DNA of 64,000 bases from an uncultured Verrucomicrobiota bacterium (GTDB lineage: Bacteria; Verrucomicrobiota; Kiritimatiellia; Kiritimatiellales; Tichowtungiaceae): positions 1-64,000 of the forward strand of contig CAIKGD010000048.1 of NCBI GenBank assembly GCA_903826865.1, given 5' to 3'. A program made the translations under genes and the position numbers. This document shows, piece by piece, positions 1 to 64,000 of this stretch. The notes beneath the pieces are model-generated. The model was given only the letters and a program-made list of their open reading frames with translations. It had not been told where the DNA came from and ran no database searches. Position 1 is the first letter of the stretch. Each line of letters starts with the position of its first letter.

Positions 1-987
1 GAGGTCGAAGTTGCCGCGCGCGGCGATGCCTTCGAGTTCCTGTGTGCCGAAGGGGAAGTCGTACAGAATGTCGGTGCAGGCGCTGGCGTAGTGGGCCAGT
101 TTGTCTTTTTCGTGGACGTCGCGGTGCATACGACCTTCCGGCAGTCCGACGGTTTCGTACCATTTCAGACGTTCGGCGACCCAGTATTCGTGCCACTCGG
201 CATCGGTGCCGGGCTTGATGAAGAATTCGAGTTCCATCTGTTCGAATTCGCGTGAGCGGAAGGTGTAGTTGCGCGGGTTGATTTCGTTGCGGAACGCTTT
301 GCCGATTTGCGCGATGCCGAACGGTACTTTCTGGCGCGAGACGGAAAGGACGTTGGCGAACTGGGCGAAGATGCCTTGCGCGGTTTCGGGGCGGAGCCAC
401 GCGACGTTGGAGCTGTCTTCCATCGGGCCGACAAAAGTTTTGAACATCAGGTTGAAGGAGCGCGGCTCGGTGAGCGTGCCCGGCTTGTCGGTGTCGGGGC
501 CGACGAGTTTGTCGTAGGTGTCGAGCGCGATGGCGGAAAGCGGAACAGATTCGTAGTCGGCGGCGTTCGCTTTGGCGATTTTCTTGACCTTTTTCTCCGG
601 AGCTTCTTCGTCTTCGGGGTAGGCGAACATCAGCGCCGCGGCATCGGTCTTGTGTTTGAAAACGAGAATCTGGTCGGCGCGGTAGCGGCTTTTGGTTTCG
701 CGGCAGTCAACCATCGGGTCTTTAAAGTTGCCGATATGGCCGGAGGCTTCCCAGACTTTCGGGTGCATGATGATGGCGCTGTCGAGGCCGACGACGTTTT
801 CGCGGCTCTGGACGGTGGCTTTCCACCAGCTTTCTTTGATGTTGCGCTTCAGTTCGACGCCGAGCGGGCCGTAGTCCCAGAAGCCGTTAAGACCTCCGTA
901 GATTTCCGAGGTTTGGAAGATAAAGCCGCGGCGCTTGCAGAGCGAGGCGAGGGCGTCCATCGAGACCGAGTAGTCGTTAGGTTTCAT
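1..987 (-). CDS. glyQS: Glycyl-tRNA synthetase, dimeric class II type (N-terminal part, runs off the window)
   Basis: This enzyme charges tRNA-Gly with glycine using ATP in the cytoplasm. Reading the minus strand from the ATG at 987 gives 329 uninterrupted codons to the window edge. The protein starts MKPNDYSVSMDALASLCKRR and continues with FIFQTSEIYGGLNGFWDYGP, typical of the alpha2-type bacterial/eukaryotic glycyl synthetase rather than the alpha2beta2 GlyQ/GlyS pair. Class II landmarks are visible: LRPETAQGIF and FRNEINPRNYTFRSREFEQME (motif 2 region). The C-terminal anticodon-binding domain lies outside the window. A long open frame on the plus strand at 307-1038 is only its shadow. The family call is confident. 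Confidence 0.95.
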   Translation of the reverse strand, partial: MKPNDYSVSMDALASLCKRRGFIFQTSEIYGGLNGFWDYGPLGVELKRNIKESWWKATVQSRENVVGLDSAIIMHPKVWEASGHIGNFKDPMVDCRETKSRYRADQILVFKHKTDAAALMFAYPEDEEAPEKKVKKIAKANAADYESVPLSAIALDTYDKLVGPDTDKPGTLTEPRSFNLMFKTFVGPMEDSSNVAWLRPETAQGIFAQFANVLSVSRQKVPFGIAQIGKAFRNEINPRNYTFRSREFEQMELEFFIKPGTDAEWHEYWVAERLKWYETVGLPEGRMHRDVHEKDKLAHYASACTDILYDFPFGTQELEGIAARGNFDL

Positions 988-1056
988 AAGGCCGCAGAGG
1001 ATGCCCGAAACGGTTTGGAGTTGAAAGTTAAAATTTAAAAGTTGAGACTGCGCCGC

Positions 1057-1326
1057 GTGAAAGAAAAACGGACATACCGGCGGTTCGACCTGCTTGCGTT
1101 TCTGGCCATACTGGGCTGTATCGGCATGCTGCTTTTCGAATGCGTTTTTATTTTTGAGCTCTACGACCGCACCCCTTTGCAAACGGCAGGGGCGCTTCCG
1201 GTGCAGGCGGCACCTGCGCTCGCCGTTTCTGCCGCAACGAATGCCGCACCGGCTGTGCCGGTCGAACCGGTTGAAGTGCCGCCGGCCGTAATCGAACAAG
1301 CACCTGTCATTGTGCCGGCCGGCTGA
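1057..1326 (+). CDS. Small single-pass membrane protein, unknown function
   Basis: No family is recognised. The likely start is the GTG at 1057; a TTG at 1042 is also in frame. The product of about 89 residues has a basic N-terminus (KEKRTYRR), one hydrophobic helix (roughly residues 8-30, LLAFLAILGCIGMLLFECVF) and a long Ala/Pro/Val-rich tail, so it looks like a protein anchored in the inner membrane with a disordered periplasmic or cytoplasmic extension. It is divergent from glyQS and about 110 bp ahead of the TetR gene. Its codon pattern is coding-like, but confidence is only moderate because the length is small and the composition simple. Confidence 0.5.
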   Translation: MKEKRTYRRFDLLAFLAILGCIGMLLFECVFIFELYDRTPLQTAGALPVQAAPALAVSAATNAAPAVPVEPVEVPPAVIEQAPVIVPAG

Positions 1327-1379
1327 TTTTCTGTACCGGACTTTTTCCAAGCGGCAAAAAAATCTGTTTATCTGTTTGA

Positions 1380-1403
1380 TATACATCCATGAATGTATGT
1401 ATA
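1380..1403. promoter_or_regulatory. AcrR/TtgR-like operator upstream of the efflux operon
   Basis: The 18-bp inverted repeat ATACATCCATGAATGTAT at 1381-1398 is symmetric at 16 of 18 positions and continues GTATA on the right. It resembles the E. coli AcrR operator core (ATACATTTGTGAATGTATGT, from memory), with mismatches confined to the centre. It sits about 35 bp upstream of the TetR-family start codon, where an autorepressor of this efflux operon would bind. Confidence 0.7.
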
Positions 1404-1435
1404 AGGGTCGTCCGAAAATAAACGCAGTTGGAAAT

Positions 1436-2062
1436 ATGGCCAGAAAAACAAAAGAAGAGGCTCAGGCGACCCGGGAAAGCGCAGTGCTTGCGGCGCTGGA
1501 TTTATTCAGCGAAAAAGGGTATGCCCGCACCACCTTCTGCGATATCGCTAAAAAGATCGGTATGACGCGCGGCGCGGTTTACTGGCATTTTGACAACAAA
1601 CCGGCGCTGCTCGCGGCGATGGTTGATTATTTTTTCAATCTTCAGGAGAAACGGGTTCAGGAGCATTTTTTTGAAATCCATTCGCTGGAGGAGCTGCGGG
1701 AAGCTTTTCTGGAACATGCCCGGGCGGTGACGGAGGATAAGCGGCTTAAGAAATTTGAATTTTTTATGACCTTTCAGATGGAGTGGTCGGAGGAGTTGCT
1801 GACGGCGACGCACAAAATACTCGATAAAATCCGCAAGGATCCATTTGAAAAACTCGTTGCAGTTCTGCGTTCGCCGCTGGTTGTGCGCCGGCTCCGTTCA
1901 GATATTGATCCGAGCTGTCTTGCGGTCACGCTGGCGGGGCTTTGGGTCGGCTTGTGCAAAATATATTTGGGAGCCTGTCCGAAAATTGATTTAGTCTCCG
2001 CCGCAGCGGATGGATTTGATTGTGTTATGAAAGGGGCTTTAAAGAAAGAGGCGACAATATGA
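1436..2062 (+). CDS. TetR/AcrR-family transcriptional repressor of the efflux operon
   Basis: The 208-residue protein begins MARKTKEEAQATRESAVLAA and has a classic TetR N-terminal helix-turn-helix (LDLFSEKGYARTTFCDIAKK, then MTRGAVYWHFDNK), which is nearly diagnostic of the AcrR/TtgR/MexZ branch. The variable C-terminal domain would bind hydrophobic efflux substrates. The ATG at 1436 is chosen because it gives the canonical N-terminus just downstream of the operator-like palindrome at 1380-1403; earlier in-frame starts would place that palindrome inside the gene. The stop overlaps the adaptor start (ATGA, 2059-2062), so regulator and pump are translationally coupled. It probably represses its own operon until an inducer binds. 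Confidence 0.9.
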   Translation: MARKTKEEAQATRESAVLAALDLFSEKGYARTTFCDIAKKIGMTRGAVYWHFDNKPALLAAMVDYFFNLQEKRVQEHFFEIHSLEELREAFLEHARAVTEDKRLKKFEFFMTFQMEWSEELLTATHKILDKIRKDPFEKLVAVLRSPLVVRRLRSDIDPSCLAVTLAGLWVGLCKIYLGACPKIDLVSAAADGFDCVMKGALKKEATI

Positions 2063-3162
2063 ATATGAAAATTGTTTCAGGAGTTGGAATTGCAGCGGTG
2101 TTCGCTCTGGCGGGCTGGTTCGGTCACGGGCTGCTGGGCGGAAAAGGCGGCGGGGCGGCTCCGGCGGGACGCCCGCCCATGCCGCCTGCGGCGGTCGTCG
2201 TTCAGGTGTTGAAAGAACAGCCGCTTCAGCCGGTTGATGAATATATCGCCCAGGTGGAACCGATGCAGCAGGTGACAATCCGTCCGCAGATTTCAGGAAT
2301 GATCGCGGCGGTTCATTTCAAGGAAGGTGATCCGGTTAAAGAAGGCGACCTGCTCTTTACAATAGACCGGAGTTCTTATCAGGCAACCGCCGATTCAGCC
2401 GCGGCCGAGCTGGACCGTGCGCAGAAGCTGTATGACCGCATGAAGAGTGCGGATGTCCGCAGCATTTCCAAGGCGGGTATGGATACGGCAGAGAGCGATC
2501 TGCTGCGCGCCCGGGCCGGTTTAAAATTGGCGCAGGTTTCTTTGGATTACACAGAAATCAAAGCGCCGATCAGCGGACGTATCGGCGCGGCGAAAATAAC
2601 CAAAGGCAATTATGTGACGCCCGGCGCCTCGGTTCTGGCAAGCATCGTACAGACAGATCCGGTCCGGGTGGTTTTTTCCGTGACGGATCGCACCTGGCTG
2701 ACCTTGCGTCAGCAGGAGCTGGCCGGGAAGTCCGCTCCGCTGACGGCGCATGTGCGCCTGCCGAACGGTGAAGTGCTTCCAACGGTTGGAAAAAAAGATT
2801 TCGACGACAATGCCATGAACGACCGGACCGGAACCATAGCGGTCCGGTTTGCCTTTGATAACGCGGACAGTCTGCTGGTTGCGGGCAGTTATGTAAAAAT
2901 TCTGCTTGAAAACCCGGCGTTGCCGAAGGGGATCAAAGTTCCCCAGAAAGCCGTGCTGGCGGATCAGCAGGGTTCGTTTGTTCTGACGGTTGACGAGGCC
3001 GGGATGGTTTCCCAGTCGCGCATCAATCCCGGTGCACAGCTGGGCGCTGATCTGATTGTACAGTCCGGACTGAAAGCGGGGGATCGTGTGGTGGTTGACG
3101 GTGTGCAGAAGGCCCGGCCCGGCGCCGCCGTGAAAGTGACTGTAGCGGAGGACGGTAAATGA
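2059..3162 (+). CDS. RND efflux periplasmic adaptor (membrane fusion protein, AcrA/MexA type)
   Basis: This is the periplasmic adaptor that links an RND transporter to an outer-membrane channel. The 367-residue product has an N-terminal hydrophobic anchor (MNMKIVSGVGIAAVFALAGW) without a lipobox cysteine, so it is probably held by an uncleaved helix rather than by lipid. Next come the lipoyl-like half motifs (VTIRPQISGMIAAVHFKEGD and APISGRIGAAKITKGNYV) flanking a helical hairpin, then beta-barrel and membrane-proximal domains. The gene overlaps its upstream regulator and downstream transporter by ATGA (2059-2062 and 3159-3162), indicating one coupled operon. Confidence 0.93.
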   Translation: MNMKIVSGVGIAAVFALAGWFGHGLLGGKGGGAAPAGRPPMPPAAVVVQVLKEQPLQPVDEYIAQVEPMQQVTIRPQISGMIAAVHFKEGDPVKEGDLLFTIDRSSYQATADSAAAELDRAQKLYDRMKSADVRSISKAGMDTAESDLLRARAGLKLAQVSLDYTEIKAPISGRIGAAKITKGNYVTPGASVLASIVQTDPVRVVFSVTDRTWLTLRQQELAGKSAPLTAHVRLPNGEVLPTVGKKDFDDNAMNDRTGTIAVRFAFDNADSLLVAGSYVKILLENPALPKGIKVPQKAVLADQQGSFVLTVDEAGMVSQSRINPGAQLGADLIVQSGLKAGDRVVVDGVQKARPGAAVKVTVAEDGK

Positions 3163-6100
3163 TATCCCGTGTATTTATTGAACGTCCGCGGCTGGCCGGC
3201 GTGATTTCGATTGTGCTGATGCTGGCCGGCATTCTTTCGATTTCCTCGCTGCCGATCGCCCAGTATCCGCAGGTAACGCCGCCGCAGGTGACGGTCAGTG
3301 CCGTTTATCCCGGCGCCAGCGCGGAAGTGCTGGCCGATACCGTCGCCGGTCCGATTGAGGATGCGGTGAACGGCGTGGACAACATGATTTACATGTCATC
3401 TACTTCCGACAGTGCCGGAAACTATGCCCTGACGATTTCCTTCAAAGTCGGAACGGATACGGACATTTCACAGGTTAAAGTGCAAAACCGGGTTGCCCAG
3501 GCGACGCCGCTGCTGCCGGCGGAAGTCACGCAGAAGGGCGTTGCGGTACAGGCCCGTTCCTCCGACGTCCTCGGATTTATGATGATCCGCTCGCCGGACC
3601 GCTCGCGCGACAGTCTCTTTCTGAGTGACTACGGCTATAAAGTGATCAAGCCGGCGCTGGAGCGGATTTCCGGCGTCAGCAGTGCCGATGTGTATGGTTC
3701 AAAATACAGCATGCGGGTCTGGATGGATTCCGATCGTCTCGCCGCTTTGGGCCTGAGCGCCTCGGATGTGATTGCTGCAATCCGCAACCAGAATATTCAG
3801 GCTTCCATCGGATCCGTCAGCAGTGTTCCCGGCGACGGCTCTGAACAGACGACCTATACACTGAAAACCACCGGACGTTTGAATACGCCGGAGGATTTCA
3901 GGAAAATTATTATACGCACCGGAGCCGACGGTGCGGTCGTTTTTCTGGGCGATGTTGCACGGATTGAAAAGGGTGCCGACACCTATCTGTTCAATGCGCG
4001 GTACAACGGTGAGCCGGCGGTGGCAATGATGGTGAGCCGTTCCCCGGATGCCAATGCGCTCACGACGATGAATAATCTGCGCACAGAACTGAATTTGCTC
4101 AAAAAGAAGTTTCCTTCCGGGATCGACTGCGAATTTCCGTATGATGCAACAAAATTTGTGCGTGTCTGTATTGAAGAAATTGCCATAACGCTGCTGCTGA
4201 CCTTTCTGCTGGTGGTCGGGGTCTGCTACATCTTTCTTCAGGACTGGCGGGCCACCCTGATTCCTGCGCTGACTATTCCGGTTTCGTTGTGCGCCACCTT
4301 TGCGGTGCTGATGGCGTTCGGTTACAGCATCAACACCTTAACGCTTTTCGGACTGGTTCTCGCCATCGGTCTGGTGGTCGACGATGCCATTGTGGTGGTC
4401 GAGCGGGTTCTCTATCTGATGGAACACGAACAGCTGGATCACAAGGCCGCGACCATCAAAGCGATGGAGCAGGTCAGCGGCGCGATTATTGCCACCACGC
4501 TGGTATTGCTGGCGATCTTTGTGCCGATCGGGTTTATGGGCGGAATCGTCGGAAAAATTTATCAGCAGTTTGCCGTTTCGATTTCAGCGGCGGTTTTATT
4601 TTCGGCCGTAAACGCGCTCACACTCAGTCCGGCGCTGTGTTCCACCATTCTGCAGATTATTAAACCCAAGCAGCACGGCCCGTTGCGCTGGTTTAACACC
4701 GGCCTCAACCGCACGCGCGGACGCTATGTGTCAACGACCAGCCGGCTGGCCCGTCATTTGGTGCTGACCGTAGTAATTCTGGCGGCCGTTGTCGCCGGTG
4801 CGTTTGCAATCGCAAAGTTCAGCCCGACCTCCTTCCTGCCGGATGAAGATCAGGGGATTATTTTCGGTGCCGTCCAGCTTCCGGAAGGCGCGACCCGCGC
4901 CCGTACCGATGAGTTGTTTGCCCAAAACATCACGCCGCTGGGCAAAGAGCCCGGTGTTGCCTTTATCATCCAGATCACCGGATTCAGCCTGATCGGCGGC
5001 AGCGGTGAAAACATCGGTTTCTTTATTTGCGGTCTGAAAGACTGGAGCGAACGCAAGACGCCCGATCTGCAGGCGACCGCGATTTTGAAAAAACTGCAGG
5101 GCCGTCTGGCTCAGGTTCCCGGCGCGCAGATCAACCTCTTTACACCGCCGGCCATCCGCGGGCTCGGCGCCAGCAGCGGAATGGATATCCGTCTGCAGGC
5201 CGTCAGCGATAATGATTCGCAAAAGCTCGATGCCGTGCTTAAGGGCTTTCTCATGAAGCTCAACACGACGCCGGGAATGATGTATGCGTTCAGCACCTAC
5301 ACGGCGAACACTCCGTACCTGTTTCTGGATGTGGATCGCGTCAAAGCTTCGCTGATGGGTGTGGATATCAGCGCCATCTTTGCGGCGCTTCAGGACAATC
5401 TGGGCTCGCGCTACGTCAACAACGTGAACTTTGAAGGCCAGGTGAACAATGTCAACGTGCAGGCCGACTGGCCGTTCCGCAATCAGGTGGCGGATATCGA
5501 AAAAATTTATGTGAAGAACAATCGCGGCGACATGGTTCCGCTGGGCGGTCTGCTCAAGTCCCGTATCGTTCTCGCACCGCGATCTGTTGACCGCTACAAC
5601 AAGTTCACTTCGGCGGCTGTCACGGCCGTGGCTCTGCCGTTTATCAGCAGCGGCGAAGCCATGAAACTGGTTTCCAAGCTGGCCGCGGAAACGCTGCCGG
5701 CCGGTTACACATTCGACTGGTCCAGCTTGAGCTATCAGGAGGCTAAAGCATCCGGCGGCAGCACGCTGCTCATCGTCATGGCGCTGATCTTCGGTTATCT
5801 GTTTCTGGTCGCGCAGTATGAAAGCTGGGTCATTCCTCTGCCGGTGATGCTCTCAACGGCCGTCGCAATTCTCGGCGCGCTGGTCGGACTGCTGTCCAGT
5901 CGCATGCCGCTCAGCATTTATGCGCAGCTTGGACTGATTCTTCTGGTGGGTCTCGCCAGCAAGAACGCCATTCTGATCGTTGAATTTTCCAGAGCCCGGC
6001 ACGAAGAAGGACTTTCCATTCGTGAGGCGGCGGCTGACGGAGCGAAACAGCGGTTCCGCGCGGTTTTGATGACCGCCTTCACCTTTATTCTCGGGGTGCT

Positions 6101-7655
6101 TCCGATGGTGCTGGCCACTGGAGCCGGTTCCGCCGCGCGAAAATCAATCGGCACGACCGTTTTCTGGGGCATGCTGGCCGCGACAGTTTTCGGCATCATC
6201 CTGATACCCGCGCTCTACGTTCTTTTCCAGACCCTGCGCGAAAAGAGCCATACGATCCGTTCGGGTAAAGACAAACTGCATCTGCTGGTGATCCTGCTCA
6301 TCCCGTTCCTTTTCGGCGGATGTCTGTCTGTAGGCCCGAACTATAAAGCACCGGCCGAGCGCGACAACGGCATCACGCAGAACGCGGACTTAAACGCGGA
6401 AACACTCGGTACCTGGTGGACGACCCTGAATGACCCGGAACTGACCGCACTTATTGATGAAGCGCTGCAGAATAATCACGGCTTGAAATCGGCGGTCGCT
6501 GCCGTCCGCGCCGCCCGTGCCCAGCTGGGCATTGCACGCGCCTCCTACGGCCCGCAACTGGACGCCAACGGCAGTTATACCCGGCGGAAAACCAGCGATG
6601 ACGTCTATGGGACCGGCGTGAATGATCTTTACCATGGCGGATTCGACGCGGTCTGGGAAATTGATCTGTTCGGCGGAGCCCGCCGCTCGGTCGAGGCGGC
6701 CGTTGCCGATCTCAAAGCGCAGGAAGCCGGACGGGCCGCTGTCCAGGTTTCACTGGCCGCTGAAACGGCGCAAAGCTATGTCCTGTTGCGCACCTGGCAG
6801 CAGCGGGTGCATGTTGCCCGCGAAAATCTTGACCTTCAGCAGCAGACCTTCGACCTGTTGAAATCGCGGTTCGACAGCGGCTTGATCGAGGAACTGTCTC
6901 TTCAGAAGGCCCGTTATAATCTCGAAAGCACCCGTTCCGCCATTCCGTCTCTGGAGACCGGTGTCGAACAGAGTCTCAATGCACTGGCCGTTCTCACCGG
7001 AGTCATGCCCGGCACGCTGCATGAACGGTTGAAGACGGTGCAAAGCATCCCGGTTGCTTCGGTACAGACGGTCACCGGCATTCCCGCCGATGTATTGCGC
7101 CGCCGTCCCGACGTGCGCCGGGCGGAACGTAAACTGGCCGCGCAGACGGCGCGCATCGGCGTTGCCAAATCCGGCCTTTATCCCAAATTCACGCTCAATG
7201 GATCTATTGGAATTGAGTCGCTCAGCGTTTCTTCGTTCGGAAGCGCCGGCAATGATTTTTACAGCGTCGGTCCGAATGTCAAATGGGCGATCTTCCATAT
7301 GGGATCTGTCCGCAACAGCATTAAGGTGCAGGAAGCCGTGCAGGAGCAGGTACTGGCCGCTTACGAAGCAACCGTGCTGACGGCTGTGCAGGAAACCCGC
7401 AACGCGCTCCGGGCTTTTGAAAACGAGCAGCAGCGCCTGCAGTCGCTGGACACGGCGGTTTCCGCCGCGCGGACGGCGGTTACACTGGCGGATGACCGCT
7501 ATAAAAACGGACTCGTTGACTTTGACACAGTCCTTGAGGGACAGCGCTCCCGGCTTGCCTTTGAGGATCAGCTGGTACAAAGCCGCAGCGCCATCACGCT
7601 GGATCTGATTCAGCTCTACAAAGCGCTCGGCGGCGGCTGGCAGCCGATGGAATAA
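3159..7655 (+). CDS. Fused RND multidrug transporter and outer-membrane factor lipoprotein (AcrB-OprM type)
   Basis: A single 1498-residue frame encodes two normally separate pump components. Residues 1 to about 1035 are a full HAE1-family RND transporter: proton-relay acidic pair in GLVVDDAIVVVE (Asp408/Asp409), a TM10 lysine in GLASKNAILIVEFS, and two large periplasmic loops. After the last helix and a short basic linker comes a hydrophobic stretch ending in the lipobox LFGGC (Cys1055). A complete NodT/OprM-type outer-membrane factor follows (VGPNYKAPA, TWWTTLNDPELTALIDEAL, two repeats of the coiled-coil/beta-barrel architecture) to residue 1498. I see no ATG, GTG or TTG in frame between the last RND helix and the lipoprotein signal, apart from a GTG inside the signal itself. 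The junction topology is consistent: the RND C-terminus is cytoplasmic, where a lipoprotein n-region should start. Lgt/LspA cleavage at Cys1055 could therefore release the outer-membrane part. Fusion is directly visible; processing is inference. Confidence 0.9.
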   Translation: MISRVFIERPRLAGVISIVLMLAGILSISSLPIAQYPQVTPPQVTVSAVYPGASAEVLADTVAGPIEDAVNGVDNMIYMSSTSDSAGNYALTISFKVGTDTDISQVKVQNRVAQATPLLPAEVTQKGVAVQARSSDVLGFMMIRSPDRSRDSLFLSDYGYKVIKPALERISGVSSADVYGSKYSMRVWMDSDRLAALGLSASDVIAAIRNQNIQASIGSVSSVPGDGSEQTTYTLKTTGRLNTPEDFRKIIIRTGADGAVVFLGDVARIEKGADTYLFNARYNGEPAVAMMVSRSPDANALTTMNNLRTELNLLKKKFPSGIDCEFPYDATKFVRVCIEEIAITLLLTFLLVVGVCYIFLQDWRATLIPALTIPVSLCATFAVLMAFGYSINTLTLFGLVLAIGLVVDDAIVVVERVLYLMEHEQLDHKAATIKAMEQVSGAIIATTLVLLAIFVPIGFMGGIVGKIYQQFAVSISAAVLFSAVNALTLSPALCSTILQIIKPKQHGPLRWFNTGLNRTRGRYVSTTSRLARHLVLTVVILAAVVAGAFAIAKFSPTSFLPDEDQGIIFGAVQLPEGATRARTDELFAQNITPLGKEPGVAFIIQITGFSLIGGSGENIGFFICGLKDWSERKTPDLQATAILKKLQGRLAQVPGAQINLFTPPAIRGLGASSGMDIRLQAVSDNDSQKLDAVLKGFLMKLNTTPGMMYAFSTYTANTPYLFLDVDRVKASLMGVDISAIFAALQDNLGSRYVNNVNFEGQVNNVNVQADWPFRNQVADIEKIYVKNNRGDMVPLGGLLKSRIVLAPRSVDRYNKFTSAAVTAVALPFISSGEAMKLVSKLAAETLPAGYTFDWSSLSYQEAKASGGSTLLIVMALIFGYLFLVAQYESWVIPLPVMLSTAVAILGALVGLLSSRMPLSIYAQLGLILLVGLASKNAILIVEFSRARHEEGLSIREAAADGAKQRFRAVLMTAFTFILGVLPMVLATGAGSAARKSIGTTVFWGMLAATVFGIILIPALYVLFQTLREKSHTIRSGKDKLHLLVILLIPFLFGGCLSVGPNYKAPAERDNGITQNADLNAETLGTWWTTLNDPELTALIDEALQNNHGLKSAVAAVRAARAQLGIARASYGPQLDANGSYTRRKTSDDVYGTGVNDLYHGGFDAVWEIDLFGGARRSVEAAVADLKAQEAGRAAVQVSLAAETAQSYVLLRTWQQRVHVARENLDLQQQTFDLLKSRFDSGLIEELSLQKARYNLESTRSAIPSLETGVEQSLNALAVLTGVMPGTLHERLKTVQSIPVASVQTVTGIPADVLRRRPDVRRAERKLAAQTARIGVAKSGLYPKFTLNGSIGIESLSVSSFGSAGNDFYSVGPNVKWAIFHMGSVRNSIKVQEAVQEQVLAAYEATVLTAVQETRNALRAFENEQQRLQSLDTAVSAARTAVTLADDRYKNGLVDFDTVLEGQRSRLAFEDQLVQSRSAITLDLIQLYKALGGGWQPME

Positions 7656-7684
7656 ACCGTTTTCCGCTGTCCGGAAAAAATTCC

Positions 7685-7699
7685 TTCCAAGGTTTGGAA
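7685..7699. repeat. TTCCAA-N3-TTGGAA palindrome, copy 1
   Basis: TTCCAA-GGT-TTGGAA lies in the 151-bp gap between the efflux operon and the EF-G-like gene. It belongs to a family of about 15-bp palindromes repeated in other gaps of the window (near 9.86, 21.15, 45.24, 51.25 and 60.82 kb). Confidence 0.65.
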
Positions 7700-7806
7700 A
7701 ATTAATTGCGGCCATCTTCAAAGCCGTGTACCTTGGGCATCCTCATGCGCCGCGCTTTGCGCGCGGGGCCGGTTTTGACTAAAAATTAAATCCAAGGAGA
7801 GTTGCG

Positions 7807-9852
7807 ATGAAGGGTATTCCGATCTCAGGCGTCCGCAATTTTGCACTGATGGGCCACACGGGCAGCGGGAAGACATCACTGCTGGATGTCATGCTCAATA
7901 TTCTTGGAACGAATGAGCGTGTCGGTTCCGTGGATGACAAGAGCAGCATGGCCGACTGGACGCAGGAGGAACAGGAACACGAAATTTCGATCTGGGCGAA
8001 ACCCTTCGACGGAGTCTATACCGCCGCCAGCGGAAAACAGCGGCGCTTTGTAGTGCTCGATACGCCCGGTTACGCCGACTTTATCGGCCAGCTCACCGCC
8101 GCCGCCGAAATCACCGACGCCGCGCTGATTGTGGTGGATGCCGTTTCCGGTATTCAGGTCGGCACCAACCGCGCCTGGAAAGTTTGTGAAAAACGCAATC
8201 TGCCGCGAGGCATTGCCATTACCGGTCTCGACAAACCGGATGCCAGTTATGAAAAAGCGCTGGCCGCCATTAAAGCCATGTGGGGCGATACCCGCTGCGT
8301 GCCGGTCGTTCTGCCGACCACCGACGGCAAGTCCGAAGTGGATATTCTCGACATGCCGACCGATGCCGTGCCCGCCGATATGGCGGAAACCGTCAAGGCC
8401 ATCCGCGACCACCTCATCGAGCTGGCCGCCGAAACCGACGACAAGCTGATGGAAAAATATTTTAACGGCGAAGAACTGACCGCCGATGAATTTTCCAACG
8501 GCCTGCGCAAAGCGGTGCATGAAGCGCACCTGATTCCTGTTTTCGCCGCCTCGTCCAAAACAAAAGTCGGCGTAAAAGAAACGATGGATTCCATCAGCCG
8601 CCTCTTCCCGTCTCCGGAAGACTATCCGGTCAAATGCGCGGACGGCCATGAAGTGGCCACCGGCGAAAACGAACCGTTCGCCGGCCTGGTCTGGCGCTCG
8701 GTCAACGATGCGTTTACCGGTCAGCTCAGTTTTGTGCGCGTCTATCGCGGGACGCTCAAACCCAACACCGAAGTGCTCAACGCCACCAAAGGCGAAAAAG
8801 AGCGCATCGGCACTATTTTTTACGTCAACGGCAAAAAGCAGACCGACTGCCAGGAAGCCAAGGCGGGCGACATTATCGCGCTGCCCAAACTGAAAAACAC
8901 CTTCCTCAACGACACGCTCTGCGCGACGACCGAGAAGATCACCTTCAAGCCGATTGAGTTTCCGCATCCGGTGACCGCCTACGCCGTCGAGCCCAAGACC
9001 AAAGGCGACGAAGATAAAATCGGCACGGCGTTGCACCGCGCGGCGGACGAAGATCCATCCATCCGCGTCGAGCGCAACCGCGAAACGCACGAAACCCTGC
9101 TGTGGGGCATGGGCGATATGCATCTCGACGTCACGCTGGAGCACATCAAACACCGCAGCAAAGTGGACGTCACCCACCACACGCCGAAAGTCGCTTACCG
9201 GGAAACCATCACCGGCACGGGCGAAGGCCACTACAAACACAAAAAGCAGTCCGGCGGACGCGGCCAGTACGGCGAATGCTACGTGCGGGTTCATCCGCGT
9301 GTTCCGGGCGACGATGAATGGTTCGCCAATAAAATTGTGGGCGGCACCATTCCGCACAACTTCATTCCCGCCTGCCAGAAGGGATTTGTGGAAGGCATGG
9401 CTAAAGGTCCGCTGGTCGGTTCCGAAGTCAGCAACATCAAAGTCGAACTCTACGACGGCTCCTACCACGACGTGGACTCGTCCGAAGTCGCCTTCAAAAT
9501 CGCCGGCTCGCGCGCCCTGCACGAAGCGATTGAAAAGGCGCGGCCGGTTCTGCTCGAACCGATCATGACCATCGCCATCACCGTGCCCGACGAGTACATG
9601 GGCGACATCACCGGCATCCTCAACACCAAGCGCGGCCGCATCCTCGGCATGGGCGTGGACGAAGGCATGCAGGTTATCACCGCCGAAGTGCCGCAGGTCG
9701 AAACCTTCAAATTTTGTTCTGAACTGCGCTCCATCACCGGCGGACGCGGCTCGTTCGAGCTAACCTTTGCCCGCTACGAACAGGTCGCCGCCAACATCGC
9801 CCAGAAAGTCATCGCCGCTGCGCAAAAAGATAAAGTCGCCGTCGAGGATTGA
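7807..9852 (+). CDS. Elongation factor G-like translational GTPase (EF-G paralogue)
   Basis: This 681-residue protein has the five-domain layout of EF-G. It has a P-loop GHTGSGKT (residues 16-23), a G3 motif DTPGYADF (from Asp85), the domain II barrel, and the domain IV/V region including HKKQSGGRGQYGECYVRVHP and GRGSFELTFARYE. It differs from canonical FusA: the P-loop lacks HVDAGKT, and the G4 motif NKxD is replaced by TGLD (residues 139-142), as I recall for the EF-G-like/EF-G2 paralogue group. It therefore probably acts on ribosomes in a specialised role or with altered nucleotide preference rather than as the main translocase. A strong ribosome binding site (AAGGAG) precedes the ATG. It appears monocistronic. 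Confidence 0.88.
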   Translation: MKGIPISGVRNFALMGHTGSGKTSLLDVMLNILGTNERVGSVDDKSSMADWTQEEQEHEISIWAKPFDGVYTAASGKQRRFVVLDTPGYADFIGQLTAAAEITDAALIVVDAVSGIQVGTNRAWKVCEKRNLPRGIAITGLDKPDASYEKALAAIKAMWGDTRCVPVVLPTTDGKSEVDILDMPTDAVPADMAETVKAIRDHLIELAAETDDKLMEKYFNGEELTADEFSNGLRKAVHEAHLIPVFAASSKTKVGVKETMDSISRLFPSPEDYPVKCADGHEVATGENEPFAGLVWRSVNDAFTGQLSFVRVYRGTLKPNTEVLNATKGEKERIGTIFYVNGKKQTDCQEAKAGDIIALPKLKNTFLNDTLCATTEKITFKPIEFPHPVTAYAVEPKTKGDEDKIGTALHRAADEDPSIRVERNRETHETLLWGMGDMHLDVTLEHIKHRSKVDVTHHTPKVAYRETITGTGEGHYKHKKQSGGRGQYGECYVRVHPRVPGDDEWFANKIVGGTIPHNFIPACQKGFVEGMAKGPLVGSEVSNIKVELYDGSYHDVDSSEVAFKIAGSRALHEAIEKARPVLLEPIMTIAITVPDEYMGDITGILNTKRGRILGMGVDEGMQVITAEVPQVETFKFCSELRSITGGRGSFELTFARYEQVAANIAQKVIAAAQKDKVAVED

Positions 9853-9860
9853 TCTGGTTT

Positions 9861-9895
9861 TCCAAGGGTTGAATGAATTTCTTCCAACCCTTGGA
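9861..9895. repeat. Hairpin built from two TTCCAA-type repeats after the EF-G-like gene
   Basis: TCCAAGGGTTG (9861-9871) and CAACCCTTGGA (9885-9895) form an 11-bp perfect stem with a 13-nt loop, 9 bp after the stop. The right arm itself is a TTCCAA-CCC-TTGGAG unit of the family seen elsewhere. There is no T-run, so a role as a terminator is doubtful; it could protect the 3' end of the mRNA. Confidence 0.55.
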
Positions 9896-9919
9896 GAATT
9901 GGAACAGATACAACGGATG

Positions 9920-9945
9920 AAATTACTGGATTACGGGACTGACCC
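9920..9945 (-). repeat. 26-bp repeat, left of the small membrane gene
   Basis: The sequence begins AAATTACTGGATTACGGGAC and ends TGACCC. Its reverse complement matches 60785-60810 at 25 of 26 positions and 10353-10378 at 20 of 26, with all six differences being transitions. Together with 10353-10378 it forms an inverted pair bracketing the gene at 9973-10341. Confidence 0.75.
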
Positions 9946-9972
9946 GTTCTGTGTAAACAGTGGAGGTAACCC

Positions 9973-10341
9973 ATGGCGATATCTGAGAAAATAATGGACA
10001 AAGGACTGGCGTGTTTTGAGGAATTCTCTAAAAGGTTGTTTTATGCGGCAACAGGGGCTCTTGCTCTTTCTGTTACGTTTAAATCGGCGATTTCAGCGAA
10101 TTCTCCGGAGCATCAATGGGTTCTCTCTGCTGCTTGGATTTTACTCACACTCTCTATTCTTGCTCAGTTGTGGGAGCAGGTGAACTTGGGTATTCATTTT
10201 ATATACGCCGGTAGTGGTGACATCAAAGCCGGGGATATTGCGATGAAGAAGTATAAACGTGCGGTGTTTTTTTCGATGGTAACTTTTGCTTTAGGGATCG
10301 TAGCACTCTGCACTTTTGCCGTACTCAACAATGTTCCGTAG
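9973..10341 (+). CDS. Small integral membrane protein, unknown function, flanked by inverted repeats
   Basis: No family is recognised. The 122-residue product has an amphipathic N-terminus and three hydrophobic segments (around residues 21-36, 48-64 and 94-116), so it should be an inner-membrane protein of about three helices. The ATG at 9973 follows GGAGG (9961-9965) at normal spacing. The gene is AT-richer and uses codons less like the neighbouring EF-G gene. It sits between inverted copies of a 26-bp repeat (9920-9945 and 10353-10378), suggesting arrival as a small cassette. The genes at 58.3-60.8 kb end in the same repeat and also encode unknown membrane proteins. Confidence 0.65.
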   Translation: MAISEKIMDKGLACFEEFSKRLFYAATGALALSVTFKSAISANSPEHQWVLSAAWILLTLSILAQLWEQVNLGIHFIYAGSGDIKAGDIAMKKYKRAVFFSMVTFALGIVALCTFAVLNNVP

Positions 10342-10352
10342 CAGCAAGAAAA

Positions 10353-10378
10353 GAGCCGGTCTCGTAGTCTAGTAATTT
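10353..10378 (+). repeat. 26-bp repeat, right of the small membrane gene
   Basis: Ends in TCTAGTAATTT and is the inverted partner of 9920-9945 (20 of 26 positions, differences all transitions) in the same orientation as 60785-60810. It begins about 11 bp after the stop codon of the membrane protein gene. Confidence 0.7.
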
Positions 10379-10570
10379 TTGCCGGACGGAATTAAGGCAT
10401 TGATTTTATAAACCTTGGAAGAACTCGCGGAGGGTTCCGTGAAGAAGAGCGAAGCAGACTGGGCGGCGGAACGCCGGGAGATGGTTCGGCTGCTGGCTTT
10501 AATACCGATTTGTTTTCCCAGTTGATCTTTTCGGATGCCCGAAGCGGTAAAAAACGGTTTATTTCGGGAG
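10379..10570. other. Gene-poor interval, nothing confident
   Basis: No convincing gene is seen. A GTG at 10439 with a GGAGG-like site opens a 28-codon frame to 10525 (VKKSEADWAAERREMVRLLA and so on) that looks like the truncated start of a protein, but it is too short to support. A half copy of the TTCCAA-type repeat (CCTTGGAA) lies near 10413. Confidence 0.4.
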
Positions 10571-10687
10571 AGTTATCGGTTATTAGTTACCGGTTATCAG
10601 GCAGGTATTTTATCGAGCAGGCCTTTGGCGGCTTGTCTATGGATTGTCCGCCGCTAACAAATAACTTTTAACAGATAACGTATAACT
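10571..10687. repeat. Inverted GTTATC/GATAAC repeat cluster upstream of yebC
   Basis: AGTTATCGGTTATTAGTTAC followed by CGGTTATC (10571-10598) is mirrored by TAACAAATAAC, GATAAC and GTATAACT (10655-10687). The two repeat blocks face each other across about 56 bp and end some 25 bp before the yebC start. They could form a large hairpin in the leader or are remains of an intergenic repeat. Confidence 0.6.
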
Positions 10688-10711
10688 GCGCGAAGCGAAC
10701 GGGAGAGTTTT

Positions 10712-11461
10712 ATGTCAGGTCATAGTAAATGGGCGAATATTAAGCATAGAAAAGGCCGGGCGGATGCAGCGCGCGGCAAGATTTTCAGCAAGATCGCCAA
10801 GGAAATGACGATTTCGGCGCGCGCCGGCGGCGGCGACCCGGCCGGTAATATTACGTTGCGCGCTCTGATCGCCAAGGCCAAGGGCGTCAATATGCCCAAC
10901 GACAATATCGACCGCGCCATCAAGAAGGGTACTGGCGAACTGGCCAGCGCCGCGCTGGAAGAGTGTATTTATGAAGCTTATGCGCCGGGCGGAGTCGGCG
11001 TGATTGTTCAGGCGCTGACCGACAATAAGAACCGTGCGGCCGCTGAAATCCGTAATGTTTTCACCAAGAGCGGGGCGAGCATGGCCCAGCAGGGGGCGGT
11101 CAGCCGTATGTTCCAGCGCAAGGGGCAGATTTATATTGCCGCCGCCGGAGTGGATGAGGATGCGCTGATGAATATCGTGCTTGAAGCGGGCGCGGAGGAT
11201 ATGCGGCGCGACGGCGATCAGTTCGAGGTGCTGACGGCGTTCACGGATTATGCCGTTGTAGCAGAAGCGATTTCAAAGGCGGGCATTGCCGCGACGTCGT
11301 CGGAACTCACTATGCTTCCCGAAATGCCGGTGGAGGTTAAGGATAAAGAGAAGGCGCATTCGCTGATGAAGCTGATTGAGGCGCTGGAAGAACTCGACGA
11401 TGTCCAGAATGTGTACGGCGCATTTGAGATCGACGACGCCATTCTGGCCCAAATGGAATAG
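10712..11461 (+). CDS. yebC: YebC/PmpR (TACO1) family protein
   Basis: The 249-residue protein starts MSGHSKWANIKHRKGRADAA, the hallmark of the family, and continues with NMPNDNIDRAIKKGTGE and YEAYAPGGVGVIVQALTDNK. Members have been described as DNA-binding regulators and more recently as cytoplasmic translation factors that relieve ribosome stalling (TACO1 in mitochondria). Length matches the usual 240-250 residues. The ATG follows GGGAGAG. It lies alone between two repeat-rich gaps, while in many genomes it stands next to ruvC; here ruvC is 5 kb downstream. Confidence 0.96.
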   Translation: MSGHSKWANIKHRKGRADAARGKIFSKIAKEMTISARAGGGDPAGNITLRALIAKAKGVNMPNDNIDRAIKKGTGELASAALEECIYEAYAPGGVGVIVQALTDNKNRAAAEIRNVFTKSGASMAQQGAVSRMFQRKGQIYIAAAGVDEDALMNIVLEAGAEDMRRDGDQFEVLTAFTDYAVVAEAISKAGIAATSSELTMLPEMPVEVKDKEKAHSLMKLIEALEELDDVQNVYGAFEIDDAILAQME

Positions 11462-11547
11462 CGGATTGCAGCGCCGGACGATTGATCAGCAGCCGCTCGT
11501 GTCCGCTTCACAGGTCTCTATAGCGTTTAAAGATTGAGATGTCGTAA

Positions 11548-11609
11548 TGGAGGGATGGCTTCCAGGCCGTCCTTGATCAAGAGTGGCGCGGGTGGAACCG
11601 CGCCCTCCA
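11548..11609. repeat. Structured element with an outer TGGAG/CTCCA stem and two inner hairpins
   Basis: Outer arms TGGAG (11548-11552) and CTCCA (11605-11609) enclose GGATGGC-TTCCAG-GCCGTCC (11553-11572, one G:T pair) and GGCGCGG-GTGGAA-CCGCGCC (11585-11604). The layout predicts a three-way junction. A second element with the same plan is at 22668-22747. It lies 87 bp after yebC; it has no T-run. Confidence 0.6.
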
Positions 11610-11705
11610 AATTCAGTATAACGGCATCACAACGGTTAAATGCTCTGTCTTCGGCCGTCTGGCCGTCTGGTGCGTACGGCGATGTTTTGTATTTACCGCC
11701 TTGTG

Positions 11706-11719
11706 ACTGACCGGTCAGT
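11706..11719. promoter_or_regulatory. Palindromic operator candidate of the second TetR regulator
   Basis: ACTGACCGGTCAGT is a perfect 14-bp palindrome ending 20 bp before the TetR start codon. Sites of the form TGACCGGTCA are typical of TetR-family targets, so autoregulation of this efflux operon is likely. Confidence 0.65.
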
Positions 11720-11739
11720 TCTGTAAGCTCTCTGCCGTT

Positions 11740-12333
11740 ATGAAGAAGGAAGACCCGAAAGAATCAAAGCAGGGCGCGATATTGAAGGCGGCTGTTGAAC
11801 TGTTCGAGGGGCGGCGCTTTGACGAAGTGAAGCTTGATGAAATCGCCGCCGCCGCCGGCGTTGGCAAAGGTACGCTCTATCTCTATTTCAAAAACAAAGA
11901 GGATCTTTTTGCACAGCTGGCGGTTGATGGGATCGACGGCATGACGGAGCGGATCCATGAGATTGCGGCGATGGAGTCGGCGTATAAAGAGCGGCTTTTT
12001 CTGTTTGGGCGTGAGTTCGCTGACTTTCTTGCAAAACGGCATGGTGTAATGGGTGTGATGAATCAGGTGCAGTCAGTCCCGGTTGATAAGGTGTTTCGTA
12101 ACCACCACGACCGGATGATCGAGGCCATTCACGAATTGCTGCAAAAAGGGATGGATGAGGGGGCTTTAAGAAACGATTTCCAGGTATCGGAACTGCGCTG
12201 TGCTTTGGTGGGGCCGATCCTGCTGAAAATCCGGCGCGCGGCGCGTGTCGGCGAAGCCATCGCATTGAAGGCTCTGCTGGAATTTTTCTGGGCAGGCGCC
12301 GCCGCAAAACGAAAGAAAGGGCAGCATGACTAG
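11740..12333 (+). CDS. TetR-family transcriptional regulator
   Basis: The 197-residue protein has a TetR helix-turn-helix near the N-terminus (LKAAVELFEGRRFDEVKLDE, then AGVGKGTLYLYFKNKEDLFA) and a helical ligand domain. It is the first gene of an operon with an outer-membrane factor and an RND transporter; its 3' end overlaps the next gene by 8 bp (12326-12333). The perfect palindrome at 11706-11719 just upstream suggests that it represses its own operon. The inducer is unknown. Confidence 0.92.
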   Translation: MKKEDPKESKQGAILKAAVELFEGRRFDEVKLDEIAAAAGVGKGTLYLYFKNKEDLFAQLAVDGIDGMTERIHEIAAMESAYKERLFLFGREFADFLAKRHGVMGVMNQVQSVPVDKVFRNHHDRMIEAIHELLQKGMDEGALRNDFQVSELRCALVGPILLKIRRAARVGEAIALKALLEFFWAGAAAKRKKGQHD

Positions 12334-13588
12334 CCGGTTTTGCAGAAAAATCCTTTTTCCTGCCGGACGTTCGCGCCCGGGGATTCGGGTATTGTTGTGC
12401 CTGCTGTTTATCGCGCCTTTATCCCGGGCCGCGGAGATTACTCTCGTCGAGGCCTATGAACTGGCCTTGGCGCAAAGCGAGTCGCTTCAGATCAGTGTTG
12501 CGGAGTGGCGCGCCGCAGAAGCCCGTTATCGTCAGTCGCTGGGAGCTATGTGGCCGGAAGTCAGCGCCAGAGGCACCGCGAACTGGGCTGCTGACAGCGA
12601 CAGCCGCCGGGCAGGAATCGGTGCAACCTGGACTGTGTTCGACGGGTTCCGCACCGCGCGCGAGGCCGATGCCAGACAGGCCGCAGGACTGGCCCTCCGG
12701 CATGATGCGGAACGTGCCCGCCTGCTGCTTTACGAGGATGTTGCGGACGTTTTCTACCAGACGCTGTCGTTTCAGAATCAGCGGACGGCCGTACAGGAAC
12801 AGATCAAAACTTTGGAGACCCGGGGCGTTGAGCTGGAACGCAGGATAAAACTCGGACGCTCGAAACGATCCGACCTGCTGACGACATCAAATCAGATCGC
12901 GGAAGCACGGCTGACGATCGAGCAGCTCAACCAGTCCTTTGCCGCGACGCTGGAATTGCTGGCGTTCGTGACCGGGCGCCCCGCATCCAGCCTTCAAGTG
13001 GTTGATCAGACTTCACTGCCCGCATTGGGCGAAGTGGATAAGTATCTTGCCGCCGCTGCAACCCGGGAGGATATCAAGGCGGGCGAAGCCCGCGTCGAGG
13101 CCTCGCAATCCGATGTAAAGGTGGCGAAGTCGGATCGCGCGCCCAAGGTGACTCTGGATGGAAACGCCTATCTCGTGCGCGACCCGCAGACCCAAAGCGA
13201 GTGGGACATTATTCTAAAACTTGAAATGCCCCTGTTCGACCGCGGACGGCGCACGGCACGCGTGGCGGAAGCAGGGCAGCTGCTCAGGATCAGTGAACTG
13301 CGCCTCGCGGAGTTGCAGCGGTCTTCGGAACGGGATGTCCGGCAGACCTATCTGTCTTTGTTTTACGAACTGCGGCAGTGGTCTGAACTGCAGGCGGCGA
13401 TTAGAATTGCCGACGAAGCCCTTGCACTCCTCCAGAAGGACTATGAACTGGGGCGCGTGAGCAATCTGGATGTCCTTACCGCATCGGTTCAACTGTGGGG
13501 ACTGCGCCGGCGTGAGGCGGCTTTGGCGCAGCAGCTGCGCGCCGAGCTGATTCATCTCCATGTGGCCGCAGGAAAGGTATCGCCATGA
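12326..13588 (+). CDS. TolC-family outer-membrane efflux protein
   Basis: The 420-residue product has a cleavable-looking signal (VLLCLLFIAPLSRAAEITLV) without a lipobox cysteine and two OEP repeats rich in long helices: EAYELALAQSESLQISVAEW in the first and a second repeat ending DYELGRVSNLDVLTASVQLW. It should form the trimeric outer-membrane channel and periplasmic tunnel for the adjoining RND pump. The start overlaps the regulator's end and its stop overlaps the transporter start by ATGA (13585-13588), indicating coupling. It is unlike the fused OprM-type module of the first operon, being a non-lipidated TolC type. Confidence 0.9.
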   Translation: MTSRFCRKILFPAGRSRPGIRVLLCLLFIAPLSRAAEITLVEAYELALAQSESLQISVAEWRAAEARYRQSLGAMWPEVSARGTANWAADSDSRRAGIGATWTVFDGFRTAREADARQAAGLALRHDAERARLLLYEDVADVFYQTLSFQNQRTAVQEQIKTLETRGVELERRIKLGRSKRSDLLTTSNQIAEARLTIEQLNQSFAATLELLAFVTGRPASSLQVVDQTSLPALGEVDKYLAAAATREDIKAGEARVEASQSDVKVAKSDRAPKVTLDGNAYLVRDPQTQSEWDIILKLEMPLFDRGRRTARVAEAGQLLRISELRLAELQRSSERDVRQTYLSLFYELRQWSELQAAIRIADEALALLQKDYELGRVSNLDVLTASVQLWGLRRREAALAQQLRAELIHLHVAAGKVSP

Positions 13589-16500
13589 CACTGTCCGATT
13601 TTTCCATCCGCCGTCCGGTTTTTGCCTGGATGCTCATGTTCGGGCTGATCGTCTTCGGCACCATCAGCGTGAACCGGATGGGCATCAGCCAGATGCCCGA
13701 TATCGATTTTCCTGTTCTTGGAATCCGTGTTGCCTGGGAGGGCGCCGCCCCTGAGATCATGGAATCCGAACTTGTTGACAAGATCGAACAGCTCGTGATT
13801 TCCGTGGACGGACTGAAGGAAATCCGTTCTACCATCCGGCAGGGACAGGCAACGGTTGAACTGGAGTTCGAACTCAGTCGCGATATTGATGCCGCCCTGC
13901 AGGAAGTTCAGGGAGCGATAGCTGAAATCCGCCTGCCGCTGAATGTAAACCCTCCGGTTATCCAGAAGAATTCGACCGAAGGAGAACCCGTAATGCGCCT
14001 TGGGGTGTCCGGCACGCAAACGCCGCGTGAACTGGTGGATTATGTTGAAACCTTTCTGCTGGATCAGCTTCAGGTCATTCCGGGCGTCGGGGAAGTTGCC
14101 TTGTCCGGGTTTGCCGAACGCAACCTGCGTCTATGGGTGGATACGAAGAAGCTTCAGGAATACGAGTTGACCATCCTTGATCTTCAGCAGGCTGTCGAAC
14201 AGGAGCATTCTGAGCTGGCGGCCGGGTACATTGAGAACTCAAAAGAAGAGATGAATCTCCGGATTATGGGGGAAGGTCTTACGGTGGAACAGGTCGCCGA
14301 CATTCCCATTACGCATCGGGGCGGCGAAGTGATCCAGGACGTCACCATCCGATTGAAAGACGTATGCCGGGTGGAAGACGGCTTGAGCGATGTGCGGCGT
14401 TTCGTGCGGATTTCCGGCGAACCGGGCCTGTCTATCGGGATCAGCAAACAGCGCGGAGCCAACGAAGTGGAAGTTGGACGTCTGGTCAAGGCCCGCATGG
14501 CTGAACTTCAGCAGTCGCTGCCGGCGGGCATGAAGCTCCAGATCAATGTGGATCTCACCCGTACTGTGGAGCAGGCCGTGAAAGCCACAGAACACGAACT
14601 GATGACCGCCGCCATTCTGACGGCCTTGATTTGTTTCCTGTTCCTCGGAACCCTGAGTTCAGGATTCAACATCATTCTCTCCATCCCCACATCCATTATC
14701 GGCACGTTCACTATTCTTTATTTTTCGGGCTTCACGCTCAACACGTTTACACTGCTCGGACTGGCCCTGGCGATCGGTATCGTGGTGGATGACGCGATTA
14801 TGGTGCTGGAAAACATTGTCCGGCATTTCGAGATGGGGAAGGATAAAGTCAAAGCCGCCCAGGACGGATCACGCGAAATCATCTTTGCGGCCGTGGCCAC
14901 GACGGCCGCCGTCGTCGCGATCTTTCTGCCGGTGGCATTTATGTCCGGCGTTATCGGCCGGTTTTTTTACCAGTTCGGCTTAACCATGACGGCGGCCGTG
15001 CTGTTGTCGCTGCTGGAAGCCATCACGCTCACGCCCATGCGGCTTTCGATACTGATGTCGCATCGCAAAAATCCCGGCTGGCTGGAACGGATTTCCGGCG
15101 CTTTTTTCAGCCGGTTAAACCGCGTCTATGGCCGGTTTCTGCCTTTTGCTCTGAAATTGCGCTGGCTCGTGCTGGTATGCGCGGTGGTCATTTTTGCCTC
15201 TTCTCTGTGGCTGGGGAAAACCCTCCGCCGGGAATTCGTGCCGTCACAGGATCAGTCTTACATCTCGGTCAACCTCCGGGCTCCCGTCGGGTCGTCGCTG
15301 GCTCTGACCGATGCGCGTGTGCAGGAAGTGGAGGCGTATTTTAAAAAACGTCCTGAAATCCTGCGTTCCTTCACCATGATCGGCGGCAGTAGCAGTGGCG
15401 GAACAGCGAATCAGGCGATCATGGGACTCACGCTGGTTGAGCGGAATCAGCGGCCGAAAACTCAGGCGGAGTTAATGAGCGAGTTCCGGAAAGATCTTGA
15501 GAGTGTCAAAGGGTTGCGCATCTCATTCCAGGACATGTCGGCGCGCGGTCTCACGGCGCGGCGCAGTCTGCCGGTAGAGTTCAATGTCAACGGATCTGAC
15601 TATGTTGTACTGGAATCCACGGTACGGAAAATCATGGACCGGCTTGATAAAACCGGTCTGGTCGTTGATCTGGACAATAATTATCGCACCGGCATGCCCG
15701 AAGTCAGAGTCATCCCGGATCGGCAGGCCGCGGCGGCACGGGGCGTTACGATGGAGGCGATCGGCCGGACGGTCAATGCGGCCATGGGCGGTATCCGTCA
15801 GGGTAAGTTCACCCGTGATGGACGCCGGTACGATGTCCGGCTGCGTCTGACGCCTGAAGACCGGCTGAGTGCAGAGGATTTGAAAACTTTGCGGGTTCGT
15901 AACTCATACGGAGAACTCATTCCGCTGGGAGACGTGGTACGCATCGAGAACACCAAGACTCTGCAAAGCATCAGCCGCGTTAACCGCCAGCGCGCCATTT
16001 CGGTAACCGCCAATCTGGCCGCCGGCGCATCACAAGCCGCAGCGCTGGATGAGGCGGCGAAGATCGCCCACGAACTTCTTCCGCCCGGCTATACCTTCCA
16101 TTTGGAAGGCGGCGCTAAAACTTTCAGTGAATCCGGCAGCGGACTCTGGATTGCCTTTCTGCTGGGTATTGTAGTCGCTTACATGGTACTGGCTGCGCAG
16201 TTCAACAGTTTCATCCATCCTTTCACTGTTCTGCTGGCGCTGCCGTTCAGCATTACCGGTGCACTGGTAACGCTGTGGGGCACCAACCAGTCGCTGAATC
16301 TCTACAGTGCCATCGGCATCATCCTGTTGATGGGCGTGGTTAAAAAGAACTCGATTCTGCTGGTTGAGTTCATGAACCGGAAGCGCGCAGAAGGTATGCC
16401 GCTGGCGGAAGCCATCATAACGGCCGCACCGATCCGGCTAAGACCGATCCTGATGACATCTGCCGCGACGATTGCGGCGGCGTTTCCTATCGCGCTGGGC

Positions 16501-16650
16501 CTTGGCGTCGGGTCGGAAACCCGTCAACCCATGGCGCTGGCTATCATCGGCGGCGTTTTCGTTTCCACTTTGTTCACCCTGATTGTAGTTCCCTGCGCTT
16601 ACTTCATCATGGCCCGGTTTGAAAAAGGCAGAACCTCTGATTTATCCTGA
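13585..16650 (+). CDS. RND-family efflux transporter (HAE1/MdtBC-like permease)
   Basis: The 1021-residue protein has the complete RND layout: N-terminal helix (SDFSIRRPVFAWMLMFGLIV), two periplasmic porter/docking loops, GIVVDDAIMVLENIV carrying the proton-relay Asp pair in TM4, and a TM10 lysine in MGVVKKNSILLVEFMNRKRA. It uses the proton gradient to export substrates through a trimeric complex. The operon order is TetR, TolC, RND with no membrane-fusion adaptor between or directly after, which is unusual because these pumps normally need one. It may borrow the adaptor of the first operon or one encoded elsewhere. The gene downstream is ruvC. Confidence 0.93.
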   Translation: MTLSDFSIRRPVFAWMLMFGLIVFGTISVNRMGISQMPDIDFPVLGIRVAWEGAAPEIMESELVDKIEQLVISVDGLKEIRSTIRQGQATVELEFELSRDIDAALQEVQGAIAEIRLPLNVNPPVIQKNSTEGEPVMRLGVSGTQTPRELVDYVETFLLDQLQVIPGVGEVALSGFAERNLRLWVDTKKLQEYELTILDLQQAVEQEHSELAAGYIENSKEEMNLRIMGEGLTVEQVADIPITHRGGEVIQDVTIRLKDVCRVEDGLSDVRRFVRISGEPGLSIGISKQRGANEVEVGRLVKARMAELQQSLPAGMKLQINVDLTRTVEQAVKATEHELMTAAILTALICFLFLGTLSSGFNIILSIPTSIIGTFTILYFSGFTLNTFTLLGLALAIGIVVDDAIMVLENIVRHFEMGKDKVKAAQDGSREIIFAAVATTAAVVAIFLPVAFMSGVIGRFFYQFGLTMTAAVLLSLLEAITLTPMRLSILMSHRKNPGWLERISGAFFSRLNRVYGRFLPFALKLRWLVLVCAVVIFASSLWLGKTLRREFVPSQDQSYISVNLRAPVGSSLALTDARVQEVEAYFKKRPEILRSFTMIGGSSSGGTANQAIMGLTLVERNQRPKTQAELMSEFRKDLESVKGLRISFQDMSARGLTARRSLPVEFNVNGSDYVVLESTVRKIMDRLDKTGLVVDLDNNYRTGMPEVRVIPDRQAAAARGVTMEAIGRTVNAAMGGIRQGKFTRDGRRYDVRLRLTPEDRLSAEDLKTLRVRNSYGELIPLGDVVRIENTKTLQSISRVNRQRAISVTANLAAGASQAAALDEAAKIAHELLPPGYTFHLEGGAKTFSESGSGLWIAFLLGIVVAYMVLAAQFNSFIHPFTVLLALPFSITGALVTLWGTNQSLNLYSAIGIILLMGVVKKNSILLVEFMNRKRAEGMPLAEAIITAAPIRLRPILMTSAATIAAAFPIALGLGVGSETRQPMALAIIGGVFVSTLFTLIVVPCAYFIMARFEKGRTSDLS

Positions 16651-16736
16651 ACTGAATCCGGCCGTCATTTCATGATGGCTGAAGACCTTAAGGAAAGATT
16701 TGCCCGTTCCGGAGCGTGAAAGGTACACTGCGCCGC

Positions 16737-17243
16737 ATGAATCGAATCCGTATATTAGGGGTGGACACGTCATTGCGTTCGTCCGGCGTCGCGGTGGTTG
16801 AGGTGTCCGGCCATCAGATGCGTGCGCTGGTTTACGGGAGGGTTCACAACAAGGCTTCGCTGTCGCATTCCGGCTGTCTGGCCGAAATCCACCGGCAGAT
16901 TGATGCGCTGATTACCGAATTTTCCCCCGATGAAGCCGCAATTGAAGGCTCTTTTTTTGCCAAAAACGCTAAAACGGCGATGATTCTCGGTCAGGCGCGC
17001 GGCGTGGTGCTGTCCGCCTGCGCCCTGCGCAATCTGCCGGTCTATGAATACTCGCCGCGCTCGATCAAACAGGCGACAGTCGGGGCTGGAGCCGCCAGTA
17101 AGGATCAAGTAGCCAAGATGGTAAAGCATCTGCTGGGGCTGGAAGAACAGCCGCAAGAGGATGCAGCCGATGCACTTGCGACGGCGATCTGCCATGTTCA
17201 CCAACGAGGCTTGCCGGAAGCCTTGCGTTCAAAACCTGTTTAA
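16737..17243 (+). CDS. ruvC: Crossover junction endodeoxyribonuclease RuvC
   Basis: RuvC resolves Holliday junctions with RuvAB during homologous recombination. The 168-residue protein keeps the RNase H-like catalytic acids: Asp in LGVDTSLRSSG, Glu in AAIEGSFFAKN, and the C-terminal pair in QEDAADALATAI. YEYSPRSIKQATVGAGAASK matches the conserved substrate-binding segment. The ATG at 16737 is preferred because MNRIRILGVDTS is the usual N-terminus. No ruvA or ruvB is adjacent. Confidence 0.95.
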   Translation: MNRIRILGVDTSLRSSGVAVVEVSGHQMRALVYGRVHNKASLSHSGCLAEIHRQIDALITEFSPDEAAIEGSFFAKNAKTAMILGQARGVVLSACALRNLPVYEYSPRSIKQATVGAGAASKDQVAKMVKHLLGLEEQPQEDAADALATAICHVHQRGLPEALRSKPV

Positions 17244-17288
17244 TGTAGTTTCCGTGCCCTGTTTAAGAAACAAAAGGAGATATACCTG

Positions 17289-17759
17289 ATGGAACTCAAG
17301 GAAATCAAAAAAATCGTTGAAATGATGACCGAGAACGATCTCGCTGAATTTCTGCTTGAAGAAGAGGCTTTTACGTTGCAACTCAAACGCGGAACCGGCG
17401 GCGTGACCCAGATCGTTTCCACGCCGCATATGATGGCTGCGCCGGCCGCTGCCGCCCCTGCTGCTGCGCCGGCCGCCGCGGCCGCCCCTGCGGCACCCGC
17501 CGCTAATGAAAATGAAGGCCTGCTCGAAATCAAATCCCCGATGGTCGGCACTTTTTACCGGTCTCCGTCACCGGATTCCGATGTATTCGTTCAGGTGGGT
17601 CAGGAAGTTGCGCCCGATACGGTCGTTTGCATCATCGAGGCGATGAAGGTAATGAACGAGATCCAGTCCGAAGTGAAGGGTAAAATCAAGAAAGTCCTGG
17701 TGGATAACGCCACGCCCGTTCAGTTCGGTCAGGCGCTCTTCCTCGTCGAACCGGCTTAA
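17289..17759 (+). CDS. accB: Biotin carboxyl carrier protein of acetyl-CoA carboxylase
   Basis: AccB carries the biotin that is carboxylated by AccC and then used to make malonyl-CoA for fatty acid synthesis. The 156-residue protein has the usual parts: an N-terminal helical region (MELKEIKKIVEMMTENDLAE), an Ala/Pro-rich linker (residues about 50-75), and a biotinyl domain with the target lysine in EAMKVMNEIQSE. The ATG follows AGGAG. accC follows after 120 bp, the classic accB-accC pair, though the gap here holds a repeat and a small hairpin. Confidence 0.97.
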   Translation: MELKEIKKIVEMMTENDLAEFLLEEEAFTLQLKRGTGGVTQIVSTPHMMAAPAAAAPAAAPAAAAAPAAPAANENEGLLEIKSPMVGTFYRSPSPDSDVFVQVGQEVAPDTVVCIIEAMKVMNEIQSEVKGKIKKVLVDNATPVQFGQALFLVEPA

Positions 17760-17776
17760 GCGGAAGCTCGAAGCAC

Positions 17777-17879
17777 GAATTTCGAAATACGAAACAGGAT
17801 TTGAGATTTGGAACTTAAAGCATTCGATTTATTTCGAGTTTCGAATTCCGGATTTCTGATTTAACCCGAAGGGTTTTTT
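17777..17879 (+). repeat. GAATTTCGAA inverted repeat and short hairpin between accB and accC
   Basis: Imperfect arms at 17777-17794 (GAATTTCGAAATACGAAA) and 17832-17848 (TTTCGAGTTTCGAATTC) face each other. Just after them AACCC-GAA-GGGTT plus TTTT (17863-17879) makes a miniature intrinsic-terminator-like hairpin ending directly at the accC ATG. The GAAGG in it is also the only ribosome-binding-like sequence for accC, so the hairpin may tune accC translation or transcription. Confidence 0.5.
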
Positions 17880-19247
17880 ATGTTTGAAAAAATACTGATT
17901 GCCAATCGAGGCGAAATCGCGTTGCGGATTATCCGGGCCTGCAAAGAGCTGGGAATCCGTTCCGTCGCGGTTTATTCCGAGGCGGATGCGGAATCGCTCC
18001 ATGTCCAGATGGCCGATGAGGCCATTTGTATCGGACCGGCCTCCGCCACCTCCAGTTACCTCAAAATGGCCAACATCATCAGCGCCGCCGAAGTGGCCGA
18101 TGTGGATGCCATTCATCCCGGTTACGGCTTTCTCGCGGAGAACGCCCATTTCGCTGAAATCTGCCGGAGCTGCAACATCACGTTTATCGGCCCGACACCC
18201 GAAGTGATCCGCAAAATGGGCGATAAGGCCATTGCGCGCAATACGATGAAGGCGGCGGGTGTGCCGATCACGCCCGGCAGCGACGGTATTCTGGCCACTA
18301 AAGAAGAAGCGCTCGCGCTGGCCCATAAGATGGGTTATCCCGTTCTCATCAAAGCGGTTGCGGGTGGCGGCGGAAAAGGGATGCGCGTGGCGCATAACGA
18401 TATCAGTCTGGCGCAGGGCTTTATGATGGCCCGTGCCGAAGCCGAAAGCGCATTCAGCAATCCCGATGTGTTCATGGAAAAATACATCGAATCCGCCCGC
18501 CACGTCGAAGTACAGATCATCGGCGACAACCACGGCAACGTGGTGCATCTCGGTGAGCGCGATTGCAGTATTCAGCGCCGTCACCAGAAACTGGTGGAAG
18601 AATCTCCCTGCCCGGTACTTACGAATAAAGAACGCGCAGCGCTCGGCGCCGCCGGCGTGAAAGCCGCCAAGGCGGTGGGCTACAACAGCGCCGGTACGCT
18701 CGAATTTCTGTATGACGAAAAGGCCAAAAAATTCTACTTCATGGAAATGAATACCCGCATTCAGGTCGAGCACACCGTCAGCGAAGAGGTAACCGGAATC
18801 GACCTGGTGAAGGAACAGATTCTCGTGGCGGCGGGCAAGAAACTTTCATTTTCACAGGATGATGTGAAAGTGCGCTACCACGCCATTGAGTTCCGTGTGA
18901 ATGCCGAAGATCCCTACAAAAACTTCACCCCGTCGCCGGGTAAAGTCGAAGCGGTTCACTTCCCCGGCGGGCCCGGCATCCGGATTGATTCGCACGTCTA
19001 CAGCGGCTACACCATCTCGCCGTACTACGACAGCATGATTGCCAAAATCATCGCCCGCGGCGCTACGCGTGAAGAGGCGCTTCAGCGCCTGCACCGCGCG
19101 CTGGAGGAATTTACGATCAACGGTCCGCACACCACAGTACCGGTCGGCGTGGCGCTGCTGATGGACAGCCGGTTCCGCCGCGGCGAATACAACACCGCCT
19201 TCCTTGAAAAATTTATGCATGAAAATTTCATGGTAGACCGGCAGTAG
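17880..19247 (+). CDS. accC: Biotin carboxylase subunit of acetyl-CoA carboxylase
   Basis: AccC uses ATP and bicarbonate to carboxylate the biotin of AccB. The 455-residue protein matches the family length and shows FEKILIANRGEIALRIIRAC at the N-terminus, the ATP-grasp glycine-rich loop GGGGKGMRVA, and the catalytic region MEMNTRIQVEHTVSE followed by TGIDLVKEQ. It forms a unit with accB upstream and with asp23 and amaP downstream (11-bp gap), an arrangement also known from Firmicutes, where Asp23-type genes follow accBC. Confidence 0.97.
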   Translation: MFEKILIANRGEIALRIIRACKELGIRSVAVYSEADAESLHVQMADEAICIGPASATSSYLKMANIISAAEVADVDAIHPGYGFLAENAHFAEICRSCNITFIGPTPEVIRKMGDKAIARNTMKAAGVPITPGSDGILATKEEALALAHKMGYPVLIKAVAGGGGKGMRVAHNDISLAQGFMMARAEAESAFSNPDVFMEKYIESARHVEVQIIGDNHGNVVHLGERDCSIQRRHQKLVEESPCPVLTNKERAALGAAGVKAAKAVGYNSAGTLEFLYDEKAKKFYFMEMNTRIQVEHTVSEEVTGIDLVKEQILVAAGKKLSFSQDDVKVRYHAIEFRVNAEDPYKNFTPSPGKVEAVHFPGGPGIRIDSHVYSGYTISPYYDSMIAKIIARGATREEALQRLHRALEEFTINGPHTTVPVGVALLMDSRFRRGEYNTAFLEKFMHENFMVDRQ

Positions 19248-19258
19248 GAGACACGGCT

Positions 19259-19687
19259 ATGAGCGACAGAAACATTCCGCCTTCACGGAACTGGCCTGTT
19301 CCGGATGAAAAATCAGACGATGCCGGTCTCGGCTCGGTAGAGATTCACAATAACGTCATTGCAGTGATTGCCCACGAAGCGGCCGGTCGCGTGCCCGGCG
19401 TGGTGGAGCTGTCCGGAACGCTGGTTGATGAGCTGGCTGACATTATCGGCAAACGTCCCCGTGACCGCGGGGTGCGTGTAGCTATTGATTCAGAAAACAC
19501 GATCATTGTTAAACTGACCGCTGTGCTCGAATACGGTGTTTATATCCCCGAAGTCTGCGGAAAACTGCAGATGGAAGTCCGCAAATCAATTGAGGAGCTG
19601 ACCGGCAAGCGGGTGCAGGCGGTCAATATCTCGGTACAGAGTATTCGGCGCAGTATAAAGGATGCAGCAGGAGGGAATGTAAAATGA
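19259..19687 (+). CDS. Asp23/Gls24 family envelope-stress protein
   Basis: The 142-residue protein has the Asp23/Gls24 domain: GSVEIHNNVIAVIAHEAAGR and VPGVVELSG, then VRVAIDSENTIIVKLTAVLEYGV and VRKSIEELTGKRVQAVNISVQ. In Gram-positives such proteins form abundant membrane-associated assemblies linked to cell-envelope stress and held by AmaP. The gene directly precedes an amaP-like gene (ATGA-type overlap at 19684-19687), so the two likely act together. The role in a Gram-negative is not established. Confidence 0.9.
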   Translation: MSDRNIPPSRNWPVPDEKSDDAGLGSVEIHNNVIAVIAHEAAGRVPGVVELSGTLVDELADIIGKRPRDRGVRVAIDSENTIIVKLTAVLEYGVYIPEVCGKLQMEVRKSIEELTGKRVQAVNISVQSIRRSIKDAAGGNVK

Positions 19688-20220
19688 CACGTTTTTTTCA
19701 TGTGCTCTCCGGAGCGGTTATCTGGCTGCTTTTTGCAGCTCTGGGCGGTGCGCTGATTCACGCAAATATTCCCGGTGTAACGGAAAACGCTTTTGACTTC
19801 ATGCCGCCTCTCCAGAGTCTGGCAACAGCAGGTATCGGCGGCATCGTGGTGCTGCTTTCTCTGCTTTATCTCGTCACCTTCGGCCCGCGCCGCTCAAAAA
19901 CACGTTATATCTCATTTGATTCCGGCAACGGCTCGGTCTCTATCAGCGTCAGTGCCGTACGCGACTTCATCCGCAAGCTCGGCGATGAATTCGGTGCGGT
20001 GATCGGTATTGATCCTAAAATCCGCGACGAAAAAAACACCATCAGCATCGATCTTGATGTCAAACTTCAAACAGGCACCCGCATTCCGGAATTTTCCCAG
20101 ATGCTTCAGGATCGCGTCCGCGAAGGCGTTCACGACGGACTGGGTATTGCGGAAGTGAAGGAAATCAAGGTGCGCATTCAGGAAATTGTCGGGACACCGC
20201 GTCCGTCCCGCCGTAATTAA
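19684..20220 (+). CDS. amaP: Alkaline-shock membrane anchor protein AmaP-like
   Basis: The 178-residue protein has two hydrophobic helices (about residues 7-28 and 47-66), then a cytoplasmic domain related to Asp23 (YISFDSGNGSVSISVSAVRD and IRDEKNTISIDLDVKLQTGT). That is the plan of AmaP, which anchors Asp23 to the membrane. It overlaps asp23 by 4 bp. The C-terminal arginine-rich end (TPRPSRRN) is typical of a cytoplasmic tail. Confidence 0.85.
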   Translation: MTRFFHVLSGAVIWLLFAALGGALIHANIPGVTENAFDFMPPLQSLATAGIGGIVVLLSLLYLVTFGPRRSKTRYISFDSGNGSVSISVSAVRDFIRKLGDEFGAVIGIDPKIRDEKNTISIDLDVKLQTGTRIPEFSQMLQDRVREGVHDGLGIAEVKEIKVRIQEIVGTPRPSRRN

Positions 20221-20224
20221 GCTT

Positions 20225-21145
20225 ATGAAAAAAAACAGCGCACCCAAACTGGTCATCGTCGGCTCCATCGGTATTGATACCATCGAAACGCCCCGCGAAA
20301 AACACGTCGAAATTCTCGGCGGTTCTGTCAGCTACGCCTGTGCTGCCGCATCTTTCTTCGTCAAAACCGGCATGGTCGGCGTGGTCGGCACCGACTTCCC
20401 GCCGGAGCACCGGGCTCTCTGGGAAAAGATGGGTATCGATCTCTCCGGGCTTCAGACTGAAAAGGGCAAAACCTTCCGCTGGTCGGGCGTCTATGAAGAA
20501 AATATGGACAACCGCCGCACACTTCTCACGGAACTCAACGTTTTCGAAAGCTTTTCGCCCAAACTGCCGGAAGCCTATTGCGATGCGCCTTATCTGTTTC
20601 TCGGCAACATCGCGCCTGAACTTCAGCTTCGCGTTCTCGAACAGGTGCGCGCGCCTGAATTTGTACTGATCGACACCATGGATCTCTGGATCAATATCGC
20701 CCATAAAAAGCTGGTCGAAGTTGTCAGTAAATGCGACATGCTCACCCTCAACGAATCCGAGGCGCGCCTTTTCACCGGCCAGCATTCCCTCATGGATGCC
20801 TCTAAAGCGCTGCTCGCCATGGGCCCGCAGTTTGTCCTCATCAAAAAAGGGCAGAGCGGCAGTATGCTCTTTTCAAAAAACGGATTGTTTCTGCTTCACG
20901 CTTTTCCGCTGGCGGACTTCAAAGATCCGACCGGAGCCGGCGATACCTTTGCCGGCGGCCTGATGGGCGCACTGGCCGAATCGGGCGGAACGGACGAAAA
21001 AGCCATCCGCCGCGCCATGGTCTACGGCAGTGTAGCGGCCGCGTTCGGTGTCGAAGAGTTCAGTCTGGAGCGCCTTGCCGCCCTTGACCGCAAACAGATT
21101 GACGCCCGTTACGACATGTTTAAGTCCATGTGCCGCATTGACTAA
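20225..21145 (+). CDS. PfkB-family carbohydrate (ribokinase-like) kinase
   Basis: The 306-residue protein has the PfkB signature near its C-terminus (DFKDPTGAGDTFAGGLMGAL, with the catalytic Asp and anion-hole GAGD) and an N-terminal substrate lid region (VIVGSIGIDTIETPREKHVE, ILGGSVSYACAAASFF). It phosphorylates a sugar or nucleoside at the expense of ATP; the substrate cannot be told from sequence alone. The ATG at 20225 lies 4 bp after amaP. Family assignment is firm, specificity open. Confidence 0.9.
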   Translation: MKKNSAPKLVIVGSIGIDTIETPREKHVEILGGSVSYACAAASFFVKTGMVGVVGTDFPPEHRALWEKMGIDLSGLQTEKGKTFRWSGVYEENMDNRRTLLTELNVFESFSPKLPEAYCDAPYLFLGNIAPELQLRVLEQVRAPEFVLIDTMDLWINIAHKKLVEVVSKCDMLTLNESEARLFTGQHSLMDASKALLAMGPQFVLIKKGQSGSMLFSKNGLFLLHAFPLADFKDPTGAGDTFAGGLMGALAESGGTDEKAIRRAMVYGSVAAAFGVEEFSLERLAALDRKQIDARYDMFKSMCRID

Positions 21146-21152
21146 CACAAGT

Positions 21153-21167
21153 TTCCAATGCTTGTAA
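21153..21167. repeat. TTCCAA-N3-TTGtAA palindrome copy
   Basis: TTCCAA-TGC-TTGTAA, one mismatch from the family consensus, lies just after the PfkB gene and ahead of the ispD-like promoter. Confidence 0.45.
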
Positions 21168-21209
21168 AATCCGGAACTGTTTTCCTGCTGTTTGCAAGCT
21201 TCGCGAGGT

Positions 21210-21238
21210 TTGACAGTCCTTTGCCGCTTTGTTAAATT
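21210..21238 (+). promoter_or_regulatory. Sigma70-type promoter of the IspD-like gene
   Basis: TTGACA (21210-21215), a 17-bp spacer and TAAATT (21233-21238) make a near-consensus housekeeping promoter about 50 bp upstream of the ATG at 21289. Confidence 0.7.
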
Positions 21239-21288
21239 CCTGCCATCTCGCGGGTTGCATTTGAACCGCACTGGAAGGAGCGTAAAGC

Positions 21289-21975
21289 ATGTCAGCATGG
21301 GCAATTGTTCTAGCGTGTGGTAAAGATCAGGAAATCGGAGCAGGTGTCGATGTCGCATTTCTTGCGCTCGGCTCCCGTCCGGTCGTTGCGCGTTCCATTC
21401 AGACGCTTGAACAGAATCCGCTCATAGAGGGCATTGTGCTGGTTGTCAAAAAAGAGCGCGTGGACAGCGCCTTGCATACCGTTCGTTCCTTTGGCTGCCG
21501 CAAAATTTCCGCCATCGTCGCCGGCGGCCCGATGCGTTTAAACAATTTGAAAAGCGCGCTGGAACGGATTCCGGACGATGCGACGGCCGTATTAATTCAC
21601 GAGGCCGCCCGCCCGTTCCTGGACGATGAAGTCATCACAGAAACCATCAAAGCCGGCAAACGCTACGGAGCCGCCGTGGCCGCTGTGAAAAGTTCCGACG
21701 CCGTCAAGCTGGCCGAAAAAGGACAGAAGGTCAGTAAATCAGTTGACCGCAATACCGTCTGGCTGGTGCAGAGCCCGCAGGTTTATAAAATAGAGGTCTT
21801 CAAAAAAATGCTTAGCGGTGCCGGCAAACTGCTGGACGATGATTCCGAGCTGCTGGCAAAAGGAAAACAGGAGATTCATTTGGTGGCCGGACTGTCCGGG
21901 AATATGAAAATCCGTACGGCGGAAGACCTTGCAGTTGCTTCGGCTATTCTCAGTGTCGCACGCCGAACCCCGTAA
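21289..21975 (+). CDS. IspD-like nucleotidyltransferase (2-C-methyl-D-erythritol 4-phosphate cytidylyltransferase family), divergent
   Basis: The 228-residue protein aligns over its whole length with IspD, which makes CDP-methylerythritol in the non-mevalonate isoprenoid pathway. Conserved parts include VLIHEAARPFL, VDRNTVWLVQSPQVYK and the C-terminal GNMKIRTAEDL (the Arg and Lys in these segments are kept). The N-terminal CTP-binding motif, however, is replaced: the expected AAGxGxRM...PK becomes ACGKDQEI...VDV, so the residues matching catalytic Arg20 and Lys27 of the E. coli enzyme are missing. It may be inactive, use another nucleotide, or have a different mechanism. It has its own promoter and an AAGGAG ribosome binding site. 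It converges on acyP. Confidence 0.72.
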   Translation: MSAWAIVLACGKDQEIGAGVDVAFLALGSRPVVARSIQTLEQNPLIEGIVLVVKKERVDSALHTVRSFGCRKISAIVAGGPMRLNNLKSALERIPDDATAVLIHEAARPFLDDEVITETIKAGKRYGAAVAAVKSSDAVKLAEKGQKVSKSVDRNTVWLVQSPQVYKIEVFKKMLSGAGKLLDDDSELLAKGKQEIHLVAGLSGNMKIRTAEDLAVASAILSVARRTP

Positions 21976-22228
21976 ACTCGCCGGTCGCCGCCGACCGCCG
22001 CACCAGTTCATTGGTGATATGCCGCCCCAGGTGCGACCTCTTGATCGCCTGCAACAGTTCCATTAGTTGATCCTGCGCACCTTCTGCAACCAGCGCCACA
22101 CTGCCGTCGAATTCATTCTTCACCCAGCCGGTCAAATCAAAGTCCTGCGCCAGACTTACCGCAGTGTACCGGAACCCTACGCCCTGCACCCGGCCTTCAT
22201 AGCGTACGGTTATGCGTTGCGGTTTCAT
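21950..22228 (-). CDS. acyP: Acylphosphatase
   Basis: The 92-residue protein hydrolyses acyl phosphates such as carbamoyl phosphate. It shows the family motifs GRVQGVGFRYTA (phosphate-binding loop with the catalytic Arg) and GWVKNEFDGSVALVAEG (with the catalytic Asn). The ATG at 22228 gives the standard N-terminus MKPQRITVRYEGR. The 3' end overlaps that of the IspD-like gene by 26 bp in convergent orientation. Confidence 0.94.
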   Translation of the reverse strand: MKPQRITVRYEGRVQGVGFRYTAVSLAQDFDLTGWVKNEFDGSVALVAEGAQDQLMELLQAIKRSHLGRHITNELVRRSAATGEFTGFGVRH

Positions 22229-22398
22229 AATATGGCTACTGTGGCTATTTATGCCGCGTGATCTTCTTTTCGTTTCCCGCAACATTATGGGCGCACACTT
22301 ATTCCAAACAGAAATAAAACGAGAAAGCCAAGGTAAACGGTTATTCGGGGCATTAAAAGCTTCGAGCGGGAGAGAGGCAACCGTTTTGCCGACGAAAA

Positions 22399-22539
22399 TC
22401 AGACGGCGGGCGACTGAGGCGCATCATCCGGCGGCAGTTCGCTCGCCGGTCCGGCTTTCCGCAGACGCTTTTCTTCCTTCTTCCGTTTCTTGGCGAGCTC
22501 TTTTTGACGCTTTTCAAAGGTGTAGTTCGGTTTGGCCAT
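22399..22539 (-). CDS. Small basic protein MAKPNYTFEKRQKE..., unknown function
   Basis: The frame encodes 46 residues: MAKPNYTFEKRQKELAKKRK, a further Lys/Glu-rich helix and a Pro-rich acidic end. Short proteins with the same MAKPNYxFEKRQxE start are found in many Proteobacteria, as I recall, with no known function; the highly charged helix could bind RNA or ribosomes. The ATG at 22539 is preceded by GAGGAG at good spacing, which supports translation. It stands alone between acyP and metH. Confidence 0.75.
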   Translation of the reverse strand: MAKPNYTFEKRQKELAKKRKKEEKRLRKAGPASELPPDDAPQSPAV

Positions 22540-22667
22540 GGGGACTCCTCGTTAATTGGTTTTGAGCTTTATAGCACGTATGAGGGCCCGTTCTCTCAAT
22601 AAAAAGGTTATGGGTTACAAAGGTTCGCCTGAGCCCATGCCGGGAAACATGATTTCTGCCTGAGCGA

Positions 22668-22747
22668 TTTGGAGTGCGGCGGCTTGACGCCGCTTTTATC
22701 TACAAGTTGTTGATAGTGAAAGCGCTGTCGAGCAAGCGCACTCCAAA
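22668..22747. repeat. 80-bp palindromic element with outer TTTGGAGT/ACTCCAAA arms
   Basis: TTTGGAGT (22668-22675) pairs with ACTCCAAA (22740-22747). Inside are GCGGC-TTGAC-GCCGC and GCGCT-GTCGAGCA-AGCGC hairpins. The plan is the same as at 11548-11609. It ends 4 bp from the metH stop and could serve as its 3' structure. Confidence 0.65.
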
Positions 22748-22751
22748 ATTT

Positions 22752-25700
22752 TTATAAATCAAAGTAGTATGCTTGCGGATGGTGGGTGATGAGCGCAAAG
22801 GTGGAAACTTCCGGATCGGCCATAAAGAGTTCAGTGACGTTCAGGCCGATCCGATCCGTATTTAGCAGATCGCAGCAGACTTTATTCATCGCCAGATCGG
22901 GGCAGAGCGCGTAACCGAAACCGAAGCGGCTCTGGTCGAGTTTGCGTTTCCAGATTTCAGTCAGCGTCAGCTCGCCTTCGTTCGATCCCCAGAGCTTGCG
23001 AATCTGTTTGTGCGAATATTCCGCCAGTGCTTCGGCGGTCATAACGGCCAGGCCGTGGAAGAGCAGATAGTCGTGATAACGGTCGGCATCGCGCAGTTCG
23101 TGTTCTTTGGCTATCACTTTGCTTCCGATCGTAACAGCCATCAGCGCGGCGACGTCGCGGTTGGGGCGGAAAAAATCAGCCAGACAAAGTCCGCCCGTTT
23201 TTTTCTGGCGCGGAAAGGGCATCGGAATCGTCCCCCCCGCCGGATTTTCAATGAAAAAGGTATCGCCTTCGGAATGACAGTTGAAAAAGCCGTGAATGAC
23301 CTTCGGTTCAAAGACCTTGCGGGCGAGCTGCTTCATCTCTTCGAGTTTCGGATAGACCTCGTCGTCGAGCAGTTTCTGATATTCGGCATCGGAGAGTTTG
23401 CCTTGTTTATAGCCCCACGCGCCTTTGATCATGCCGTTCAGGTCGAGATATTTCCAGATGTCGTCCAGCAGTATATTTTCCGTCACCGTCGTTTCGATCC
23501 GGACCTTCGGCACCGGAATATCGCGGGCAATCGGCTCCGCCGGCTTTTCGTCTTCCGCCGGCTTAACTTCACATTCGAGTCCGTCGCGGGTCGGCGCGAC
23601 ATATTCGGGCAGTTTGCCGGTATCCTTGAGCGTCTGCATCGCGGCCAGTCCGGCAAAGGCGTCTTTGCAGTAAAGCACGCTTTCCGAGTAGTGCGGACGG
23701 CAGGCCAGATCAACAAACTCCGCTGAAAGTGCCGCGCCGCCGAGCAGTACCGGCGTTTTGAAGCCGGCGTGTTCGAGAATCTTCATATTTTCAGCCATGA
23801 CGGCGGTGGATTTCACCAGCAGTCCGCTCATACCGAGCGCGGCGGCGCTATGCGTTTTCACCGCTTCCATCATCTTTTCGACCGGAACTTTGATGCCGAG
23901 GTCGATCACGTCAAAGCCGTTGTTGGAAAGAATTATGCCGACCAGGTTTTTGCCGATGTCATGCACATCGCCGGCGACAGTTCCGATTACAAACAGTGGA
24001 ACCTTGTCGCCCGCCGCGCTCTTCTTCATAAACGGCTTGATTATATCAACCGCTCTTTTCATCACTTCGGCTGATTTCAGCACGAAAGGAAGCTGCATGA
24101 TGCCGTCGTTAAAAAGGCGTCCGACTTCCTTCATCGCGGGGAGCATAATAGTGTTGAGAATCTCCTCGGCGCTTTTTTCTTTGAGCAGATCGGGAATAGC
24201 GGGGGACAGCCAGGGTGACTTGCCGCGGATGATGGCATCGGTCAGCACATCGGCAGACGGACGGCTTTCAACCGCCTCTTCGACGGTTTCTTTTACCGTT
24301 TCGAACAGGTTGATGTAGTTTTCGAGCGGATCGCCGCCCGAACGGTCGTCGTTCAGCAGCGCCTCGGCCGCCTTGCGAAGATTTTCCGGGATTTCATTAA
24401 GCGGCACAATGGCCGCGACATTGATGATGCAGGCGTCCATACCGGCCTGTACCGCCTGACGTAGAAAAACGGCATTGAGCACTTTTCTCGCCGCCGGTTT
24501 GAGGCCGAACGAAATATTGGAAAGCCCGAGCATCGTCCGTACGCCCGGCAGTCCGGCCTTGATGCGACGGATTGCTTCCAGGGTTTGGACGGCTGCATCG
24601 CGGAGCGTTTTATCGCCGCTGCAAATCGTGAAGGTGAGCGGATCAATCAGCAGTTCTTCCGCTTTGAGTCCCCGTTCAATGCAGAACGCAACCAGCCGTT
24701 TAGCGACGGCGACTTTTTCGGCGGCGGTCATCGCCATGCCTTTTTCATCAATGGTCAGCGCAACCAGCGCCGCGCCATAGCGCCGGGCCATCGGGACGAC
24801 CCGCTCCGCGCGCGCGCCGCCGTCTTCAAAGTTGATCGAGTTGATCAGCGCCCGGCCGCCGTAGCACTTCAGCGCGTCTTCGATTACATCGGCTGAGGTG
24901 GAATCAATCATCATCGGAATGCGGCATTCGCGCGCCATACGCGGCACCAGTACAGCGATGTCTTTGTGCTCATCGCGACCGGCATAGCCGCAGCTCAGAT
25001 CGAGGACATGCGCGCCGGTTTCTTCCTGTTCCGTCAGCATGTGAAAGGCATTTTCGTAATCATTCGTCAGCAGTGTGTCGCGGAATTTTTTCGAACCGGT
25101 GGCGTTGGCGCGTTCGCCGATATACAGCGGTGCGGGTTCCTGGGTCAGATCGACCGGCGAAAAAAGGCTCGCCACCTGCTCTATGTATTTCTTCTTTTCG
25201 ATATTCGGTATTCGATATTCGATATTCGCCAGTTGCTTCCGCAACTGGCGAATGTGCTCCGGCGTGGTTCCGCAGCAGCCGCCGACAATGGACAGTCCGT
25301 TCTGCGCGGCGAGCGCGGCGACTTTTTCAGCAAAAGGCTTCGGTTTGAGCGGGTAGGAGACTTTCCCGTCGGCGGTGGCTTCCGGCATGCCGGCGTTCGG
25401 CATACAAGCTAGCATACCCGGCCAGATTTCGTTGAGCGTGTCGAGGTGGTGCTCCATCGCGTCAGGACCGGTTGCGCAATTCAGGCCGAGTACATCAATC
25501 GGATACGGCGCGAGAATGGCCGCGGCGGCGGATACGCTGGTGCCGACCAGCATCGTTCCGGTGGCTTCAACGGTGACCGAGACGTAGCGGACGACAGGAC
25601 TGTCCGGGCCGAGAACGTCATCCGCGGCGGCCAGCACCGCTTTGATCTGAAGCGGGTCCTGACAGGTTTCGATAATCAGACCGTCCGCGCCGCCGTCAAT

Positions 25701-26135
25701 CAAACCCTGGATCTGGATTTTGCAGGCGGCGCAGAGCTGATCGAACGAAATCTGGCCCAGCGATGGCAGTTTCGTGCCGGGGCCGATTGAGCCGAAGACG
25801 TAGCGCGGCTGTTCCGGCGTTGAAAATTCATCGGCGCATTCGCGGGCAAGCCGCGCGGCGGTCTTATTAATTTCATAGGCGCGGCCGGCTAGGCCGTATT
25901 CGCCGAGCGTTACCGGAGAGGCACCGAACGTGTTGGTTTCAACGGCATCCGCGCCGGCTTCGAAATAGGCGCGGTGCAGACAGCGGATGATATCGGGCGC
26001 GGATACGTTCAGCCATTCGTTGCAGCCCTCGTAAGCACCCCACTGTTCACGGGTGACGGTCTGGTTCTGCAGGAAGGTGCCCGCCGCCCCATCAAACAGC
26101 AGGGGGCCGGTTTTCAGTTTTTCTCTCAGTGTCAT
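22752..26135 (-). CDS. metH: Cobalamin-dependent methionine synthase
   Basis: MetH transfers the methyl group of 5-methyl-tetrahydrofolate to homocysteine through cobalamin. All four modules are present in order: the homocysteine domain with zinc cysteines (LGLNCATGP and VGGCCGTTPEHI), the pterin domain (YIGERANATGSKKFRD), the B12 domain with DxHxxG (VAGDVHDIGKNLVGIILSNN), and a C-terminal AdoMet activation domain (RFGFGYALCPD). An unusual linker follows the first module, encoded by a palindromic repeat at 25199-25253. The ATG at 26135 gives the natural start of the first domain; a TTG at 26171 with AAGGA ahead would add 12 residues. It begins about 70 bp after clpB on the same strand (31 bp if the TTG is used), so co-transcription is possible. 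Confidence 0.96.
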   Translation of the reverse strand: MTLREKLKTGPLLFDGAAGTFLQNQTVTREQWGAYEGCNEWLNVSAPDIIRCLHRAYFEAGADAVETNTFGASPVTLGEYGLAGRAYEINKTAARLARECADEFSTPEQPRYVFGSIGPGTKLPSLGQISFDQLCAACKIQIQGLIDGGADGLIIETCQDPLQIKAVLAAADDVLGPDSPVVRYVSVTVEATGTMLVGTSVSAAAAILAPYPIDVLGLNCATGPDAMEHHLDTLNEIWPGMLACMPNAGMPEATADGKVSYPLKPKPFAEKVAALAAQNGLSIVGGCCGTTPEHIRQLRKQLANIEYRIPNIEKKKYIEQVASLFSPVDLTQEPAPLYIGERANATGSKKFRDTLLTNDYENAFHMLTEQEETGAHVLDLSCGYAGRDEHKDIAVLVPRMARECRIPMMIDSTSADVIEDALKCYGGRALINSINFEDGGARAERVVPMARRYGAALVALTIDEKGMAMTAAEKVAVAKRLVAFCIERGLKAEELLIDPLTFTICSGDKTLRDAAVQTLEAIRRIKAGLPGVRTMLGLSNISFGLKPAARKVLNAVFLRQAVQAGMDACIINVAAIVPLNEIPENLRKAAEALLNDDRSGGDPLENYINLFETVKETVEEAVESRPSADVLTDAIIRGKSPWLSPAIPDLLKEKSAEEILNTIMLPAMKEVGRLFNDGIMQLPFVLKSAEVMKRAVDIIKPFMKKSAAGDKVPLFVIGTVAGDVHDIGKNLVGIILSNNGFDVIDLGIKVPVEKMMEAVKTHSAAALGMSGLLVKSTAVMAENMKILEHAGFKTPVLLGGAALSAEFVDLACRPHYSESVLYCKDAFAGLAAMQTLKDTGKLPEYVAPTRDGLECEVKPAEDEKPAEPIARDIPVPKVRIETTVTENILLDDIWKYLDLNGMIKGAWGYKQGKLSDAEYQKLLDDEVYPKLEEMKQLARKVFEPKVIHGFFNCHSEGDTFFIENPAGGTIPMPFPRQKKTGGLCLADFFRPNRDVAALMAVTIGSKVIAKEHELRDADRYHDYLLFHGLAVMTAEALAEYSHKQIRKLWGSNEGELTLTEIWKRKLDQSRFGFGYALCPDLAMNKVCCDLLNTDRIGLNVTELFMADPEVSTFALITHHPQAYYFDL
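25199..25253. repeat. Direct repeats plus a 13-bp perfect hairpin inside metH
   Basis: Iterated ATATTCG/GTATTCG units (25199-25228) run into ATTCGCCAGTTGC (25224-25236), loop TTCC, and GCAACTGGCGAAT (25241-25253). The segment is read in frame as a linker (LRKQLANIEYRIPNIEKKK) between the homocysteine and pterin domains. Confidence 0.75.
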
Positions 26136-26202
26136 GCCGCGCAACCTAACAAACGGCTTCCGTTCCGACAATAAGAATCCTTAAATCCGGATAAACGGAT
26201 TT

Positions 26203-28818
26203 TTAGTTTTCCGCCGGCTGGAAAACCAGCCTGCCGTTTTCCATTCCGGCGCGGACGGCGGAACCGTTGCTGATTTCGCCGGAAATCAGACTGCGGGCAA
26301 GCTGCGTTTCGAAATGGTGCTGAATGAACCGCTTGAGCGGACGCGCGCCGTACACCGGATCGAAGCCTTCTTCGACGATGTGCTTTTTAACTTCGTCACT
26401 GACTTCGAGCCGGATATCGCGGGCGGCGAGCCGTTTGCGCAGATCGTTGAGAAGCAGTTCAACAATCCGGCCGATTTCCGCTTCGGTGAGCGGTTTGAAG
26501 AGGACGGTGTCATCCAGCCGGTTGAGGAATTCCGGGCGGAAGTTTTCCTTGAGCATCGCCATGACCTGATCGCGGGTTTCTTCCGTAATGCGGCCCTGCC
26601 GTCCGATGCCTTCGAGCAGCAGCGTCGAGCCGATGTTGCTGGTCATAATGACGATGGTATTCTTGAAGCTGACGGTGTGACCCTGCGAGTCCGTCAGCCG
26701 GCCGTCGTCAAAGATTTGCAGCAGGATGTTGAAGACATCCGGATGCGCTTTTTCAATTTCATCGAGCAGAACAACGGAGTAAGGCTTGCGGCGCACGGCT
26801 TCGGTGAGCTGTCCTCCTTCGTCGTAGCCGATATAGCCCGGCGGTGCTCCGATGAGACGCGAAACGGTGTGCTTTTCCATGTATTCGCTCATATCGATGC
26901 GTACCATGTGTTCGTCGCTGTCGAAGAGTTCAAAGGCGAGCGCCCGGGCCAGTTCGGTTTTGCCGACGCCGGTCGGGCCGAGAAACAGGAATGCACCGAT
27001 CGGGCGGTTGGGATTGCTTATCCCGGCGCGGGCGCGCAGGACGGCATCCGCAACAACCTGTACGGCTTCATCCTGTCCGATAATGCGCTGATGAAGCTGA
27101 TCGCCTAGTTTAAGGAGTTTTTCGCGTTCGCCTTCCAGCAGCCGGGTGAGCGGTATACCGGTCCAGCGGGCGACCACTTCGGCGATTTCCTCTTCGGTGA
27201 CCTCTTCGCGGAGCAGGCTTTTGCCGGAGGAAGGTTCTTTCAGTTTCTCTTCGTGCTCGCGAAGCTGCTTTTCGAGTTGCGGGATGGTGCCGTGGCGGAG
27301 TTTGGCGGTGCGCTCCAGATCGTAGGCGCGTTCGGCCTCCGTGCTTTCACGCCTGGCGAGATCCAGCGCTTCGCGCAGGTCGCGTACCTTCTGGATGCCG
27401 CCTTTTTCGTTTTCCCACTGGGTGCGAAACGTTTTTTCTTCGGCCTTAAGATCGGCCAGCTCCTTCTGAAGCGTTTCGAGCCGCTCCTTGCTGGCTTTGT
27501 CTTTTTCCTTCTTCAGGGCGGTTTCCTCAATTTCCAGCCGCATGACTTTCCGGGAAATTTCGTCCAGCTCAGCGGGGAGTGAATCAATTTCCGTGCGGAT
27601 CGAAGCGCAGGCTTCGTCCATCAGGTCGATGGCTTTGTCCGGCAGGAACCGTTCGGTGATGTAACGGTCGGACAGCGTGGCGGCTGCAACCAGCGCGGTG
27701 TCTTTAATATGTACACCGTGATGCACTTCGAACCGTTCGCGCAGTCCGCGAAGAATCGAAATGGTGTCTTCGACGCTGGGCATATCGACCATTACCGGCT
27801 GGAAACGCCGTTCAAGCGCGGCATCTTTTTCGATGTATTTACGGTGCTCGTCCAGCGTAGTGGCGCCGATACAGTGCAGTTCGCCGCGCGCCAGCATCGG
27901 CTTGAGCATATTGCCCGCGTCGGTCGATCCCTCCGTGCGGCCTGCACCGACGATGTTGTGCAGTTCGTCGATGAAGAGAATGATGCGGCCGTCTGCGGAT
28001 TTTATTTCATTCAGCACGGCTTTCAGCCGTTCTTCGAATTTACCGCGGTATTTTGCACCGGCCATCAGTGACGTCATATCGAGCGCGAAGATGGTTTTAT
28101 CTTTCAGTCCTTCCGGCACGTCGCCGCGCACAATGCGATGGGCCAGCCCTTCAACGATGGCGGTTTTGCCGACGCCCGGCTCGCCGATCAGCACCGGATT
28201 ATTTTTGGTTTTACGCGACAGAATGCGGATGACCGACCGGATTTCGGCATCGCGGCCGATCACCGGATCGAGCTTGCCGGAGCGGGCCAGCTCGACCAGA
28301 TCCTGTCCGTACTTTTTCAGGGCGTCATAAGAACCTTCCGGATTATCGGAGGTGACGCGCTGATTCCCGCGGATCGTTTTGAGCGCTTCAAGGATCCGGT
28401 TGCGGGTGACACTCAGTTCATCGAGAATTCTCCCGGCGACCGTTTTTGTTTTTTCATCGGCAAAGGCCAGCAGCAGATGTTCGACGGAAATAAAACCGTC
28501 GCCCAGCTTCTGCATTTCCTTTTGCGCTTTGACCATTAATCCGTCGAGCCGCTGGGTTACAAAAATTTTCCCCGCCTCAGTTCCGGGGCCGGAGACCGAA
28601 GGTGTTTTTTTCAACTCCTGCTCCAGCCTCGCCATAGCGGTCGGGGCGGAGGCATCCATCCGTTCGAAGAGTTGCGGAGCAAGCCCGTCCTCCTGACGGA
28701 GCAGGACTAAAAGCAGATGCTCGCCATCCACCTGCTGGTGTCCGTATTCAGCGGCCAACGCCTGCGCTGTCTGAAAAGCCTCGCGAACCTTCTGGGTCAT
28801 ATTGTTAAAGTCGATCAT
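26203..28818 (-). CDS. clpB: ATP-dependent disaggregase ClpB
   Basis: ClpB is a hexameric AAA+ chaperone that rescues aggregated proteins with DnaK. The 871-residue protein has the N-terminal Clp repeats ([20 protein letters not shown]), the first ATPase with GEPGVGKT (residues 212-219), the long coiled-coil middle domain (about 405-530), and the second ATPase with [15 protein letters not shown]. The C-terminus [17 protein letters not shown] is typical. Full length and intact. The 5' region holds a palindrome (28882-28897) but no CIRCE element. metH follows on the same strand. Confidence 0.97.
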
Positions 28819-28881
28819 TGTAAACTTCCTTCGCAGTTAGTTCATTACACACTCAACAGCATCGAATATGCCACTGGGTCG

Positions 28882-28897
28882 TATCTTATATAAGATA
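28882..28897. promoter_or_regulatory. Perfect 16-bp palindrome upstream of clpB
   Basis: TATCTTATATAAGATA lies 64 bp before the clpB start in an AT-rich stretch. It could be an operator or contain the -10 region of the clpB promoter. No HrcA-type CIRCE repeat is seen. Confidence 0.4.
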
Positions 28898-29001
28898 TTA
28901 AAAAATAAAGAGTTATAAAAAATAACCGAATGTTATCCGGCAATGAAATTGTGACAAATTGGCGCCGTGTGACGTGGTTAAGCCCGGCCGTTTTTCTCAG
29001 G

Positions 29002-29772
29002 TCACTGATAGACCATGTATTTTTGCCGGTAGTCGGCGGCAGTCAAGCCTGTGTGCTGTTTGAATGCGCGGCAGAAATTTTCGGTGTTGGCGTAGCCGAC
29101 TTCCTGTGCAAGTACCTTGATCGGTGTGTTCGATGTCGCCAGAGCGTGGCGTGCCGCCTGCATACGCTGCCGGATTAAGTACTGGTGAGGAGTGACTTTA
29201 ACAAACGCCCTGAAGTGGGCATGTAAATGCGAAGGGCTTAGTTCTGCCCGGGCGGCCAAATCATTGATTGCAATGTCTTCTGCGTAGTGTTTTTCGATGT
29301 ACACCATCACCGCCGCAACGCGCGGCGGAATCTGCTGCTTGGATTTCCGGCGGAACAGATCCAGCCGGAACCTGAACTGACTCCAGATCAAGTCTCCCAG
29401 AATCTCCTGATCGACACGGGTGTGGTGGCGGGCGTAGAGCATTTCGTGAGCGAAACTGACGGCCTGATTGATGTCTTCCCAGAAGAATGCCTTGGGCCAG
29501 ACTTCTTTGTCCGCAATTAAAGCGGTGTTAAATGAAACGGTTATGCACTCATAATGGCTGTCCGGTTCCGAACGCCAGACGGTGTGCTGTCCTGCCGAGT
29601 GGACAAATATCCATCCTGCGCCATGCAGTTCTGACCGGTCGCTATCCGGCGAGTATACAGAACCGGCGGTGATCAGTTCAAAGCACAGCATGTTTTCGGG
29701 GATTTTAAACGGCTTCGGAGCGCCGCCTTTTCCACTGGTGTAGTAGCCCATCCGGATCACTTTGGAGGTCAT
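29002..29772 (-). CDS. AraC-family transcriptional regulator
   Basis: The 256-residue protein has an N-terminal cupin-like sensor region (residues 1-150) and a C-terminal double helix-turn-helix: YAEDIAINDLAARAELSPSH, then VKVLAQEVGYANTENFCRAF-type recognition sequence (IKVLAQEVGYANTENFCRAF). ATG 29772 is chosen over an upstream TTG (29802) because of a GGTGAT site. It is transcribed away from a sugar isomerase/dehydrogenase operon across a short shared promoter region, so it most likely controls those genes in response to a sugar or derivative. Confidence 0.93.
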   Translation of the reverse strand: MTSKVIRMGYYTSGKGGAPKPFKIPENMLCFELITAGSVYSPDSDRSELHGAGWIFVHSAGQHTVWRSEPDSHYECITVSFNTALIADKEVWPKAFFWEDINQAVSFAHEMLYARHHTRVDQEILGDLIWSQFRFRLDLFRRKSKQQIPPRVAAVMVYIEKHYAEDIAINDLAARAELSPSHLHAHFRAFVKVTPHQYLIRQRMQAARHALATSNTPIKVLAQEVGYANTENFCRAFKQHTGLTAADYRQKYMVYQ

Positions 29773-29889
29773 TTTATCACCGTAAATAATAGTTTTGGTC
29801 AATTTACAATATTCAAACAGCCTATTAATATAGACAACATATCAGTTCGTGTCACAGTTTTTATCATAACGAAAAAAGGAGAGACTCAG

Positions 29890-30705
29890 ATGATTCCTGA
29901 AATTACGGTTCAGTTATACAGCGTACGAGAGCAGGCGGCAGCGGATTATGAAGGCACGATCCGCGCGATTGCAGAGATGGGCTTCGGGAATGTGGAGCCG
30001 GCCGGGTTTCCCGGTACGACTGCGGAAAAGGCAGCCAAACTTTTCAAGGAGCTTGGGCTTAAAGCACCTTCCTGTCACGGCGCTCTGCCGGTCGGAGAGA
30101 ACAAAAATAAAATCATTGAAGACGCGCTGATGCTGGGACACAAATACATCATCAGCGGCTGCCCGCCGGAGTTTAAAAAGAATTTTGCTTCGGCAGATGC
30201 GGTCAAAGCGACGGCCGAGCTGTATTGCAAAGCGGCCGAATTTGTCGCCCGGCACGGCCTGCAGGTGGGCTACCATAATCACGACTGGGATCTTGCAGTG
30301 ATTGATGGCCAGCTGGGTTATAAGCTCTTCCTCGAAAACACTCCGGCAAGTGTTCTTTGGGAAGCCGATATTTACTGGGTGACCAAAGCCGGACTTGATC
30401 CGGTCAAATTCATCAAGGAAATCGGAGCACGAGGCAGAGTTCTTCACTTCAAAGATGGGGTTATTAATCAGGCAGACTCGTTCAAGGAAGCCGAAACGAA
30501 GGATGGCAAAATCATGGTCAGCCAGTCCAAACCGTTCCGGCCTGCCGGTAAAGGAGAGGTGAATCTGATCGGCTCGTCTAAAGCGGCGGTTTACGCGAAG
30601 TATATCGCTGTCGAACTCGACAGCTATGACGGCAACATGATGCAGGCTGTGCAGGAGAGCTACGCTTATCTGACTTCAAAAGGCATCGCACGCGGCAGAA
30701 AATAA
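29890..30705 (+). CDS. Sugar phosphate isomerase/epimerase (xylose isomerase-like TIM barrel)
   Basis: The 271-residue protein fits the AP_endonuc_2/xylose isomerase-like family: VQLYSVREQAAADYEGTIRA, VEPAGFPGTT, GYHNHDWDL (metal-binding His), VLWEADIYWVTKAGLDPVKF and HFKDG (metal site). Such enzymes isomerise or epimerise sugars or cyclitols, often next to a Gfo/Idh dehydrogenase, as here. An AAAGGAGAGA ribosome binding site precedes the ATG. First gene of a two-gene operon divergent from the AraC regulator. Confidence 0.9.
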   Translation: MIPEITVQLYSVREQAAADYEGTIRAIAEMGFGNVEPAGFPGTTAEKAAKLFKELGLKAPSCHGALPVGENKNKIIEDALMLGHKYIISGCPPEFKKNFASADAVKATAELYCKAAEFVARHGLQVGYHNHDWDLAVIDGQLGYKLFLENTPASVLWEADIYWVTKAGLDPVKFIKEIGARGRVLHFKDGVINQADSFKEAETKDGKIMVSQSKPFRPAGKGEVNLIGSSKAAVYAKYIAVELDSYDGNMMQAVQESYAYLTSKGIARGRK

Positions 30706-30716
30706 GGAAACGGATC

Positions 30717-31826
30717 ATGGCTAAAAAGAAAACAATCGGTGTCGGAATCATTGGCTGCGGAAATATCTGTCAGGCTTACTTTAATGGCGTCAAAGCCTTT
30801 GAAGTGCTCCGGATGGTTTCCTGCGCGGACATTAATATGAAGGCTGCGCGGGCCAAAGCACAAGAGAACGGCTGCAAAGCTGAAACCGTTAAAGAGCTTC
30901 TGGCGAACAAAGAAGTTGATCTAGTGATCAATCTCACCGTTCCGGCAGTCCACGCCGAGGTCAGTCTTGCGGCGCTCAAAGCCGGCAAGCATGTACACTG
31001 TGAAAAACCGCTGGCGGTCAGTCTGAAAGACGGAAAAGCCGTCATGGATCTGGCGACGAAAAAAGGGCTGCTGGTCGGATGCGCGCCGGATACGTTCATG
31101 GGTGCCGGGCTTCAGACCAGCCGGAAGCTGATCGATGACGGATGGATCGGCCGGGTTGTCGGCGGAACTGTATTCCTGATGTCGCGCGGTCCCGAGTCGT
31201 GGCACCCGAACCCTGCGTTTTTTTATAAGGCGGGAGCCGGGCCGATGTTCGATATGGGGCCGTACTACATAACCGCACTGGTGCATCTGCTGGGGCCGGT
31301 TAAATCGGTGAGTGCGATTACCTCGCGTGCATTTGAATCACGGACGGCCACCTGCAAAGAACATTTCGGCGAACAGCTTCCGGTCAGCGTTCCGACGCAC
31401 TATACCGGCTCGCTGGAATTTCATTCCGGGGCGACTGTCACGGCAACCATCTCCTTTGATGTACACCGTCACGGACACAGTCCGATCGAGCTTTACGGAA
31501 CCGAAGGATCCTTGAAAGTGCCGGATCCGAACAAGTTTGGAGGATCCGTTGAACTGTTCAGTGCCGTTGCCAAAGAATGGCAGACTCAGGCGCTGAGTCA
31601 TCCTTATGCGGATAATATGCGCGGCATCGGCGCGGCCGATCTGGCGTATGCGATTCTCGGCAAACGCAAACACCGCGCCAGCGGGGATCTTGCATACCAC
31701 GTACTTGAGGTCATGCACGCATTCGAAAAATCATCGAACGCAAAGAAACATGTAATGATCGAGTCCAAACCGGACCGGCCGGCGGCGATTCCATTGGGGC
31801 TTATCCATGGTCGCCTAGATAACTGA
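30717..31826 (+). CDS. Gfo/Idh/MocA-family NAD(P)-dependent oxidoreductase
   Basis: The 369-residue protein has an N-terminal Rossmann fold (IGVGIIGCGNICQAYFNGVK), the family motif HCEKPLAVSLKDGKAVMDLA with the catalytic Lys, and GPMFDMGPYYITALVHLLGP with conserved Asp and His/Tyr positions. Enzymes of this family oxidise or reduce sugars and inositols. It follows the isomerase after 11 bp and is followed by a strong intrinsic terminator (31853-31882), so the operon has two genes. The substrate is unknown. Confidence 0.93.
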   Translation: MAKKKTIGVGIIGCGNICQAYFNGVKAFEVLRMVSCADINMKAARAKAQENGCKAETVKELLANKEVDLVINLTVPAVHAEVSLAALKAGKHVHCEKPLAVSLKDGKAVMDLATKKGLLVGCAPDTFMGAGLQTSRKLIDDGWIGRVVGGTVFLMSRGPESWHPNPAFFYKAGAGPMFDMGPYYITALVHLLGPVKSVSAITSRAFESRTATCKEHFGEQLPVSVPTHYTGSLEFHSGATVTATISFDVHRHGHSPIELYGTEGSLKVPDPNKFGGSVELFSAVAKEWQTQALSHPYADNMRGIGAADLAYAILGKRKHRASGDLAYHVLEVMHAFEKSSNAKKHVMIESKPDRPAAIPLGLIHGRLDN

Positions 31827-31852
31827 AGCTGAAACAACTGTCTTGCAAAAGT

Positions 31853-31882
31853 AAAAGCCGACCCAAAATGGATCGGCTTTTT
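31853..31882 (+). terminator. Intrinsic terminator of the sugar operon
   Basis: AAAAGCCGA (31853-31861) pairs with TCGGCTTTT (31873-31881) across an 11-nt loop and ends in a T-run. Confidence 0.85.
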
Positions 31883-31887
31883 CAGTT

Positions 31888-31910
31888 TGGCGGAGAGGGG
31901 GGGATTCGAA
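31888..31910 (-). repeat. Left attachment site (copy of the tRNA-Ser 3' end)
   Basis: The sequence TGGCGGAGAGGGGGGGATTC plus GAA is identical to 38458-38480. After it the match stops, so this is a partial tRNA copy and not a gene. Confidence 0.85.
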
Positions 31911-31970
31911 TCTCTGCCTTTGCCCAATAAAGACGGGGGTGAAACGTTACTCTGTCATTCCTTTTTACAC

Positions 31971-32078
31971 TTATACCCTGATTTGTCTCGGGTTGTCCAG
32001 TCGTGGGACACACTGCCCGAGGTGATTAAGAACGCAATCATCTCTTTGGTCGATTCGACCCAAGGAGGTGCAAAATGA
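31971..32078 (+). pseudogene. Gene tail fragment next to the left attachment site
   Basis: An open frame reads LYPDLSRVVQSWDTLPEVIK, then NAIISLVDS, to a stop overlapping the initiator start. The pattern resembles a short conserved tail (LARVVxxWxxLPxxIxxxIxxLV) that I recall near integrase genes, but there is no start or body, so it looks like a remnant left at the element's end. Confidence 0.35.
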
Positions 32079-33418
32079 TTTCAGGCGGCACACTTCCGAC
32101 AAACATTTCCGAAGGAGGATACGGCTCTGCTGGAGAGCAACCGGAGCGCCTTCGGAGCGGTGAAGAAGGCGGTGTGCCGCCTTCTCCTTTTTCCGCGCAC
32201 AACGTGCGCACGGCTTCCCCGTCGAATTCTTTGCCGCCCAAAGCGGGAAACTCCCGCCCGGAGGGCGGAACCGTCAGCGCGGGTGAAACGAGATTGCGGC
32301 GCTATCCTGACGGGATTTTCGACCTGCGAAGTCAAGCAAAGCCCCCTTCCCCCCCGTATCTAATAGGGGGGGATAATTGCCAAAAATATAACATTGCGGA
32401 CTTTGACGGGACTGTCGGCCTCGACTGGATTCAAGGAACTGTTCCGTTAGAGCATTCGGCGGAACTGTATGACTATTTTTCAAAAATGTGCGGCGGAAGT
32501 CCGGAAATAAAAAAATGGGGTCGGTTTCGATATAGCCGACATTGTGTCTGGCATCCATACGGGATTTCCATGTATTGGGATATTGATCCGGAAACGCGCA
32601 GCCTGCACCGGAACCGCTTTATGATTCAGCTGGGCGGCGAATCTTTGAAGGTATTTGACGCTGACTCGCTGTACCGGCTGGTTAAAGACCTGCACGATTT
32701 CTTTGAGTTCAGCGCAACACGAATAGACCTGTGCTTTGATGACTATGAAAAAATCATGCTCCCGCACCAAGTCGCCGGGGTTGCCGAACAGTCAAACTTC
32801 ACGGGATTCAAACGGTGGAAACCGGAACAGGAACGCCGGGTGTCCGGTGAATATCTTTCCGATCAAGTTCGCTTCGGCTCGCGCGGCAAGAACGGTTCCG
32901 GGCGCTTTCTGCGGTGCTATAATAAAAATCTGGAATCTGGCGGGGAAATTAATTCGGTTCGCTGGGAAGTCGAATTTTCCAAAGTACATGCAAAACTGGT
33001 TTTCGAAAAACTGTGTGAAGCACAGGACATTGAAACCTTCGCGGGACTGATCGGCGCGATAATCGGCGGCTCCATTGATTTTATAGACCGCAAAGGAACC
33101 CATCTCGACCGTATGCAGCGGCTCGAATGGTGGCAACGCATCCGCAATATTCTAGGCTGCGTTAAACTGAGGAACCCCCGGCGCATCAAATCGATTGATA
33201 ATACCGTTGGATGGATCGAAACATCAGTTGCCGGTTCATTTGAAAAAGTGCGTCGCGCCTATGGATCGCGGCGATTTGGTGAATGGCTCGACAATAAGGT
33301 ACTGGGACGAGCCTTAAACAAAGAGCAGCGGGCTCAAGTCCGGGACTATTGGGATAAAATTGGCCTCCCCGAATTGTCCACTCCGGAACTTCCATTTGAA
33401 ACGGGGTGTCGCCCATGA
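32075..33418 (+). CDS. Rep_trans-family replication initiator / MOBT-type relaxase
   Basis: The 447-residue protein has a catalytic region from about residue 105 (DFDGTVGLDWIQGTVPLEHS). Its features are those of Rep_trans proteins (pT181-type RepC, ICEBs1 NicK, Tn916 Orf20): SATRIDLCFDDYE, then GRFLRCYNKN with a Tyr-x-Lys (Tyr282) and SVRWEVEFSK. Such enzymes nick one strand at an origin to start rolling-circle replication or conjugal transfer. The first 100 residues are Pro/Gly/Ser-rich, without a recognisable domain, and the DNA there carries several hairpins including the C7/G7 origin-like one at 32349-32372. The ATG at 32075 has an excellent AAGGAGG site. It overlaps the next gene by ATGA. 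Whether it is a plasmid initiator or a relaxase is not decided by sequence alone. Confidence 0.78.
   Translation: MISGGTLPTNISEGGYGSAGEQPERLRSGEEGGVPPSPFSAHNVRTASPSNSLPPKAGNSRPEGGTVSAGETRLRRYPDGIFDLRSQAKPPSPPYLIGGDNCQKYNIADFDGTVGLDWIQGTVPLEHSAELYDYFSKMCGGSPEIKKWGRFRYSRHCVWHPYGISMYWDIDPETRSLHRNRFMIQLGGESLKVFDADSLYRLVKDLHDFFEFSATRIDLCFDDYEKIMLPHQVAGVAEQSNFTGFKRWKPEQERRVSGEYLSDQVRFGSRGKNGSGRFLRCYNKNLESGGEINSVRWEVEFSKVHAKLVFEKLCEAQDIETFAGLIGAIIGGSIDFIDRKGTHLDRMQRLEWWQRIRNILGCVKLRNPRRIKSIDNTVGWIETSVAGSFEKVRRAYGSRRFGEWLDNKVLGRALNKEQRAQVRDYWDKIGLPELSTPELPFETGCRP
32349..32372 (+). other. Candidate nick site: oriT or double-strand origin hairpin
   Basis: Seven C (32349-32355), loop GTATCTAATA (32356-32365) and seven G (32366-32372) form a perfect hairpin. 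From memory, MOBT elements such as ICEBs1 and Tn916 use a C-rich/G-rich hairpin with a 10-nt loop ending TAACA as oriT, and pT181 nicks within CTCTAATA in a hairpin loop. TCTAATA here fits both. The site lies within the initiator's own gene, as in pT181. Confidence 0.65.
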
Positions 33419-34311
33419 AGCGGCTCTGTGTACTGGGAAGCGGAAGTAAAGGAAACTGCACATTCATTGAATCGGGAACCACCCGGATTCTGATTGATGC
33501 GGGACTTAGTGCGACGCAAATCGAAAATCGGCTGGCATCCCTCGGGGTTGCAGCACAAACCATTCAGGCAATCTGCATCACGCATGACCATGTAGACCAT
33601 TACCAAGGGGCGCGGGTCTTTTGCAACCGCTGGGGAACGCATCTATATGCGAACCGGAAAACGATGCAGGGAATAATCCGGTCACATGCTTTATTCAGTG
33701 GCTTGCACTGGCATTTATTCCAAACGGGTGAATTATTCAGAATTGGAGAGATCGGAATTCAATCATTCCATATTTCCCATGATGCCAGCGACCCGGTCGG
33801 CTTCATTCTGACGCTTGGAAGCACCCGGATTGGATTTTGTACGGACTTGGGAACGGTCACGGAATCCGTTTATGAAGCACTGGAGCCCTGTGCGGTGATC
33901 GTGCTTGAATCAAACCATGATCCCCGGATGGTGGCAGCGTCTGACCGTCCGGAAGCAAACAAGATACGGATCGCCGGAAAGAAAGGACACCTTTCCAATC
34001 AGGAATCCGCCCGGTTTGCGGTACGCCTTGCCAAGGCCGGAAACCTGAAACGGGTGTACCTCGCGCATCTGAGCGAGGAATGCAGCCGGGAATCCATCGC
34101 CCGGCAGACTCTTTGCAGTGCATTCCATAAAAACGGAATTTCCGGTGTAGAAATTTGCATGACGCATCAGGGGAAAAAAGCAATGGTCTGGAATTTTGAA
34201 AAAACCGGCAGAAAAAAGGCGGCGGAAATTCTGCCGAAAAAACGGAAATTCCATAAAAAACAGAATTTCAGCCCCGTAAAATCCTTTTTTGACTGGTTTT
34301 TTGGTTCTTAA
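33415..34311 (+). CDS. Metallo-beta-lactamase-fold hydrolase, YycJ/WalJ-like, on the mobile element
   Basis: The 298-residue protein has an MBL fold: LGSGSKGNCTFIESGTTRIL, the metal motif THDHVDHYQGA, FHISHDASDPVGF, then GFCTDLGTV and ESNHDPRMV. This order is that of the YycJ/WalJ group, thought to be nucleases. The ATG at 33415 overlaps the initiator stop (ATGA), so it is translationally coupled to it and may act with it on DNA. A basic tail (KKAAEILPKKRKFHKKQNF) could bind nucleic acid. A strong terminator follows at 34585-34617. Confidence 0.85.
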   Translation: MKRLCVLGSGSKGNCTFIESGTTRILIDAGLSATQIENRLASLGVAAQTIQAICITHDHVDHYQGARVFCNRWGTHLYANRKTMQGIIRSHALFSGLHWHLFQTGELFRIGEIGIQSFHISHDASDPVGFILTLGSTRIGFCTDLGTVTESVYEALEPCAVIVLESNHDPRMVAASDRPEANKIRIAGKKGHLSNQESARFAVRLAKAGNLKRVYLAHLSEECSRESIARQTLCSAFHKNGISGVEICMTHQGKKAMVWNFEKTGRKKAAEILPKKRKFHKKQNFSPVKSFFDWFFGS

Positions 34312-34360
34312 CCCAGCGGAAAATTAATGAAATTCCTAAATTTAGAGGATAATTCTTGAA

Positions 34361-34467
34361 TATTCAGGATAATCGGGACATTCAGGGATATTCAGGATTA
34401 TCCTGAAAAAAGGGTGAGCAAAAACAGTCTGTTAATTTTCAGTATCCGGAATAATTCACAGTCTGTT
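34361..34467. repeat. Iteron-like direct repeats and a hairpin
   Basis: TATTCAGGATAA (34361-34372) and TATTCAGGATTA (34389-34400) are 28 bp apart, with a related ATTCAGGGATA between. TTCAGGATTATCCTGAA (34391-34407) is a hairpin. ACAGTCTGTT occurs twice (34424-34433 and 34458-34467). In the largest gap of the element (34312-34615) this could be a second origin, a single-strand origin or a partition site. Confidence 0.5.
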
Positions 34468-34584
34468 TTTCCAGCGAGCCTACAAATCGGGGCGGGAAGA
34501 AGTTTGCGCACGGGTTGACGGTGATAGAGCCGAATTCAGGGAGCGGAACGCACCGTGAACCCGGCAGACTTCGGGGCGGGCTGT

Positions 34585-34617
34585 CTTCACCCCCTTCTAT
34601 AAGGGGGTGAAGTTTTT
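34585..34617 (+). terminator. Strong intrinsic terminator after the initiator-MBL operon
   Basis: CTTCACCCCCTT (34585-34596), loop CTAT, AAGGGGGTGAAG (34601-34612), then TTTTT: a perfect 12-bp stem with a T-run, overlapping the stop of the convergent small gene. Confidence 0.9.
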
Positions 34618-34876
34618 AGATAAACCGGTTCGGCTTGGCATTGGACAAGTCAAAGCCTTCCGCTTCAAATCCATCGGCGGAACAGGCGGGTAGATCGTTT
34701 TCATCAATCACCTGCTCGGGAACGGCATAGGGTGGGCCGTTTAGCCAGCTTGGGTCATCCTTCGGAATGTCAGCCAGACAAATTGCCGCGATGGTGCGGG
34801 TGCCGATGTCCGTGCAAAGCCAGCGCTGGCCGGACATCTCGAATTCCATACCGATTTTGAAGTCAGACGGTTTCAT
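34616..34876 (-). CDS. Small conserved protein of unknown function
   Basis: The 86-residue protein starts MKPSDFKIGMEFEMSGQRWL and contains CTDIGTRTIAAICL and DDPSWLNGPPYAV. I recall similar small proteins on plasmids and near restriction systems (pattern F.C.G..WRCTDIGTR), with no assigned role. It overlaps the restriction subunit gene by 4 bp, so it is probably co-translated with it. It ends at the terminator of the opposite operon. Confidence 0.7.
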   Translation of the reverse strand: MKPSDFKIGMEFEMSGQRWLCTDIGTRTIAAICLADIPKDDPSWLNGPPYAVPEQVIDENDLPACSADGFEAEGFDLSNAKPNRFI

Positions 34877-37485
34877 ATTTTCGTTTTAATCTGCTCGGCA
34901 ACGTCGCGCCCGGCTTCATCCTTTTTGACGGCGAACAGGAACAGGGCTTTGCCGTTGCTTTTCTGTTCCCACAGTCTGCCAATGTCCGCCTTTTCCACTT
35001 CGGATTTTTTATCAATCAATAGGTCGCCCTTGTATTCTATAATCAGAACCCGCCCGTCTTCAAGCTGCGCAATGAAGTCGGGATAAAAGCGCCCAGTGGA
35101 AACCGGCAAACTGAATGCGCAGGAATCGCGGCGCTCCAGATTGCGAACCCAGAATTTAACTTGGGGGTTCTGGTCAATTGCCTTGGCGCAGTCGAACTCT
35201 TCCCCTTGGCTTTTCAATTCGCCAACGGTCGGGAAATAATGTTTGTTGAACTGGTATGATCCGGAATAGTGCTCGCGCGCCGGATAACTTGACGGAGTGA
35301 ATTCATAGCGGAAATTCTCATCGGCACTCACCAACGCATCCGGAGCAAACAAAGCGGCCTGATAGCCTTTGCGCTGCGCGTCTTTACGGCACTCGGTGAT
35401 CCGGTCGGCAAACGCCTTTTGAAGTAGAAAGACAAAGCGTTGCTGAGTGGCATAGCCGACGCCCCGCTCATCCCGCAAATGCTGAACCATCTTCCGGATG
35501 AACTTGCACAAGTCGGCCTGCCGCAAACCGTGCTGGCGCAAATGACTGTCCAGCCAGCCAACCAGCCGGTCTTCCGTCCACGGGGTTTTCATTTCATCCA
35601 AATCCAGCTCTGCCTGCCCCTTGCCGATAAACTGCTCAATCACCCGTCCGCCCTGAATATCAATCAGGAATCGGTCGCTTTCCTCTTTGATCTGGAAACC
35701 GGGGAGTTCCGCCGGACAATCTGAAATCCGCCAGCTACTGTCCATAAAGGCGTCGTCGGTCACAACTTCTTTGAACCCGTCCAGCTCAAGGCAAAGCTGG
35801 GGAACAGCAAACGGAACGCCCTGAACTGCCGGACAGTCTTTTCGCGCTTCCTGATAGCGGCGCAGTTCCATCGTCTTCTTGAAAACCGTCTTCTCCTTGC
35901 CGTCGAGCGTTCCGGCAATCTGGTTTTCAGCTTCGGCGGAAAGAACCCCCTTGATCGTGTAATTCACCCGCCCGTCCGCCAGCGTCCGGACTTCAACCTT
36001 GCTTTGCTCTTCCGGCGGAAGCTCGCTGAGATCGGCTTTTTTGTCACCCGAAAAGCAGCACACTGGCAGCTCCAAAATTGAATCGTAACCGAACATCAGA
36101 TTGCCCTGCGCCGGGGCGCGCTGCATCCGGATTTCTTCCAGTGCTTCCTTTTCATCAAAGCCCATATCGACCAGACGGTCATGAATCTGACTGGCGGCAT
36201 GATTCCACGTCGGAGAGGAAACATGCGCATACGCCCGGTTCAGTTCGTTCTGAACCCGTTTCTTCGCGTAGGGCATCCGCAAAACACGCCCTAAAAGCTG
36301 TTCGACATTCTTCGGGGATTTGGTCGAAGCCACAGAACAGAGAATATAAGCAAACGAACAGTCCCAGCCTTCTTTCAGTGCTTCAATGGTAATTATGAAT
36401 TCAACCTTGGAGTTCCGGTCAAACAGATTAATCCCGTCCAGTTCCCGCTGGCTTCCTGTCACAATCGCAATGCGGCCCCGGTCAATTCCTTCCTCTTCGG
36501 TCAGATACTTTTCGACCACTTCCACCGTCACGTCCTGATTTTTCTTCTCGGCCTGAATCAAAACAATCGGGCGGATGTAGTCTTTATCCTGCTCCGCCAG
36601 TTCGTGGAGTTTTTGCCGGGTCTGAACGGCGGAATGAATGGCTTCCTGCCATGTTTCATGTTCCGTCAGCTCAATCGGCAGCTTAATCATTTCTTCCGCT
36701 TTCAGCTCCGATGCGGAAACATTGTGCAGAATGTTACTGTCCGCCGCCGGGGTCGCGGTGAATTCAATAATGCAGGAAGGATTGATTTTCTCCACACGCT
36801 CAACGCTCAGCTCTGAATCATGGTTGTGCGCTTCGTCCACAATCATCAACGGGCGGTGCAGGTGAAGCAGGTTAATGAATGACGCTTTTACCTTTCCGGT
36901 TTCATCCCGGTCTAAACCGTTTTCGCCGGTCGGAAGATTCTGGAAATGATTTTCTAAATCCTCGTGGTGCGCGTAAACCTTCCGCATTTCCTCGTTGTCG
37001 TTCCCGACGCGATAGGAGGCAAACGTCGCTAAAATGATATTGGTCTTGCTCTTTAAATCCTGCGGGCGGATTTGTGTAAACTCGGAAATATCCAGCACCC
37101 GGAAGCGATTTTCAAAAAGCTCTTCCAGCGCCTCGCGGTACGGATGCCCCGGCGTGCGCAAAGCGTCGCGGGTCTGTTCTTTGATGGTCGAAGTCGGGAC
37201 AACCCACAGAACCAGCGGGCAGTCGGTATCCATGAAGTTTTGCGCCGCCTTCTTAATCGCATAGGTCGCCAGCAAGGTTTTGCCGCCGCCGGTGGGGAGC
37301 CGCAGACAGACATACGGCGCATCCAGCACTTTGTCGCTCAACGCCTGATAAGGGCGGAAGATCACGCCCGGATTTTCCGCAGCGACTTTTTCAAAGGCGG
37401 CTTTTGCGCCGATAATCCGCGCCGCGCTCAAATAGGCTTCCAGCACCCGCAGAGTTTCTTCCTGATAGTTTTTCAGCCTGAACAT
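34873..37485 (-). CDS. Type III restriction enzyme Res-like subunit (DEAD/DEAH helicase-nuclease)
   Basis: The 870-residue protein has an SF2 helicase core: Walker A LRLPTGGGKTLLATYA, motif II MIVDEAHNHDSE, motif III EFTATPA, and a motif VI-like VEQLLGRVLRMPYAKK. A PD-(D/E)xK-type site sits near the C-terminus (FYPDFIAQLEDGRVLIIEYK). This matches Res subunits, which translocate on and cut unmethylated DNA together with a Mod subunit. The adjacent mod gene is truncated, so a functional type III system is unlikely unless Mod is supplied elsewhere. A related reading is a stand-alone helicase-nuclease of a defence system. Confidence 0.85.
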   Translation of the reverse strand: MFRLKNYQEETLRVLEAYLSAARIIGAKAAFEKVAAENPGVIFRPYQALSDKVLDAPYVCLRLPTGGGKTLLATYAIKKAAQNFMDTDCPLVLWVVPTSTIKEQTRDALRTPGHPYREALEELFENRFRVLDISEFTQIRPQDLKSKTNIILATFASYRVGNDNEEMRKVYAHHEDLENHFQNLPTGENGLDRDETGKVKASFINLLHLHRPLMIVDEAHNHDSELSVERVEKINPSCIIEFTATPAADSNILHNVSASELKAEEMIKLPIELTEHETWQEAIHSAVQTRQKLHELAEQDKDYIRPIVLIQAEKKNQDVTVEVVEKYLTEEEGIDRGRIAIVTGSQRELDGINLFDRNSKVEFIITIEALKEGWDCSFAYILCSVASTKSPKNVEQLLGRVLRMPYAKKRVQNELNRAYAHVSSPTWNHAASQIHDRLVDMGFDEKEALEEIRMQRAPAQGNLMFGYDSILELPVCCFSGDKKADLSELPPEEQSKVEVRTLADGRVNYTIKGVLSAEAENQIAGTLDGKEKTVFKKTMELRRYQEARKDCPAVQGVPFAVPQLCLELDGFKEVVTDDAFMDSSWRISDCPAELPGFQIKEESDRFLIDIQGGRVIEQFIGKGQAELDLDEMKTPWTEDRLVGWLDSHLRQHGLRQADLCKFIRKMVQHLRDERGVGYATQQRFVFLLQKAFADRITECRKDAQRKGYQAALFAPDALVSADENFRYEFTPSSYPAREHYSGSYQFNKHYFPTVGELKSQGEEFDCAKAIDQNPQVKFWVRNLERRDSCAFSLPVSTGRFYPDFIAQLEDGRVLIIEYKGDLLIDKKSEVEKADIGRLWEQKSNGKALFLFAVKKDEAGRDVAEQIKTKI

Positions 37486-37488
37486 GAT

Positions 37489-38253
37489 TTACCGCGCCTT
37501 TACGTCATACGGGGTTTGCTTGAACACAATATTTTCTTTGCGGAGCCGGTCTTCTTTGAATGGCGTCCATTCGCCGTAAATCACCTTCGCGCCGTCATAC
37601 GGCGGAAGTTCCGCCAGCACACGGGAAGTCAGCACATTGCCGCCCGACTGACTCCGTTCGCCCAGAATCCCATTGTAGAGCAGGTAATAGGCAACGCCGT
37701 TATGCATACCCAGCAGCGGCGATTTTTTACGCCCTGCCCACGGTGCATGTGTTTCCGAAAACCAGACGTGCGCCGCCAGCACCGGAAACTTTAGCTCATG
37801 AAATTTGGCTTCATTTGAAACCCAACAACGGCTCTCAGGCGGATTAACAATGCGTCCAGAAGGTAAAGTAATCGGATAATCACAAGTAGCGTTGTAGGTC
37901 TTAACAGAAAAGTCTGCTGGTTTCCATTGACCACGGGAGTCGTCGTCTGGATTCTTGTAGCGCTTATCCATTTCGGCTGAACGTGGCAGAAGATTTGGCC
38001 GCCAAACCTCTTTATTCTTGGCATAGGCTAAAATATGATCGTGGCTATCAGAAAGCCATTTTGCATCGTTTTGCGGCGAATATTTTTTTTCCCAAATCAC
38101 ATTGCTGATAAAATTCTTTCGTCCAAAAATTTCGTCCGTCATTACTTTTAGGTAATGGGCCTCATCATCGTCTAGGTGTATCACCTCGTATTGTTCAAGC
38201 TCTGATGCGGCATAGCGAGATTCGGTTGACAACGGAAATATATACCGACCCAA
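37489..38253 (-). pseudogene. Truncated type III modification methyltransferase (Mod)
   Basis: The frame encodes a C-terminal part of a Mod protein. It resembles such enzymes from HLDDDEAHYLKVMTDEIFGR and NFISNVIWEKKYSPQNDAKW onward (SDSHDHILAYAKNKEVWRPN, DYPITLPSGRIVNPPESRCW). The catalytic DPPY motif and the AdoMet-binding N-terminus that should precede it are missing. Its first 20-odd codons (38183-38253) are unrelated: they are the antisense of an integrase remnant, so the deletion junction lies near 38175-38185. Without the catalytic half it cannot methylate DNA. It lies 3 bp upstream of the Res gene in the usual mod-res order. Confidence 0.8.
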
Positions 38254-38457
38254 CCCAGCTACCGACTCGTGATGCGATTGAAAGTTTATCCGCTCGCTTG
38301 GGTGAAAGTGTCACTCATTTCTCCACTTCAAAATCGACTTTAGGAGGGTTTGAGGGGGATAGAGAGTCCCGGACAGTCGCGGGGCTGGACACAACGAAAG
38401 CCCCTGTTAATGGGGCTTATAGTCGTTGTCTGACCCGGTGTGTCCCGGATAAAAAGG
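38175..38457 (+). pseudogene. C-terminal remnant of a tyrosine recombinase (integrase)
   Basis: The plus-strand frame reads GVSPRIVQALMRHSEIRLTT, then EIYTDPTQLPTRDAIESL. This is the end of a phage-type integrase: the HxxR-like box lies upstream, and RHSxxRLTxxxYTD is the part around the nucleophilic Tyr. It stays open into the tRNA, as such genes often do. All earlier domains are absent; the break coincides with the truncation of the opposite-strand Mod gene, so one deletion removed both 5' parts. Its end at the tRNA attachment site supports it as the element's own integrase. Confidence 0.75.
38391..38429. terminator. Nested hairpin between the integrase remnant and tRNA-Ser
   Basis: AGCCCC (38399-38404) pairs with GGGGCT (38412-38417), inside ACAACG (38391-38396)/CGTTGT (38424-38429). 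There is no T-run; it may terminate or be part of the attachment region. Confidence 0.4.
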
Positions 38458-38550
<93 letters not shown>

Positions 38551-38563
38551 GCAAAGAACGTTT

Positions 38564-38592
38564 TATGTATGATATTCAGTTCGAAAGGGCAA
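38564..38592 (-). promoter_or_regulatory. Probable promoter of tRNA-Ser
   Basis: On the minus strand TTGCCC (38592-38587), a 17-bp spacer and TACATA (38569-38564) lie 14 bp before the tRNA 5' end. Confidence 0.45.
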
Positions 38593-38606
38593 GCGGCAAA
38601 AGGTTT

Positions 38607-39818
38607 TTATCTCGATTTGCGCTGCTGCTCCCACCATTCGAGTTCGGCGGCGTGGCGTCCGGCTGTGCGGGCGGCGAATTTGAAGTAGAGGAAGGCATCG
38701 AGAAAACTGCGGTGGCGCAGCATACGCTTGGCATTCTGGGGCGTGGTTTTCAGGAATCGCGGCTGTCCGGTCATGATTTCGGCGATGTGGTGCGTGACAG
38801 CTTTCGGGATGCGGATACGGTCTAGCTGGCGGATGTGGCGGTGTGTGGCCTCCTGCAGCGCTTCGGCGTGCTGCAATCCTTCATTGGCGGCGATCTGCGC
38901 GGCGACCCATTCGTGGTATTCGCCGAAGATGAGGGCAAAGAGCAGAGCCGGATCCACATTGAAGCCGGCGGCGCGCCAGCGGTCAATCTGCGCAAAGCTT
39001 TTATTGAGCCAGTGGGTTTTGCCTTCGCCGTCGGGCGCTTTGAGCCAGGCGCCGAGTTCAGGGAAGAGGTGTTCGAAGACATCGAGTTCGCAGCACAGAG
39101 CAAAGACCCGTGCTGCTTTTCCGCAACTGAGGAGTTTCTGGATTTCTTCGTACAGACGCGAGGAGGAGGTTCCTTCAAGTTTTTCGGCGTGGCGGCGGAT
39201 GGCTTCGCGGGCGGAGGTTTCGATTTCGAAGTCGAGGGCGGCGGCAAAACGAAGGGCGCGCAGGATGCGCACCGGATCTTCGGTGAAGCGCTGTTCGGGA
39301 TCGCCGATGACGCGGATGATGCGTTCTTTGAGGTCACGGCGGCCGTTGACGTAGTCGATGATGGAGAAGTCGGCGATATTGTAGAAAAGGGCATTGACGG
39401 TGAAGTCGCGGCGCAGAGCGTCCTCTTCGGGGGTGCCGAAAAGATTGTCACGCAGAACGAGACCGTCTTTGGCGAGGAAGGTGTTGTCGTCGCCGGGATC
39501 TTCGTCGGCAGGGGGCGCGGGCGCGCGGAAAGTGGAGACTTCGATGGTTTCGTCGTGGAAGTAAACGTGGGCGAGCCGGAAGCGGCGGCCGATGAGCCGG
39601 CAGTTGCGAAAAACCCGCCGTACTTCTTCGGGCGTGGCGTTGGTGGCGACGTCAAAATCTTTCGGGTTGCGTCCGAGGAGCAGGTCGCGCACGCCGCCGC
39701 CGGCGAGATAGGCGAGATAACCGGCATCTTTCAGACCGTAGAGGACTTTGAGTGCGGCGGCGCTGATTTGTTTGCGGCTGATAGTATGATCGGGGCGGGC
39801 TGTAATTTGAGGTTCCAT
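38607..39818 (-). CDS. pcnB: Poly(A) polymerase / CCA-adding enzyme family nucleotidyltransferase
   Basis: The 403-residue class II nucleotidyltransferase has the head-domain motif LAGGGVRDLLLGRNPKDFDV (GGxVRD and the metal-binding DxD), RRDFTVNALFYNI and EDPVRILRALRFAAALDFEI. The sequence RRVFRNCRLIGRRFRLAHVY is typical of PcnB rather than Cca. PcnB adds A tails that promote mRNA decay. The C-terminal region is shorter than in E. coli, so a tRNA CCA-adding role remains possible. It lies upstream of tRNA-Ser, which is read in the same direction. Confidence 0.88.
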   Translation of the reverse strand: MEPQITARPDHTISRKQISAAALKVLYGLKDAGYLAYLAGGGVRDLLLGRNPKDFDVATNATPEEVRRVFRNCRLIGRRFRLAHVYFHDETIEVSTFRAPAPPADEDPGDDNTFLAKDGLVLRDNLFGTPEEDALRRDFTVNALFYNIADFSIIDYVNGRRDLKERIIRVIGDPEQRFTEDPVRILRALRFAAALDFEIETSAREAIRRHAEKLEGTSSSRLYEEIQKLLSCGKAARVFALCCELDVFEHLFPELGAWLKAPDGEGKTHWLNKSFAQIDRWRAAGFNVDPALLFALIFGEYHEWVAAQIAANEGLQHAEALQEATHRHIRQLDRIRIPKAVTHHIAEIMTGQPRFLKTTPQNAKRMLRHRSFLDAFLYFKFAARTAGRHAAELEWWEQQRKSR

Positions 39819-39902
39819 ACGGTAACGTTGTTTCCTATATCCCGGAAAATGTAACGGGGGCGGGAGGCGGGGGAAAGAAGTTTTTTCTAAACCCCGGGGA
39901 AA

Positions 39903-40280
39903 TCAAACAGGTTCACCGACCTGTTCCTGAATCCAGCGCAGAATAACACTGACAATATAGGCTACTTCTTTCTCGGTGAGCTCAATGCCGGTTCTAATGC
40001 CGTGGAATTTTTCAAGTTTGGCCCGGTCGCTGGTGCCGGTGGCGTGCTGGGCAATAAAGACGGGGTGTCCTTTGAGCGGGGTTTGGCGGCCGTCATTTTT
40101 CGGGTCGGCCGGTGCAAGACGCTTTTTGACGAAGTCGGTGGCATGAAGTCTGAGGATGTCTATTCCGCGTGACTGAACATATTCTTTTTCAGGTTCGCCC
40201 ATAGCAGGCGACGGGATCTGTTTTGAGCGGGCAAGTTTGTTTTTGAGCACTTTCCACTGTTTATCATCTATATTCTGCAC
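39903..40280 (-). CDS. DUF4186-like protein
   Basis: The 125-residue protein contains YVQSRGIDILRLHATDFVKK, RLAPADPKNDGRQTPLKGHP and VFIAQHATGTSD, which match the DUF4186 family pattern as I remember it. Family members usually have a CCRGC motif after this, followed by LEKWHGI; here the equivalent is SDRAKLEKFHGI, without cysteines. The function is unknown; the original motif suggests a metal or redox site that this copy has lost. Monocistronic. Confidence 0.75.
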   Translation of the reverse strand: MQNIDDKQWKVLKNKLARSKQIPSPAMGEPEKEYVQSRGIDILRLHATDFVKKRLAPADPKNDGRQTPLKGHPVFIAQHATGTSDRAKLEKFHGIRTGIELTEKEVAYIVSVILRWIQEQVGEPV

Positions 40281-40385
40281 GTCGCCAACCGCCTCCTTTC
40301 AATAAAATCAGCTCCAGCACGGGGCAAAGTATAGGGCTCAGACGTCCTGCTGGCAAGGGGAGAACGAATTTCGTTTTTGAAACCG

Positions 40386-40415
40386 TTGACTTTATGAAAA
40401 GTTCCTGTTTAATAC
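40386..40415 (+). promoter_or_regulatory. Sigma70-type promoter of tRNA-Leu
   Basis: TTGACT (40386-40391), an 18-bp spacer and TAATAC (40410-40415) stand 20 bp upstream of the tRNA 5' end. Confidence 0.75.
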
Positions 40416-40435
40416 GCGCCTCTGTTTTATAAAAA

Positions 40436-40517
40436 GCGCTCGTGGTGAAATTGGTAGACACGCAAGATTCAGGTTCTTGTGCCGCGAGGTGTGGAGGTTC
40501 GAGTCCTCTCGAGCGCA
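40436..40517 (+). tRNA. tRNA-Leu (CAG anticodon)
   Basis: Acceptor GCGCTCG pairs with CGAGCGC. The anticodon arm is CAAGA-TTCAGGT-TCTTG, so the anticodon is CAG. The D-arm GGTGAAATTGGTAGACAC and variable arm are those of a class II leucine tRNA. CCA is not encoded, unlike in the tRNA-Ser of this window. Confidence 0.95.
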
Positions 40518-40535
40518 TCATTTCGGGCAGGCCAA

Positions 40536-40569
40536 TAAAAAAAGCGCTCCCTTCAGGGAACGCTTTTCT
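40536..40569. terminator. Bidirectional intrinsic terminator (tRNA-Leu and parvulin gene)
   Basis: AAAAAGCG and TCCC pair with GGGA and CGCTTTT around a TTCA loop (40536-40569). The A-run on the left and T-run on the right let it serve both the tRNA and the convergent gene ending at 40592. Confidence 0.85.
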
Positions 40570-40591
40570 GCTTTAAAGAAACGGAGCGGGG

Positions 40592-41728
40592 TTATTTAAC
40601 GGTTCCGGTTTTTGTTGCGGCATCGAGATCGGGCTTTTTGACTTCCACTGTAGCTTTTGCCTTGAGCTCTTCAATATAGGCCAGCAGAGCTTCCTGTTTT
40701 TTCTTGCCTGTCAGATAGTCCTGAAGCTGATCTTTTACGTCGGCCAGTGAGCGGACGCCGGCCTGATCGTGTTTGGTTGTCTTGATGAGATGATACCCGA
40801 ACTGGGTTTCAACCACATCGCCGATTTTTCCGATTTCCTGAGAGAAGGCAGCCGTTTCAAATTCCGGAACCATCTGTCCTCGGGCGAAAGTGCCGAGAGA
40901 ACCGCCTTGTTTTTTGCTGGGGCAGTCTGATTTTTCTCCGGCGATGGTTGCGAAGTCGCCGCCGGCGAGAATGTCAGCACGGATTTTCTCAATATCTTTC
41001 TTTTTCTGAGCCTTGGTGGCATCGGTATCTTCGGGGGTGAAGGCCAGCAGGATGTGACTGGCGCTTACAGATTCCGGAGTTTTGAACGAATCGGCATTTT
41101 CTTCGTAGAATTTGGCCACTTCAACAGCGGTGGCTTCCGGAATGTTGGCGGTTTTTTCTTCAACCAGCTTGCGAACCAGCATTTGTTTGCGCAGATCATT
41201 TTGCCATTCGCTGTAGTCGATTTTGTTTTCAGCCAGAGCGTCTTTAAGAGTTTTGCCTTCCGGCGCATTGGCCTCAATGGTCGCGATTTCTTTAGCCAGT
41301 TCCGCATCGCTGACAGCCAGACTCGATTTTGCAGCCGCTTTGGTGAGAAGAATATTAGCCACCAGTGTATCGGTTACGTTCTGGTATATCTGTCCGTACA
41401 TCTGGGAGAGCTGTTGCGGTGGAACCCGTTTGCTCATCTGCATGAGATTCATCTGTACGCCCTGCATGATTTCGCCATGGGTTATTTTTTCACCGTCAAC
41501 CGTCACAACTACGTCGTTGGTAGCAAGTGCCAGTGGATTAGGTTGCAGCGGCTGGTTGAACAGATCCGGAGCCTGCTGGGCAAGATCAATGGTTTCGCCG
41601 GCTGGCGTTTTTTGTGCGGTCTTTCCCGATACTTCTTTCGGTGTTTCTTTTGAGCATGCGGTGAATACAGCCAGTGCGGCGGCGGCGAAAAGACCGGCGG
41701 TTTTTGTTTTCTTGACGAGTGTGATCAT
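40592..41728 (-). CDS. Peptidyl-prolyl isomerase lipoprotein (SurA/PrsA parvulin type)
   Basis: The 378-residue protein has a lipoprotein signal ending in the lipobox FTAC (Cys25), a SurA-like helical N-domain (about residues 60-200), and a parvulin domain: SVSASHILLAF, the GGDFATIAGEKSDCPSKKQG region with GGSLGTFARGQMVPEFETAA, and VVETQFGYHLIKTT. It would sit in the periplasm, anchored by lipid, and help fold outer-membrane or secreted proteins. Followed by a bidirectional terminator. Confidence 0.92.
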   Translation of the reverse strand: MITLVKKTKTAGLFAAAALAVFTACSKETPKEVSGKTAQKTPAGETIDLAQQAPDLFNQPLQPNPLALATNDVVVTVDGEKITHGEIMQGVQMNLMQMSKRVPPQQLSQMYGQIYQNVTDTLVANILLTKAAAKSSLAVSDAELAKEIATIEANAPEGKTLKDALAENKIDYSEWQNDLRKQMLVRKLVEEKTANIPEATAVEVAKFYEENADSFKTPESVSASHILLAFTPEDTDATKAQKKKDIEKIRADILAGGDFATIAGEKSDCPSKKQGGSLGTFARGQMVPEFETAAFSQEIGKIGDVVETQFGYHLIKTTKHDQAGVRSLADVKDQLQDYLTGKKKQEALLAYIEELKAKATVEVKKPDLDAATKTGTVK

Positions 41729-41865
41729 GTTCAGAATTCTCCCTGTCTGATTGTTAATCCCTGTTGCCGCACAGCCCTAACAGGCGGCAAGGGCGGCATA
41801 TTTATATTTAAAGGGGTTTGTGTCAATCCATTCGCCTTTAAATTACATTACGGAGAATATTGACC

Positions 41866-42201
41866 ATGGAACCGACGGAACGTTCATTTAAATGTAATCA
41901 GTGCGGTACTTGCTGCCGCTGGTCAGGGCATGTCCTGCTCACGGAGACCGATATTACCCGGCTGGCCGCCGCCGCCGGGGTTACAGAAACGCAGTTTATT
42001 GAGTGCTATACGGCGCTTGCGGCTAATCGCAGTCAGCTGAGCCTGGCCGACGGGCCGGACGGAAGTTGCATACTGCTTGAAGGAGGCCGTTGTGCGCTTT
42101 ACGAAGCCCGTCCCGCCCAATGTCGCGACTTCCCGCATGGTTGGCGCGTTGATGGAGGTTGCCCCGCGCTCGAAGTGCTGGACAAAACCGGCGCAGTTTA
42201 A
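41866..42201 (+). CDS. YkgJ-family cysteine cluster protein
   Basis: The 111-residue protein starts with FKCNQCGTCCRWSGH and contains CILLEGGRCALYEARPAQCR followed by DFPHGW. The spaced cysteines (CxxCGxCC ... C ... RPxQCRxFP) define the YkgJ/UPF0153 zinc- or iron-chelate-like family. Function unknown. ATG 41866 is favoured over TTG 41860 because it lies at good distance from CGGAG. It precedes fabZ by 67 bp. Confidence 0.88.
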   Translation: MEPTERSFKCNQCGTCCRWSGHVLLTETDITRLAAAAGVTETQFIECYTALAANRSQLSLADGPDGSCILLEGGRCALYEARPAQCRDFPHGWRVDGGCPALEVLDKTGAV

Positions 42202-42268
42202 GCGTTGAAACGCCGGACGGTTTCCAAGATAATCACTTCCTTAAAGCCATAAAAAAGGAGCTCGTTTC

Positions 42269-42700
42269 ATGTCTGTTATAGAAGTGAATGATATTTTGAA
42301 AATTCTGCCGCACCGCTATCCCTTTATGCTTGTTGACCGCATTCTCGAATGCGAAGAGGGAAAACGGATTGTCGGCATAAAGAACCTGACTTTCAACGAG
42401 CCGTTTTTCCAAGGGCACTTCCCCGGCCAGCCGGTCATGCCCGGCGTGCTGCAGATGGAAGCTATGGCGCAGGTTTCAGGAATTCTGCTGAACAAAATGT
42501 TTGGCGCACAAGGCAAAATCTCTTACTTCGCGGCCATTGACAACGCCCGTTTCCGCCGGCCCGTTGTGCCCGGCGACCAGCTCCGCATGGAAATTAACAT
42601 CATCAATGCCAAGCCGCGCCTTTCTAAAGTGAATGCCAAAGCGTTTGTTGACGGGAAACTGGTTTCCGAAGCCGATCTCATGTTCAGCTCCGCCGGGTAA
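42269..42700 (+). CDS. fabZ: 3-hydroxyacyl-[acyl-carrier-protein] dehydratase FabZ
   Basis: FabZ dehydrates hydroxyacyl-ACP in fatty acid elongation. The 143-residue hotdog-fold protein shows ILPHRYPFMLVDRILE (with the catalytic His) and FFQGHFPGQPVMPGVLQMEA with the catalytic Glu. The AAGGAG site fits. It is followed after 4 bp by lpxA; both draw on hydroxyacyl-ACP, and this pairing is common in Gram-negatives because FabZ and LpxA set the balance between phospholipid and lipid A. Confidence 0.97.
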   Translation: MSVIEVNDILKILPHRYPFMLVDRILECEEGKRIVGIKNLTFNEPFFQGHFPGQPVMPGVLQMEAMAQVSGILLNKMFGAQGKISYFAAIDNARFRRPVVPGDQLRMEINIINAKPRLSKVNAKAFVDGKLVSEADLMFSSAG

Positions 42701-42704
42701 AAAT

Positions 42705-43478
42705 ATGAGCAATATTCATCCTACTGCAATCGTTGGCGAAGGAGCTGTGCTTGGCGCAGGTGTCAAACTGGGTCCTTACAGTGTGGTCGGCCCGGGAGTG
42801 AGAATCGGTGACGGCACAGAACTCATGGCCCACGCCGTTGTCGACGGCAATACCGTCATCGGGGCAGGGTGTGTTATTCATCCATTTGCCCGCGTTGGCG
42901 GACCTACGCAGGATCTGAAGTTCAAGGGCGGTGCGCCTGGCGTCATTGTGGGCGACAAAACCGTCATCCGTGAGTGCGTCACTATCAATGCGGGAACGAA
43001 CGACGGGGAAATGACCGAAGTCGGATCCGGCTGTCTGCTCATGGCCTACAGCCACATTGCTCACGCCTGTAAAATCGGCAACGGAGTTATTATCGCCAAC
43101 GGCACCCAGCTCGCCGGCGATGTCATCATCGAAGATTTTGCCATCATCGAAGGGCTTTGCGGTGTCGTCCAGTTCCGGCGTATCGGCAAAATGGCATTTT
43201 TGGGCGGCTATACCAAAGCTACAAAAGATGTACCGCCCTTTATGATTGCCGACGGACTTGACATTCAGGTTCGCGGTTTTAATAAAATAGGCATGGAACG
43301 CCGCGGCGTTTCTGAAGAATCGCGTGCCGCCATCAAAGAAGCCTACCGCATTCTCTACCGTCAGAAACTTCCTGTCGCCGAAGCGCTTGAACAAATGGAA
43401 AAGGAACTGCCTTCCACTCCGGAAGTGCAGCACCTGATCAGCTTTATCCGTACTTCTAAGACCGGAATTGTGCGCTAA
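42705..43478 (+). CDS. lpxA: UDP-N-acetylglucosamine acyltransferase LpxA
   Basis: LpxA catalyses the first step of lipid A synthesis, transferring a hydroxyacyl chain from ACP to UDP-GlcNAc. The 257-residue protein starts MSNIHPTAIVGEGAVLGAGV and has many left-handed beta-helix hexapeptides, the conserved segment VNAGTNDG-like TINAGTNDGEMTEVG, LLMAYSHIAHACKIGN (with the catalytic His region), and GFNKIGMERRGVS. The ATG at 42705 is the family start. Its presence shows that the organism makes lipid A. Confidence 0.97.
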   Translation: MSNIHPTAIVGEGAVLGAGVKLGPYSVVGPGVRIGDGTELMAHAVVDGNTVIGAGCVIHPFARVGGPTQDLKFKGGAPGVIVGDKTVIRECVTINAGTNDGEMTEVGSGCLLMAYSHIAHACKIGNGVIIANGTQLAGDVIIEDFAIIEGLCGVVQFRRIGKMAFLGGYTKATKDVPPFMIADGLDIQVRGFNKIGMERRGVSEESRAAIKEAYRILYRQKLPVAEALEQMEKELPSTPEVQHLISFIRTSKTGIVR

Positions 43479-43492
43479 GCGGAGTGCCGCAA

Positions 43493-45205
43493 ATGCAAAA
43501 CAGTCAACTCGCCAGTTTATTGCAACAGACCGGGCTCTTCGCGCCTGAACAGGTGGAAGGGCTGCTTCTCGCCGTTGCGGAAACCGGTGCTGGTTTCACC
43601 GATGTTGTGGTTGAAAAGACCGGCATAAAAGAAGAGTTGTTTCTTGAGAAACTGGCGGTTGCTATGAACCTGCCTTTCATGCGCCTCGCCAAGGTCGAGA
43701 TTGCTCCGGAACTGCTTGTCAAAGTTCCTCCCAAAGCTGTCTTTCAATACAACATCATGCCTGTTGCTGAAGAAAACGGCACCTTGCGTATTGCCACCGC
43801 CAACCCATTGCAGCCCGGCTTGATTGATGCTATGCGCCTCGTTACTGGTGGACGCATCAAGCTTGCGCTCAGTCCGTCATCCGACATTGAGTCTGCGGCG
43901 AAACGACTCTACGGTGTCGGTGCCGAAACTCTTGACCGCATGATGCAGGACGATGACCGCATCAACCTCGACGAAGAGGGGCTTTTTAAGCAGGACTTGA
44001 GCGATCTCGATCAGGAAGCCTCTGTGGTCAAATTCGTTAACCAGATTATCTGGGAAGCACACGAGAATCGCGCCACTGATATTCATATTGAACCGATGGA
44101 AGTGGATCTTCGCATCCGTTACCGCATCGATGGCGTTCTGCTTCAGACGCCTGTGCCTGCTACGCTCAAACGCTTTCAATCCTCCATCATTTCCCGCATT
44201 AAAGTCATGGCTAACATGGACATTGCCGAAAAACGTCTTCCGCAGGACGGCCGTATCAGCTTGCGCATTCAGGGTGAGGAAATCGATGTCCGCGTATCTA
44301 CTATGCCGACGGTTTACGGCGAAAGCGTCAGCCTCCGTCTGCTCTTGCGCGGCAGCGGTATGATCGGTATGGATCAGCTTGGCTTGAGCTCTGGAGACGA
44401 AAAAATCCTTAAACGAATGATCACCCGTCCGCACGGCATTCTGCTCTGTACCGGTCCCACCGGCTCCGGTAAATCGACTTCACTTTATGCCTGGCTCCAT
44501 ACCATTAATTCGGTTGATATCCGGATCATGTCGGCAGAAGACCCGATCGAGTACGAAATGGCCGGTGTCAATCAGGTGCAGATGAAGCCGGAAATCGGCC
44601 TGACCTTCGCCCACGCCTTGCGTACTTTCCTTCGTCAGGATCCTGACGTCATCATGGTGGGGGAAATCCGCGACCGGGAAACCGCCGAAATCGCTATTCG
44701 CGCTGCACTTACCGGTCACCTTGTTTTCAGTACGCTTCACACCAACGATTCCGCTGCCAGTATCAACCGCCTGCTCGACATGGGCATTGAGCCGTTTCTG
44801 GTGGCGTCAGCGGTGGAAGGTATTGTTGCGCAACGTCTTATCCGCCGACTTTGTCCTTCCTGCCGCAAACCGCTTGAGCTGGATGAAGCTAAAATAGAAT
44901 TGCTGCGCAAAGAAGGCTTCCCGGTCGAAGAACTTGCCACCCATACGGTCTACGAACCGATCGGGTGTGATGCCTGCCGCGGCTCCGGCTTCAAAGGCCG
45001 TACCGGCATCTACGAAATTCTAACCGTGGACGACCACATCCGCCCGCTTATCATCGACCGTTCCGCCTCCAGTGAAATCAAACGCGAAGCCATGCGTCAC
45101 GGATTGCACACACTCCGCGACGACGGCTGGCGGAAGGTTCTGGACGGCGTTACCACCGTCGAAGAAATCCTCCGCGTCAGTGAAGAAGACGAAGAAGAGG
45201 GGTGA
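43493..45205 (+). CDS. GspE/PulE/PilB-family secretion or pilus assembly ATPase
   Basis: The 570-residue protein has a MshEN-type N-domain, then the type II/IV ATPase core: ATDIHIEPMEVDLRIRYRID, Walker A CTGPTGSGKSTSLYAW, Asp box RIMSAEDPIEYEM, Walker B DPDVIMVGEIRDRETAEIAI, and a tetracysteine zinc site (CPSCRKPLEL ... CDACRGSGFKGRTGIYEI). It powers pseudopilus or pilus assembly at the inner membrane. ATG 43493 is preferred over GTG 43484 because GGAG lies 9 bp ahead. No other secretion genes are nearby, so whether it is GspE or PilB is open. Confidence 0.92.
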   Translation: MQNSQLASLLQQTGLFAPEQVEGLLLAVAETGAGFTDVVVEKTGIKEELFLEKLAVAMNLPFMRLAKVEIAPELLVKVPPKAVFQYNIMPVAEENGTLRIATANPLQPGLIDAMRLVTGGRIKLALSPSSDIESAAKRLYGVGAETLDRMMQDDDRINLDEEGLFKQDLSDLDQEASVVKFVNQIIWEAHENRATDIHIEPMEVDLRIRYRIDGVLLQTPVPATLKRFQSSIISRIKVMANMDIAEKRLPQDGRISLRIQGEEIDVRVSTMPTVYGESVSLRLLLRGSGMIGMDQLGLSSGDEKILKRMITRPHGILLCTGPTGSGKSTSLYAWLHTINSVDIRIMSAEDPIEYEMAGVNQVQMKPEIGLTFAHALRTFLRQDPDVIMVGEIRDRETAEIAIRAALTGHLVFSTLHTNDSAASINRLLDMGIEPFLVASAVEGIVAQRLIRRLCPSCRKPLELDEAKIELLRKEGFPVEELATHTVYEPIGCDACRGSGFKGRTGIYEILTVDDHIRPLIIDRSASSEIKREAMRHGLHTLRDDGWRKVLDGVTTVEEILRVSEEDEEEG

Positions 45206-45237
45206 GAATCCTTCTGCGGGAAGCGGCACCAAAAAGT

Positions 45238-45252
45238 TTCCAAACTTTGGAA
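45238..45252. repeat. TTCCAA-N3-TTGGAA palindrome copy
   Basis: TTCCAA-ACT-TTGGAA, a perfect-arm member, 35 bp upstream of the glycosyltransferase start. Confidence 0.65.
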
Positions 45253-45286
45253 AAAAGATTCGGAAAACTGTCTGCGGCAAGGCAAG

Positions 45287-46924
45287 ATGTGCTCCATCAT
45301 GAAACGAGCCACATGGGTTTCCATCACCGTTGCCGCGGTTGTGCTGAGTGTAGTGCTTAGTGCAGCCAATCTTTTTATGGGCAGCCTGAATCAGGACGAA
45401 GGCTGGTACCTTTACGCCGCGAAGCAGATTACCGAAGGCAGAGTGCTCTACCGCGACTTCATGTTCACGCAAGGTCCGGCGCTTCCGTATGTTTACGGCG
45501 TTCTGTTTCCGGTCATTGAGCAATTCGGCGTCGCGGGCGGGCGGCTGATCACTGCGCTGTTCGGTCTGGCCGCCGCCGGCTGCGCGGCCTGGCTGGCCGC
45601 GCGTACTGTTTCGTCGAAGGCCTGGAAAGCGGCGGCACTGTTCGCCTTCATTCTGGCCGGCGTGAACGTCTATCAGAGTTACTTTACCGTGATTGTAAAA
45701 ACCTACGCACTCTGTGCCTTTTTCCTGACCGCCGGCTTTGTAGCATTGAGCTATACCGGTGGACGGCGCGGCGCAACGGCAGCCTTTTGGGGTGGATTCC
45801 TGCTGGCGCTGGCGGCCTGCACGCGCCTTTCAGCGGGGATTGCGCTGCCGGTGGCAGGACTCTGGCTCATCTGGAATCGGAAAAAAGTTTTCCCACTTTC
45901 GTGGATCGCATTCGGACTTGGCGGCGGTTTTATTCTGCTTCTCGGGCTGGGCACGTTCTTTCTGCTCGCTCCGGAGAACACGGAATTTGCGCTGTTCGGT
46001 TACCACGCAGGACGTTCGCCCGGCAGCCTTGTACAACTGCTGGCGCTGAAAGCCGGATTTATTTCGCGCTCTGTGCAGGCCTATTTTGTTTTTTTCTCCG
46101 GACTGCTGCTGACCTTCGCATTGAAGCGGCTCAATTGGCCGGTGCGTGAACGAGGCTTTGAAGAGATGACGCTCGACAGCCGCCCGAAACTGATCGAAAT
46201 GATGCGCGAGGCCAACGCTCCGCGTTCACCTTTTGAACGCAGTTTCATTTCGCTGCTCTGGTTTTCCGGCGCGATGATCACGCTGGTGCATTTTCTGGCT
46301 CCGTTTCCGTACGACGATTACCAGGTCATCGTTTTTCCGCTGCTGGCCGCTGCGCTGGCGGTGACGCTGGCGCCGCACTGTCCGGAAAAGCAGCAGTTGC
46401 GGGCGGTGTTTGCCGTTCTGCTGATATGCACCGCCGCAGCATTTTCTTCGCCGCTGAATCAGGACTGGCTGATTCGCGGACGCGACCGTATCTGGTGGAA
46501 ATTCAAAGAAACACCCGACTTGGCCGCTTTGCAGAAGGCGGGCGCTGAAATTCGCAAAAAGCTTGGCACAGACAGTCTTTTGCTGACCCAGGACACCTAT
46601 TTGGCGATTGAAGCAAACGCCCGCGTGCCGCACGGCATGGAAATGGGGTCTTTCTGTTATTATCCCGACATGCCGCGCGAACAGGCAGAAAAACTGAACC
46701 TGCTCAACGAGGCGAAGCTGACCGGAATTTTAATGCAGGCGCGTGAATCGGTTGCGGCATTCAGCGGCTACGGGCTGACAATCCGCTCGCCGGAGATCGC
46801 GGAGCTTTCTTCTGGTGAGCGGAAGAAGCTTCGCGATGTGCTTGAAACCTCCTATAGAAAAACAGCGGAAATTCAAAACTTCGGACAGGCGTACACGACG
46901 CTAGAGATTTTCGAGCGCAGATGA
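45287..46924 (+). CDS. Multi-pass membrane glycosyltransferase, family 39 (PMT/ArnT) type
   Basis: The 545-residue protein has about 10-12 hydrophobic helices. The first periplasmic loop begins NQDEGWYLYAAKQITEGRVL, where the Asp-Glu pair resembles the catalytic acidic motif of GT-C enzymes (PMT, ArnT). The C-terminal part is soluble. It probably transfers a sugar from a polyprenyl-phosphate donor to a lipid or protein on the periplasmic side. It overlaps the next gene (GT2) by ATGA; a GT2 of this kind could make the polyprenyl-phosphate sugar, giving a two-step pathway. The acceptor is unknown. Confidence 0.75.
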   Translation: MCSIMKRATWVSITVAAVVLSVVLSAANLFMGSLNQDEGWYLYAAKQITEGRVLYRDFMFTQGPALPYVYGVLFPVIEQFGVAGGRLITALFGLAAAGCAAWLAARTVSSKAWKAAALFAFILAGVNVYQSYFTVIVKTYALCAFFLTAGFVALSYTGGRRGATAAFWGGFLLALAACTRLSAGIALPVAGLWLIWNRKKVFPLSWIAFGLGGGFILLLGLGTFFLLAPENTEFALFGYHAGRSPGSLVQLLALKAGFISRSVQAYFVFFSGLLLTFALKRLNWPVRERGFEEMTLDSRPKLIEMMREANAPRSPFERSFISLLWFSGAMITLVHFLAPFPYDDYQVIVFPLLAAALAVTLAPHCPEKQQLRAVFAVLLICTAAAFSSPLNQDWLIRGRDRIWWKFKETPDLAALQKAGAEIRKKLGTDSLLLTQDTYLAIEANARVPHGMEMGSFCYYPDMPREQAEKLNLLNEAKLTGILMQARESVAAFSGYGLTIRSPEIAELSSGERKKLRDVLETSYRKTAEIQNFGQAYTTLEIFERR

Positions 46925-47685
46925 AACTTTCCATCGTCATTCCGGCCCATAACGAAGAGTACCGGCTGCCGCCGATGCTGGAAGCCTATGCCGGATATTT
47001 TGCGGAAAAGTACGGCAGCGAGGTCGAACTGATCGTGGTTCCCAATTTTTGCAGCGACCGCACGGCCGAAGTGGCACGCGGCATTAGCGTGTGCTATCCG
47101 CAGATAAAGGTTGTTGAAGAGCTGAAACGCGTCGGTAAAGGCGGGGCGGTGATGCTTGGCGCGCAGAGCGCCGAGGGCGATCTGATCGGCTTTGTGGATG
47201 CAGACGGTGCGACTCCTCCCGAAGCATTCGATGATCTGGTTCAGAAAATCAGCCTCAACGGCTGCATAATCGCTTCACGATGGATGAAGGAATCGGAAGT
47301 AAGTCCGAAACAGCCGCTTTCACGCCGTATAGCGTCGCGCTGTTTTAACGGCCTGGTTCGGTTGCTGTTCGGACTGAAACTGACGGATACCCAGTGCGGA
47401 GCCAAGCTGTTCCGTCGCGAGGTGATTTTGCCGGTGTTACGCAACCTCGGTGTGACAAATTGGGCGTTTGACGTGGATATGCTGTTTCAGACCCGTCGGC
47501 TCGGTGCGTCTATTCGCGAGATTCCGACGGTCTGGCATGATGTCACTGGATCCAAGCTTGAGGTAGGCCGCGCTTCGCTGAACATGTCTGTGGCACTGAT
47601 ACGGTTGCGGATGTTTTATTCACCGTTGCGCTTCATGATACCGATTCTTGGGCGGGCGGCCGAACGGTTGTTGCGTTATTCATAA
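46921..47685 (+). CDS. Glycosyltransferase family 2, polyprenyl/dolichyl-phosphate sugar synthase-like
   Basis: The 254-residue protein starts MKLSIVIPAHNEEYRLPPML with the GT2 nucleotide-sugar fold; FVDADGATPPEAFDDL carries the DxD-like motif and DTQCGAKLFRREVI the acceptor region typical of dolichyl-phosphate glucose/mannose synthases. It is probably cytoplasmic on the membrane and supplies the lipid-linked donor for the overlapping upstream membrane glycosyltransferase. Confidence 0.87.
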   Translation: MKLSIVIPAHNEEYRLPPMLEAYAGYFAEKYGSEVELIVVPNFCSDRTAEVARGISVCYPQIKVVEELKRVGKGGAVMLGAQSAEGDLIGFVDADGATPPEAFDDLVQKISLNGCIIASRWMKESEVSPKQPLSRRIASRCFNGLVRLLFGLKLTDTQCGAKLFRREVILPVLRNLGVTNWAFDVDMLFQTRRLGASIREIPTVWHDVTGSKLEVGRASLNMSVALIRLRMFYSPLRFMIPILGRAAERLLRYS

Positions 47686-47690
47686 AAAAA

Positions 47691-47714
47691 ACAGCGCACC
47701 CGAAGGTGCGCTGT
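47691..47714 (-). terminator. Intrinsic terminator of the RRM protein gene
   Basis: ACAGCGCACC, loop CGAA, GGTGCGCTGT; on the minus strand the stem is followed by eight T, so it ends transcription of the gene at 47738-48079. Confidence 0.9.
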
Positions 47715-47737
47715 CTTACGATATGAATCGCTGCTGT

Positions 47738-48079
47738 TTACCAGCGGGATTCACGGCGTTCGCCACGGTCGCCGCCGCCGAAGCCGCGTCCGCCGCCGCC
47801 GCCGCCACCACCACCGCCGCTACGACGTTCGCCAGCCGGTTTAGGCTGGGATTCGTTCACGCGGATTGCGCGACTCATGAAATCGGAGCCATTCAAAGCA
47901 TCGATTGCAGCTTGTCCTTCGGCTTTATCAGGCATTTCGACGAAGCCGAAGCCTTTTGAGCGTCCCGACATACGGTCGAGAATGACGCGGGCCGATGTGA
48001 CCTTACCATGCTGCTCAAAGAGTTCCTGCAGGTCAGGGTCTGTTGCCGTATACGGCAGATTTCCTACGTAGATATCCAT
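47738..48079 (-). CDS. RRM-type RNA-binding protein with glycine-rich tail
   Basis: The 113-residue protein has one RNA recognition motif: RNP2 IYVGNLPY and RNP1 SKGFGFVEM, then a Gly/Arg-rich tail (about residues 85-113, RRSGGGGGGGGGGRGFGGGD). Such small proteins are common in cyanobacteria and PVC bacteria and are often cold-induced; they act as RNA chaperones or localisation factors. The ATG at 48079 is chosen since GGAGAAAG lies at ribosome-binding distance; an ATG at 48094 lacks such a site. Confidence 0.93.
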   Translation of the reverse strand: MDIYVGNLPYTATDPDLQELFEQHGKVTSARVILDRMSGRSKGFGFVEMPDKAEGQAAIDALNGSDFMSRAIRVNESQPKPAGERRSGGGGGGGGGGRGFGGGDRGERRESRW

Positions 48080-48225
48080 CTGTTCTTTCTCCATGTGTCA
48101 TACTATACATTATTTCACAACCAATTCCCGACCCATGACACAAGGCCTCGAACCGATGCATCATCCCTTTGGATGAATTGCAACCGGGAAGATGCCACAA
48201 CTGCTGAAAAAAGGGAAATGTTATT

Positions 48226-49029
48226 TTATAATGGTTTCGAGGGCAGAGGTTCTTTGGCTTTTTTGATGACGTTCGTATAGAGCGACTCGGCTCCGGCAGG
48301 AGGCGAGCTGATCTTTCTTTCGCCGCGCACAGGGTCTGGAACCGGCTTGGCCGGCGAGTAAAGATAGGCTTCTAAATTGTCAGCTCTCGGCAGGCCGAAC
48401 ATTGGAAAATCAATGCCGGAGGCCAGTTCGACCGGTAAAGTTTCATATTTTTCAGGCAGCAGGATTTGAGGCGTGGGCAGGTGAACGGGTGAATATGCCT
48501 GAGGCAGAGTGGCCTGAGGATACATTGAAACTGAATAAACACGGGTTTGGCTTGTGCGGGTTGATGTTCTGCCGGTGCGCAGTGAACGCTGGGCTGTGCG
48601 GGTCGCTATGCTGCCGGAGCGCAGTGCGTTGCGGGAGAGTCCGGCTACGGGTTTTTCCGGTTCATCCAGACGGCCTGCTGTTACCTCGACCGTCTTAATT
48701 TCAGAAAGCTTTGCAGCAGGGGAGATTTCCTGTTTCGACCCATCCCTGGCGGAGTCAACGATTCCTGCTTGTATTTCCTGCTGATCCTTACGTCTTTGCT
48801 CCGAGGTCTGGCGGAAGGCTTTATCTTCATCACGTTCCGCTGCCGGTTGTGCCGTAAACCCGCGCTTAGCAATGTAGCTGGCGTCAATTTTTGACGGATC
48901 GAGCAGGTTGAATACAAACACCACGACGGCGAGATAAATCATCATATTAGTGAGCATCACGAAGGCGCACCCGCTTTGGAGCGGCGAAAACGGCCCCTGC
49001 TGCTCATTCTTCTGTAAATTCTCCGTCAT
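48226..49029 (-). CDS. Membrane-anchored protein of unknown function
   Basis: No family is recognised. The 267-residue protein has a short cytoplasmic start, one transmembrane helix (about residues 19-43, AFVMLTNMMIYLAVVVFVFN), and a long hydrophilic region rich in Arg/Thr/Ser and Pro with no clear fold. Residues 130-165 hold repeats of RT/RS pairs (ATRTAQRSLRTGRTSTRTSQ). It may be a structural or scaffold protein facing the periplasm. It precedes the DUF6941/decarboxylase operon on the same strand but in reverse order (it is downstream). Confidence 0.6.
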   Translation of the reverse strand: MTENLQKNEQQGPFSPLQSGCAFVMLTNMMIYLAVVVFVFNLLDPSKIDASYIAKRGFTAQPAAERDEDKAFRQTSEQRRKDQQEIQAGIVDSARDGSKQEISPAAKLSEIKTVEVTAGRLDEPEKPVAGLSRNALRSGSIATRTAQRSLRTGRTSTRTSQTRVYSVSMYPQATLPQAYSPVHLPTPQILLPEKYETLPVELASGIDFPMFGLPRADNLEAYLYSPAKPVPDPVRGERKISSPPAGAESLYTNVIKKAKEPLPSKPL

Positions 49030-49113
49030 AGTGACCTGAGGCTCCCTATCCGAATTTGAAGCGCATTTAAAGCATAGCCGCTATTCCGTAAAAAGCAAAT
49101 ATTACAGCTCAAT

Positions 49114-49491
49114 TCAGTTTACACGCAGGGGATAGCGTATTTTCAGGTCGCCTTCGAGCAGGATCTCCACCCAATAGGTACCCGCGCTCGGAAAAGTGAT
49201 ATTGATAAACACTTCAACGCTGGTGGCGGCGGCCTCCGGCGAGAGCAGTTGCACCTGTACATCCTGACCTTCCGCAAGGACGGTTTTTTGGTCAGGATGT
49301 ACAATCCGTGAGCGCTGTGTAAAGGTTCCCTCACCGCTGCACCAGCGGGTGACAAGGCACATTTTGGCGAAAGCGACCGGCAGACGCTCGGCGTGAATGG
49401 CGTCGAAAAGGCCGATGAGCATAAATTTGCCGTTACGCTCCTGGCGGACGTCATCGCAAATCAGACTGGACTGGAGATCGGGAATCATCAT
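49114..49491 (-). CDS. DUF6941-like protein
   Basis: The 125-residue protein begins MMIPDLQSSLICDDVRQERN and contains GKFMLIGLFDAIHAERLPVA and FPSAGTYWVEILLEGDLKIR. The pattern 'CDDVRxExNGKxxxIGxF' fits the DUF6941 family as I recall it; function unknown, all-beta fold likely. It overlaps the upstream decarboxylase gene by 4 bp (stop/start at 49488-49491), so it is the third gene of that operon. Confidence 0.7.
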   Translation of the reverse strand: MMIPDLQSSLICDDVRQERNGKFMLIGLFDAIHAERLPVAFAKMCLVTRWCSGEGTFTQRSRIVHPDQKTVLAEGQDVQVQLLSPEAAATSVEVFINITFPSAGTYWVEILLEGDLKIRYPLRVN

Positions 49492-50246
49492 TTTTCCACC
49501 TTTTCGAGTTCTTTGGAGCGATCCTGTGACAAATCAATTTTGCTGAACTGGTCTTGCTCAGGCAGTACCATATAGAAGCGGTTGCAGGTATCGAGCTGCA
49601 AGTTGCCGCCGCCGGTCGTGAAGTCGATAACGTGTCCACCTTTGGTTTTATCGTCAGAAATAAAATGGAGGTGATAGCCCGGAACGTTGATTCCCTTAGC
49701 GAACGAGGGACAGCGGAAGCCCAGAACTGTTCCGGAAACGCCGGTATATTCAAATACCGCCTGATGAGGAGTGACTTCGGCGAGCGGCGGGTACGGTTTT
49801 CCCTGCTTCGGCACCGAGCGGACTTTCATGAATGTGAAACATCCGTCGAACCGTACGGCAAGGAAAAGGTTTTGATTGGGCGCAAGTTCATCAACAGCTG
49901 ATTGGAACGTTTTCGCCGTGAGCATGTCTTTTAGGCGCGGTGTCATATCTGCCTTGAAATTCACCACACTGGCAAACGGCGCAGTCGCCTTGGCCGGCAT
50001 CAGGTGAATAGTTCCATCGGCGCGGGCCTGATAAACCTGATGATCCAGCATAATCATTTCACCATCGAGCGCGTCGAATGTGCCGATTCCGAAATCGCCG
50101 TATTTCAGCAGCTTGTTCAGCGTCATCTGTCCGTCGTAAGCGCCGGCCAGAAGGGCGTCGATGGTCGAAACCTGCGTCAGCGTATTTTTCGGTGCGGTGG
50201 AGCAGCCGGCCAGTAAAAGCAAAAATATACCGATTCGCTTTTTCAT
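49488..50246 (-). CDS. budA: Alpha-acetolactate decarboxylase, predicted lipoprotein
   Basis: This enzyme turns acetolactate into acetoin. The 252-residue protein shows TIDALLAGAYDGQMTLNKLL, GDFGIGTFDALDGEMIMLDH, YQARADG and the zinc motif PGYHLHFISDDKTKGGHVID. Its N-terminus is a lipoprotein signal (MKKRIGIFLLLLAGC, Cys15), so it should be exported and lipid-anchored, unlike most cytoplasmic relatives. It starts 1 bp into the end of an aminotransferase gene (TAATG-type overlap) and is coupled to a DUF6941-like gene. Its substrate in the periplasm is unclear. Confidence 0.88.
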   Translation of the reverse strand: MKKRIGIFLLLLAGCSTAPKNTLTQVSTIDALLAGAYDGQMTLNKLLKYGDFGIGTFDALDGEMIMLDHQVYQARADGTIHLMPAKATAPFASVVNFKADMTPRLKDMLTAKTFQSAVDELAPNQNLFLAVRFDGCFTFMKVRSVPKQGKPYPPLAEVTPHQAVFEYTGVSGTVLGFRCPSFAKGINVPGYHLHFISDDKTKGGHVIDFTTGGGNLQLDTCNRFYMVLPEQDQFSKIDLSQDRSKELEKVEK

Positions 50247-51223
50247 TAGAACACCTCAGTTAAGGTTTCGCTTTCGGGTGTCATGTCGGTCTTGAGCAGG
50301 GAGAGCAGTTTCTCAGCCACCGGGCCGGGCGTTCCGCCGCCGACAGGACCGCCTTCCCATTCGACGACCGGCGTGACGTCAGTGGTGGTGCCGAAAATGA
50401 AAATCTCTTTCGCCTGAGCCGCCTGTGCCGGGGTGATGTTGCGGTATTCGGCTGCCTTGAGCGTGCCGTCAGTTACCAGTATTTTTGCCAGATCGAGCGC
50501 GCGCCGCGCCGTGGTGCCGGAAAGAACATGGTCGGGCGTTGGCATCAGCAGTTCGTTATCCGGCGTCAGGATGCCGATGTTTTCAGTGGCACCTTCGCCG
50601 AGGTTGCCGTTCTGGTCTACAGAAATGACAAAATCGAGACCGCGCTGATTTGCTTCAAGTTTCATCAGCACATTGGGCAGATAATTGCAGGTCTTGATGG
50701 TTGCATACTGCGGCGGCTTGATCGGCACCGTACTCAGCGCAGCGCGCGCCGGTTTCAGTTTTCCGTTTTCAATTCGCGCCGTGTAGCGGTAAACGATCAC
50801 ATAAAGCACCGGACCTTTGCAGAGTGCGGGATCAATGCCCATATTTTCCGTGCCGCGTGAAACCAGTATGCGGATGAGACAGTCGCGTTTTCCGCCCGCA
50901 CGGACGGTTGCGCAGATGATTTTCAGCAGCTCGGCCTGCGGTGCAGGCAGCGCCATGCCGATGCCGGCGCAGGACAGCTCGAGCCGCTCGAGGTGGGCGT
51001 TCGCATTATAGAGCCGCCCGTTCAGACATTTGAGCGATTCGAAAACGCCGTCGCCGCGCTGCGGCAGATGGTCGTCGGCCGGAATACTCATCAGAGCGGG
51101 GTCAACGGTGATGCCGCCGGTAAGACCTGAGTACATTGCGTAAAGAGTGCCCGAAAGACCGCCGCGCGATTTGCTGAGCCGCGCGAGCCATTCTGCGTTT
51201 TCCAGACATGGGAGATTTTTCAT
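50246..51223 (-). CDS. Fold-type IV PLP-dependent aminotransferase (BCAT/DAAT/ADC lyase family)
   Basis: The 325-residue protein has the class IV pattern: HLPQRGDGVFESLKCLNGRL, the PLP lysine in YATIKTCNYLPNVLMKLEA, GNLGEGATENIGILTPDNEL and SGTTARRALDLA. These mark the BCAT/D-amino acid aminotransferase/aminodeoxychorismate lyase family; exact substrate is uncertain. Coupling to an acetolactate decarboxylase hints at branched-chain amino acid chemistry. The ATG at 51223 gives the natural N-terminus. A TTCCAC-TGT-TTGGAA palindrome lies 22 bp upstream, in the gap shared with the divergent histidine kinase. Confidence 0.87.
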   Translation of the reverse strand: MKNLPCLENAEWLARLSKSRGGLSGTLYAMYSGLTGGITVDPALMSIPADDHLPQRGDGVFESLKCLNGRLYNANAHLERLELSCAGIGMALPAPQAELLKIICATVRAGGKRDCLIRILVSRGTENMGIDPALCKGPVLYVIVYRYTARIENGKLKPARAALSTVPIKPPQYATIKTCNYLPNVLMKLEANQRGLDFVISVDQNGNLGEGATENIGILTPDNELLMPTPDHVLSGTTARRALDLAKILVTDGTLKAAEYRNITPAQAAQAKEIFIFGTTTDVTPVVEWEGGPVGGGTPGPVAEKLLSLLKTDMTPESETLTEVF

Positions 51224-51244
51224 TGGAAAACCATACGCTAAAGT

Positions 51245-51259
51245 TTCCACTGTTTGGAA
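51245..51259. repeat. TTCCAA-type palindrome between divergent genes
   Basis: TTCCAC-TGT-TTGGAA (one mismatch) in the 80-bp promoter gap between the aminotransferase and histidine kinase genes. Confidence 0.55.
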
Positions 51260-51303
51260 GCTTATGTTATTCTCAGCGCACTTAAGTATCCGGAGATTTT
51301 TCG

Positions 51304-52512
51304 ATGGTAATGAATACGGCATTTGCGCCGGCAGAGAGAGTTTCGCAGGCGGAGATCCGGCGGCAGTATGAAAAGCTGGCGGCGCTTCCGTTTGTACGCG
51401 ATTTTCTGGATGCTGTTCCGAATATGTCAGTGGTTCTCAATGAGCACCGTCAGATTGTTTTTGCCAACCGGGCTTTTACTGAATTCCTCGGGGTGAAATA
51501 CTCCGATGAACTGCTGGGCAAGAGCCATTGCGAAGCGCTCAACTGCCTTTATGCAGATGTTCTTGGCCGCCGCCCCGGCGAAGCAGTCGGCTGTATCCGC
51601 GCGAGTCTGACAGAGAGCGGTTGCGGCACAACGCCCTTTTGCCGGACCTGCGGTGCGGTGATTTCAATTCTGAACAGCCAGAAGCGGCGCGCGCTGGATA
51701 TTCAGGAATGCCGGATGATCTGCGGCGAAGAAGGGGTGAATGAAACGGCGCTTGATTTGCGGGTCTGGTCGCGGCCGATTGAGGTGGACGGCACCGTGTA
51801 CACCGTTTTTTCAGTGATGGATATCAGCAATGAAAAACGGCGCAAGGTGCTGGAACGGATTTTCTTTCACGATGTGCTTAATACAGCGAGCGGCGTCAAA
51901 GGACTGGCTGACCTGCTGGTCGAGACGGGTCTCTCGGAGATGGAGATCAAAGACGTTTCGAGCATGATTTCTGAATCGGCCGGTCAGTTAATTGAAGAGA
52001 TCAGTGCGCAGCGGATGCTTTCTGCGGCGGAATCCGGCGATTTGAAAGTTTCGGCGGAGGAAATTCACTCGCTGGAACTGCTCTACTGGATCATTCGTCA
52101 GTTCCATTCGCAAAGCGCCGCCCAAGGGAAACCACTGGTTGTAGATAAATCGGCGGAGCATTTTAATTTTGTTTCGGATCCGGTGCTTCTGCGGCGGGTA
52201 CTGATTAATCTGGTGAAAAACGCGCTGGAGGCGGTCGAAGAGGGCGCGACGGTTACACTTGGGTCGCGTGCGGACAGCGATTCAGTCTGCTTTACCGTAC
52301 ACGATGCGGCGGTGATACCGCCGGAGGTTCAGTTGCAGGTGTTCTCCCGTTCGTTTTCAACTAAAGGAAGCGGACGCGGACTGGGCACGTACAGCATCAA
52401 GCTGATCAGCGAAAAATACCTGCACGGGCATGTTTCATTTATTTCGAACGCGGAGGAAGGAACCCGGTTTGATGTCCGCTATCCGCAGGTTATTCAATCG
52501 TCCGGAGAGTAG
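51304..52512 (+). CDS. PAS-domain sensor histidine kinase
   Basis: The 402-residue soluble protein has an N-terminal PAS domain (FLDAVPNMSVVLNEHRQIVF) with an unusual cysteine-rich part (HCEALNCLYA, GCIRASLTESGCGTTPFCRT, CGAV, QECRMICG). A histidine kinase core follows: H-box RIFFHDVLNTASG, N-box RVLINLVKNALEAVEEG, and G-boxes (FSTKGSGRGLGTYSIKLISE). The cysteines could hold a metal or sense redox state. No membrane segment is visible, and no response regulator is adjacent, so it is an orphan kinase here. It is followed after 3 bp by a small cysteine-rich protein. Confidence 0.9.
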   Translation: MVMNTAFAPAERVSQAEIRRQYEKLAALPFVRDFLDAVPNMSVVLNEHRQIVFANRAFTEFLGVKYSDELLGKSHCEALNCLYADVLGRRPGEAVGCIRASLTESGCGTTPFCRTCGAVISILNSQKRRALDIQECRMICGEEGVNETALDLRVWSRPIEVDGTVYTVFSVMDISNEKRRKVLERIFFHDVLNTASGVKGLADLLVETGLSEMEIKDVSSMISESAGQLIEEISAQRMLSAAESGDLKVSAEEIHSLELLYWIIRQFHSQSAAQGKPLVVDKSAEHFNFVSDPVLLRRVLINLVKNALEAVEEGATVTLGSRADSDSVCFTVHDAAVIPPEVQLQVFSRSFSTKGSGRGLGTYSIKLISEKYLHGHVSFISNAEEGTRFDVRYPQVIQSSGE

Positions 52513-52515
52513 AGA

Positions 52516-52893
52516 ATGAAAATTCCGGTCGAGATTATCTGCACCAACTGCGGCACCGAGGCGTTTTTGAACCGCGAACCGGTTTATGAAGGATTAAAAA
52601 AAACCGGCGAGGAACTGAGCTGTCCGGCTTGCGGTTTTATCTTTGTTTCGGAAGCTGAGGTTCCGTTCAAAGCGCACGCTGCCGCCCCGAATATTTTTAC
52701 GGACGCTGACCGGTCGAAAGCGGTGAAGGTTTTTGACGAAGGTGAAAATAAGAGCATCTGCCGCTACTGCGCTGACTATGTGGTAAATCCGTTCATGCAG
52801 TTTTGTTCGCGTCATAAAAAAGAAGTTCAAGCGACAGACGGCTGTCCGCAGTTTTCATCCGCGCCGGAAAAGCCATCCAATCCCTTGCTTTAG
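52516..52893 (+). CDS. Small zinc-ribbon-like protein, unknown function
   Basis: The 125-residue protein has two cysteine clusters: ICTNCGTEAF and LSCPACGFIF near the N-terminus, a zinc ribbon, then ICRYCADYVVNPFMQFCSRH (CxxC ... CxxH) near the C-terminus. It is probably a metal-binding protein of unknown role. It follows the histidine kinase by 3 bp in the same operon and may act with that cysteine-rich sensor. Its 3' end overlaps the convergent synthase gene by 4 bp. Confidence 0.7.
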   Translation: MKIPVEIICTNCGTEAFLNREPVYEGLKKTGEELSCPACGFIFVSEAEVPFKAHAAAPNIFTDADRSKAVKVFDEGENKSICRYCADYVVNPFMQFCSRHKKEVQATDGCPQFSSAPEKPSNPLL

Positions 52894-53756
52894 GAAGACC
52901 GGTGAATAATGAAGCTGGCCAGCTGTTCCAGGCGGGCCGGCTTCTTTAGTCCTTTTAGCGCGGCAATGGCTGCTGCCTCCAGCCGTTTTGCGTCGGCGGC
53001 GGTTTTTTCAACCCCGTAAACGGCCGGCCAGGTCATTTTACCTTTAGCCTTGTCCGAGCCGATGTCTTTGCCCAGTTCTTCAACCGTTGCGCTTTCATCC
53101 AGCAGGTCATCAGCCAGCTGAAACGCCAGTCCGGCGTTTTCGCCGTACCGGGCCAGTTTTTCCAGCGTTTGGGTCTCCGCACCGGCGCAGAGGCCGCCCA
53201 TCACGCAGGCGGCGCGGATCAGCGCGGCGGTTTTAGTGCGGTGGATATACTCTGCCAGTGTTGCATCGGGCGCTTTGCCTTCGGCGTCAATATCTTCTGC
53301 CTGTCCGCCGATTACGCCGCGGCTGCCCGCCGCGCGGGCGAGTTCCAGCGCCAGTACGCCGCTTTGAGACTGAGCGGCCAGCACTTCGAATGCAAGAGTC
53401 AGCAGGGCGTCGCCCGCCAGAATCGCCGTTGCTTCGTCGAACTGGATGTGGCAGGTTGGGCGGCCGCGCCGCAGGGTGTCGTCGTCCATCGCAGGCAGGT
53501 CGTCATGGATCAGCGTGTAAGTATGGAGCAGTTCCAGTGCACAGGCGGCCGGCAGTGCCTGTGCAGCGGTGCCGCCACACGTTTCGCATGCGGCGATGCA
53601 GAGAGCAGGGCGCAACCGCTTGCCGCCCGCGAAAACGCTGTAACGCATCGCCTCATGAAGCTTGACAGGGCGTTCTTCCGCCGGCGGGAGCAGGGTGTCG
53701 AGCGCTGTATTGACCGCTTCAGACAGTTGTTTCAGATAATTTTGCAGGGCATTCAT
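52890..53756 (-). CDS. ispA: Polyprenyl (farnesyl/geranyl) diphosphate synthase
   Basis: The enzyme condenses IPP with allylic diphosphates. The 288-residue protein has the first Asp-rich motif HDDLPAMDDDTLRRGRPTCH, FAGGKRLRPALCIAA, and the second motif FQLADDLLDESATVEELGKD followed by GKMTWPAVYGVE. The spacing resembles IspA-type farnesyl diphosphate synthases. It completes the local set of isoprenoid genes with the divergent IspD-like gene at 21.3 kb, though they are not linked. Confidence 0.93.
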   Translation of the reverse strand: MNALQNYLKQLSEAVNTALDTLLPPAEERPVKLHEAMRYSVFAGGKRLRPALCIAACETCGGTAAQALPAACALELLHTYTLIHDDLPAMDDDTLRRGRPTCHIQFDEATAILAGDALLTLAFEVLAAQSQSGVLALELARAAGSRGVIGGQAEDIDAEGKAPDATLAEYIHRTKTAALIRAACVMGGLCAGAETQTLEKLARYGENAGLAFQLADDLLDESATVEELGKDIGSDKAKGKMTWPAVYGVEKTAADAKRLEAAAIAALKGLKKPARLEQLASFIIHRSS

Positions 53757-53812
53757 CGCGCTGATGATAACTCAAAGCCCTTATTAGTAAAGTAATAGCA
53801 AGGCAGAATGGT

Positions 53813-53841
53813 TTGACAGCGGCAGGAGGCGACCCTACTAT
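53813..53841 (+). promoter_or_regulatory. Consensus-like sigma70 promoter of the ABC_ATPase-family gene
   Basis: TTGACA (53813-53818), 17-bp spacer, TACTAT (53836-53841), 56 bp before the ATG at 53897. Its position rules out the upstream in-frame TTG as a start. Confidence 0.85.
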
Positions 53842-53896
53842 CCTTGCTCATTTTGCAGATAGAACTGAGTATCCACCAACCGGGAGAAGCCTCGCT

Positions 53897-55618
53897 ATGA
53901 AAGACAGAAAAGAATTTTACAACCTGCTCTCCGAGATCGACGGGAAGCCTTTTGCCGAATATGAACGGCTGACCGGCGACTTCGATTTTGCCCGCTACGT
54001 CATCAAGTGCGCGAAAATTGAAACCGCCGCCGGTGCCGAAAACCCGGTTGTCAATATCCGCATTCCGCAGTCTATCGCGGAACTGCCGGGGCATCTCTAC
54101 GACTCGCCCGTCCGCCGCACGGCGCTCGAAGACTTTCTGACCCGTAAACTTTCTGAGGCCGCTGCCCGCATTGCCCGTTTCAATGAAAGCGGCTGGGCCC
54201 GCCGCAATATTATTATCGCCGAGCCCGGGCAGAAAATTCTTCCCCGCACGTCAGTGCTGGTCACTAAGGAGTATATTGATGCCCGCATCCGTATCGCGTT
54301 GCCCTATAAGGTTTACGTTACCGGTGAGCGCCTTGTAGACGGCGAAATGGCTCGCAAGGTATTTTTTGATGACCTGCCCGAAGTCGTCAGTTCCAGTGTC
54401 TTCTTCTGTAATATTGACCTCGACGAAGCCGAAAACTTTGTCAACGGCATGGAAGACGCCGACCGTGTCCGCCAGACGCTTGCCACCCTTGGTCTCATCA
54501 GCTTTGTCGGCGAAGGTTCATTGCTTGCTCGTGAGCAGGGTTGCGATCTGCCGAATTACGATAATATTGCCCCCTTTGAGATCGACGAAGCCACACAGAC
54601 TGAAATTGAGGTGCCGAACGCCGGCAAAATCATCGGCCTTGGTATTCCTGCCGGCCTGACCGTTATTCTGGGCAATGCTGCCAACGGACGCAAAGATTTC
54701 ATGTCGGCTATCGCCGCCGGCGTCTTCAATCACATTCCCGGCGACGGACGCGAAACAGTCGTAACCGTTTCCGATGCCGTTCAGGTTGCCACTGACCGCG
54801 GTCGCAGTGTGCAGGAAGTCAACATCACCCCGTTCCTCACGGAGTCAGAAGACGGTGATCCGGCCTCTTACAGCACCCGCTCCGCCGACTCTTTCATCTC
54901 GCAGGCCGCCGCCACCATCGAAGCCCTTGAAGTGGGTGCCCGCGTACTGATCGTTGACGAAAACACTTCTTCGCCGGCTTTTCTGACCACTGATGCCCGG
55001 ATTGCCGGTCTGCTCGGCGATACGCCGCGCATTTCTCTGGCTCAGCGCGCCCGCCAGATGGTGGACGAACTCGGTATCTCGCTGGTCATAGGCGGCGAAA
55101 ATCTCGTGGCTGAATACATCCCGGTCGCTGACACCGTGCTGAAAGTTGAAGACTTTCAGGTTACCAACATCACCGGGCAGGCCAAAGCGCTCAATCTGGC
55201 CGTGCCGCCGGAAGCACCCGCTGTCAACCTCGGTCCGATGCTGGGCCGCTCGCGCTGGATTATGCCGAGCAGTATTGACGCCGCCGTCGGACGCATTGAC
55301 CAGGTTATCGAAGCGATTGATCTCAAAGCCATTCAGTTCGGACACTCCGTCATTGAACTCGACAGCGTTTCGCAGATAGCCGATGAGAACCAGACTCTCA
55401 CCATCGGCTTACTGCTCTATTACGCCAAATTGCGCTACATGCAGGAAGGTTATCCGCTGCGTGAAATGCTCGATATGATTGACCGCGACCTCAGTAGTGA
55501 AGGCCTCGGCACCATATCCCGCGACCTGCGCGGCGATCTCGCCCGTCCGCGCCGCTACGAACTGGCTGCTGCACTCAACCGCCTGCCGACGTTCCGCGTC
55601 TCGCACGCTACCGAGTAA
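53897..55618 (+). CDS. ABC_ATPase-family (PF09818-like) protein with a degenerate P-loop
   Basis: The 573-residue protein matches the family of predicted ABC-ATPases by its N-terminus ([20 protein letters not shown]), [40 protein letters not shown] (Walker B) and [20 protein letters not shown]. In family members I recall, the P-loop reads GGGYHGKST; here it is GNAANGRKD (residues 259-267), lacking the GK[ST] end. The Walker B Asp-Glu is kept. ATP binding may be lost or altered. Function of the family is not known. The dtd gene follows after 4 bp. Confidence 0.78.
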
Positions 55619-55622
55619 GTCC

Positions 55623-56078
55623 ATGCGGCTGGTCGTCCAGCGCGTGAAGGCCGCGTCTGTAAAAGTTGACGGGAAAACCGTCGGCGAAACCGGAAGCGGC
55701 CTTCTCGTTTTAGTCGGCGTGTCACACGGCGATACCGCCGCCGATGCCGCCTTCCTCGCCAAAAAAACCGTTAACCTGCGCATTTTTGATGACGCCGATG
55801 GCGTCATGAACCGCTCCGTCCTCGATACCGGCGGCGCGATTCTGGCGGTCAGCCAGTTCACCCTCTACGGCGACTGCAAAAAGGGCAACCGTCCCAGCTA
55901 CATCGAAGCCGCTCCGCCGGAGAAAGGTTTGAAGCTCTATGATGAATATGTCAGACAGCTTCGCGAACTCGGCCCGCGTGTTGAAACCGGCATCTTTCAG
56001 GCTGAAATGGAAGTCAGTCTCATCAATCACGGCCCGGTCACCTTGATTCTGGAAAGCACCGGCAGAACGAAAGAATAG
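55623..56078 (+). CDS. dtd: D-aminoacyl-tRNA deacylase
   Basis: Dtd removes D-amino acids (and glycine mischarged on tRNA-Ala) from tRNA. The 151-residue protein begins [20 protein letters not shown] and has the two family motifs: [18 protein letters not shown] (SQxTLY) and the C-terminal [11 protein letters not shown] (NxGPVT, proline of the cis-Gly-Pro). Its last part is duplicated, diverged, at 57274-57432, downstream of the glycosyltransferase. Confidence 0.96.
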
Positions 56079-56083
56079 CGGAA

Positions 56084-57238
56084 ATGGCTGCACAAAAAGT
56101 CTCAGAGAGTTTCAATTCCTCTCCTCGTCATCCTCTCACCATCGTTCATACGGAAGCCTCCAACGGCTGGGGCGGACAGGATATTCGCGTGCTGCACGAA
56201 GCCGAGTGGTTCCGTGCCCAGGGACACGACATCCACCTCGTTACGCCTCCGGAAGGCGAGCTCTTTAAGCGAGCCGTCGCTGCCGGATTTTATCCCGTTC
56301 CGATGGGGCTGAATAAAAAATCCAGATTCGGTGACTTTTTCCGGCTGCGCGCGCTTTTTAAAAAACTCAAACCCGATGTGGTCGGCACACACAGCAGCAT
56401 TGACAGCTGGGTCGGGCTGCTTGCCGCAAAGTCTACCGGCGTCCCGTGCCGCCTGCGCTACCGGCATGTTTCAACCCCTGTAAAGCCCAACGCGGCCAAC
56501 CGCTGGATGTATCAAGTGCTGGCCACGCATATTATCACCACCAGCAATGCCGTTTCCCGGCATCTCGTCGAAATGCTTTCTGTCGCTCCAGCTCAAGTGA
56601 CCTGTGTCGCCACCGGGGTCGAAATTCCACCGGTTCTGCCGGATCGCGAAACGGCGCGTCGCGCTCTCGCCGCCGAACTTGGTCTTCCCGAATCCGTTCG
56701 TTTTATCGGCCAGATATCCGTATTGCGGACATGGAAAGGGCACTGCGATCTGATCTCCGCATTTGATCAACTCGCCGCCCGCCGGCCGGAACTGCACCTT
56801 GTGCTGGTTGGTGAAGGGCCGTATCGCTGGAAGGTCGAGCAGGATCGGGATGCTGCGGTATTCCGGGAGCGCATTCATCTTACCGGACACCGCGAAAACC
56901 CCTGGCCGCTTTTTCGCGCGATGGATGTCTGCTGTCTCTGCAGCACAGGGAATGAAGGCATCCCTCAGGCGCTCATACAGGCCATGCTCGCCGGAACTCC
57001 CGCCGTCGGCACCGGGGTCGGCGGCATTCCCGAAATAGTTCGGCCCGGCGAAACCGGACTCCTCGTGCCGCCGGCCGCGCCGGAAAAGCTGGCTGAGGCT
57101 GTCGGCGACCTGCTTGATCATCCGGACCGGGCTGAAATACTGGCTGAAACGGCTGCATGCCGCATGCGCACCGGATATAGTCCGGACATCATGGGTAATG
57201 CGGTGCTGGCCATCGTGCGCAAAGCGTTGGATGCATAA
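56084..57238 (+). CDS. Glycosyltransferase family 4 (GT-B)
   Basis: The 384-residue protein has a GT-B fold: N-terminal ASNGWGGQDIRVLHEAEWFR (glycine-rich acceptor side) and a C-terminal donor site: VLVGEGPYRWKVEQDRDAAV, then STGNEGIPQALIQAMLAGTP (E-x7-E motif) and GVGGIPEIVRPGETGLLVPP. It resembles lipopolysaccharide or capsule glycosyltransferases. Substrate unknown. It starts 6 bp after dtd and is followed by a diverged copy of the dtd 3' end, as if the gene had been inserted behind dtd. Confidence 0.87.
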   Translation: MAAQKVSESFNSSPRHPLTIVHTEASNGWGGQDIRVLHEAEWFRAQGHDIHLVTPPEGELFKRAVAAGFYPVPMGLNKKSRFGDFFRLRALFKKLKPDVVGTHSSIDSWVGLLAAKSTGVPCRLRYRHVSTPVKPNAANRWMYQVLATHIITTSNAVSRHLVEMLSVAPAQVTCVATGVEIPPVLPDRETARRALAAELGLPESVRFIGQISVLRTWKGHCDLISAFDQLAARRPELHLVLVGEGPYRWKVEQDRDAAVFRERIHLTGHRENPWPLFRAMDVCCLCSTGNEGIPQALIQAMLAGTPAVGTGVGGIPEIVRPGETGLLVPPAAPEKLAEAVGDLLDHPDRAEILAETAACRMRTGYSPDIMGNAVLAIVRKALDA

Positions 57239-57273
57239 GGCATGATTACGGTATAACTGGGACGTTTTCCTGA

Positions 57274-57432
57274 CCGGAGAAAGGCTTGAAGCGCTGTGAA
57301 GAATATGTCAAACAGCTTCGCGAACTCGGCCCGCATGTTGAAACCGGCATCTTCCAGAGCGAAATGGAAGTCAGCCTCATCAGCGACGGACCGGTGACGC
57401 TGATTCTGGAAAGTACCGGAAGAATGGAATGA
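57274..57432 (+). pseudogene. Duplicated 3' fragment of dtd
   Basis: The frame reads PEKGLKRCEEYVKQLRELGP, then HVETGIFQSEMEVSLISDGP and [12 protein letters not shown] followed by a stop. This corresponds to about the last 52 residues of the intact Dtd ([20 protein letters not shown] and on). It is similar but not identical, so the copy is either an older duplication or came with foreign DNA. No start or N-terminal part is present. It flanks the glycosyltransferase gene on the far side from the intact dtd. Confidence 0.88.
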
Positions 57433-57451
57433 TGGATTAACGGATTGTTAA

Positions 57452-58295
57452 ATGAGCGAAACAGCGAAAAATACTTATGCCGAGATGCTTGCCGGAATAA
57501 AAAGCCGGGTACAGACGGCGCGGGTTCGCGCCGGACTTGCCGCCAACCGGGAGTTGGTTCTGCTCTATTGGGATATCGGCAGAGTGGTTGCGGAACGGCA
57601 GTCTTCAGAGGGATGGGCGGCCTCGGTAATTGATCGTCTTTCAATGGATATTCGGCGTGATTTCCCCGATTTAAAGGGGTTTTCTGCACGCAATATATGG
57701 CGGATGATATCGTTCTATATTGCTTATAGAGAACAGATTATAAATCTGCCACAAGCGGTGGCAGAAATTGGAAATGTTGATAAGAATGAAATTTGGCCAC
57801 CGCTTGTGGCCAAATTAGATGATAGGCCTGACTTACCCCCTGTTTTACAATTGCCATGGGCGCATAACGTCTTGCTGATCGAAAAGATTAAAGACCCCGC
57901 CATGCGTCTTTGGTACATGCGCCAGGCAATTGAGCACGGCTGGAGCCGTAATGTATTGGCACTTCACATTGACCAACAGGACTATGAACGCAAAGGGCTG
58001 GCTGTTACCAATTTCAGTGCGACGCTACCGCCGTCGCAGTCCGATCTGGCGCAGGAACTTCTGAAAGATCCGTTTTTCCAAAGGTTGGGAAATCCCCTCC
58101 GCTGGAGGGGTGGCCGCAGGCTGGGGTGGGTTACCTTTCCGATATTAGGAACAACGAGTTGACAGAAATCTGCCGACCGTCGAAGAAATCGAAATCGAAA
58201 TTGCCGAAAAGGTTGAAGAAGTCAATGATGGCGAAACCGGAATGATCATCCGCGAGGGGGCCGAGAAATACAAAACGAAGGGAATGGAATATTAA
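57452..58295 (+). pseudogene. Broken DUF1016/YhcG-type PDDEXK nuclease gene
   Basis: Residues 1 to about 205 form an intact DUF1016 N-terminal domain: ELVLLYWDIGRVVAERQSSE, FSARNIWRMISFYIAYRE, QLPWAHNVLLIEKIKDPAMR, and WSRNVLALHIDQQDYERKG. The family normally continues with LKDPYxFDFL and a PDDEXK nuclease domain; here it stops after LLKDP and enters a GC-rich palindromic element (58094-58131), ending at 58162. A C-terminal tail like the family's (LPTVEEIEIEIAEKVEE) follows from 58170 in another frame. The catalytic core is lost. Intact proteins of this family are often linked to restriction or toxin systems. Confidence 0.75.
58076..58131. repeat. Palindromic element that interrupts the DUF1016 gene
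   Basis: A TTCCAA-AGG-TTGGGA copy (58076-58090) is followed by CCCCTCC-GCT-GGAGGGG (58094-58110, perfect 7-bp stem) and GGCCGCAGGCTGGGGTGGG. Similar CCCCTCC...GGAGGGG sequences recur as dispersed repeats in other bacteria as I recall. Confidence 0.55.
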
Positions 58296-58335
58296 ATTTT
58301 AGGACTGACACATTTTCTTTTTCCTTGGGAAACCG
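58294..58335. repeat. REP-like sequence at the left end of the membrane-gene group
   Basis: AAATTTTAGGACTGAC (58295-58310) shares GGACTGAC with the 26-bp repeat family (9920-9945), and is followed by CGGACAGACCCC. It may be a decayed inverse partner of the copy at 60785-60810. Confidence 0.35.
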
Positions 58336-58344
58336 GACAGACCC

Positions 58345-58611
58345 CTAACAGCTTTTGATGATCTCGGTCTTCTTTGCTTGATACTCGGTATCATTGATAA
58401 GGCCGGAGTCGTACAGTTTTTTAAGGTGGGATAACTTTTCTTCGACTAACAGGTTCTTTTTGTTGCTGAATTCACTCCGGATGCTCATAACGCTGTTAGT
58501 TGCCGTTTTTGCCGTTTCACTAACTGCACCCATAACAGCACTTGCAGCGCCAGAAGCCACGTTGGTTACGGCCGCTGCCGCCTTTTTCCCAATGAATTTT
58601 ATCAGACCCAT
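58345..58611 (-). CDS. Small SHOCT-domain protein
   Basis: The 88-residue protein has an Ala-rich hydrophobic N-terminal half (GKKAAAAVTNVASGAASAVM) and a C-terminal SHOCT motif (SHLKKLYDSGLINDTEYQAK, KTEII). SHOCT domains are short oligomerisation modules found at the ends of many membrane or secreted proteins, also in mobile or conflict-related contexts. Function unknown. It is transcribed toward the left repeat and away from two membrane protein genes. Confidence 0.72.
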   Translation of the reverse strand: MGLIKFIGKKAAAAVTNVASGAASAVMGAVSETAKTATNSVMSIRSEFSNKKNLLVEEKLSHLKKLYDSGLINDTEYQAKKTEIIKSC

Positions 58612-58791
58612 ACTCGTGTCCTTTAATGGATGCCTACCCCAAGCCCATTGTTTCTAACCCTTTGATTTGGATGAGGGTTCTGACATCCGAAACAGGCATA
58701 TCGATAACGGAATAATCGCCTGATGTCGAGCGCCTGTGGGGGTTGATTTATCCATAAAGTCTGGCAGACTGCCGCACAACAGGGAGACAAT

Positions 58792-60144
58792 ATGAAAATG
58801 GCGGTTAAAAAGAATATCGGGCTTTTTGTTCTGGCTGGCGGCATTTGGATGTTCTGTCTTTTTGCATTTCCCCCGCTTTTTAAAGCGGTGAAAAATCAGG
58901 AGGCGATAGAGTTTCTGGCGGCGACACTGGGCACAATCTTCACGATCATTATTACGATGATCCTGTTAAACAAACAGACGGAAGTTGAACACTCCAGAGA
59001 AAAACAGCAGAAGGTGTTTGAGGAGAAAGTTGACCTGTACAAGCTTACAGTTGAGACCATTCAGTCTATTTTGGCGGACGAGTCCATTTCTGATGGGGAG
59101 CTGAATGCGGTCAAATTTATTTTGATAAAGGTTCAGATGATAGCCGGAGACGATGTGATCAGTTCCTTTGAGCGGATTGACTCAAAGATTTCAGAAGTTT
59201 ATCTGGCGAGCAACGCCAGTGAAATTCCGATCATAGGAACAGAACAGAAGATTGAAATTATGCGGCGGCTTCAGGATTTTGCCAACTGTTGTAGGGTTGA
59301 GCTGGGACTGTCTGACCGGAAAATTAATCCAGAATTGGATAATAAGATATTTCAGACAACACAGAAGGTTCAGGAAAAATCCGCTGAGAGACGGGCGAAA
59401 TTTAGCATGAGAGCTGTTCCCGGATTGGTGGACAAGATCGAAGCCTTCTGCCTCGAAAAACTGGATTTGTCGATGGAGCTATCGGACGAGTATTACTATC
59501 CGCATCTCTCGATGTGTGTGCTGGATGCCGTTTTTTCAATTAACGCGAACTACAACGCAACAAAACAGGTGCCTATTCGCTACTGTGATCATTTTTCATT
59601 GAATAAAACCCGGCGGATCAGCGGCGATGTATACCCGGCAACAGCAGAGCAGGAGTCGCTGGCCAATTTTATTCGGAATATGACAACCGGGGAGATTGAA
59701 GGCATTGCGCAAAACATACTCAAAAATCAGCAGCGGACATCTACAAAAAGCGGGATACTGAAAGCCGCCGCGGTTTTGCAGTTTGCTCAGGTGTTGCAGG
59801 ATTTTGGGGTTTTGTTCTTTCAGGATATTTCTAAAACAAAAATCGCCGAGTCTCCCGACTTTGAAAAGAGAATCCTGTCTATAAAAGGACAGGGCAGCGG
59901 GATTTCGTTGCGCTATTTCTTTATGCTTGCCGGCGATCAAACCCTGGTTAAGCCGGACAGGATGGTAAAACGGTTTTTGAGCGGAATATCCGGCTGTTCT
60001 CCGGAAAACCTTTCTGATGCGGAGATACAGCAGGTTCTTGTCGAAATTGCCGGACGTCTGCGGAAAGAGGATGGCAGTCCCGTATCTCCTCGGCTTCTGG
60101 ATCACATGATTTGGCAGTACCAGCGGGAAAAAGAAACGGTTTAA
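58792..60144 (+). CDS. Two-helix membrane protein with coiled coil, unknown function
   Basis: No family is recognised. The 450-residue protein has two transmembrane helices (about residues 9-27 and 42-60: IGLFVLAGGIWMFCLFAFPP and ATLGTIFTIIITMILL), then a charged coiled coil (QTEVEHSREKQQKVFEEKVD) and a large cytoplasmic region. The start MKMAVKKN follows GGGAGA at good spacing. Membrane-anchored proteins with this head are often found among accessory genes. Codon use is AT-richer than in the housekeeping neighbours. It forms an operon with the next gene (37-bp gap). Confidence 0.7.
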   Translation: MKMAVKKNIGLFVLAGGIWMFCLFAFPPLFKAVKNQEAIEFLAATLGTIFTIIITMILLNKQTEVEHSREKQQKVFEEKVDLYKLTVETIQSILADESISDGELNAVKFILIKVQMIAGDDVISSFERIDSKISEVYLASNASEIPIIGTEQKIEIMRRLQDFANCCRVELGLSDRKINPELDNKIFQTTQKVQEKSAERRAKFSMRAVPGLVDKIEAFCLEKLDLSMELSDEYYYPHLSMCVLDAVFSINANYNATKQVPIRYCDHFSLNKTRRISGDVYPATAEQESLANFIRNMTTGEIEGIAQNILKNQQRTSTKSGILKAAAVLQFAQVLQDFGVLFFQDISKTKIAESPDFEKRILSIKGQGSGISLRYFFMLAGDQTLVKPDRMVKRFLSGISGCSPENLSDAEIQQVLVEIAGRLRKEDGSPVSPRLLDHMIWQYQREKETV

Positions 60145-60181
60145 AGGTGTATATATCCTGAACTGGAACAACGGAGCGAAT

Positions 60182-60799
60182 ATGCGGTATGTGGTTTTTT
60201 GTCTCCTTATGATGATGGGTCTGAACGGGTTTGCTATTGATCCTGACACAGCTTCTCAAAGAGAAAATCCCGTAGGGGTTGTGGCGACCCAGACAAGTCT
60301 GGGAGGTGAGTATCAAGCAGAACCAAACGGCTCAAGGGTGTCCGAAGAAATATTTGTAACGATCATTCTGATCTTCTTGGGGCTTTTTCTGGTCGGCATT
60401 TTTCTGGGGAGTACAAATCGCGCTGTATTCTACATGGACTCAGCGGATATCCTGTTGTCATTCTCGCCGTATATAATCATGCTCGTTACGATGCTTCTGG
60501 GGACAATCGTGGCGGAGTGGTGGATTCGTGTCGGGATGATCTTAACGGTGCTGGTGATTATTTTTATTACGTACAAGTCCTTTAAATACAACAAGGGCGT
60601 TTTTGTTTCACTGGTTATGGCCTATTCAAAGATTATTCTAAGTGTGGCGCTTTGTGTTCAGGTTCTGAAGCTTTTAGATAAAAATCTGAAAGGGAGTGGG
60701 CGAATTCTGCGGCAAATCCTGCTGGTTTCATTCTTAACAGGCTTAATGTCCAGACTGACCAATGGAGATCGAGTCTTGTGGAAAGGGTCAGTCCCGTAA
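60182..60799 (+). CDS. Multi-pass membrane protein with signal peptide, unknown function
   Basis: No family is recognised. The 205-residue protein begins with a signal-like segment (MRYVVFCLLMMMGLNGFA), has a short periplasmic loop, and then four or so hydrophobic helices (IFVTIILIFLGLFLVGIFLG; YIIMLVTMLLGTIVA; MILTVLVIIFITY; later SLVMAYSKIILSVALC). Its stop codon lies inside the 26-bp repeat at 60785-60810, so the last residues (KGSVP) are encoded by the repeat. That suggests the original 3' end was replaced when the repeat arrived. Confidence 0.65.
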   Translation: MRYVVFCLLMMMGLNGFAIDPDTASQRENPVGVVATQTSLGGEYQAEPNGSRVSEEIFVTIILIFLGLFLVGIFLGSTNRAVFYMDSADILLSFSPYIIMLVTMLLGTIVAEWWIRVGMILTVLVIIFITYKSFKYNKGVFVSLVMAYSKIILSVALCVQVLKLLDKNLKGSGRILRQILLVSFLTGLMSRLTNGDRVLWKGSVP

Positions 60800-60810
60800 T
60801 CTAGTAATTT
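60785..60810 (+). repeat. 26-bp repeat at the right end of the membrane-gene group
   Basis: GGGTCAGTCCCGTAATCTAG plus TAATTT. It is 25 of 26 identical to the reverse complement of 9920-9945 and supplies the stop codon of the preceding gene. Confidence 0.75.
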
Positions 60811-60821
60811 TTGGATTCGGT

Positions 60822-60836
60822 TTTCAAGGTTTGGAA
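60822..60836. repeat. TTCCAA-type palindrome copy upstream of argH
   Basis: TTTCAA-GGT-TTGGAA, one mismatch, 66 bp before the argH start. It shares the GGT centre and following AATT with the copy at 7685-7699. Confidence 0.55.
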
Positions 60837-60901
60837 AATTCTTTGCGTCTTGGCTGTCAAAAATCCAGTATCGGGGAAATCAGGAATAAGGAAGCAGATT
60901 T

Positions 60902-62257
60902 ATGAAAACACAGAAAACAACAGTTGGTTCGATTAACTCAGATATGCTGGCGTTTACGGCGGGACGCGATGTCGAACTCGACATGAATCTGATCGTCGCC
61001 GACTGTATCGGCACTGCCGCGCATGTGACGATGCTTTCGAAAATGAAGCCAGCCATCATTACGGCTGCTGAGAAAAAGAAAGTAATCAGAGAGCTTAATG
61101 CAATTGTCGTGCTGGCCGCCGAAGGTAAATTTAAAATCCGCCTTGCCGATCAGGATGTCCATCTGGCGGTTGAGCGCACGCTGACTGAAAAGCTGGGCGA
61201 CCTTGGCAAAAAGGTTCACACCTGCCGCAGCCGTAACGATCAGGTCGCCGTTGATTTGCGCCTTTACGCCCGCGAAGAAATGCTGGGAACACTGGATGAA
61301 GCCGCCGCGCTGATTTCCGCGCTGCTGGCCTTCGCCAAGAAAAACGAAAAGGTCCCGATGGTCGGAAGAACCCACATGCAACCGGGGATGCCGTCGTCCG
61401 TCGGTCTCTGGGCCGCCGCGCACGCCGAAAGCCTGCTCGACGACTGCGCACTGCTGGTCAATGCCTTTGAGCTGAACGACCAGTGTCCGCTCGGTTCCGC
61501 CGCCAGTTACGGCGTACCGCTGCCGATTGACCGGGAGCTGACCGCCGATCTGCTTGGGTTCAGCCGTCCGTCCCACACGGTGCTCTACGCCAATAACGGG
61601 CGCGGCAAGCTGGAATCCATCGTGCTCGGCGCGATGAGTCAGGTGATGCTTTCGCTTTCGCGCATGGCACAGGATCTGATGCTGTTCACCATGCCGGAGT
61701 TCGGCTACTTCACGCTTCCGGATGAACTTTGCACCGGAAGCAGCATTATGCCGCAGAAGAAAAACCCGGATGTCATTGAACTGGTTCGCGCCCGTGCCAG
61801 CCGTGTGAAAGCCTGTGAACTTGCCGTGTACGATCTGGTTAAAGGTTCGGCGGGCGGCTATAACCGCGACTTGCAGGACGCCAAGGAACCTTTCATGGAA
61901 GGCATCGCCACGACCCGCGCCTGCCTGCGGGTTCTTGCTCCGTTTGTTCAGGCGATCCGGGTGAATAAGGAAAAACTGCTGGCCGGTTTCACGCCGGATG
62001 TTTTTGCCACCGACCGCGCTTTGGAACTGGTCGGGCAGGGCATGCCGTTCCGTGACGCTTACCAGTACGTCAAAGAAAACCTCGGCGAACTGGCGAATAT
62101 GGATCCGGTCAAAGCGATCCTGCAGAAAACGCATCTTGGCGCACCGCTCGGCATCGACTGGGAACTGCTCAAAGACCGCGCCTCCGCCGTTGTTGAAACG
62201 GTTCGCGAAGAGCGCCGTGTGATTGACCGTGCGGTCAGTAAACTAATGAAAGGCTGA
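60902..62257 (+). CDS. argH: Argininosuccinate lyase
   Basis: ArgH splits argininosuccinate into arginine and fumarate, the last step of arginine synthesis. The 451-residue protein carries the fumarase/aspartase superfamily signature GSSIMPQKKNPDVIELVRAR, the substrate-binding segments TCRSRNDQVAVDLRLY and GRTHMQPGMPSSVGLWAAAH, and SAASYGVPLPIDRELTADLL. Length is as expected. No argG is adjacent. The next gene starts 2 bp after the stop. Confidence 0.97.
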   Translation: MKTQKTTVGSINSDMLAFTAGRDVELDMNLIVADCIGTAAHVTMLSKMKPAIITAAEKKKVIRELNAIVVLAAEGKFKIRLADQDVHLAVERTLTEKLGDLGKKVHTCRSRNDQVAVDLRLYAREEMLGTLDEAAALISALLAFAKKNEKVPMVGRTHMQPGMPSSVGLWAAAHAESLLDDCALLVNAFELNDQCPLGSAASYGVPLPIDRELTADLLGFSRPSHTVLYANNGRGKLESIVLGAMSQVMLSLSRMAQDLMLFTMPEFGYFTLPDELCTGSSIMPQKKNPDVIELVRARASRVKACELAVYDLVKGSAGGYNRDLQDAKEPFMEGIATTRACLRVLAPFVQAIRVNKEKLLAGFTPDVFATDRALELVGQGMPFRDAYQYVKENLGELANMDPVKAILQKTHLGAPLGIDWELLKDRASAVVETVREERRVIDRAVSKLMKG

Positions 62258-62259
62258 AT

Positions 62260-63027
62260 ATGAAAACTATCATCTACTGGTTCTCGGGAACGGGAAATTC
62301 ACTGAGCGTTGCCAAGGCGTTGGCAAAGCAGTGCGGCGATGCCGAGCTGATTCCAATAGCCAAGGCTGTTAAAAATCCGCCGCTGTCCGCAGAGCGCATT
62401 GGATTGGTCTTTCCGGTTTACGGCTGGGGGCCGCCGGCTCTTGTCGCGAAGTTTGCCGAAAAACTTAATGCTTCGCCGGACGCCTATATTTTTGCAGTCG
62501 TTACTTATGCGGGCAGTCAGGGCGGAACACTGGCGGTTTTGCGGAGGATATTGCAGAAGCGCGGACTCGATCTCGCCGCCGGATGGGGCGTGAAGATGCC
62601 GGAAAATTATCCGCCGCTCGGCGGCGCGCCCGCTCCGGAAAAACAGCAGACGGTTAATGCGGCTGCTGAAGAACAGATCGGAAAGATCGCCGCAGAACTT
62701 CAACGGTCGCCGCGCGGGCGGTACGAAAAATCCGCCGCGGTTTGGCGGATGCTGAGCCGGGTGATCTATCCGCTGTTTCAGAAAAATGTGCCGCGGGCCG
62801 ACCGCTCTTTTCGCTCCGATGAAAAATGTAACGGATGCGGTATTTGCGCCAAGGTCTGCCCGGTGAAGGATATTGAAATGATCGGCGGAAAACCGAAGTG
62901 GCTGGGGCATTGTGAGCAGTGCTATGCCTGTTTTCACTGGTGTCCGCAGAAGGCGGTGCAGTATGGACGGTCTTCAAAACAGCACCGTTACCATCATCCT
63001 GCTGCCGAACTTTCAGACTTTCTCTGA
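62260..63027 (+). CDS. Flavodoxin-ferredoxin fusion (EFR1-family ferrodoxin)
   Basis: The 255-residue protein has an N-terminal flavodoxin-like fold (IIYWFSGTGNSLSVAKALAK, FMN phosphate loop) and two C-terminal 4Fe-4S motifs, CNGCGICAKVCPVKDIEM and CEQCYACFHWCPQKAVQY. This combination is the EFR1 family, typical of anaerobes, where it moves electrons for unknown partners. It lies 2 bp after argH and may be in the same transcript, although a functional link with arginine synthesis is not evident. Confidence 0.9.
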   Translation: MKTIIYWFSGTGNSLSVAKALAKQCGDAELIPIAKAVKNPPLSAERIGLVFPVYGWGPPALVAKFAEKLNASPDAYIFAVVTYAGSQGGTLAVLRRILQKRGLDLAAGWGVKMPENYPPLGGAPAPEKQQTVNAAAEEQIGKIAAELQRSPRGRYEKSAAVWRMLSRVIYPLFQKNVPRADRSFRSDEKCNGCGICAKVCPVKDIEMIGGKPKWLGHCEQCYACFHWCPQKAVQYGRSSKQHRYHHPAAELSDFL

Positions 63028-63034
63028 GGCGTTT

Positions 63035-63253
63035 TTATTGGCCGGATAAAGCCGCTATGATGATGTCCTGAACCAGGTGGGTGTGGTCAGGGTTGAGCTC
63101 CGGCGGAATCCATTCGTGACCCACGGCGATGGCGATCCGCCGTCGTGCGCACAGCAGAGGGTTTCCTTTGCAGTAGGCTTCTTTCAATACGGCTATAGCT
63201 TCTGAACTTGTGCCGTTGAAAAACAGGCACTCTTCCAACAATCCGCAGTCCAT
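63035..63253 (-). CDS. Small conserved protein of unknown function
   Basis: The 72-residue protein starts MDCGLLEECLFFNGTSSEAI and contains YCKGNPLLCARRRIAIAVGH. The pattern of an early CxxxxxCxFF and a later YCxGxxxxCAR recalls small cysteine-containing proteins of anaerobes. It could bind a metal. Function unknown. The 163 bp after it (toward 63416) hold no gene that I can support. Confidence 0.55.
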   Translation of the reverse strand: MDCGLLEECLFFNGTSSEAIAVLKEAYCKGNPLLCARRRIAIAVGHEWIPPELNPDHTHLVQDIIIAALSGQ

Positions 63254-63416
63254 AAAGTTCCTTTCTGACCGGGGAAACTAATCCCAGTTGAAAGGCGCGG
63301 CAATAAAAACCTGTAAGCATTTTAAAGAATATAATTTTTAAAATAATATAACCACGAAACAGAACGGCTGTTTTTGATAATCACTGTTCCGCAACGGGCA
63401 TTGATTCCGCCCTGTG

Positions 63417-64000
63417 CTAATTCCTGGCGGAATGGTTTTTCGGAGGAACCATTGCCATGATATCAGCGGCGGGACGTTCATTGCGAATGAGTTGCGCCAT
63501 GGTGCGCATGTACGGGTCAATATGGTGCAGAAACATCTTGTAGCCTTCGCACAGCCAGTTAAGTCCCGGTTCGCCGGTCGGAGTGGTGATGAAGCGGTGC
63601 TTTGGACATTCGCCGTGGCAGACAAACATGACATCGCATTTACGGCACCACTCAGGAAGTTTGTCGAATTTATCGTTACCAAACTTTTTCTGCTTTTCTG
63701 AGGCGGCCAGCGTGCTCATTGGCGTTTGGAGAATATTGCCGAGCAGGAAGTCGGGATAAACAAAGTGGTCACAGGCGTAGATGTCGCCGGTGTGTTCGAT
63801 GATCATCGCGGTGCCGCAACGTTCAGCGAAAACACAGAGCGGCGGCGGCATATCCATCCAGCCGTTGAGCATGACATCGAAAATCTGCACAAACATATTG
63901 CCGACATCGCGGCGCACCCATTCCTCGAAAATATCGATCAGAAATTGACCGTACTGCTTCGGCTGGACAGTCCACGGCATAACGCGGTCATCAATGTCTT
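63417..64000 (-). CDS. Anaerobic sulfatase-maturating enzyme, radical SAM/SPASM (C-terminal part, runs off the window)
   Basis: The minus-strand frame is open to the window edge; only about 195 C-terminal residues are present. It has the SPASM pattern of anSME proteins: PPPLCVFAERCGTAMIIEHT and GDIYACDHFVYPDFLLGNI, then WCRKCDVMFVCHGECPKHRF and a last Cys in NWLCEGYKMF, which bind two auxiliary 4Fe-4S clusters. The enzyme converts a sulfatase Cys or Ser to formylglycine. Its presence suggests that the organism uses sulfatases, as sulfated-polysaccharide degraders in the PVC group do. The radical SAM domain lies outside the window. Confidence 0.9.
   Translation of the reverse strand, partial: DIDDRVMPWTVQPKQYGQFLIDIFEEWVRRDVGNMFVQIFDVMLNGWMDMPPPLCVFAERCGTAMIIEHTGDIYACDHFVYPDFLLGNILQTPMSTLAASEKQKKFGNDKFDKLPEWCRKCDVMFVCHGECPKHRFITTPTGEPGLNWLCEGYKMFLHHIDPYMRTMAQLIRNERPAADIMAMVPPKNHSARN

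Follow-up and report, generated by a model that had tools for sequence, protein, structure and literature searches.

The window analysed here, a stretch of 64,000 nt of genomic DNA from an uncultured bacterium of the order Kiritimatiellales, holds an element of 6.57 kb next to a tRNA-Ser gene, the features of which are listed below.

31888..31910, no strand assigned: attL-like copy of the 23-bp 3' end of tRNA-Ser, a perfect repeat of 38458-38480
32062..32078, + strand: Shine-Dalgarno sequence AAGGAGGT and the overlap (ATG/TGA) between rep and the reading frame before it
32075..33418, + strand: rep, Rep_trans initiator of 447 aa (PF02486, 1.4e-19)
32349..32372, + strand: predicted nick-site hairpin (C7 at 32349-32355, loop GTATCTAATA at 32356-32365, G7 at 32366-32372)
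32361..32362, + strand: predicted nick CT'AA, between T32361 and A32362, by homology
33406..34311, + strand: metallo-beta-lactamase-fold (MBL) hydrolase, overlapping the end of rep (PF12706, 1.7e-22; phrog_392, 5.1e-42)
34873..37485, - strand: type III restriction enzyme Res, nearly full length and carried as cargo (PADLOC REase_III, E 1e-189, residues 1-868)
37489..38253, - strand: type III methyltransferase fragment, the 5' end of which overlaps the integrase remnant (PADLOC MTase_III, 9.5e-66)
38175..38303, + strand: C-terminal remnant of a tyrosine integrase, adjoining the tRNA (hit in tblastn by the integrases of G020 and G019, at E 5.5e-10 and 1.3e-7 respectively, 35-49% identity)
38458..38550, - strand: tRNA-Ser(GCT), the integration site, the 3' 23 bp of which (38458-38480) form the other direct repeat

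The element is site-specifically integrated in tRNA-Ser, with the two 23-bp repeats bounding rep, the MBL hydrolase, Res, the methyltransferase fragment and the integrase remnant. As only the C-terminal part of the integrase is left the element looks decayed and may be dead, and because the integrase is broken this copy has probably been stranded in the chromosome with rep and its origin intact. Genomes of the same genus keep tRNA-Ser beside the CCA enzyme and the left neighbour gene of the window is absent from the 1.5-kb flanks examined, therefore no clean empty site could be shown. The two restriction genes (34873-38253) form an odd pair, with Res near full length and Mod fragmentary (its best stretch covers profile positions 132-266 of 542), which leaves a restriction enzyme without a full methylase. 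The MBL hydrolase (33406-34311) has a weak, sub-cut-off match to the anti-Pycsar protein Apyc1 and a stronger one to phage metal-dependent hydrolases (phrog_392), and between it and the restriction genes, at 34332-34402, lie three direct repeats of 23 nt (ATTC...GGATAATC).

The product of rep is assigned to Rep_trans with 71 bits against a curated cut-off of 29.6 in a profile search for PF02486. Residues 1-110 are predicted to be disordered and are followed by a core of about residues 110-340 with the catalytic Tyr282; residues 1-91 show no clear likeness to the N-termini of relatives. The Rep_trans motif set consists of RxD, YxKxxE with the nucleophilic Tyr, and RxE (PMC5714925), and all of these are intact in the window protein as R216/D218, Y282 within YNKNLE and R296xE298, with an S in place of W/L in motif IV. 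Residues R216, D218, G268, Y282 and E298 are invariant in an alignment of 12 diverse members, where Y282 is aligned with Y188 of RepD. A search of solved structures by sequence gave no match for Rep, whereas comparison of the predicted fold with Foldseek matched 4cij (E 2.5e-11) and 4cwe (9.8e-7), using a model of modest confidence (pLDDT 55.9 overall and about 60-93 for residues 111-240).

The frame opened at 32075 reads CCC CCG TAT CTA ATA GGG GGG across the hairpin, and since the Shine-Dalgarno sequence directly precedes the ATG the hairpin most likely lies inside the translated part of rep. The end of the upstream frame (SWDTLPEVIKNAIISLVDSTQGGAK and then the stop) resembles that of the frame preceding rep in a related element of genome G019. 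The initial annotation had described a hairpin with seven C:G pairs and a 10-nt loop at codon 92 of a Rep_trans-type initiator gene in a PVC-type bacterium, and gene, geometry, position and host all read the same here. Within the 64-kb window 0.02 occurrences of C6-N(3-15)-G6 are expected from dinucleotide shuffles and one is observed, the hairpin itself, which is also the single copy of this pattern across the 2.64-Mb genome. Folded as single-stranded DNA in a 60-nt context it has a free energy of -9.6 kcal/mol (z -2.0), and synonymous-codon resampling of rep gave a comparable hairpin in 29 of 20,000 trials. In the loop and the right arm the codons are rare, with CTA, ATA and GGG making up 2.5%, 7.4% and 11% of the codons for their amino acids. 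Elsewhere in the 5' part of rep there is a terminator-like hairpin with a T-rich tail (AGAAGGCGGTGTGCCGCCTTCT CCTTTTT) at 32164-32185, possibly an attenuator, which is not above shuffle expectation.

Four further Rep_trans genes were found in 58 related genomes, three of them with an intact 5' part, and in all three, which belong to Kiritimatiellales (two of them to Pontiellaceae), the hairpin is found at the same place: CCCCCCTACTCTATTAGGGGGGG in G023, CCCCCCCTTCTCTAATAGGGGGG in G020 and CCCCCCCTACTCTATTAGGGGGGG in G019. In G019 and G020 hairpin, place and frame are as in the window, and G023 differs by one C fewer. The fourth homologue, in G031, is 5'-truncated and lacks the hairpin; it is the nearest homologue of the window Rep (44%), adjoins an AraC-type gene and looks like a relic (L007/L014). 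At the G023 locus (L086:8600-8950) a C tract of 6 rather than 7 C brings a TAG into frame from the upstream ATG, which is either a real frame break in the homopolymer of the origin or a sequencing error.

Across the phylum the pattern CCCCN{1,5}TCTAWTAGGGG occurs in 6 of 388 genomes, among which are the four that have a full-length homologue of Rep (P 1.6e-8). Taken by itself the pattern shows no enrichment, as a reversed control occurs in more of the 388 genomes than the real one, and therefore it is the association of the pattern with rep that constitutes the evidence. The other two genomes are G254, with a shorter match, and G016, in which the hairpin lies in a repeat and no Rep gene was found. 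At least three copies of this repeat of ~200 bp, diverged from one another, lie close to the ends of contigs (C10:461-677, C31:35454-35689 and C35:201-387; L022, L030, L084 and L085), and two of the copies bear the hairpin CCCCCC(C)TGCTCTAATAGGGGGG; they could be origin-only, non-autonomous copies or elements broken by the assembly.

The G019 element follows the plan of the window element, with 23-bp repeats of tRNA-Leu, a full-length integrase at the tRNA and rep at the far end, and the G020 contig (3.8 kb) has no exact end overlap and so is not a closed circle. In G023 rep sits with genes for Zot, a coat-like protein, a large adsorption-like protein and an integrase, and because of this company the locus is, judged by its sequence, apparently an inovirus-like prophage. 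Neither Zot nor coat genes are among the main ORFs of the window element, which on that count does not itself class as an inovirus. A Zot gene is present on another contig of the window genome, where the region C65:12393-12914 of G000 (L214:7632-10351) encodes a Zot-like ATPase, a small membrane protein and a 357-aa protein at the contig end. What lies there is a portion of an inovirus-like prophage, and no Rep_trans gene was found on it. The open-access literature yielded no description of inoviruses in Kiritimatiellota or of a rule placing such a hairpin in the rep of inoviruses, which is not proof of absence.

A scan of a viral collection with the protein alignment gave no match, unlike a search of the IMG/VR collection by the hairpin alone (CCCCCN{1,4}TCTAAYAGGGGG, with L076 added from a search with a looser pattern). 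A Rep_trans ORF is present in 59 of about 80 loci found in this way, a raw count taken without a random-contig baseline, and all 61 Rep_trans ORFs, which form 23 clusters at 50% identity, are on the strand of the hairpin. Together with the three intact Kiritimatiellales homologues these loci bear out, at the DNA level, the conservation near homologous genes by which the initial annotation had proposed that its reading be judged. The hairpin lies inside the stop-to-stop rep ORF in 42 of the 59 loci (34 with an upstream in-frame ATG or GTG) and before the ORF in the other 17. Where it is inside, it is read in frame 0 (PPxL[IT]GG) in 20 cases, in frame 1 (PPLSNRGG) in 22 and never in the third frame, which reads TAA. 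Because the frame is free and 17 loci have the hairpin outside the ORF, the constraint acts on the DNA and not on the peptide. Most of the 42 records are filamentous phages, as 31 of them bear Zot; four are circles, 5.6-6.1 kb long, whose ends overlap by 127-141 bp.

MOBT relaxases, that of ICEBs1 among them, have as nic site CT'AA, lying within the loop of a hairpin rich in G/C; it is identical to that of Rep_trans origins (PMC9371924), and by sequence comparison the window has the same arrangement, CT'AA in the loop of a GC-rich hairpin, within a gene. Similar loops occur at L090 and L093. As the loop resembles known nick loops and contains the published nic site, the nick is predicted between 32361 and 32362. 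A text search of the literature for the nick sequence returned unrelated matches only.

Among the closest known counterparts is the double-strand origin (ICRII) of the pT181/pC221 plasmids with their initiators RepC and RepD, which shares with the window a Rep_trans domain, the aligned Tyr, a CTCTAATA hairpin inside rep and a nick in the loop, predicted in the case of the window. In pC221 the site reads AACCGGCTA CTCTAA TAGCCGGTT and lies 59 bp past the annotated start of repD, and hairpin extrusion is known to control nicking by RepD (PMC5775427). The differences are the stem, AACCGGCTA/TAGCCGGTT in pC221 against C7/G7 here, the low identity of the proteins (~18% in the alignment) and the chromosomal location of the window element; furthermore no shared inverted repeat resembling the ICRIII binding repeat of Rep was found in the 150 bp downstream of the hairpin. 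Rep_trans inoviruses (D_HF33_10, Dulem virus 54 and the circles L044, L051, L059 and L076) carry, on the strand of rep and within its 5' part, a hairpin formed like that of the window. In the two named viruses it is CCCCCCT TATCTAAC AGGGGGG, 96 and 21 bp inside rep respectively; unlike these phages the window element lacks Zot, coat and adsorption genes. CTXphi, compared by its published description, is likewise a filamentous phage with a Rep_trans initiator, RstA (PMC5714925), that is nicked in a hairpin loop, whereas its nick is reported to fall at a G/T step, in loop 2 of an ori(+) of 167 bp, and to require HU (PMC4439123). The small cyanobacterial plasmids pCB of Synechocystis and pCYLM01 are among the best plasmid protein matches of Rep (25-26% identity), and the search used found no hairpin combining a CTAA loop with a stem of C and G tracts, either within their rep genes or immediately ahead of them.

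A further likeness is to the oriT of Tn916-type elements, where the region of MobT has ACCCCCC GTATCTAACA GGGGGGT 138 bp upstream of mobT. Both have a stem of C and G tracts and a CT'AA loop, and the comparison with Tn916 that had been called for shows GTATCTAATA of the window and GTATCTAACA to be one base apart, with the pC221 nick loop also similar; known sites of this form do lie 5' of their initiator genes or inside them, as had been stated, mobT and repD being the respective examples. It could thus be argued that the hairpin is a conjugative oriT, which a MOBT relaxase nicks so as to pass a strand on to a type IV secretion system, either the cell's own or that of a helper, the element being an IME. 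The near identity to the hairpin before mobT in plasmid copies of Tn916 type speaks for this, as do the kinship and common nic sequence of Rep_trans and MOBT, the latter also driving rolling-circle replication (PMC9371924), and the integration in a tRNA gene, as in many mobilizable elements. It would nevertheless seem unlikely. The oriT of the ICESt3/Tn916/ICEBs1 superfamily lies about 60-140 bp upstream of the gene in the cases compared, whereas the window hairpin is within rep as in pC221 and the inoviruses, and these elements mostly carry FtsK-like and other transfer genes, whereas the 6.6-kb element has no transfer or coupling gene. No VirB4 (TIGR00929) exceeded the cut-off in a search of the whole genome, which is 98% complete (a coupling protein was sought in the element only), no N-terminal HTH domain was found in the window Rep, and the neighbourhood of the G023 homologue is that of an inovirus. 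Because the element has no transfer gene, the genome no VirB4 over the cut-off and the homologue an inovirus-like setting, rolling-circle replication is likelier than conjugation; of the "MOBT-type transfer or rolling-circle system" put forward in the initial annotation the second half thus fits better.

GC-rich inverted repeats are common as terminators, and a looser pattern gave 51 viral hits that are mostly background and for the most part not near a Rep_trans gene (present in 5 of 49 records), so that a transcription terminator, an attenuator or a dispersed palindromic repeat lying in the gene by chance has to be considered; this is very improbable, as there is no T tract after the hairpin, a terminator scan made no call there, and the letters of the loop as well as the stem are conserved across very distant replicons, tied to rep and on one strand. 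A dispersed repeat was dropped as the identity of CCCCCC...GGGGGG because the site is single-copy in the genome. That the peptide PPxLIGG is what is conserved, for example as a protein-binding motif in the N-terminal tail, with the hairpin as a by-product, is scarcely credible, for whilst PPxL(I/L)GG is common to the Kiritimatiellales copies in one frame, other inovirus groups read the same DNA in another frame as PPLSNRGG, 17 of 59 loci have it outside the ORF, its codons are among the rarest for their amino acids, and G023 keeps the hairpin despite the frame break in the C tract.

The hairpin is therefore very probably the nick site of a rolling-circle origin, belonging to a decayed element related to inoviruses and cut by the Rep_trans protein of that element. 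The sequences show the hairpin and its conservation, the intact catalytic residues, the borders of the element and its relatives; nicking, replication and any present activity are what we infer from these comparisons. The hairpin would act as the leading-strand (double-strand) origin in a small replicon of the rolling-circle type and be cut by the product of the gene in which it lies. Tyr282 would attack the CT'AA bond at 32361/32362 on the + strand and stay attached to the 5' end; rolling-circle copying would be primed by the 3' end, as in the pT181 family. Lying in the stretch that codes for the disordered tail, the origin would have its sequence fixed by its function as DNA and need only stay free of stops. 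The replicon would come from the branch of Rep_trans used by filamentous phages; here it is the tRNA-Ser-integrated element, with most of its integrase lost and type III restriction genes aboard.

It is conceivable, if on balance doubtful, that filamentous phages have satellites in Kiritimatiellales, namely the window element and the elements with Rep and integrase in G019 and G020. These would replicate with their own Rep_trans protein from the hairpin within rep, while a helper inovirus bearing Zot would package and spread them. This suggestion is drawn from gene content, and part of such a helper is present on C65 of the window genome. Were it true, filamentous phages with Rep_trans initiators would have as their common origin design a nick hairpin of pT181/MOBT type, set in the 5' part of the gene in one or the other of the two stop-free frames.

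Hairpins of this type are already known, and small virus-like rolling-circle elements have hardly been described in the bacterial group of the host. For a group of mobile elements in PVC bacteria the locus provides an origin that is concrete and testable. The hairpin alone is a good probe: searched for as a DNA pattern, it finds Rep_trans replicons across a broad spectrum of phages. One nick site ties together the origins of plasmids (pT181), the origins of conjugation (Tn916, ICEBs1) and filamentous phages, and here the origin sets the coding sequence of the very gene for its initiator, and does so in two different frames.
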